From contig JANYCN010000029.1 in NCBI GenBank assembly GCA_025360225.1, positions 1 to 36,791 on the forward strand: a stretch of DNA of 36,791 nucleotides, read 5' to 3'. Under the pieces are notes generated by a model that made no database searches, was not told the DNA's origin, and saw only the letters and a list, made by a program, of their open reading frames with translations. The position numbers and the translations under genes were made by a program. Of the stretch, positions 1 through 36,791 are shown piece after piece. The stretch is from Actinomycetes bacterium. Lineage in GTDB: Bacteria > Actinomycetota > Thermoleophilia > Gaiellales > F1-60-MAGs149. The number at the start of each line of letters is the position of its first letter. Position 1 is the first letter of the stretch.

Positions 1-140
1 GTCAAGGCCTTCGCCTTGACACGCGTGCGAGCGGGCGTGCTATCCAGCACGCCCGCGATCGGCAAGCCCTGCGCGACGCGCAACGCTCCCGCTCGCTCCA
101 GACACCCAATGACCATGCCATTTGACAATCAGACCACTAG
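1..140. repeat. Dispersed TIR element, copy 1 (left side cut by window edge)
   Basis: The right end, CAATCAGACCACTAG at 126-140, is identical to the right end of the copy at 25682-25937. The core AACGCTCCCGCTCGCTCCAG begins at 82 and is shared by all three copies. The interior holds two perfect hairpins: 1-20 (8-bp stem GTCAAGGC, loop CTTC) and 31-56 (10-bp stem GCGGGCGTGC, 6-nt loop). No left inverted end is seen, so the element probably continues upstream of the window. No transposase is visible, so this looks like a non-autonomous, MITE- or REP-like element. Confidence 0.7.
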
Positions 141-263
141 CTCGAAGATCCTTCTCATGACGACTTCCTCCTTGGTCTCGCTATCTGCTCGTACGATCGC
201 CCGGGGCGGAGGGCGCGCCATCGGGCCAGGCACGGATGCCACCGTCGTGATCCGCGCCTCTCG

Positions 264-518
264 GCGCGAACGACACTCACGCTGGACGCGGACGTCGAGG
301 CGCTCCTCCGGCGGACGGTCGCCGCGACCGGCATGCCCTTCAAGGCCGTCGTCAACGATGCGATCCGCAACGCCCTGGCGGGGGGCGAGGGACAGGCCCC
401 CTATCGGCTGGCCCCCCTACCCTGCGGGAACCCGGTGGTTGCCCTCACGAAGGCCCTGCGGGTCGCCGACGCGCTTGAGGATGACGAGCTCGTCCGCAAG
501 CTGGCGCAGGGGCGGTAG
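264..518 (+). pseudogene. VapB-type antitoxin, no recognisable start codon
   Basis: The frame ending at the TAG at 516-518 encodes RTTLTLDADVEALLRRTVAA followed by TGMPFKAVVNDAIRNAL. This resembles the N-terminal ribbon-helix-helix DNA-binding region of small VapB antitoxins that pair with PIN toxins. The expected first codon, just before Arg-Thr-Thr-Leu, reads GCG (264-266). The frame is open back to a TAG at 138-140 but has no ATG, GTG or TTG until an internal ATG at 333, which would remove the DNA-binding strand. Either the start has been lost, an unusual start is used, or a base is missing nearby. The toxin gene begins 5 bases after the stop, as in an ordinary vapBC operon. The family call is by pattern; the broken start is read directly. 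Confidence 0.55.
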
Positions 519-523
519 GCTCG

Positions 524-949
524 GTGCTGGTCGTCGACGCGAACGTGCTCGTCTATGCCGTCAACGCCGACTCCGCCCAGCACGAGCCCGCGCGCCGGTT
601 CCTCGAGTCCGCGCTCTCCGCGTCGGAGCCCGTCGGTCTCCCGTGGACGGTGCTGCTCGCCTTCCTCCGGATCGTCACGCATCCCGGGATCCTCCCGCGA
701 CCGGTGCCGGTCGACCATGCTCTCTCGTTCATCGAGGAGTGGCTCGCGCGTCCGTGCGTCGTGGTGGTGGAGCCGTCCCCGCGCCATGCGGCCATCCTCA
801 CGGGGCTGCTGCGTGCGACCGGAACCGGTGGGAACCTCGTGGGTGATGCGCACCTTGCCGCCATCGCGTTCGAGTACGGCGGCACGATCGTCTCGTTCGA
901 TCGTGACTTCGGCCGGTTCGCCGGGCTTCGCACGAGGGTTCCCGCCTGA
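524..949 (+). CDS. PIN-domain ribonuclease toxin (VapC family)
   Basis: This is a 141-residue protein, normal for a VapC toxin, starting at GTG 524, five bases after the upstream antitoxin frame. PIN-domain acidic residues are visible at D5 (VVDANVLVYAVN), D108 (GNLVGDAHLAA), and D126/D128 (IVSFDRDF). The second acidic position is replaced by the LLAFLR segment, as in a known subgroup of VapC-like proteins. The family cuts RNA in a Mg2+-dependent way and is held inactive by the cognate VapB. Because the antitoxin frame lacks a normal start, it is unclear whether this toxin is expressed or controlled. Function is assigned by family; activity is not shown. Confidence 0.8.
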   Translation: MLVVDANVLVYAVNADSAQHEPARRFLESALSASEPVGLPWTVLLAFLRIVTHPGILPRPVPVDHALSFIEEWLARPCVVVVEPSPRHAAILTGLLRATGTGGNLVGDAHLAAIAFEYGGTIVSFDRDFGRFAGLRTRVPA

Positions 950-961
950 CGCTCGCTCCGG

Positions 962-967
962 TACGAT
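962..967 (+). promoter_or_regulatory. Candidate -10 (TACGAT), leaderless start of NIPSNAP-like gene
   Basis: TACGAT lies 7 bases before the ATG at 975 and no Shine-Dalgarno sequence separates them, so transcription would begin at or next to the start codon. No convincing -35 was found. Confidence 0.35.
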
Positions 968-974
968 CACCCCC

Positions 975-1271
975 ATGACCCGCCGCTCCCAGCTCCGCAT
1001 CTACACGCTCGCGCCGGCGACGGCCGACGAGTTCGTCGCGCACTTCCGTCGCGAGCTCGTCCCGCTCCGTGACCGGTACGGGTTCAGCGTCGACTGCGCG
1101 TACCTCGCCGAGGATCGCACCCGCTTCACGTGGGTCACGAGCCACGACTGCCCCGACGGGTGGGAGACGGCCGAGCGCACGTACTACGACTCGCCCGAGC
1201 GCGCCTCGATCAGCTTCAAGCCGGGCGACTACATCCTCGCCCACGACGTCACGATGGTCGAGCCGGCGTAG
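975..1271 (+). CDS. NIPSNAP-like small protein
   Basis: This is a 98-residue protein without signal peptide or membrane segment. It begins SQLRIYTLAPATADEFVAHF, continues with a middle strand RFTWVTSHDCPDGWETAER, and ends FKPGDYILAHDVTMVEPA. This arrangement (LRIYTL, an F-x-x-HF helix, then a strand with F-x-W) is that of NIPSNAP/dimeric alpha-beta barrel proteins, whose biochemical role in bacteria is mostly unknown. The ATG at 975 is chosen because homologous-looking sequence starts there and a -10-like TACGAT lies 7 bases upstream; the longer upstream frame overlaps the toxin gene. It probably forms its own short transcript. The family call is moderate; no substrate can be proposed. Confidence 0.65.
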   Translation: MTRRSQLRIYTLAPATADEFVAHFRRELVPLRDRYGFSVDCAYLAEDRTRFTWVTSHDCPDGWETAERTYYDSPERASISFKPGDYILAHDVTMVEPA

Positions 1272-1293
1272 CACGGCGAGGAGGCGGGTGATG

Positions 1294-1299
1294 TAGAGT
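1294..1299 (+). promoter_or_regulatory. Candidate -10 (TAGAGT), leaderless start at GTG 1307
   Basis: TAGAGT is followed by exactly 7 bases and then the GTG at 1307. This is the same geometry as at 962-967 and 15350-15355. The -35 region is weak. Confidence 0.3.
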
Positions 1300-1306
1300 C
1301 TTCCGC

Positions 1307-1561
1307 GTGCGCCGTCGCCTACCTCATGCCTCTATCTGCGCGGCCGTCCTGCTCGCTGGGGCGCTTCTCGGAGCGATGCCGGCCACCGCAACGCCGAGGA
1401 AGCACGTCCTCGTGCCCTCGATGGTGAGCGCCTCGATCGTCGGCGTGAGCGCCGACCACGATCGGGTCCTCGTCTCCGACGGCGCGATGCTCGTGCGCGT
1501 GACCCTCTCGACGGGCGCCGTCCTCGAGCTCGGCGACGCCGGGGTCGTGAGCCCCGGATGA
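1307..1561 (+). CDS. Short exported protein of unknown function
   Basis: This is an 84-residue ORF starting at GTG 1307. It begins with a typical signal peptide (RRR, then a hydrophobic stretch ending AMPATA), so it is predicted to be exported. The rest, about 55 residues, looks like one and a half blades of a beta-propeller (DHDRVLVSDGAMLVRVTLS, then TGAVLELG). Its stop overlaps the ATG of the next gene as ATGA (1558-1561), indicating translational coupling. The next gene has its own signal peptide and starts with a similar strand pattern, so this may be a truncated duplicate or a separate small partner. It is not recognised as a named family. Confidence 0.5.
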   Translation: MRRRLPHASICAAVLLAGALLGAMPATATPRKHVLVPSMVSASIVGVSADHDRVLVSDGAMLVRVTLSTGAVLELGDAGVVSPG

Positions 1562-4003
1562 GCGGCGCCAACCGTCGCGAGGGGACGGTTCGCAACACCC
1601 TGGCCCGCGTGGCGGGTCTCGCCGCCTGCTCGGTCCTCTCGATCGCCGCCTCGGCGTCGGCTGATGCGATCCTGCAGCGCGGGCAGGGGCTGGCGCGGCT
1701 CGACGCGGCCGGCGTGCTCTCGCCGATCATCGACACGGCCGGCGAGGATCAGCTGACGGGGAACGTCGATGGCTCGGCGTACGCGTACGTCGCCTCGCGG
1801 AGCGGGGCCAAGAACGTGCTTGTCGTGCGGCGGGGCGCACGGATCGTCCGGGCCGTGGTGGCGGACACGATCCTCGTGGTGTCGTGGGATCCGACCGGGC
1901 GATCGGTCGCCGCCGCGACCGATCGCGGGCTGGTGCTCGTCGACTCGCTGACGGGCGTGATCAGGCACGTGGCGCTGCCGGTCGTCCTGGACGGGTCAGG
2001 GACGCCCCCGGATATCCGTTGGGCCACGAACGGGAGCCGGCTGGTCGACGCGGTCGGAGGCCGAGCGTTCGTCGTGACGAAGGTGGGAACCGTGTCTGCG
2101 CTCGGTCCTTCAGCGGCGCTCGTCGGCAACGCATGGCTGTCGCCCAACGGGCTTCGCATCGCCTACGTGGCGACGGTCGTCTCGCACGGGGCGTACTCCA
2201 GCAGCGTCTACGTCGCCGCCTCGACCAGCGCTGGCGCCGTTCGGGTGATCACTCCGTCCGGTCGCGCGAACGGGCTCGATCAGGCGAGCGTCTCCGCGGT
2301 CTGGTCAGGCGACTCGACGGAGGTCGCCGTCCTCGTCGGTGGTGAGACGTGGGTCGTGAACCGCCTGGGAACGAAGCCCGTGCGTCCGCTCGTCGTGCCG
2401 CGTGGGTCGACGCACCCGCTCTCAGCGGTGCTCTGGACGCCGTCCGGCCACGCGCTCGTCTACGTCGATACCTTCACGCACGTGGGCACGTGGCGCTGGA
2501 CGCGGGCGACCGGGTCGCGGCGAATTCTGGCGAGGGCGACCTTGCACCTTCACTTCTCGCCGGATGGCCGATCGCTGACGGCCGTCGGCATTCGCGGGAC
2601 ATCGAGCTACCTGGTCGTCGGGTCGCACGTCAGCGCGCTCCCGCTGTACGTCGACGGCTGGATGCCGGGCGGGACACGTGTCTACGGGGAGGCGCGATCG
2701 GACCTCGGCGTCTCGATCTACGCGGTTCACGCGAAGGTGTTGCGCCGGCTTCAGGGCGTTCAAGCTGACGCGATCGGGCCGAGCGACGCGACGCACCTGA
2801 TCGTGAGGCTCGCCGACGGCAACTCGATCGCGATCGCCGACGTCCTTTCGGGCAGCGTGACTCCCGCGTTCAGCGACGCCGCGATCGAGTCCTCGATCTC
2901 CGTCCTCGTCGTCGCGAAGGGTCGTCCCGTCGCGGTTCTCTCGGGGAAGACCGTGTACTCGGTCGCCGCCGGGGGTGCACTGGAGGCCCTCGAGACACCC
3001 GGTGTCAGCGTCCCTCCAGGCCGACCGGTCGGTGCGTCACCGGACGGGACGAAGGTCGCCTTTGCCGGCACTACCAGATACTTCGTCCTCTCGGCGACCG
3101 GCGTCGTGTACTTGCCGCCGAACGTGCGGATCGGCACGCACGTGACGTGGTCGAGCGACGGCACGCGGCTTCTCTCGCTCAACAGGGTGATCGTGGCGGA
3201 CGGTTCGGCGTCGTACGTCGTGCATCGGCCGAGCCCGGACCTCCGGTATGAGTTCGACGGAACGTGGATCCGGCCGCTCGGTGGTCCCGGACACGTTCCG
3301 GCGGCGAGCCTGGGACCGCCGTGTGGTCACCCGACTCCCGTCGTCTCGCCTTCCTCGTCGACGACGGAGCCGGCGGCATGAACGTGGTCAGCGTCGACGC
3401 GGCGAGCGGCAGGGGCACCCGTGTCGGCGCGGTCTCGACAACCCACGCGATCGGCGACCTCGCGTGGGCTCCCGACTCCACGCACCTGGCCGTGGCTGGC
3501 TCGTCGGCGCTCGTCGGCGATGCCACCGTCGCGGACTCGCTCGTGTCTTTCGCGGCGTCCAGCGCCGTGACCGAGACGATCTCCTGGTCTCCCGACAGCG
3601 CCCACGTGCTCGTCTGGGGCTCGACCACCGGCGCCGAGGTCGCCTCGGCAGACGGCGGGTCGCACTCGACCATCGTCAGCGGCGATGGAGCCCTCACGAG
3701 GCCGGTGTCGTCCCCCGACAGCGCCTCACCCTCACCGCGCCGCCGTACACGGCGACCGAGTGCTGCTACCGACGGGACGGGACGCTCGTCGGGCAGCTAC
3801 CGGTAGTCGACGTTGGAACGGGCCCGGGCGCCGTGGCCTGGTGGCTCACCCCGGCGACCGGCCTCGTGTACGGGCCGACAGCGACGGTCTTCGACGCGTC
3901 AGGCACGTTCCGGTCGCGGCCGCTGGTCTCGCCCGACTTCCTCTCCGGCGCCGCCCCGAGCGCGACGGGCAGCTCGTCTTCGTCGGAAGTGGCAACGACC
4001 TGA
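1558..4003 (+). pseudogene. Secreted WD40/TolB-like beta-propeller protein, frameshifted
   Basis: The first intact frame (ATG 1558 to stop 3381) encodes a signal peptide ending ASASA and then repeated propeller strands of the type VSWDPTGRSVAAATDRGLVL, VWSGDSTEVAVLV, HFSPDGRSLTAVG and TWSSDGTRLLSL. Just after residue 575 the match jumps to the next frame (VWSPDSRRLAFLVDDGAGG, DLAWAPDSTHLAVAG, SWSPDSAHVLVWG). It jumps again near 3716-3728 (RLTLTAPPYTATE, then GTGPGAVAWWLTP) and again near 3955-3972 (GQLVFVGSGNDL). Each jump is equivalent to one missing base. The ancestral protein would be about 800 residues, extracellular or envelope-bound. The defects could be a decayed gene or clustered sequencing errors; neighbouring large genes are intact, which slightly favours real decay. 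No specific function is recognised. Confidence 0.65.
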
Positions 4004-4073
4004 TGATGGATCATCGTTGCCACCTGCGCGGTCGTCGAGCTCGGGATAACCACCCTCGTCTCGGCCGGGTAGC

Positions 4074-4457
4074 TCACGGTCCGACCACGACGGCGATCCG
4101 TCTTGCGCGGTGGGCGAGCTCGGCGTCGAGCGTCATCAGCGGGCAGCCGAGCAGGCGCGCGAGCGCGACGTACTCGGCGGCGTAGCTGCGGACGATGCCC
4201 ATGCGGTCGGCGGCGTCCCAGCTCGCCTCGCCGAGCTGAGGGTGGCTCTGCTCGGCGACCGGCGCGCGGTCGACGAGCCGGCGGAGCCGTCGCGCCGCCG
4301 GCGCGGCGAGCTCGCCACGGCGCGCCATCTCGTGCAGCACCGATCGCGCCTCCGTCCACATCAACGGCGGCGCAACGAGGTCGGGGTCGGCGAAGTGCGC
4401 GAACCCGCGCGGCGCGAAGCAGGCGGCGAGAACGACCGTCGGGTCGACGACGAGCAC
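4074..4457 (-). CDS. PIN-domain toxin of a second toxin-antitoxin pair
   Basis: This is a 127-residue PIN-domain protein starting at GTG 4457. Acidic residues expected for the metal site are visible at D5 (LVVDPTVVLAACF), E36 (MWTEARSVLHEMARRG), E95 (SYAAEYVALARLLGCPLMTL) and D111 (TLDAELAHRA). The size and the YVALARLLGCPLMTLD signature are typical of VapC-like RNases. It starts two bases after the stop codon of the upstream HTH protein, so the two are co-transcribed on the minus strand. The family inhibits growth by cutting tRNA or other RNA unless bound by its partner; the target here is unknown. It is unrelated in detail to the PIN protein at 524-949. Confidence 0.8.
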   Translation of the reverse strand: MLVVDPTVVLAACFAPRGFAHFADPDLVAPPLMWTEARSVLHEMARRGELAAPAARRLRRLVDRAPVAEQSHPQLGEASWDAADRMGIVRSYAAEYVALARLLGCPLMTLDAELAHRARRIAVVVGP

Positions 4458-4459
4458 CG

Positions 4460-4693
4460 CTACCGCGCTCCACCCCGGCTGCGACGGACGAGCGCCACCC
4501 AGTCAGGCTGTGACGCCGTCCACGCCTCGGGCAGCGGCAACGACGCCGCCGCCGCCTGCAGCGCCACCTCCTCGGCGTACAGCAGCAGGCGCGGCCCGTC
4601 GCGTCGGCTCGAGAGTCGACCGTCGCGCACCCAGCGGCGAACCGTCTCAGCGTCTCGACCGAGCAGGGAAGCGGCCTCTTGAACCGTTAGCAC
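4460..4693 (-). CDS. Excisionase/MerR-type HTH antitoxin
   Basis: This is a 77-residue protein starting at GTG 4693. Residues 1-40 (VQEAASLLGRDAETVRRWVR, then DGRL) form a helix-turn-helix of the excisionase/MerR-like (HTH_17) type. The C-terminal part (EAWTASQPDWVALVRRSRGG) would be the flexible toxin-binding tail. Position directly upstream of a PIN toxin on the same strand supports the antitoxin role. Such antitoxins usually repress their own promoter. A -10-like TAGTAT (4705-4700) ends six bases before the GTG, suggesting a leaderless mRNA, and a 7-bp inverted repeat at 4724-4744 is the likely operator region. Confidence 0.7.
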   Translation of the reverse strand: MLTVQEAASLLGRDAETVRRWVRDGRLSSRRDGPRLLLYAEEVALQAAAASLPLPEAWTASQPDWVALVRRSRGGAR

Positions 4694-4699
4694 AGCTAG

Positions 4700-4705
4700 A
4701 TACTA
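4700..4705 (-). promoter_or_regulatory. Candidate -10 (TAGTAT) of the HTH-PIN pair
   Basis: Read on the minus strand, TAGTAT is followed by six bases and the GTG start at 4693, consistent with leaderless transcription. The -35 position falls in the inverted repeat at 4724-4744 and does not match consensus well. Confidence 0.35.
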
Positions 4706-4723
4706 CGACATCGTGGGAGAAAT

Positions 4724-4744
4724 CTCCTGCGACGCTTGCAGGAG
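4724..4744. promoter_or_regulatory. Inverted repeat between antitoxin and rpoB promoters
   Basis: CTCCTGC (4724-4730) and GCAGGAG (4738-4744) are perfect 7-bp arms around GACGCTT. The right arm overlaps the proposed -35 (TTGCAG) of rpoBC, and the whole palindrome lies in the -35 zone of the divergent toxin-antitoxin promoter. This is a plausible binding site for the HTH antitoxin or another dimeric regulator. Confidence 0.45.
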
Positions 4745-4765
4745 CCAGCGGCGCGGTGGTAGGGT
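4736..4765 (+). promoter_or_regulatory. Candidate rpoBC promoter
   Basis: TTGCAG (4736-4741), an 18-base spacer and TAGGGT (4760-4765) fit a housekeeping promoter. It would give a leader of about 115 bases before the TTG at 4889. A second possibility is TATGCT at 4817-4822, preceded by TGG like an extended -10. Confidence 0.45.
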
Positions 4766-4888
4766 TGTACGCAGATACGGCAGCCCGTGCGGGGAGCGTT
4801 CGCCCCTGCTTCTGGTATGCTTTGCTGCTGCGTCGCCCTGCGACGCTTCGCCTGCCGTCACTCGAGTGCACATGAGGAGGGAGCGAGC

Positions 4889-8527
<3,639 letters not shown>

Positions 8528-8570
8528 GGCGCGCGAGCGCCCACCTCTCTGCCAACCACCGTCGCGCCCG

Positions 8571-8691
8571 GGGTCTGATTCGGAACTGGCCTGTCTCCGC
8601 CACCCATCTGCGGCGACCACGGCCAGCTCGCTAACGCTCCCGCTCGCTCCAGACACCCGATGAACGCGCCACTTCCGAATCACACCGCTAG
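8571..8691. repeat. Dispersed TIR element, copy 2, between rpoB and rpoC
   Basis: GGTCTGATTCGGAACTGGC (8572-8590) and GCCACTTCCGAATCACACC (8668-8686) are inverted repeats matching at 17 of 19 positions. The shared core AACGCTCCCGCTCGCTCCAG starts at 8633. The stretch CTCCGCC...CTGCGGCGACCACGGCC also aligns with copy 3, but the longer structured interior of copy 3 is missing. The right end CTAG (8688-8691) runs into the rpoC ribosome-binding site GGAG (8691-8694). This fills almost the whole 173-base rpoB-rpoC gap. Confidence 0.7.
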
Positions 8692-8700
8692 GAGCACCCG

Positions 8701-13635
<4,935 letters not shown>

Positions 13636-13657
13636 GATCTCCGGCAGACCGAGGGTG

Positions 13658-13681
13658 AAGGGCCGCCGCGAGGCGGCCCTT
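13658..13681 (+). terminator. rpoBC terminator hairpin
   Basis: AAGGGCCGCC and GGCGGCCCTT form a perfect 10-bp stem with loop GCGA, 22 bases after the rpoC stop. The following CGTCGTCCTC is only weakly T-rich, as is common for terminators in GC-rich genomes. Confidence 0.75.
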
Positions 13682-13794
13682 CGTCGTCCTCGGGGGAACC
13701 TGAGTGAACCTCACCGAGGCTATCCGTTGCGCTCCGTCCGATCTATGCATGAGGATACCCAGGCTTCGTTCACCGCTCTTCTGGGAGTCACATC

Positions 13795-13878
13795 ATGCGC
13801 AAGTTCAAGCTCGCCATCGCCATCTCCGCGATCGTGTCCTTCGCCGCTGCCGCCGGCACCGCCGCCAAGGGCTGGTAG
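13795..13878 (+). CDS. 27-residue signal-peptide-like microprotein ending Lys-Gly-Trp
   Basis: This small ORF starts at ATG 13795 with GGGAG (13783-13787) 7 bases upstream and ends at TAG 13876-13878. The product begins MRKFKLAIAIS, continues as a hydrophobic Ala/Ile/Val segment with an AAAAGTAA stretch, and ends KGW. The basic start, hydrophobic core and small residues make it look like a free-standing signal peptide; cleavage after the last AA would release Lys-Gly-Trp. It lies between the rpoBC terminator and its own downstream hairpin (13887-13902), so it appears to be an independent unit. No clear promoter was found. It could be an exported signal peptide precursor, a tiny membrane protein, or chance. 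No family is recognised. Confidence 0.5.
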   Translation: MRKFKLAIAISAIVSFAAAAGTAAKGW

Positions 13879-13886
13879 ATCCGAGA

Positions 13887-13902
13887 TCCCCCATCTGGGG
13901 GA
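13887..13902 (+). terminator. Hairpin after the 27-codon ORF
   Basis: TCCCCC and GGGGGA form a 6-bp stem with loop ATCT, starting 9 bases after the stop codon of the small ORF and followed by AATTC. It is a short possible terminator separating that ORF from the HD-GYP gene. Confidence 0.45.
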
Positions 13903-13917
13903 AATTCGTCGATCGGC

Positions 13918-13946
13918 TTGCATTTCGGCGTAGCTTTCTCTATATT
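13918..13946 (+). promoter_or_regulatory. Promoter of the HD-GYP gene
   Basis: TTGCAT (13918-13923), a 17-base spacer and TATATT (13941-13946) are close to a sigma-70-type consensus and sit in an AT-richer stretch unusual for this window. Transcription would start near 13953, giving a leader of about 35 bases to the GTG at 13987. Confidence 0.65.
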
Positions 13947-13977
13947 CCCTAGTCCGGAAGGCTTGAGAGACTAGGGA
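13946..13977. promoter_or_regulatory. Palindrome at the HD-GYP transcription start
   Basis: TCCCTAGTC (13946-13954) and GACTAGGGA (13969-13977) are perfect 9-bp arms around a 14-base spacer. The left arm abuts the -10 and the right arm overlaps the ribosome-binding site GGGAGG. It could be an operator for a dimeric repressor, or an RNA hairpin if transcription starts upstream of it. Confidence 0.5.
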
Positions 13978-13986
13978 GGTCGCTCA

Positions 13987-15339
13987 GTGCTCGTTCAACG
14001 TGTCGCCCGTGGGCGCTCGGTACCCGATCAACGATCGTTCATGCTCGCCGTCGGCGGGGTCTCGTTTCTGCTGGGTTCGCTCGCCCTCGCAACGATCGTT
14101 GGGGGCTTCCGGGGTCACGTGGAACTGCTCGTCGTATTGAGCGCGCTCGCCGTGGCGTCAGAGTCGCAGGCGATGCAGTTCTCCGGTCGCGTATGGCTAT
14201 CCATGACCGGGCCGATCGTCGTTCTCGCTGCTGTCCTGCTCGGACCGATCGGCGGCGTCCTCGTCGCCGTCGCGTCGATGCTCGGGGACTGGCGCGGACC
14301 CGTTCCTCGTTGGGTGACGTACACGGGGCTCTTCGCGGCGCAGGGTGTGGCCGCGGGATTCGCCGCTGACGCAACGCGTTCGTTGGCGGCGAAGATCGTG
14401 ATGGCCTCGGCGGCCTGGGCAGTTGTCAACATCACCGGGTTCCTGATCATCGCCTTCGTGCGGCGCATGGACTCGATCGGCGGGAACGTCCGGATCGTTG
14501 CGACGGTGGTCGGTGGCGGCTCGCTCTTCGCTGCACCGGTCGTGCTGCTGCTTGGCTCGATATACACCCGCGACGGCATTACGCCTCTCTTGTTCTCGGC
14601 TGTCCCGCTTCTCGCCTGTCACCAGCTCTTTGGGATGTACAAGAAGAACCAGGGGCTCGCCGTGGCGCTCTCCGAGGGGAACATGACCTTCGCCCTCTCC
14701 CTCGTACGCGCGTTGGACGCCCGGGATGCACACACCGCTGGACACTCGGCGTCGGTCGCCGTCTACGCCCGCGACGTGGCGATCGCCAAGGGCCTCCCTG
14801 CGTCCGAGGTCGCGAACATCCAGCTCGCCGCGCTGCTGCACGACATCGGCAAGATCGGTGTGCCGACCGAGGTGCTGCTGAAGAACGGCGCGCTCGACGA
14901 CGACGAGTGGATGGCAATCCGCGCGCACCCGCAGATCGGTGCCGACATCGCCGGCGAGACCCCCGTCTTCGTCGAGATCGCGCGCTTCATCCGACACCAC
15001 CACGAACGCCCGGACGGGCGCGGCTACCCGGACGGCCTCGTGGGCGACCGCATCCCCCTCGCTTCGGCGATCATCGGTGTCGCTGACTCGTACAACGCGA
15101 TGACCTCGTGCCGCCCATACCGCGACGCAATGACGCCGGACGAGGCGATCGTCGAGCTGCGACGGGGAGCCGGGACGCAGTTTGACGCGCAGGTCGTCGA
15201 TCTGTTCATCGGCGTCCTCCAGGCGCACGACGGCGAGTACCGGCTCGGGCTCGGCGATCGGTTCTCGCTCGACGGGCAGCGCGTACAGATGCTCGCAGAG
15301 CTCGGCGCGCGCCGCGAGGTCGTCGGCGCTGCAGCCTAG
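13987..15339 (+). CDS. Membrane-anchored HD-GYP domain protein (predicted cyclic-di-GMP phosphodiesterase)
   Basis: This is a 450-residue protein starting at GTG 13987 behind GGGAGGT. Residues about 18-220 form a series of hydrophobic segments (for example SFLLGSLALATIVGG and VVLLLGSIYT), so the N-terminus is an integral membrane sensor-like module. The C-terminal half is an HD-GYP domain: AGHS near 256, the metal pair H285-D286 in LLHDIGKIGVP, HPQIGADI, HHHERPDGRGYPDGL with GYP at 346-348, and ADSYNAMTSCRPYRDAM. HD-GYP proteins hydrolyse cyclic-di-GMP or related dinucleotides in the cytoplasm; all signature residues are present, so it is probably active. It has its own promoter and palindrome and is not coupled to the next gene. 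The signal sensed is unknown. Confidence 0.88.
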   Translation: MLVQRVARGRSVPDQRSFMLAVGGVSFLLGSLALATIVGGFRGHVELLVVLSALAVASESQAMQFSGRVWLSMTGPIVVLAAVLLGPIGGVLVAVASMLGDWRGPVPRWVTYTGLFAAQGVAAGFAADATRSLAAKIVMASAAWAVVNITGFLIIAFVRRMDSIGGNVRIVATVVGGGSLFAAPVVLLLGSIYTRDGITPLLFSAVPLLACHQLFGMYKKNQGLAVALSEGNMTFALSLVRALDARDAHTAGHSASVAVYARDVAIAKGLPASEVANIQLAALLHDIGKIGVPTEVLLKNGALDDDEWMAIRAHPQIGADIAGETPVFVEIARFIRHHHERPDGRGYPDGLVGDRIPLASAIIGVADSYNAMTSCRPYRDAMTPDEAIVELRRGAGTQFDAQVVDLFIGVLQAHDGEYRLGLGDRFSLDGQRVQMLAELGARREVVGAAA

Positions 15340-15349
15340 CTTCTCCGGA

Positions 15350-15355
15350 TAGGAT
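15350..15355 (+). promoter_or_regulatory. Candidate -10 (TAGGAT), leaderless start of dehydrogenase operon
   Basis: TAGGAT lies 7 bases before the ATG at 15363 with no Shine-Dalgarno between. The -35 is not obvious. This could start the three-gene coupled unit 15363-17964. Confidence 0.35.
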
Positions 15356-15362
15356 CACCGAC

Positions 15363-16307
15363 ATGGCCGGCTGCGTCGTCCTCGTCGATCTCTGGGGACA
15401 GCTGTCCGACATCGACCCGTCGCTCGCGCCGCTCGGGGTTACCTGTGAGCACCATGGCGCGGTTCCGGCAGGCGGGGGGATCGTCGGGCTCATCGTCGGG
15501 CCCGACCACCTCCTTGGTGCAGCCGAGGTAGCGGCGCTGCCGGACCTGCGTTGCGTCGCGACGCCTTCGACCGGCTTTGACCATCTCGAGCTCGAAGCGA
15601 TCACGGCGGCCGGGGCGTGGGTCACCCACGTCGCCTCCTACTGCGACGATGAGGTCGCCGATCACGCGATCGCGATGATCGTCGACCTCCTCCGCGGCAT
15701 CACGCTGCTCGATCGCGACGTGCGCGCCGGCGGGTGGGACTTCACCGTCGCGCACCCGCGACGGATCGCCGGGACGACGCTCGGGATCGTCGGGATGGGA
15801 CGCATCGGGAGCGCCGTGACGGCGCGCGCCGTTGCTCTCGGGATGCGCGTCGTCGGCTTCGATCCGCTCGTCGATGTGTCGTTGGTCCGTTCGCGGGGAG
15901 CAGAGCCCGTCGCGACTCCGACCGAGCTCTTCGCGATCTCGGACGTCGTGTCGCTACACGCCTTGCTGACCGCCGCGACACGGGGCATGATCGGCGTTTC
16001 CGAGCTCTCGGCGATGGCGCGCGGCGGCTTCCTCGTCAACTGCGCCCGGGCCGGAATCGTCGACCACGTCGCCCTCGCGGCGGCGCTGCGGTGCGGCCAG
16101 CTCGCCGGCGCGGCGCTCGACGTTGTTCCGACCGAGCCGCCTCCCGCGAACGACCCGGTGTTGCGCTACCCGAACACGATCATCAACCCGCACGCTGCCT
16201 TCGCCTCGCCGGCGTCCGTCCGTGCGCCGTACGCGCGCGCGGCCGCGGCGATCGCCGCCGTCCTGCGCGGCGAGGAGCCCGTCGACGTTGTCGGGCGCCC
16301 AGCGTGA
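15363..16307 (+). CDS. D-isomer-specific 2-hydroxyacid dehydrogenase
   Basis: This is a 314-residue NAD(P)-dependent oxidoreductase that should interconvert a 2-hydroxyacid and a 2-oxoacid in the cytoplasm. The nucleotide-binding motif GIVGMGRIG spans residues 141-149. The catalytic Arg is R229 (NCARAG), the Glu E258 (VVPTEPP), and the His H277 (NPHAAF). The N-terminal substrate domain (TPSTGFDHLELEAI, DEVADHAIAMIVDLLRG) is complete. The ATG at 15363 follows a -10-like TAGGAT with a leaderless geometry. The stop overlaps the next start as GTGA, so it is coupled to the aminopeptidase gene. Substrate cannot be told from sequence: glyoxylate/hydroxypyruvate-type or phosphoglycerate-type enzymes share these motifs, but a C-terminal ACT domain, as in many serine-pathway enzymes, is absent. 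Confidence 0.88.
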   Translation: MAGCVVLVDLWGQLSDIDPSLAPLGVTCEHHGAVPAGGGIVGLIVGPDHLLGAAEVAALPDLRCVATPSTGFDHLELEAITAAGAWVTHVASYCDDEVADHAIAMIVDLLRGITLLDRDVRAGGWDFTVAHPRRIAGTTLGIVGMGRIGSAVTARAVALGMRVVGFDPLVDVSLVRSRGAEPVATPTELFAISDVVSLHALLTAATRGMIGVSELSAMARGGFLVNCARAGIVDHVALAAALRCGQLAGAALDVVPTEPPPANDPVLRYPNTIINPHAAFASPASVRAPYARAAAAIAAVLRGEEPVDVVGRPA

Positions 16308-17167
16308 GAGGCCCCCTCGTTGCCGGGGACGTCGGCCCCGTACGCGCTGTCCCTGAGACGATCGTCCGCCCGCCGTACGCGTGGCGTGAGGACGTGCCGG
16401 CACGGGCGTCGCGTCCGGTGCGCCGCAAGCCCGAGGAGGTCGAGGCGATCCGACGCTCGTGCGAGGCAGCCTCCGAGGTCCTTGCCGTCATCGCTCCGAA
16501 CATCGCCGCCGGCGTGACGACCGCCGAGCTCGACCGGGTTGGCCACGAGGCGATCGTGCGGCTTGGCGGCTACCCGAGCCCGCTCGGGTACCGTGGCTTT
16601 CCGACGTCGATCTGCACGGCGATCAACGAGGTGATCTGCCACGGCATCCCGGACTCGACCGAGCTCGAGGACGGCGACATCATCAGCGTCGACGTCACCG
16701 TCTACCGCGACGGGCACCACGGCGATCTGTGCCAGACGTTCCTTGTCGGCGACGTCGCGCCGTCGACGCGCGCGCTCGTCGCGACGACGCGCCGCGCGTT
16801 GCTTGCGGCGCTCGCAGCGATCCGCCCTGGCATCCAGGTGATGGAGATCGGCGCGGCGATCGAGAGCGAGGTCGCCGGACGCTACGCGATCGTGCGCGAG
16901 TTCGTCGGGCACGAGATCGGGCCCGAGTTCCACGGCGCGCTGATCATCCCGCACTTCCGTGACCCGTCGGCGCGTACGCGCATCGAGCAGGGGATGGTCT
17001 TCACCGTCGAGCCGATGATCGCGATCGGCAAGGGGCGCGTGCGCGTATGGGAGGACGGCTGGACGGCTGTCACCGCCGACGGTTCGCCGTGCGCCCAGTT
17101 CGAGCACACCGTCCTGGTGACCGCGACCGGCTGCGAGGCGCTGACGTCGCACGTGGCGACGACGTGA
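16304..17167 (+). CDS. map: Type I methionine aminopeptidase
   Basis: This is a 287-residue metallopeptidase that removes N-terminal Met from new proteins. The five metal ligands are visible: D130 (SVDVTVYRDG), D141 (HHGDLCQTF), H203 (FVGHEIG), E236 (FTVEPMI) and E267 (AQFEHTV). A Cys in TSICTAINEVICHGIP is also family-typical. The GTG at 16304, overlapping the upstream stop as GTGA, is used as start because the N-terminal extension (ETIVRPPYAWR, KPEEVEAIRRS) matches actinobacterial Map proteins. It overlaps the following oxidoreductase start in the same way. Its place in this operon, away from the secY-adk cluster where map often lies, suggests it may be one of two Map genes in the genome; that is inference. 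Confidence 0.93.
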   Translation: MRGPLVAGDVGPVRAVPETIVRPPYAWREDVPARASRPVRRKPEEVEAIRRSCEAASEVLAVIAPNIAAGVTTAELDRVGHEAIVRLGGYPSPLGYRGFPTSICTAINEVICHGIPDSTELEDGDIISVDVTVYRDGHHGDLCQTFLVGDVAPSTRALVATTRRALLAALAAIRPGIQVMEIGAAIESEVAGRYAIVREFVGHEIGPEFHGALIIPHFRDPSARTRIEQGMVFTVEPMIAIGKGRVRVWEDGWTAVTADGSPCAQFEHTVLVTATGCEALTSHVATT

Positions 17168-17964
17168 CCGACGTCATCGTCGTTGGCGGTGGGATGACCG
17201 GCGTCTGCGTCGCCGCGGAGCTCGCGCGCTTCGGCATCGAGGTCCTGTTGCTCGGTCAGGGCGGCGTTCCCGGAGCGGGCCTGCCACCGATGGCGACGAT
17301 CGATTGCTCGGACGAGGAGCACGCCGAGACGTGGCGGCTCGCCGGCGCCGGCTTCTTCCTCGATCGCGATCCCGTCGCCGTCACACGTGATGGCGTCGAG
17401 GTGGCGCGGACGCTCCGCGTCGACCCGCAAGGCCTCGCCGGGGCGTGGACGACCGAGGCGTTGCGTCGCGGCGTCGTCGTCCGGCTCGCGACCCCGGCCC
17501 TCGGCGTCGTCCAGTTCGGAGGCACCGTGAGCGCCGTCCAGACGACTGGCGGGACGTTCGCGGCGCGGTTCATCGTGCTCGCCGCGGGCCTTCGCGGTCC
17601 CCGCTTCCTCGCCGGCACGCCAGGTGACGTGATCCTCGGCACGCGCACCCGCCGTTGGTGGCTCCTTGCGCCGGAGGTCGAGACCCTGCCGCGAGACACC
17701 GTCGTCGAGCTCGGCGACGGCTGGGCCACACGCGATCCGGCTGGACGAGTCTACGTCGAGCGGGACGCCGTCGAGCCAGGACACGAGGGTGCGATTCTCG
17801 ACTCAGGTTCGGTCGTGACGACCACGACGCCCGACGGCGCCCCTCTCGTCGTCGCGCCGCAGTGGGTGAACGGCGCGATCATCGCGTGCGCCGGCGTCAC
17901 GGGCGTCAGCGCCTCGCTCGACGTCGCCCGCCGCGTCAGGGAGCTGGTGGTGGCGTCGTCGTAG
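17164..17964 (+). CDS. Short FAD-dependent oxidoreductase (DAO-like)
   Basis: This is a 266-residue protein starting at GTG 17164, coupled by GTGA to map. The dinucleotide-binding motif GGGMTG lies at residues 8-13 (VIVVGGGMTGVCVAAELARF), and AARFIVLAAGLRGPRFL plus IIACAGVTGVSASLDVA near the end resemble DAO-family (glycine oxidase/sarcosine oxidase-like) FAD enzymes. It is about 100 residues shorter than typical members, and the acidic residue that usually ends the second strand and holds the FAD ribose is absent (VLLLGQGG). It may bind FAD differently, be degenerate, or act as part of a complex. The substrate is unknown, perhaps an amine or amino acid. The 3' end overlaps the convergent gene at 17936-18223 by 29 bases. 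Confidence 0.65.
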   Translation: MTDVIVVGGGMTGVCVAAELARFGIEVLLLGQGGVPGAGLPPMATIDCSDEEHAETWRLAGAGFFLDRDPVAVTRDGVEVARTLRVDPQGLAGAWTTEALRRGVVVRLATPALGVVQFGGTVSAVQTTGGTFAARFIVLAAGLRGPRFLAGTPGDVILGTRTRRWWLLAPEVETLPRDTVVELGDGWATRDPAGRVYVERDAVEPGHEGAILDSGSVVTTTTPDGAPLVVAPQWVNGAIIACAGVTGVSASLDVARRVRELVVASS

Positions 17965-18223
17965 GGTGCAACTTCGCGGCCGCGATCTTCGCGGCTCGTT
18001 CCTTCGCCCGCACCGCTCCGCTACAACCGCACGACGACCGCACCGGGTCGCCCGAGAGCTGGTCCGCCAGGTACGTCTTGCGGAAGGCGAGCTGCGCCGC
18101 GGTCGGAGGCGGTGGCACGTAGGTCTGGTGATGCGTCGGCGGCGCGCTGTGCGTCGCCGCGATGGCGATTCCTGACCCTGCCAGTGCGCTGAAAGCGAGC
18201 AGGAGCGAGGCGTGGCGCCTCAC
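17936..18223 (-). CDS. Small exported protein with a Cys-Gly-Cys motif, last gene of the pot operon
   Basis: This is a 95-residue protein starting at GTG 18223, which overlaps the potC stop as GTGA, so it is translated as part of the transporter operon. Residues 1-25 look like a signal peptide (VRRHASLLLAFSALAGSG, then IAIAA). A His/Pro-rich linker (THHQTYVPPPP) follows, then FRKTYLADQLSGDPVRSSCG with C65 and C67, a basic helix, and a Thr/Pro-rich tail. Export would place the cysteine pair outside the membrane. It is not a recognised family. It could bind a metal or assist the transporter; neither is shown. Coupling and reading frame support it as real. Confidence 0.55.
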   Translation of the reverse strand: MRRHASLLLAFSALAGSGIAIAATHSAPPTHHQTYVPPPPTAAQLAFRKTYLADQLSGDPVRSSCGCSGAVRAKERAAKIAAAKLHPTTTPPPAP

Positions 18224-19050
18224 GCCGCAGCTCCCAGCCTGCGCTCGCCACGCCGTCGAAGGACCTCCGCCCCGAACGCCGTCAGGAAGGACAACAGGAT
18301 CATCGCCGACGCGACCGGGATCAGCGCCGCGGCGGTGTCGGGGTGGCGCAGACCGGCGAACAGGTACGCCGGGTACGTCTGCTCGGCACCGAGCAGGAAG
18401 CTTGCAAGCACGACCTCGTCGATCGACGTGATGAACGCGATCAGGAACGCGGCCATCAGTGACGGCACGATCAGCGGCAGGATGATGCGCCGGAAGGTCT
18501 GTGCTCCGGACGCGCCGAGGTCGTGCGCGGCCTCCTCCAGGCGCCGGTCGATGTTCGAGATCCGCGGCAGGATCAGGAGCACCGTGTACGGCAGGGCGAG
18601 AACGACGTGGCCGATGCCGAGTGCGAGGAGCCCGGGATGGAGGAGCGGCAGGTTGGCCTTCTTGACGAGGATCAGCAGCGCGATCGCGAGCGCGATCGTC
18701 GGTACGACGAGCGGGACGAGCAGCAGCGCGGAGATCGCCCCCTTCATCCGGATGTTGCTGCGCGCGAGGGCGTACGACGCGAGCAACCCGATCACCGTCG
18801 CGACGATTCCGACGCCGACAGCGATCTGGAAGCTGTTCCTCACGGAGTCGACGATGTCCGGGTTGTTGACTGCGTCGCTGTACCAGTGCGTCGTTAGCCC
18901 GACGATCGGAAACGAGAGCGTGTTCGAGTCGTTGAAGGAGAACAGCACCAGCAACGCCGTCGGCAGGTACAGGACCAGCAGGAACACGACGAAGTAGACC
19001 CGCAGCACGAGTCGCGCCGGCCGCGAGATCGCGACGTCGCCCCGGCTCAC
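18220..19050 (-). CDS. potC: Polyamine-type ABC transporter permease (PotC-like)
   Basis: This is a 276-residue integral membrane permease with about six hydrophobic segments (for example YFVVFLLVLYLPTALLVLF and LIVPSLMAAFLIAFITSI). The ATPase-contact EAA loop reads EEAAHDLGASGAQTFRRIIL, then PLIVPS. The GTG at 19050 overlaps the potB stop as GTGA; the longer open frame upstream runs through potB and potD out of register and has no homology. Together with PotB it should form the channel for the substrate delivered by PotD. Members of this family carry putrescine, spermidine or related cationic solutes, but some move other compounds, so the substrate is inferred only at family level. Confidence 0.88.
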   Translation of the reverse strand: MSRGDVAISRPARLVLRVYFVVFLLVLYLPTALLVLFSFNDSNTLSFPIVGLTTHWYSDAVNNPDIVDSVRNSFQIAVGVGIVATVIGLLASYALARSNIRMKGAISALLLVPLVVPTIALAIALLILVKKANLPLLHPGLLALGIGHVVLALPYTVLLILPRISNIDRRLEEAAHDLGASGAQTFRRIILPLIVPSLMAAFLIAFITSIDEVVLASFLLGAEQTYPAYLFAGLRHPDTAAALIPVASAMILLSFLTAFGAEVLRRRGERRLGAAA

Positions 19051-20210
19051 CGCCCACCTCCGCCCGCGCGCAGGAAGCGCGACGTCGCACCGGTCAGCAT
19101 CAGCACGACGACGATCAGGAAGAGCGCGAGCACCGATCCGGTCTGCCAGTCGAGCGCACCACCGGTGAACTGCGTCTGGATGCCGTTTCCGAACATGTAG
19201 CCCTTCGTGCCGCCGACCAGCGATGGTGTTACGTACTCGCCGATCGACGGGATGAAGACGAAGAGAAAGGCGGCCACCATCCCTGGCGCTGCGAGCGGTA
19301 GCGTGATCTTCACGAATGCCCGGAACCGGCTGGCGCCGAGGTCGGTCGCCGCCTCGAGCAGGCGTCGGTCGATGTTCTCGAGCGCGATGAAGATCGGCAG
19401 GCAGATGAACGGAACCCAGGCATAGGTGAGGACGACGATCACCGTGAACTGGGTGTAGAGGAGCCAGGTCAGCGGCTGGTCGATCAGCCCGATCTTCTGC
19501 AACGCCGAGTTGACCAGGCCCTGGTCGCCGAGAATGATCGTCCACGCGAACACCCGCAGCAGGTAGCTCGTCAGGAACGGAGTGATCACGATCAGGATCC
19601 AGGTGTACTTCGTTTTTTTCAGGACGAAGGCCATGTAGTAGGCGACCGGGAACGCGAAGACGACGGCAAAGATCGAGGACGTCATCGCCATCGAGATTGA
19701 CTTGAAGAACAGGCGCAGGTAGATCGAGTCCTGTGAGGTCGTCAGCTCGGCAAGCCGCAGCAGCCCGTCGCCCCACGGGATCGTCGCGAACGGCGACACG
19801 AGGACGAGCGCCGACACCAGGCTGATGCGACCGCCGTACACCGCCGAGATGCGCGTCCCGAGCAGGGTCAGCGCGATCAACGCGACGAGCGTGATCCCGA
19901 CCACCCACGATGGCACCGTGAGCGCCGGCGAGCTCCCGCCAAGGATCTCGACGTAGACGTCGGGCGAGAGGAAGTCGTGCCACAGCGTCAGGGTGAAGCT
20001 CGTGAAGTGCCCGTCGAGCTCCGCCAGCTTCGGCGTCTGCTCCAGGTAGCGCATGCCAACGGAGTAGAGGAAGACGTAGTAGAGCGGGAACAGGAGGAAC
20101 AGCGCCAGCCCGGCCACGGCGGGCGTGAGCATCAGCCACGCCGCGCCGTTCCCGGAGCGCCGCCGAGGACGCCGTCGGATCGGATCGGAGATGTTCGGTG
20201 CCGTTGCCAT
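19047..20210 (-). CDS. potB: Polyamine-type ABC transporter permease (PotB-like), enlarged
   Basis: This is a 387-residue membrane permease starting at ATG 20210. It has a basic N-terminus, then a first membrane segment (AVAGLALFLLFPLYYVFLYS). An extra region at about residues 55-165 holds an external loop (YLEQTPKLAELDGHFTSFTL) and added hydrophobic segments (WVVGITLVALIALTLLG). The core permease with the EAA loop EAATDLGASRFRAFVKITLP follows. Typical PotB proteins are near 280-310 residues, so the insertion is notable. It overlaps potC by 4 bases. The start follows a spacer with a very strong hairpin, and the upstream Shine-Dalgarno is poor, which may lower its expression relative to potD. 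Confidence 0.88.
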   Translation of the reverse strand: MATAPNISDPIRRRPRRRSGNGAAWLMLTPAVAGLALFLLFPLYYVFLYSVGMRYLEQTPKLAELDGHFTSFTLTLWHDFLSPDVYVEILGGSSPALTVPSWVVGITLVALIALTLLGTRISAVYGGRISLVSALVLVSPFATIPWGDGLLRLAELTTSQDSIYLRLFFKSISMAMTSSIFAVVFAFPVAYYMAFVLKKTKYTWILIVITPFLTSYLLRVFAWTIILGDQGLVNSALQKIGLIDQPLTWLLYTQFTVIVVLTYAWVPFICLPIFIALENIDRRLLEAATDLGASRFRAFVKITLPLAAPGMVAAFLFVFIPSIGEYVTPSLVGGTKGYMFGNGIQTQFTGGALDWQTGSVLALFLIVVVLMLTGATSRFLRAGGGGR

Positions 20211-20220
20211 GGGAGCGATC

Positions 20221-20254
20221 GGCGCCGCTCCGGGCGGAGGCCCGGAGCGGCGCC
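20221..20254. promoter_or_regulatory. Perfect 14-bp hairpin in the potD-potB spacer
   Basis: GGCGCCGCTCCGGG (20221-20234) and CCCGGAGCGGCGCC (20241-20254) are exact complements around a 6-base loop. On the transcript it begins 7 bases after the potD stop and ends about 10 bases before the potB ATG. No U-tract follows. It could stabilise the upstream potA-potD message or partly stop transcription, so that binding protein exceeds permease. Confidence 0.7.
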
Positions 20255-20261
20255 GTGCGAG

Positions 20262-21482
20262 TCAGCCCGCCGCTGCTGCCTTGACGGCCTCGCCGGCCTT
20301 GACGTAGGCCGCGCGGTTCGGCAAGAACGCCTCCAGCCACGCCTTCGGCGGCGCGAACGCCGTCGGGTCGTCGAGGCTGAACTCCTTGATCAGGTCCCTG
20401 TTCTTGACGTTCGCGACGACCGACGGGTCCTGCTGCGCGGTCGCGTACTGGTAGTTGTCGATCAGCCAGGTCGCGGCTGCCGACGAGTTCGCCGCCGAGA
20501 TCGCAGCGTGCGCCTTGGCCGGGAACTTGGACTGCGCGTGGATCACGAGCCCGCAGACCCACGCGAGCCGGCCCTCGATCGGCTGGGAGTACTTGACGGT
20601 GACGTTCTGCTTCGCCATCTCCGTCTTGACGCCGTAGTAGCCGTCCGGCCAGAAGTAGCAGATGTCCACGTTCCCCGCGATGAAGTCCTTCTTCGCCGCG
20701 GACTGCGTGTCCCAGAAGTTCCGGATCTGCGGCAGCGCCTTGATCATCGTCGCCTTGGCAGCGTCGATCTGGTCCTGCGTCAGCAGGTTCGGGTTGACCG
20801 TGTTCCCCATGTTGATCAGGGCGCCGATCTTGATGATCGCGACGGCGTCCCCGAAGATCGAGATCCGCTTCTTGTGCTTCGGGTCGAGGAGGACCTTCCA
20901 GCTCTCCTGACCGTCCGCGAACTGCACCTTGTCGGTGCGGTACGCGAACGTCGAGAAGCCGATGTCGAACGGCACGTGGTAGAGCTTGCCATCGATCTTC
21001 GACGCTGCGAGGACGCTGTCCGGCACGCCCGCGAGGTGCGGCAGTAGGGTCGGGTCGAGCTCGCGGATCAGCCCGGCCTTTTGCCAGTCCGGCGCGTAGG
21101 CGACGCAGGGGTGGATGATGTCGAAGAACGAGCCGGCCACGACCTTCGCGAGCGCCTGCTGGTCGTCCTGGAGCAGCGTCTCCTTGAGCGGGTTCGAGGT
21201 GCCGTACTGGCCCTTCGTGTACTCGTCCCACATCGGCTGCTTCGCCTCGTAGCCCTCCCACTCGAAGATCGTGATCGGGCCCGACCCCTCCTTCGCGGCG
21301 TCGTACATCGGGCCAGCAGGCGTGCTGGAGCCGGTGCTGCCTCCCGTTGTGCCGGCCGGGGCGCCCGTCGAGGTGGGTGTGCTCGTGCTCGAGCTCCCGC
21401 AGGCGGCGAGGAACGCCGCCATCGAGATCCCGCCCGTCGCGGTGAAGAACCCGCGCCGGCTGAGGTTGTTCTCGTCCATCAT
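20262..21482 (-). CDS. potD: Polyamine-type ABC transporter binding lipoprotein (PotD-like)
   Basis: This is a 406-residue extracellular solute-binding protein. ATG 21482 (or the adjacent ATG 21479) follows GGAGGG. The N-terminus combines a twin-arginine motif (LSRRGFF) with a lipobox ending at C28 (FLAAC), so it is likely exported folded by Tat and lipid-anchored. A Ser/Thr/Gly-rich linker follows. The mature domain opens with ITIFEWEGYEAKQPMWDEYT and contains FDIIHPCVAYAPDWQKAGLI, the arrangement of PotD-family proteins. The start overlaps the potA stop as ATGA. The ligand is inferred as polyamine-like from family membership; the link to the divergent glutamate-synthase-like genes would fit an amine or nitrogen source. 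Confidence 0.88.
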   Translation of the reverse strand: MMDENNLSRRGFFTATGGISMAAFLAACGSSSTSTPTSTGAPAGTTGGSTGSSTPAGPMYDAAKEGSGPITIFEWEGYEAKQPMWDEYTKGQYGTSNPLKETLLQDDQQALAKVVAGSFFDIIHPCVAYAPDWQKAGLIRELDPTLLPHLAGVPDSVLAASKIDGKLYHVPFDIGFSTFAYRTDKVQFADGQESWKVLLDPKHKKRISIFGDAVAIIKIGALINMGNTVNPNLLTQDQIDAAKATMIKALPQIRNFWDTQSAAKKDFIAGNVDICYFWPDGYYGVKTEMAKQNVTVKYSQPIEGRLAWVCGLVIHAQSKFPAKAHAAISAANSSAAATWLIDNYQYATAQQDPSVVANVKNRDLIKEFSLDDPTAFAPPKAWLEAFLPNRAAYVKAGEAVKAAAAG

Positions 21483-22636
21483 GCTCCCTCCGTTATGGCG
21501 GACTCGCCGCCGTTGCCACCCACGCCGGCTCCCACCGGCGCCCTCCCCGGCCCGATCACGTACGCGTTCTCGGCCGGCCATTGCAGTACGACGCGCGCGC
21601 CGACGCTCACGTCGACCTCGCTCTCGTCGTTCAAGCGGTGCACGACGAGCTCCTCGCCGGTGCGCAGCTCGACCATCAGCTGCGTCATCGAGCCGAGGTA
21701 GATCACGTCGTTGACGACGCCGGAGACCGCAGTCATCCCTGTACGACCGGCGTCCGCGCCTGCGCCGAGGCGGATCTTCTCTGGCCGCACCGTCACCTCG
21801 AGCGTGCCGCTGGTCGCCGTCGTCGCGGCGGTGATGCGCTCCCCGTCACCAAGCTCCATCACGGCGACGCCGGCCTCGTGCCGGTCGACGCGCAGGTGGA
21901 TGATGTTCGAGACGCCGATGAAGCCAGCGACGAACGAGGTCGCGGGCCGCTCGTACAGCTCGCGTGGCGTCGCGATCTGCTCGACCAGGCCGTCCTTCAT
22001 CACGGCGATCCGGTCGCTCATCGTGAGCGCCTCCTCCTGGTCGTGCGTGACGTAGACGAACGTCGTCCTCGTCTCCGTCTGGAGGTGCTTCAGCTCGAGC
22101 TGAAGCTCCTTGCGCAGCTTCAGGTCGAGAGCGCCGAGCGGCTCGTCGAGCAGCAGCGCGGCCGGTCGGTTGACGAGCGCGCGTGCGAGCGCGACACGCT
22201 GCTGTTGTCCGCCGGAGAGCTGCCCGGGCTTGCGCTTCTCAAACCCGCCGAGACGGACGGTGCGGATCGCCTCCTCGACGCGTGGGCCGACCTCGCCCCG
22301 CGGCACCTTCTTGATCTGCAGCCCGAACGCGATGTTGTCCCACACCGTCATGTGCGGGAACAGCGCGTATGCCTGGAAGACCATGTTCACGTTGCGTTTC
22401 GCGGGCGGCACGTAGGTGACGTCCTGGCCGCGTAGCAGGATCCGGCCGGCGGTTGGCTCCTCGAACCCGGCGATCATCCGCAGCGTCGTCGTCTTCCCGC
22501 AACCTGACGGTCCGAGCATGGTGAAGAACTCGCCATCACGGATCTCGAAGGAGATGTCGTCGACTGCCTTGAATTCGTCGAACATCTTCGTCACGGCGTC
22601 GATGACGATGCCGCCAACTGGAGCGTCGGTTCCCAT
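21479..22636 (-). CDS. potA: Polyamine-type ABC transporter ATPase (PotA-like)
   Basis: This is a 385-residue cytoplasmic ATPase that energises the permease pair. Walker A is GPSGCGKT at residues 42-49. The signature is LSGGQQQRVALARAL, Walker B ALLLDEPLGALD, and the switch His lies in YVTHDQEEALTMSD. The C-terminal 130 residues form the TOBE-type regulatory domain (VTVRPEKIRLG, YLGSMTQLMVEL) typical of PotA/FbpC/MalK relatives. It is the first gene of the minus-strand operon. The ATG at 22636 sits 8 bases after a good promoter (TTGACC, 17, TATGGT), implying a leaderless transcript. Confidence 0.95.
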   Translation of the reverse strand: MGTDAPVGGIVIDAVTKMFDEFKAVDDISFEIRDGEFFTMLGPSGCGKTTTLRMIAGFEEPTAGRILLRGQDVTYVPPAKRNVNMVFQAYALFPHMTVWDNIAFGLQIKKVPRGEVGPRVEEAIRTVRLGGFEKRKPGQLSGGQQQRVALARALVNRPAALLLDEPLGALDLKLRKELQLELKHLQTETRTTFVYVTHDQEEALTMSDRIAVMKDGLVEQIATPRELYERPATSFVAGFIGVSNIIHLRVDRHEAGVAVMELGDGERITAATTATSGTLEVTVRPEKIRLGAGADAGRTGMTAVSGVVNDVIYLGSMTQLMVELRTGEELVVHRLNDESEVDVSVGARVVLQWPAENAYVIGPGRAPVGAGVGGNGGESAITEGA

Positions 22637-22644
22637 GACGCGGA

Positions 22645-22673
22645 ACCATAAACGTCCTTGCGGCGGAGGTCAA
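22645..22673 (-). promoter_or_regulatory. Promoter of the pot operon
   Basis: On the minus strand, TTGACC (22673-22668), a 17-base spacer and TATGGT (22650-22645) match consensus well. Only 8 bases separate the -10 from the potA ATG, so the mRNA is probably leaderless. Confidence 0.6.
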
Positions 22674-22745
22674 AGTTCCTACCCTCCCGGTAAAGGCATG
22701 CTCGGTGTACCATATGGCGGTCGTCGTCAGCGCGAGGAGCTCAAC

Positions 22746-23651
22746 ATGTGCGGGATCGTTGGCCTGTTCTCGAAATCCGATGCGATCAGCGAGCGGCTCG
22801 GCGAGCTGCTGTCGAAGATGCTGGTGCAGATGAACGATCGCGGGCCCGACTCCGCGGGCGTCGCCGTGTACCGCAACCCCGCACCCGCTGGGTCGACCAA
22901 GCTGACCCTCAACGCCGCCGACCCGGCGTTCCATTGGGGGGCCGTGCGCGACAGCCTCGCAGCGGCGTTCGGCGGCGATCCGACGCCAGACGTCCGGGCC
23001 ACGCACGCCGTGTTCGTCGTCGCTGCCGATGAGGCCGACGCGACGGCGCACGTGCGCGCGGCGTTCCCAGAGGTGCGCGTGATGAGCGCGGGCAGCGTGA
23101 TCGAGATCTACAAGGAGGTCGGCCTGCCGAGCGAGTTCGCGACGCGCTTCGCGCTCGAGGACATCAAGGGCAGCCATGCGCTCGGTCACACGCGGATGGC
23201 CACCGAGTCGAAGGTCACGACCCTCGGCTCCCACCCCTTCTCGACCGGCCACGACGTCTGTCTCGTGCACAACGGGTCGTTGTCGAACCACAACGGCCTC
23301 CGCGAGAACCTGCGGCGGGAGGGCATCGAGTTCCACACCGAGAACGACACGGAGGTCGGCGCTGGCTACCTGACGTGGCGCCTGCGCGAAGGTGCGACCC
23401 TCGAAGAGGGCCTGATGGGCTGCCTCGACGACCTCGACGGCTTCTACACCTTCGCGATCGGCACCGCCGACGGGTTTGCCGTGTTCCGCGACCCGATCGC
23501 CTGTAAGCCGGCTGTGATGGCGGAGACCGACGACTGGGTGGCGATGGCCTCCGAGTTCCGGGCGATCGCTGTCCTGCCGGGAGCGGAGAGCGCCCGGATC
23601 TGGGAGCCAGCCCCGGCCACGCCGTACGTCTGGGAAGGAGCGCGGGTCTGA
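22746..23651 (+). CDS. Class II glutamine amidotransferase subunit (GlxB/MgsA-like)
   Basis: This is a 301-residue N-terminal-nucleophile amidotransferase. The ATG at 22746 is fixed by Cys2 (MCGIVGLFSK), the catalytic nucleophile after Met removal, and by GAGGAG (22735-22740). Family signatures follow: MNDRGPDSAGVAV, GHTRMATES, CLVHNGSLSNHN and ENDTEVGAGYL. It should release ammonia from glutamine and pass it to the FMN subunit. The gene is the first of three that together correspond to the domains of glutamate synthase, as in rhizobial GlxBCD and in N-methylglutamate synthase MgsABC. Its stop and the next ATG share a base (TGATG). It is divergent from the pot operon across 109 bases. Confidence 0.85.
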   Translation: MCGIVGLFSKSDAISERLGELLSKMLVQMNDRGPDSAGVAVYRNPAPAGSTKLTLNAADPAFHWGAVRDSLAAAFGGDPTPDVRATHAVFVVAADEADATAHVRAAFPEVRVMSAGSVIEIYKEVGLPSEFATRFALEDIKGSHALGHTRMATESKVTTLGSHPFSTGHDVCLVHNGSLSNHNGLRENLRREGIEFHTENDTEVGAGYLTWRLREGATLEEGLMGCLDDLDGFYTFAIGTADGFAVFRDPIACKPAVMAETDDWVAMASEFRAIAVLPGAESARIWEPAPATPYVWEGARV

Positions 23652-24349
23652 TGTCGACCACGACCGAGATCGAGGTCGTCGACCTCTCCCTGACGCCGCT
23701 TCGTGAACTGAACCAGCGCCTGCACGACCTCGCCGGAGCGGACGGGCCGCGCAGCTGGCGTATCACGAACCCCTCGGGTGCCCACAACATCGCCTGCGGG
23801 CTCGACGCTGACATTGACGTCGTCGTCGAAGGTCACGCGGGGTACTACTGCGCCGGCATGAACAAGCAGGCACGTGTCCGCATCACCGGCACCGCCGGAC
23901 AGGGCGTCGCCGAGAACATGATGAGCGGGCGAGTCACCGTCGACGGCAACGCCAGCCAGGCGGCCGGCGCGACCGCCCACGGCGGGCTGCTCCACGTGCG
24001 TGGCGATGCTTCATCGCGCTGCGGGATCTCCCTCAAGGGAGCGGCGATCGTCGTCGAGGGCTCGATCGGGCACATGAGCGCCTTCATGGCGCAGACCGGC
24101 ACGATCGTCGTCTGCGGCGATGCCGGTGACGCGCTTGGTGACTCGATGTACGAGGCGCACATCTACGTGCGCGGCGCCGTGGCCGGGCTCGGTGCGGACT
24201 GCATCGAGAAGGAGCTGCGCGACGTCCACCGCGCCGAGCTCGGCGGGCTGCTCGCCGAGGCGGGCGTCGCGGGCGTCGACGTGGCCGACTTCAAGCGCTA
24301 CGGCTCGGCACGCAACCTGTACACCTTCAAGATCGACAACACCTACTGA
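23651..24349 (+). CDS. GXGXG-domain subunit of glutamate-synthase-like complex (GlxC/MgsB-like)
   Basis: This is a 232-residue protein starting at ATG 23651. It corresponds to the C-terminal GXGXG domain of the glutamate synthase large subunit, a right-handed helix of repeated strands that joins the other domains. Visible repeats include GTAGQGVAENMMSGRVTVDG, GGLLHVRGDASSRCGISLKG and GTIVVCGDAGDALGDSMY. The N-terminal segment (EIEVVDLSLTPLRELNQRLH) and SGAHNIACGL are as in GlxC/MgsB proteins. It has no cofactor site of its own. It is the middle gene of the tightly spaced trio; ten bases separate it from the FMN-domain gene. Confidence 0.82.
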   Translation: MSTTTEIEVVDLSLTPLRELNQRLHDLAGADGPRSWRITNPSGAHNIACGLDADIDVVVEGHAGYYCAGMNKQARVRITGTAGQGVAENMMSGRVTVDGNASQAAGATAHGGLLHVRGDASSRCGISLKGAAIVVEGSIGHMSAFMAQTGTIVVCGDAGDALGDSMYEAHIYVRGAVAGLGADCIEKELRDVHRAELGGLLAEAGVAGVDVADFKRYGSARNLYTFKIDNTY

Positions 24350-24359
24350 GGGCCGGCCA

Positions 24360-25685
24360 ATGAACCCCGCAAGCAACCCGGCCCTCCGCGAGAGCCACCT
24401 GTTCGACCGACGGACGATCGCCGAGATCCAGCGCGCCGCGGCCGAGGGGATCTACGACATCCGCGGCTTCGGCGCCAAGCGCCACGTGCCGCACTTCGAC
24501 GACCTGCTGTTCCTTGGCGCGAGCGTCTCCCGCTACCCGCTTGAAGGGTACCGCGAGCGCTGCGGCACGGAGGTCACCCTCGGCGCGCGTCACGCGAGGC
24601 AGCCGATCGAGCTAAAGATCCCGATCACGATCGCTGGCATGAGCTTCGGCGCCCTGTCCGGTCCGGCCAAGGAGGCCCTCGGTCGCGCAGCCAGCGAGGT
24701 CGGCACCTCGACGACGACCGGCGACGGCGGCATGACCCCTGAGGAGCGCGGCCACTCCAAGCACCTCGTCTACCAGCTCCTACCGTCGCGCTACGGCATG
24801 AACCCGGACGACCTGCGCCGGGCCGACGCGATCGAGGTCGTCGTCGGCCAGGGCGCGAAGCCCGGCGGTGGCGGGATGCTGCTCGGGCACAAGATCTCCG
24901 ACCGCGTCGCGAGGATGCGCGACCTGCCGATGGGGATCGACCAGCGCTCCGCGTGCCGGCACCCCGACTGGACGGGGCCGGACGACCTGGAGATCAAGAT
25001 CCAGGAGCTGCGCGAGATCACCGACTGGCAGGTGCCGATCTACGTCAAGGTCGGCGCGACCCGCACCTACTACGACGTCCAGCTCGCCGTCAAGGCGGGC
25101 GCCGATGTCGTCGTCGTGGACGGCATGCAGGGCGGCACCGCCGCGACCCAGGACGTGTTCATCGAGCACGTCGGGATCCCGACCCTCCCCGCGATCCCCC
25201 TCGCCGTGCAGGCGCTGAAGGAGCTCGGCATGCACCGGAAGGTGCAGCTGATCGTCTCGGGCGGGATCCGGAGCGGGGCGGACGTCGCGAAGGCGATGGC
25301 GCTCGGTGCGGACGCCGTTTCGATCGGCGTCGCGGCACTGATCGCGCTCGGCGACAACGCGCCGGAGCACGACGAGGGGTATCGCGCGATCGGCAGCGCC
25401 GCCGGCTACTACGACGACTACCAGGCCGGACGTGACCCGAGCGGCATCTCAACGCAGGACCCCGAGCTCGCGGCCCGCTTCGATCCGGTCAAGGGCGGTC
25501 GCCGGCTCGCGAACTACCTGCGCGTGCTCACCCTTGAGGCGCAGACGCTCGCGCGCGCATGCGGCAAGTCGCACCTGCATAACCTCGAGCCCGAGGACCT
25601 CGTCGCCCTCACGATCGAGGCTGCCGCGATGGCTCGGGTGCCGCTCGCCGGCACCAACTGGATCCCCGGACAGGGCTCGTTCTAG
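24360..25685 (+). CDS. FMN-binding glutamate-synthase-like subunit (GlxD/MgsC-like)
   Basis: This is a 441-residue protein equal to the FMN-binding synthase domain of glutamate synthase. The ATG at 24360 is chosen because homologous sequence starts there (LFDRRTIAEIQRAAAEGIYD); the upstream open frame overlaps the previous gene without homology. Motifs include MSFGALSGPAKEALGRAASE, GQGAKPGGGGMLLGHKIS, VVVDGMQGGTAATQDVF and LIVSGGIRSGADVAKAMALG, matching substrate, FMN-phosphate and barrel-strand regions. With the two upstream subunits it should transfer amide nitrogen from glutamine to a 2-oxoacid, or form an N-alkylglutamate from an amine. No glutamine synthetase-like glnT/gmaS gene is in view, so the choice is open. 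Its TAG stop lies inside the left end of a dispersed repeat. Confidence 0.85.
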   Translation: MNPASNPALRESHLFDRRTIAEIQRAAAEGIYDIRGFGAKRHVPHFDDLLFLGASVSRYPLEGYRERCGTEVTLGARHARQPIELKIPITIAGMSFGALSGPAKEALGRAASEVGTSTTTGDGGMTPEERGHSKHLVYQLLPSRYGMNPDDLRRADAIEVVVGQGAKPGGGGMLLGHKISDRVARMRDLPMGIDQRSACRHPDWTGPDDLEIKIQELREITDWQVPIYVKVGATRTYYDVQLAVKAGADVVVVDGMQGGTAATQDVFIEHVGIPTLPAIPLAVQALKELGMHRKVQLIVSGGIRSGADVAKAMALGADAVSIGVAALIALGDNAPEHDEGYRAIGSAAGYYDDYQAGRDPSGISTQDPELAARFDPVKGGRRLANYLRVLTLEAQTLARACGKSHLHNLEPEDLVALTIEAAAMARVPLAGTNWIPGQGSF

Positions 25686-25937
25686 TGGTCTGATTGTGAG
25701 ATGGCGTGGTGATTCGGCTGCCTGGATCGTCCTGCGCTGGTCGGCTGCGTCACCCGTCGGGTGCTCCGCCGACTAGCTGCGGCGGCCACGGCCCGACGCG
25801 CTGCGCGTGCCGTGCCGCGGGCTTCGCGGGAGCGTCGCGCGCCGCTTGCACGTGCTCCAGCAACCCCTGCGCGAGACGCAACGCTCCCGCTCGCTCCAGA
25901 CACTCGATGACGCGCCTTCTCGCAATCAGACCACTAG
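25682..25937. repeat. Dispersed TIR element, copy 3 (complete)
   Basis: Perfect 15-bp terminal inverted repeats are CTAGTGGTCTGATTG (25682-25696) and CAATCAGACCACTAG (25923-25937). The 256-bp element includes the common core AACGCTCCCGCTCGCTCCAG starting at 25880 and a GC-rich, partly palindromic interior. No transposase is encoded. The left TIR overlaps the last codons and stop of the FMN-domain gene. CTAG at both outer edges could be part of the ends or a 4-bp target duplication. Confidence 0.8.
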
Positions 25938-25993
25938 CGAGGAGCGCGTCAAGAGAGGTCGGCGATGGCGTGTGGGCGGTCTGCCGCAGCAAT

Positions 25994-26029
25994 CGGGTGG
26001 GTGTACCGACGCGCTGGTAGACCCACCCG
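25994..26029. terminator. Hairpin between convergent genes
   Basis: CGGGTGGGT (25994-26002) and ACCCACCCG (26021-26029) form a 9-bp stem, with an inner TACC/GGTA pairing in the loop. It lies between the plus-strand glx-like operon and minus-strand bioY and could end transcripts from either side, though no T-tract is seen. Confidence 0.4.
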
Positions 26030-26102
26030 AGGGCGGAGCTCTCTCCCATCCGATTTGACAGCACGGAATGCTCTCGACGGGCCCTCGTGTCCGGTTGGCG
26101 GC

Positions 26103-26711
26103 TCAGCCGCCGTCGTCTCGTCGGGTGCCGAGCACCTTCCAGGCTGTCGGTAGCAGCGCCGCGGCGAGGTAGAGCTTCAGGATGTCTCCCGGGACGAACG
26201 GGTAGAGGCCCCACTCGAGGGTCTTGTCGAGACCTGCGCCGGTCGACTGGGCCAACCACGGTAGCCCGACGAGGTAGACCACCACGTTACCGGTCAGCAT
26301 CGCCGTCACCGAGGTTCCGAGGTTCCGGTCGTAGCCGCGCTCGGCGAGCCAGCCGCAGAGCGCGGCGGCGAGGATGAAGCCGACGATGTAGCCGCCGCTC
26401 GCGCCCTGGAGCACCGCCCAGCCGCTCGTCTGGTCGGCGTAGAACGGCAGCCCGACGAGGCCCATCAGGAGGTAGAGCACGAGGCTCGTCGCGCCACGGA
26501 TGCTGCCGAGCGCCGAGCCGACGAGGACCACCGCGAACGTCTGCCCGGTGATCGGCACCGGCGAGAAGGGAAGCGGGATCGAGATCTGCGCCGCACCTGC
26601 TACGAGGAGCGCACCGGCGACGATCGCGATTGCGTCGGCGAGGGCGCCAGTCGGCGCCAGCGCGAGCCGGAGCGTGGGGCGGGGGGCGGTCAGAGTCGTC
26701 ATGGCGGACAT
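26103..26711 (-). CDS. bioY: Biotin transporter substrate-binding subunit BioY
   Basis: This is a 202-residue membrane protein, the usual BioY size, with about six hydrophobic segments. Family motifs include [63 protein letters not shown] and [20 protein letters not shown]. BioY binds biotin and works alone or as the S-component of an ECF transporter. No ecfA/ecfT gene is adjacent, so it would use shared energising modules or act alone. The start is ATG 26711 or the second ATG at 26702; neither has a clear Shine-Dalgarno. It lies downstream of msrB on the same strand with a 74-base gap. Confidence 0.9.
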
Positions 26712-26785
26712 GGTGCCAGGGCTGGGCCAGGCGTGTCGCGGGTTGGCTACGCTCGTCGCGGACGAGCTCCTCGGCGAGCGTCAGC

Positions 26786-27190
26786 TCACCCCGCGGCGCC
26801 GTCCGACCGATGCTCCAGGGCGCAGCCGTTGATGCAGTAGCGCTCGCCCTTCGGCCCTGGACCGTCGGGAAAGACGTGGCCCAGGTGGCCGCCGCAGGCG
26901 CGGCAGGTGACCTCGATCCGCACCATGCCGTGGCTGCGGTCCTCGTGGAGCTCGACGGCGTCGCTCTCGACGGGCGCCGAGAAGCTTGGCCAGCCGGAGC
27001 GGGAGTCGAACTTCGTCGTCGACGGGAACAGCTCCGTGCCGCAGCCGCCGCAGACGTAGACGCCAGGGCGCTTGTCGTCGAGGAACGGTCCGGTCCAGGC
27101 GCGCTCGGTTCCCTTCTGGCGCAGCACGGCGTACTGCTCGGGGGAGAGGCGCTCGCGCCACTCGCTGTCGGTGAGGTGCAGGGGTTCCAT
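26786..27190 (-). CDS. msrB: Peptide methionine (R)-S-oxide reductase MsrB
   Basis: This is a 134-residue cytoplasmic enzyme that reduces methionine-R-sulfoxide in proteins. Two zinc-binding pairs are seen, C47/C50 ([10 protein letters not shown]) and C96/C99 ([11 protein letters not shown]). The catalytic Cys is C119 in [11 protein letters not shown], and C123 nearby might serve as a resolving residue, a variation on the common INSAAL sequence. SGWPSF and GHLGHVF are family-typical. ATG 27190 (AGGA just upstream) is chosen over the longer frame because homology begins at [20 protein letters not shown]. The upstream region is shared with the divergent str operon promoter. Confidence 0.92.
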
Positions 27191-27305
27191 GTCCTGCAGT
27201 CTGCCGCGTCGTTCAAGCGTTTCGTGTATTCTCCTCTGGTGGGTCGCCGCTCGGTGGCCCTGTTGTGCGCTGTTCGAACTGCAGTGCTGAGATCCGCCTT
27301 GCGGG

Positions 27306-27311
27306 TACACT
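27306..27311 (+). promoter_or_regulatory. Candidate -10 (TACACT) of the str operon
   Basis: TACACT fits a -10 element and would give an 80-90 base leader before rpsL. The -35 is weak, so this is tentative. A second -10-like TATTCT is at 27227-27232. Confidence 0.3.
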
Positions 27312-27341
27312 CAGCGCCGCGGTCCGTTTGGCCGCGACGAT

Positions 27342-27363
27342 CCGCCAGGTTTTCGACCGGCGG
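27342..27363 (+). promoter_or_regulatory. Leader hairpin upstream of rpsL
   Basis: CCGCC-A-GGT and ACC-GGCGG pair around TTTCG (8 pairs with one bulged A), ending 34 bases before the rpsL ATG. It could be a regulatory or stabilising leader structure; no specific ligand or protein site is recognised. Confidence 0.35.
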
Positions 27364-27397
27364 CCGCGCACTGGCGTGCGGTCGCTCGAGAGGGTTC

Positions 27398-27766
27398 ATG
27401 CCGACCATCAATCAGCTCGTACGCCTCGGGCGCACGGACAAGAAGGCCAAGACGAAGACGCCGGCCCTGAAGGGGGCCCCGCAGAAGCGTGGCGTTTGCA
27501 CGCGCGTCTACACGACCACCCCGAAGAAGCCGAACTCGGCGCTTCGCAAGGTCTGCCGCGTCCGCCTGACGAACAACATGGAAGTCACGGCATACATCCC
27601 CGGCATCGGCCATAACCTGCAGGAGCACTCCGTCGTGCTGATCCGCGGCGGCCGCGTCAAGGACCTCCCAGGCGTCCGCTACAAGGTCGTCCGTGCCGCG
27701 CTCGACGCGTCCGGCGTGGCGAACCGTAAGCAGGGCCGATCGAAGTACGGAGCGAAGAAGAAGTAA
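27398..27766 (+). CDS. rpsL: 30S ribosomal protein S12
   Basis: This is a 122-residue decoding-centre protein of the small subunit. ATG 27398 follows GAGAGGG. The family sequence is complete: [51 protein letters not shown] and PGVRYKVVR. The lysine in TPKKPNS and the KDLPG loop are the unmutated forms associated with streptomycin sensitivity. The stop shares a base with the rpsG start (TAATG), so the two are coupled. It is the first gene of the str operon. Confidence 0.98.
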
Positions 27767-28236
27767 TGCCCCGCCGCGCAGACATCACCCCCCGCGAGCT
27801 CGCGCCCGATCCCGTCTACGGGTCGACGCTCGTCACCCAGATCATCAACCGTGTGATGATTGGTGGTAAGAAGGCGACCGCCGAGCAGATCGTCTACGCC
27901 GCGCTCGAGAAGGTCGGCGAGAAGTCTGGTCGCCCGCCGCTCGAGATGCTCGAGCAGGCGATCAAGTCCGTCACGCCCGCCCTTGAGGTCCGGTCGCGGC
28001 GCGTCGGTGGCGCCAACTACCAGGTGCCGATCGAGGTCGCGCCCCGGCGCGCCAAGACCGTCGCGATCCGCTGGCTGATCACCTTCGCGCGGCAGCGTCG
28101 CGAGAAGGTCATGATCGACAAGCTCGTCGGCGAGATCCTCGACGCGTGCAACCAGCAGGGCGGCGCGTTCAAGAAGAAGGACGACATCTACCGCATGGCG
28201 CAGGCCAACAAGGCCTTCGCGCACTACCGCTGGTAG
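27766..28236 (+). CDS. rpsG: 30S ribosomal protein S7
   Basis: This is a 156-residue protein that nucleates the 16S rRNA 3' domain. Typical motifs are [56 protein letters not shown] and a basic C-terminus ending [10 protein letters not shown]. Its ATG overlaps the rpsL stop by one base. In E. coli S7 represses translation of its own operon; whether that holds here is not visible. Confidence 0.98.
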
Positions 28237-28253
28237 CCCGCGGAGCCCAGATC

Positions 28254-30359
28254 ATGGCAATCGTAGAGACCAAGACATCGACGGCCGTGCCCGGCCCCGA
28301 CGAGCTGCACAAGATGCGCAACATCGGCATCATGGCGCACATCGACGCGGGCAAGACCACCGCCACCGAGCGGATCCTGTACTACACCGGCCGTACCCAC
28401 AAGATCGGCGAGGTGCACGAAGGCGCCGCGACGATGGACTGGATGGTCCAGGAGCAGGAGCGCGGCATCACGATCACGTCCGCTGCGACGACCGCGTTCT
28501 GGCAGGGCTTCCGGATCAACATCATCGATACGCCCGGACACGTGGACTTCACCGTCGAGGTCGAGCGCAGCCTCCGCGTGCTCGACGGCGCGGTCGCGGT
28601 GTTCGACTCCGTCGCCGGCGTGCAGCCCCAGTCCGAGACGGTGTGGCGCCAGGCCGACAAGTACGGCGTGCCGCGGATCGCGTTCGTCAACAAGATGGAC
28701 CGCATCGGCGCGGACTTCTTCAACGCCAAGCAGACGATCATCGATCGCCTCGGCGCGAAGCCTGTCGCGATCCAGATCCCGATCGGCTCTGAGGACAAGT
28801 TTGAGGGCCTCGTCGACCTCGTGCGGATGAAGGCGATCCGCTACATCGACGACCTCGGCATGAAGTGGGACGAGTCCGACGTCGACGGCGAGCTGCTCGA
28901 GCAGGCGACGGCGTTCCGCCACGACCTGATCGAGGCGGTCGCGGACCACGACGAGGACATCATGATGGCGTTCCTCGAGGACGAGCCCGTCGAGGAGGCC
29001 GAGCTGGTCGCAGCCATTCGCTCGGCGACGCTCGACCTCTCGATCACGCCGTTGCTCTGCGGCTCTGCCTTCAAGAACAAGGGCGTTCAGCCACTCCTCG
29101 ACGCGATCGTCGCGTACCTGCCGTCGCCGGTCGACATCCCGCCGGTCTCCGGCATCGTTCCGCGCACCGGCGCCGAGGAGACGCGCGAAACGCGCAACGA
29201 CGCGCCGTTCTGCGCCCTCGCGTTCAAGGTCATGACCGACCCGTTCGTCGGCAAGCTCACCTACTTCCGCGTCTACTCGGGATCGCTGAAGGCGGGCACC
29301 GCCGTGCTCAACGCGTCCGACGACAAGAAGGAGCGGATCTCGCGCATCCTGCAGATGCACGCGAACACCCGCGAGGAGCGCGACTGGGTCGGCGCCGGTG
29401 AGATCGCCGCCGCCGTCGGTCTGAAGTTCACGACCACTGGCCACACGCTCTGCGCGCCCGAGAGCCCCATCCTCCTCGAGTCGATCGAGTTCCCGGAGCC
29501 GGTGATCGAGGTCGCCGTCGAGCCGAAGACGAAGGCCGACCAGGACAAGCTCGGCGCCGCGCTCCAGCGCCTCGCCGAGGAGGACCCGACCTTCCGGGTG
29601 ACGACGCACGAGGAGACCGGGCAGACGCTGATTGCCGGGATGGGCGAGCTCCACCTCGAGATCATCGTCGACCGACTGCTGCGCGAGTTCAAGGTCGATG
29701 CGAACGTCGGCAAGCCGCAGGTCGCCTACCGCGAGACGGTACGCAAGCCTGCGCTGAACGTGCGGATGCGGTACGCGAAGCAGTCCGGCGGTCGCGGCAT
29801 GTTCGGCGACGTGATCATCAACCTCGAGCCGGCGCAGCCCGGTAACGGGTACACCTTCGCCAACAAGGTCTCGGGCGGCTCGATCCCCAAGGAGTACATC
29901 CCCGCGGTCGACGCCGGCATCCAGGAGGCGATGCAGTCGGGGATCCTCTCAGGGTTCCCCGTCGTCGACATCACCGTGACGCTGGTGGACGGATCCTACC
30001 ACGAGGTTGACTCCTCTGAGATGGCCTTCAAGATCGCCGGTTCGATGGCGTTCAAGGAGGCCATGCAGAAGGCGGGGCCGGTCCTGCTCGAGCCAGTGTT
30101 CGCCGTCGAGGTCGTCACGCCTGAGGACTACATGGGCGACGTGATGGGCAACCTCTCCTCCCGCCGTGGCATGATCGAGTCGATGGAGCCGCGCGGCAAC
30201 GCGCAGGTGATCACCGCTCGTGTTCCGTTGTCGGAGATGTTCGAGTACTCCACGTCGCTGCGGTCGATGAGCCAGGGCCGCGCGACCTACACGATGCAGT
30301 TCCTGCGCTACGAGGAAGTGCCGAAGCACCTGGCCGAGGCGATCACCGCCAAGAGCTGA
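28254..30359 (+). CDS. fusA: Elongation factor G
   Basis: This is a 701-residue GTPase that drives ribosomal translocation. ATG 28254 with GGAG 8 bases upstream is chosen; the longer frame overlaps rpsG. GTPase motifs are G1 AHIDAGKT (residues 28-35), DTPGHVDF from D92, and NKMD from N146. Domain II begins near [20 protein letters not shown], domain IV contains [12 protein letters not shown]...[10 protein letters not shown], and domain V ends with [15 protein letters not shown]. It is a normal length single-copy-style EF-G in the usual place between rpsG and tuf. Confidence 0.98.
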
Positions 30360-30409
30360 GCACCAGCTCCCATTCACCGTACAGAGACTGAAGGAAGGAC
30401 AAGGACAGC

Positions 30410-31597
<1,188 letters not shown>

Positions 31598-31601
31598 TCC
31601 C

Positions 31602-31910
31602 GTGGCGCAGCAGAAGATCCGCATCCGCCTCAAGGGGTACGACCACACGCAGCTCGATCAGTCTGCCAAGCAGATCGTGGAGACGGCGACCCGGACCGGA
31701 GCCACAATCTCCGGTCCGGTGCCGCTGCCCACGGAGAAGAACGTGTACTGCGTCATCCGGTCGCCGTTCAAGGACAAGGACTCTCGCGAGCACTTCGAGA
31801 TCCGCACCCACAAGCGACTGATCGATATCCATTCCCCGACGCCGAAGACGGTCGACGCGCTGATGCGCCTCGATCTGCCTGCCGGCGTCGACATCGAGAT
31901 CAAGCTGTAG
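31602..31910 (+). CDS. rpsJ: 30S ribosomal protein S10
   Basis: This is a 102-residue protein, exactly the standard length when started at GTG 31602 ([20 protein letters not shown]). Motifs [20 protein letters not shown] and [20 protein letters not shown] are typical. It assembles late into the 30S head and also acts with Nus factors in antitermination in other bacteria. The ribosome-binding site lies at the end of tuf. Confidence 0.97.
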
Positions 31911-31917
31911 CGACGCA

Positions 31918-32532
31918 ATGAAGGCGATCATCGGCAAGAAGGTAGGCATGACCCAGCTCTTCACGGAGGACGGCGCAGTCGTCGCAGTCACCGTGATCGA
32001 GGCTGGTCCGTGTCCGGTCGTGCAGGTCAAGAGCGCAGCGAGCGACGGGTACGACGCCGTCCAGCTCGCCTACGGCGCATCAAAGCCAAAGCACGTGAAC
32101 AAGCCGGAGACGGGGCACCTGGCGAAGGCTGGCGTCGCTCCGCACCGGCACCTGAAGGAGTTCCGCGGCACGACCGACCTGAGCGTCGGCGAGGCCGTCA
32201 CCGTCGAGGCCTTTGGCCCTGGCGATCACATCAAGATCACGGGAACGTCGCGCGGCAAGGGCTTCGCGGGCACCGTCAAACGCCACAACTTCGCTCGTGG
32301 CCCAGTGACGCACGGCTCGCACAACGTCCGCGGTCCCGGCTCGATCGGCCAGTCCGCCTGGCCGTCGCGGGTCTGGAAGGGCATCCGGATGTCCGGGCAC
32401 ATGGGCGCTGCACAGGTGACGCAGAAGGGCCTGGTCGTTGTCGACCGCGACCTCGAGCGCAACGTGCTGCTCGTTGCCGGAACCGTCCCGGGCGCGCCTG
32501 GCTCCCTCGTGTACGTGCGGGAGGACCACTGA
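31918..32532 (+). CDS. rplC: 50S ribosomal protein L3
   Basis: This is a 204-residue protein of the 50S core near the peptidyl-transferase centre. It opens [20 protein letters not shown] and contains the conserved [21 protein letters not shown] and [20 protein letters not shown] segments. The stop and the rplD start share a base (TGATG). It is slightly shorter than many L3 proteins and has no unusual extension. Confidence 0.97.
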
Positions 32533-33215
32533 TGGCACTGACCGCACCGATTCTGGGCGGATCGAAGAAGGCAGCCGCGTCGCTGCAGGAGACCGTGTTC
32601 GCCGTCGAGGCGCACGAGGGCCTGCTGCACGAGGTCGTCAAGGCTGAGATGGCCGCGATGCGCCAGGGAACCCATGCGACGAAGACCCGCGGCATGGTCG
32701 CGGGTGGTCGCGCGAAGCCCTTCCGCCAGAAGGGCACCGGCCGCGCCCGCCAGGGCACGACCCGCGCCGCCCAGTTCACCGGCGGCGGCGTCGTGTTCGG
32801 CCCCCAGCCGCGCAGCTACGCGATGAAGGTCAACCGCAAGGCCTACGCCAAGGCTCGCCGGATCGCGCTCTCGCTGCACGCGGCCTCTGGCTCGCTCGCG
32901 GTCTTCGACGCTAGCTCGTTCGAGGAGCCGCGCACGAAGGACGCGATCGCACTGATCGCGGCCTGGCGCACCGATCGTCCGCTCCTGGTCGTCGTCAACG
33001 AGTACGAGGACGAGGCCGGCATGTCGTTCCGCAACCTGCCGCGAACGGTCGTCACGACCGTGGACGAGACGCAGGTGCGCGACCTCCTCTGGGCTCGTTC
33101 GCTTCTCGTCTCGAGCAAGGCGCTTGAGCAGCTGCACTGGATCCTCGGTGACCGCGTCTCCGACGCCGTTGGCATCGCCGCCGCTGACAGCGCCGACGAG
33201 GAGGTTGAGGCCTGA
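32532..33215 (+). CDS. rplD: 50S ribosomal protein L4
   Basis: This is a 227-residue protein lining the exit tunnel. ATG 32532 overlaps the rplC stop. The loop that reaches the tunnel reads TKTRGMVAGGRAKPFRQKGT followed by GRARQGTTRAAQFTGGG, intact. In E. coli L4 represses the S10 operon. A short acidic C-terminal tail (SADEEVEA) is present. Confidence 0.97.
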   Translation: MALTAPILGGSKKAAASLQETVFAVEAHEGLLHEVVKAEMAAMRQGTHATKTRGMVAGGRAKPFRQKGTGRARQGTTRAAQFTGGGVVFGPQPRSYAMKVNRKAYAKARRIALSLHAASGSLAVFDASSFEEPRTKDAIALIAAWRTDRPLLVVVNEYEDEAGMSFRNLPRTVVTTVDETQVRDLLWARSLLVSSKALEQLHWILGDRVSDAVGIAAADSADEEVEA

Positions 33216-33520
33216 TGACTAGCACCACGAAGACGCTGCACGACGTGCTCACCGGCCTTGTCTGGACGGAGAAGTCGGCCGCAGCGATCGAGGTCGGCGT
33301 CTACACCTTCCGTGTCGCTCCGACGGCGCACAAGACGCACGTGCGTCAGGCCGTCGAGGAGATCTGGGGCGTGCGCGTCGCTGACGTTCGGATCGTCAAC
33401 GTCAAGCCGAAGCCGAAGCGTCGCGGACGGTTCCAGGGCGAGCGCTCCGGCTACAAGAAGGCGATCGTGCAGCTCGCGCCAGGCCAGGCGATCCAGCTCT
33501 TCGAAGGGATGGGTGGCTGA
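33215..33520 (+). CDS. rplW: 50S ribosomal protein L23
   Basis: This is a 101-residue protein at the tunnel exit, the docking site for trigger factor and [43 protein letters not shown] and [19 protein letters not shown] are typical. Both ends overlap neighbours by one base (TGATG), showing tight coupling. Confidence 0.97.
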
Positions 33521-34359
33521 TGGGCATCCGCAAGTTCAAGCCGACGTCCCCTGGACGTCGTTTCATGTCGATCTCCGACTTCGCCGAGATCACGAAGACC
33601 GAGCCAGAGAAGAGCCTGCTCGGTCCGGTGCATCGCACGGGTGGCAGGAACAACAACGGCCGCATCACGACCCGTCACCAGGGTGGCGGCCACAAGCGCC
33701 GCTACCGGATCATCGACTTCAAGCGCAACAAGGACGGCGTGCCGGCCAAGGTCGCCTCGATCGAGTACGACCCGAACCGCAGCGCGCGGATCGCGCTCCT
33801 CCACTACGTCGATGGCGCGAAGGCGTACATCATCGCCCCGCAGAAGCTCGAGGTCGGCGCGATGATCGCGTCCGGCGTTGACGCGGACATCCGCCCCGGT
33901 AACTCGCTGCCGCTCTCGGCGATCCCGACCGGCACGACGGTGCACGCCATCGAGCTTCGCCCCGGTCAGGGCGCGAAGATGTGTCGTGCCGCTGGTACGA
34001 GCGCCCAGCTGGTGGCGAAGGAGGCCGGCAAGGCCCTTCTGCGCCTGCCGTCGGGCGAGCTCCGTCGCGTCGAGGACACCTGCCGTGCAACGGTCGGTGG
34101 TGTCGGCAACCAGACCCACGCGAACGAGTCCGGCGGCAAGGCCGGCAAGTCGCGTTGGGCTGGCAAGCGCCCGTCCGTTCGCGGTACCGCGATGAACCCC
34201 GTCGACCACCCACACGGCGGCGGCGAAGGCAAGACCAAGGGCACTCACCCGGTCACGCCGTGGGGCAAGCCGACGCTCGGTCGGCGCACCCGGAATCCCA
34301 AGAAGGCCTCGAGCGCCGAGATCGTTCGCGGTCGCAAGCGCGGCAAGGGCAGGAAGTAG
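33520..34359 (+). CDS. rplB: 50S ribosomal protein L2
   Basis: This is a 279-residue protein needed for subunit joining and peptidyl transfer. [40 protein letters not shown] and the strongly conserved [18 protein letters not shown] near the C-terminus are intact. Normal length. Confidence 0.98.
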
Positions 34360-34361
34360 CG

Positions 34362-34640
34362 ATGTCGAGATCGTCCAAGAAGGGCCCATACGTCGACGCG
34401 AAGCTGATCGCGAAGGTCGAGGCGATGAACGTCTCGCGCGAGAAGCGCATGCTGAACACGTGGTCGCGCGCGTCCACCATCTTCCCGGAGATGGTCGGCC
34501 ACACGATCGCCGTTCACGACGGGCGCAAGCACGTCCCCGTGTTCATCTCCGAGGCCATGGTCGGGCACAAGCTCGGTGAGTTCGCGCCCACGCGAACCTA
34601 CCGCGGCCACGTGTCTGACAAGCAGTCGAAGAGGCGATAG
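34362..34640 (+). CDS. rpsS: 30S ribosomal protein S19
   Basis: This is a 92-residue protein of the 30S head. ATG 34362 is chosen; the longer frame lies in rpl[41 protein letters not shown] and [11 protein letters not shown] are family-typical. Two bases separate it from rplV. Confidence 0.97.
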
Positions 34641-34642
34641 CG

Positions 34643-35323
34643 ATGCCCCGCACATTTGAAGAGACCGGGCTCGTCCGCGCCCAGGCGAAGTGGGTCCGCT
34701 CGTCGGCGCGCAAGGCACGCATCGTGCTCGAGCACATCCGCGGCCTGAACGCGACGCAGGCGCGCACGGTGCTGGCGTTCACGACCCGCGACGTCGCAAA
34801 GGACATCGACAAGGTGCTCGCCTCGGCGATCGCCAACGCGGTCAACAACCACGGACTCGACGAGGAGACTCTCGTCGTGCACGAGGCGTTCGCCGACGAA
34901 GGCGTCACCGCGAAGCGCTTCAAGCCGCGTGCTCGCGGGCGAGCGATGACGATCCGCAAGCGCACCTCGCACGTCACGATCCTGCTTCGCTCCACTGCAC
35001 CGATCGTCGTCGAGACGGCCCCTGCCGCCACGAAGGTCGCCACCGCGAAGACGACGCCAAAGGCAGCCTCGGCGAAGGCCGAGGAGGTCGTCGTCGAGGC
35101 GTCCGTGGCAGGCGTCGAGGAAGCGGTCGCGATCGTCGAGGATGCCCCGGCAAAGCCGAAGCGCACCCGCACCGCGAAGCCGAAGGTCGAGAAGGACGTG
35201 ACCGAGGACGACGCGGCGGCCGCCGAAGCGTTCGGCACGACGGAGGAGCCCGTAACGGCCGCCGTTGACGACACCAACACCACCACGGAGCCGACGGTTG
35301 ACGCCGCCGGTGAGGAGGCCTGA
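34643..35323 (+). CDS. rplV: 50S ribosomal protein L22 with long C-terminal extension
   Basis: The first 118 residues are a normal L22 ([57 protein letters not shown]). About 108 further residues rich in Ala, Thr, Pro, Lys and Glu follow, ending in an acidic part ([20 protein letters not shown]). The frame is continuous and overlaps rpsC by one base, so the tail is real in this sequence. Similar disordered tails are known on L22 in some Actinomycetota. The tail would lie on the ribosome surface near the tunnel exit; its role is unknown. Confidence 0.96.
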
Positions 35324-36321
35324 TGGGGCAGAAGATCCATCCCGGTGGCCTTCGTGTCGGGATCATTCACGACTGGAAGTCGAACTGGTACACCGAGAAG
35401 GACTTCGGTCGTTACCTGCTCGAGGACATCCGCATCCGCGAGCACATCTACGGGAAGCTGTCGCACGCCGGCCTCTCCGACATCCACATCAAGAAGGACT
35501 CGCAGAAGGTTACGATCGACATCTACACGGCGCGTCCCGGCATCGTCATCGGCAAGTCCGGTTCCGAGGTCGACGCGCTGCGCAAGGTGATCGGCGCGAT
35601 CACGGGACGCAACGTCCAGATCAACATCAATGAGATCAAGCGACCTGAGCTTGACGCCAAGCTGATGGCGCAGAACGTCGCCGAGCAGCTGCAGAACCGC
35701 GTGTCGTTCCGACGCGCGATGAAGCGCTCGCTCGCGTCGGCCGTTCGCTCCGGTGCCGTCGGCGTCAAGGTTCGTTGCTCGGGTCGCCTTGGTGGAACGG
35801 AGATGTCGCGCTCGGAGCAGTACTCCGAGGGGCGCGTGCCGCTGCACACCCTTCGCGCGGACATCGACTACGGCTTCGTCGAGGCGAAGACGACCTATGG
35901 CCGAATCGGCGTCAAGGTCTGGATCAACAAGGGCGAGATCATGCCCGAGGGGTACGAGGTCACCGGTGCACAGACGCGTCTCGGCGAGGTCGACGCTCGA
36001 CGTCGTCTTGGCGGTGCGCGCGCTGCGATCGAGGATCTCGGTCCCGCGCGTCCAGCTCGAGCCCGCCGTCCCGGTGGCCCGGGCGGTCCCGGTGGCCCGG
36101 GTGGTCCCGGCGGTGGGCAGGGTGGCGGTCGCGGTCGCGGCCCCGGCCAGGGCGGCCCGAACCAGGGTCGTGGCGGCGCTCGCCCAGGCGAGGCGCCGAA
36201 GGTCGACCTCGGCGGCGCGACCGGTCGTCGGCCGCGTCCGAAGGGCGAGCGTCCATCGGCCCAGCAGCCGCCGGCCGTTCCCCCGACCTCCGACGCTGCC
36301 CCCGAGGGGAGTGACGTCTGA
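35323..36321 (+). CDS. rpsC: 30S ribosomal protein S3 with Gly/Pro-rich tail
   Basis: This is a 332-residue S3. Residues 1-220 are standard, with the KH RNA-binding motif ([20 protein letters not shown]) and [20 protein letters not shown] plus [20 protein letters not shown]. The last 90 or so residues are a low-complexity tail: repeated GGP units (about 36073-36114), [10 protein letters not shown]-type sequence, then a Pro/Ala-rich end. The tail is probably disordered and may bind RNA or protein. It is coupled to rplV and rplP by one-base overlaps. Confidence 0.96.
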
Positions 36322-36746
36322 TGTTGCTGCCCCGTAGGGTGAAGCACCGCAAGGTCATGCGTGGTCGCCGCACTGGCATGGCCAAGGGTGGCACGCAGGT
36401 CTACTTCGGTGAGTACGGGCTGAAGGCGCTCGAGGAGGGCTGGATCTCGAGCCGCCAGATCGAGGCTGCTCGTATCGCGATGACCCGCAAGATCAAGCGC
36501 GGCGGTAAGGTCTGGATCAACATCTTCCCGGACAAGCCCGTCACGAAGAAGCCGCTCGAGACCCGCATGGGATCGGGCAAGGGCTCGCCCGAGTTCTGGG
36601 TCGCGGTTGTCAAGCCCGGTCGTGTCATGTTCGAGCTCGCCGGCGTCCCGGAACCGCTCGCTCGCGAGGCGATCCGCCTGGCACAGCAGAAGCTCCCGAT
36701 CCGCTGCAAGTTCGTCTCGAAAGAGGGTGATCTCCTTGAAGGCTAA
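36321..36746 (+). CDS. rplP: 50S ribosomal protein L16
   Basis: This is a 141-residue protein near the A site and the peptidyl-transferase centre. [40 protein letters not shown] and [20 protein letters not shown] are conserved. Its 3' end overlaps the start of rpmC by 11 bases. Confidence 0.97.
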
Positions 36747-36791
36747 CGAGGTCCGCTCCCTTGAGGTCGACGAGTTGACCGAGAAGCTCTC
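36736..36791 (+). CDS. rpmC: 50S ribosomal protein L29, 5' part (cut by window end)
   Basis: Starting at TTG 36736, the frame reads [18 protein letters not shown] and runs off the window. This is the typical L29 N-terminus, and L29 follows L16 in bacterial S10 operons. GAGGG at 36723-36727 inside rplP would be its ribosome-binding site. Confidence 0.85.

Follow-up and report, generated by a model that had tools for sequence, protein, structure and literature searches.

We present evidence that a 27-codon open reading frame (ORF), lying between rpoC and a membrane HD-GYP gene in a bacterium of the Thermoleophilia, belongs to a family of tiny genes that accompany one type of membrane receptor; the translation of this family and its pairing with the receptor are well supported by sequence comparison. 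We consider it rather probable that the tiny ORF encodes a peptide ligand, the C-terminal residues of which would bind the S-component-like sensor of the neighbouring protein and thereby set the turnover of c-di-GMP. The window, i.e. the whole stretch of DNA that was analysed (36,791 nucleotides), contains the following features at this locus.

8701-13635, + strand: rpoC, the upstream neighbour, given for context only (the neighbour differs in most relatives)
13649-13693, + strand: strong hairpin after rpoC and 5' of the tiny gene (-38.3 kcal/mol, z -3.57)
13783-13787, + strand: ribosome-binding site GGGAG, 7 nt 5' of the ATG (from the sequence)
13795-13878, + strand: 27-codon peptide gene MRKFKLAIAISAIVSFAAAAGTAAKGW with stop codon TAG (ORF list and translation; counterpart in genome G003; family in relatives)
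13867-13875, + strand: Lys-Gly-Trp codons AAG GGC TGG, corresponding to the C-terminal K-x-W conserved in the order (comparison of C-termini)
13887-13902, + strand: hairpin TCCCCC-ATCT-GGGGGA 3' of the peptide gene (folding; a hairpin also lies 3' of the G003 ORF)
13941-13956, + strand: TATATTCCCTAGTCCG, almost identical in G003 (TATCTTCCCTAGTCCG), between the peptide gene and the receptor gene; probably the promoter of the latter
13987-15339, + strand: membrane HD-GYP protein of 450 aa, the proposed receptor (Pfam HD_5, E = 1.3e-36)
14029-14586, + strand: N-terminal membrane domain of the receptor, about residues 15-200, with a predicted ECF S-component-like fold (Pfam in relatives, structure model)
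14704-15195, + strand: HD-GYP domain, by family a c-di-GMP phosphodiesterase output (HD_5; invariant residues)

A tiny gene that travels with an HD-GYP gene

A sequence-only reading of this DNA had described a 27-codon ORF with a good ribosome-binding site, a basic start, a hydrophobic core and a terminal Lys-Gly-Trp, placed just 5' of a membrane HD-GYP gene, and in all these points it proved right. By a rule based on hydropathy only, the N-terminus of the ORF is signal-like; the sole other window ORF to pass the rule for signal-like tiny ORFs (24590-24670, - strand, MAGPDRAPKLMPAIVIGIFSSIGCLA) probably does so by chance. The same reading had set the ORF between two hairpin terminators. Folding recovered both hairpins: the one on the rpoC side was equalled in stability by 1 of 200 shuffles, and the weaker one 3' of the ORF, with its surrounding 51 nt at -18.8 kcal/mol (z -1.95), by 9 of 200. 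A scan for consensus terminators, however, called none at either hairpin, so that their role as terminators is only putative. No Rfam match was found in the window or in 20 loci.

Of the relatives that share this gene order, the nearest is G003; its rpoC tail is 79-81% identical and is followed by a hairpin, a 28-codon ORF (MLKNRARLASVASILATLAALAGHGKAW), a second hairpin, a stretch in common with the window (TAT(A/C)TTCCCTAGTCCG) and the HD-GYP gene. Another near relative, G001, has a different gene behind rpoC. Since the order is kept in G003 and differs behind rpoC in G001, the tiny ORF appears to travel with the HD-GYP gene and not with rpoC. The recurrence of an ORF of the same place, length and plan in G003, together with the family in relatives described below, confirms by comparison that the window ORF is real and not a product of chance.

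Searches with the ORF itself brought no convincing homologue among 60 relatives, either by DNA or by protein. When 61 genomes were searched with the DNA of the peptide interval, 17 had short matches (23-73 bases each, apart from the window's own copy), none of which held a similar ORF; these were rejected as homologues, and their source is GC-rich repeats or hairpin stems. The only good protein match to the 27 residues was the ORF's own copy, the four others having E-values of 0.24-1.13 and none of them ending in K-x-W. The idea that the same short ORF might recur elsewhere in the genome also failed: the KGW-stop pattern has two matches there, against four for a control pattern, and the second of the two was rejected as a copy because it is antisense to an open reading frame. 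Neither NCBIfam nor Pfam gave a family name for ten of the peptides or for the upstream gene described below.

The family within the order

The first 222 residues of the membrane HD-GYP protein have matches in 49 of the 129 genomes of the order, and a Trp-ended tiny ORF lies beside the receptor gene in 51 of 59 order-level HD-GYP loci. Of the eight loci that have no such ORF, L068 and L097 lie at contig edges, and the other six (L084, L108, L109, L110, L111, L113) match the domain only weakly; for these, the domain profile gives E-values of 6e-13 at best, or no listed value, as against 4.6e-29 or better at ORF-bearing loci. The Trp end was also assessed without selection, on the last residues of ORFs bearing a ribosome-binding site at 54 order loci, the window's own being left out: K-x-W was found at 32, [KR]-x-W at 40 and W at 47, compared with means of 0.08, 0.66 and 3.8 over 100 shuffles of the same loci, and the runner-up after W was Ala (20/54). 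From this count, as from those of lengths and of the fixed rule below, both the window's own locus and loci with less than 180-200 bp upstream were omitted. One further locus, L101, which had no tblastn match, was left out of the 54-locus test, the fixed rule and the compilation of C-termini, and was examined separately; its tiny ORF reads MRLRASILMLAATLVSLASVGGGFRVW.

The compilation of C-termini covers 50 order-level ORFs that were picked by their Trp end, so that the final W is there by choice. Their stop codons are TAG in 32 cases, TAA in 17 and TGA in one; 47 of them point away from the receptor gene and 3 towards it, which argues that the ORF acts in trans. On the far side of the tiny ORF, many order loci have a LuxR-type gene. 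The order-level ORFs range from 6 to 28 codons and have only the C-terminus in common, the K-x-W being far better kept than the helix. At L071 and L073 the six codons of MPIKGW are identical, and an indel just upstream would break any longer frame. At L072, L077, L082, L086, L093 and similar loci, a stretch of the form GGGGTATAA...GCCGTTAGTCCC lies between the peptide ORF and the start of the receptor gene, on the peptide's strand, and has the appearance of a conserved promoter read by a single sigma factor.

Selection on the encoded peptides

In ten hand-chosen pairs of close relatives, some of them trimmed by a few codons and none including the window ORF itself, dN/dS was 0.11 in frame and 1.50 and 2.01 in the other two frames; summed over the pairs, 86.2 synonymous changes fall on 177 sites and 43.8 non-synonymous ones on 534. 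The ORFs of L221 and L229 differ at 7 codons, all synonymously, and by one additional in-frame codon. To judge by these substitutions, selection acts on a protein in the relatives of the window ORF, and the reading frame, on whose conservation the sequence-only reading had staked itself in advance, is indeed conserved.

The proposed receptor and its membrane domain

The residues H285, D286, K289, H314, H338, H339, G346, Y347, P348 and D367 of the 450-aa protein, which comprise the metal-binding and GYP residues, are invariant in 23 relatives. By its domain and its HD, HH and GYP motif residues, the proposed receptor is thus assigned to the HD-GYP c-di-GMP phosphodiesterases. The 3.2-Mb genome of the window (G000) has an unusually large set of HD-GYP proteins, with 18 HD_5 matches; a genome of the same family (G002) has none.

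The AlphaFold model of the membrane domain (pLDDT 91.2) predicts the six-helix fold of ECF S-components. In a VIA-align comparison, ECF S-components filled the top 22 rows (Z 14.3-11.1), ahead of an unrelated row at 7.4; the Foldseek match to S-components was weak (best E 8.0e-3). The Pfam family ECF-ribofla_trS was found in 15 of 23 order-level members and MASE9 (PF20972) in 2 of 23, at E up to 1; with the same limit, the window protein itself had no N-terminal match to either. The MASE9 cut-off of 24.3 bits is passed elsewhere in the family by L269 (36.2 bits), L278 (160.7) and L286 (30.3), and missed by L280 (20.5) and L282 (22.0). The Pfam matches of the receptors include no TPR family. 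The same type of ORF also lies 5' of a GGDEF-EAL protein (L282) and of GGDEF-HD-GYP proteins (L290, L324) that carry this membrane domain; since these three GGDEF-containing proteins have the ORF too, its partner appears to be the membrane domain and not the HD-GYP domain.

Distribution beyond the order

A profile of the membrane domain has matches in 105 of 399 genomes of the class. Candidate ORFs were found at 27 of 33 further class-level loci, a set that includes 4 of the same order; the remainder are L207 and L225, at contig edges, and L210, L227, L228 and L231. Among the class-level candidates are six-codon ORFs with good ribosome-binding sites (MRVSGW, MRFVGW, MNFKWW, MTWRIW), a 25-aa ORF (MRAKLFGAMTALVMLLAASGGRWTW) and an ORF ending in K-x-H (MSKKIEKTLASLLFALVTSGGGSKMH). 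In all, six-codon ORFs such as these or MGIKGW were found at 5 of 54 order loci and 9 of 31 class loci (14 in total), and 4 more loci have 8-10 codons. Most members, of 19-34 aa, have one hydrophobic segment, a basic start and a short cationic or aromatic tail.

At the level of the phylum, the membrane domain was matched in 187 of 396 sampled genomes (E at most 1e-7). Within the best 30 phylum loci, all 18 outside the class have a candidate by inspection (e.g. MKARILMTLVALASLILAGGAGSRMG), the one at L263 being devoid of a recognisable ribosome-binding site. In one Bacillota phylum, that to which a Clostridiales genome belongs, the domain was matched in 89 of 249 genomes (E at most 1e-10). Among the best 30 loci there, one is a contig edge, and each of the other 29 shows, on the same strand as the receptor gene, an ORF following the pattern MK..VKILLALVALVLAGGAxxxW. 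A sample of 50 named genomes of many phyla yielded 20 with the membrane domain; by a loose rule, 15 of its 30 loci have a same-strand ORF, including those of a Pseudothermotoga (MKKLWKILILTGSFLALLISAVGNIELW) and of a Chloroflexi genome, 2 have a divergent ORF only and 13 have none. Judging from these counts, the pairing is tight in the Actinomycetota and in the sampled Bacillota phylum, and patchy elsewhere.

Several loci have additional elements. A conserved protein of about 220 aa with no Pfam or NCBIfam match is encoded upstream of the peptide and receptor genes in Bacillota and deep Actinomycetota (L294:2489-3154, L302:607-1269, L305:495-1160, L249:2485-3189, L256:495-1166 and others) and is possibly a third component; it aligns well in 8 of 10 loci, partly in L299 and not in L310. 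The upstream genes of 10 loci had no Pfam match, and no peptidase or exporter common to the loci came to light in this way. In another set of 20 loci, Rfam detected a raiA RNA (RF03072) upstream in four (L254, L257, L259, L263), where it is followed by a likely raiA/hibernation factor gene, the peptide gene and the receptor gene. At L249, L252, L253, L256 and L262, a long-range inverted repeat (GACCGACATC ... GATGTCGGTC) brackets the peptide gene, which in addition has a conserved 5' leader, possibly a regulatory RNA.

Controls for the pairing

To count candidates uniformly, a fixed rule was applied to the 400 bp upstream: a ribosome-binding site, and either 18-34 aa with a hydrophobic core and a basic start or a short ORF with a cationic W/H end. 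Upstream of the receptor genes, the loci that satisfied it numbered 41/54 for the order, 25/30 for the class, 13/18 for the phylum and 29/29 (assessable loci) for the Bacillota; inside the same genes the numbers were 2 of 52, 1 of 33, 0 of 18 and 1 of 30, and shuffled sequences gave means of 3.4, 2.1, 1.2 and 2.7, respectively. The ORF of the nearest relative (L066) is missed by the rule because it has no recognisable ribosome-binding site.

A scan for related loci yielded mostly ordinary HD-GYP genes, which served as controls; among the matches listed, 7 of 48 also pass. Five of these (L131, L142, L155, L163, L183) belong to genes with the domain, as recognised for four by the same ORF at domain loci and for L131 by contig coordinates; this leaves 2 of 43, with only part of the controls tested for the domain. 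The other HD-GYP genes of five genomes gave 2 matches to the rule in 11 assessable genes (15 more were unassessable): L324 carries the membrane domain (E 9.4e-15), and L331, apparently the terminal part of a gene lying upstream, looks spurious. An aromatic-plus-cation rule on its own was dropped, as 17 of the 48 generic controls, among the matches listed, pass it as well.

Specificity and the C-terminus

Genomes with two receptors have a separate ORF for each: G001 (L065, L112), G774 (L265, L285), G788 (L266, L284) and G777 (L269, L287). Receptors whose peptides end in K-x-H group in a single clade (split support 0.997), even though two of them, L285 and L284, occur in the same genomes as the K-W receptors L265 and L266, respectively; the type of peptide therefore follows the receptor and not the genome. 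C-terminal tails range from ...GTAAKGW in the window to GGANFRW, SGGRWTW, MRVSGW and GGGSKMH in other members. The loci L221 and L229 each have one short and one long ORF in tandem (MIRFCGKMH and ...GGGSKMH; MMRFSMKMH and ...GGGSKMH), and the KMH end common to both suggests that the C-terminus is the functional part. Tandem ORFs were also observed at L112 of G001, where two encode the identical peptide MKARLYTVLGTLAALATSAGWIKGW beside one receptor, and at L255 (MARFFKLIFSFVGLGSTVRW).

Discussion

The scheme that we propose begins with a ribosomally made peptide, the product of the 27-codon ORF, for which the neighbouring HD-GYP protein would be the receptor. In most members, that of the window included, the basic and hydrophobic N-terminal segment would take the peptide into or across the membrane, where cleavage may occur near AAAA|GTAAKGW. 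A cut after AAAA would leave GTAAKGW, which is about the length that six-codon genes encode directly, a likeness that is suggestive only. The peptide or its last 3-7 residues would then bind the N-terminal membrane domain of the receptor, probably from outside the cell, and binding would alter the cytoplasmic output (HD-GYP, more rarely GGDEF-EAL or GGDEF-HD-GYP), so that the level of peptide may set that of c-di-GMP in one direction or the other. Such a peptide could serve as an autoinducer, for monitoring of the population or of the cell itself, and presumably as a private signal, as each receptor has its own peptide. The sequence-only reading had suggested a very short signalling peptide released by signal-peptide processing. 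The first part fits the conserved frame, the conserved C-terminus and the steady pairing with a membrane sensor, and is to that extent supported; processing, in contrast, is not the whole story, because relatives with as few as six to ten codons lack a signal sequence. The six-codon members, lacking an export signal, would either leave the cell in another way or act inside it.

The pattern in most members, which are 19-34 aa long with one hydrophobic segment and a basic start and are linked one to one with a membrane domain, could also be explained by a small membrane subunit: the whole one-helix microprotein would pack against the receptor's membrane domain and tune it, never being released. 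Yet the 14 six-codon products and the 4 of 8-10 codons are too short to span a membrane, and in the order it is the C-terminal K-x-W, far more than the helix, that has been kept; we hold this explanation to be rather unlikely. The same six-codon members, with their good ribosome-binding sites and no export signal, would suit a short product with an intracellular target, be it the receptor or some other partner; in the longer members, the hydrophobic N-terminus would then only direct the peptide to the membrane. This is improbable in our view, given that a signal-peptide-like N-terminus is kept in most members and that the ligand pockets of S-components open to the outside.

A cis-acting role, as a leader peptide or attenuator by which the HD-GYP gene is controlled at the level of translation or transcription, would agree with the hairpin 3' of the ORF and with the arrangement in the window, in G003 and in all Bacillota loci, where the ORF lies 65-300 bp upstream on the receptor's strand; it is at odds with selection at the level of amino acids and with the opposite strand and outward direction of 47 of the 50 order-level ORFs, and is very improbable. 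Short hydrophobic cationic peptides bear a general resemblance to bacteriocins and type I toxins, in which case the HD-GYP protein would be a bystander. A bystander would hardly be expected to show linkage to one sensor domain across phyla, with the peptide type following the receptor clade, and six-codon members also speak against a toxin, so that we give this explanation scarcely any credence. On the preferred reading, that of a peptide ligand for the S-component-like sensor, we lean slightly towards a broader proposal: a new class of peptide signalling, present at least in Actinomycetota and Bacillota, in which ribosomal peptides, encoded in some lineages by just six codons, would bind S-component-like domains fused to c-di-GMP enzymes. 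Such signalling would use a private code and need neither a kinase nor a cytosolic receptor, and S-component folds would have been turned from vitamin carriers into peptide receptors.

We know of no signal for the sensory domains of most c-di-GMP enzymes. If the neighbouring tiny gene encodes it, a whole group of orphan receptors becomes testable with synthetic peptides. Six-codon genes, to which sequence searches are blind, can be found through the partner gene.

The proposed receptors can be compared with two types of known domain. They resemble the ECF S-components (RibU, ThiT, FolT, PanT, NikM/CbiM) in their predicted fold (Z 11-14) and in the ECF-ribofla_trS matches of 15 of 23 members, but are fused to an HD-GYP or GGDEF/EAL output instead of partnering EcfT/EcfA. 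Like MASE9 (PF20972), theirs is an N-terminal membrane domain of c-di-GMP enzymes, and L269, L278 and L286 pass the MASE9 cut-off; the window protein, however, has no match, and only 2 of 23 order members do, at E up to 1. To our knowledge, MASE9 has no peptide partner or ligand. The open-licence literature searched, outside which most subscription papers lie, contained neither the term 'MASE9' nor 'TM0504', nor any peptide partner of S-component or MASE9 c-di-GMP enzymes, nor anything on cell-cell signalling in Thermoleophilia.

Among peptide systems, the mccA gene of microcin C, with seven codons, directly encodes a peptide of a few residues, as the six-codon members would; these have six codons and lie beside a sensor, whereas mccA lies beside modification genes. 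A peptide of Thermotoga maritima, TM0504, is reported to induce exopolysaccharide, along with c-di-GMP genes (Johnson and colleagues, 2005). It is likened here by description, not by sequence, as a peptide signal tied to c-di-GMP outside the usual model bacteria, and we know of no link between it and an S-component HD-GYP receptor. In the Agr system (AgrD/AgrB/AgrC), a small peptide with a hydrophobic N-terminal part is likewise paired with a polytopic membrane receptor; most peptides described here, in contrast, have no ring-forming Cys, the output is a c-di-GMP enzyme and not a histidine kinase, and the AgrD model of NCBIfam had no match to ten of the peptides (best unrelated rows E 0.07-0.11). 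There is also a parallel in gene arrangement with the RRNPP systems (Rap-Phr, PlcR-PapR, Rgg-SHP, ComR-ComS), described as two adjacent genes for a small peptide precursor and a receptor (PMC10075063), the receptors being cytosolic (PMC10075063; PMC13220807). The adjoining precursor gene and a short C-terminal peptide as the signal are features that the proposed system would have in common with them; it differs in its membrane receptor with an S-component-like domain and no TPR match in Pfam scans, and in its c-di-GMP output. Gene pairs for a peptide and its receptor are thus already known from RRNPP and Agr, while this type of receptor, a direct c-di-GMP output and six-codon genes, as deduced here from sequence, were not met with in the open-licence literature. 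If the proposal is true, it would add, in groups such as the Thermoleophilia, a third style of peptide communication, beside the kinase-linked and the cytosolic-receptor systems.
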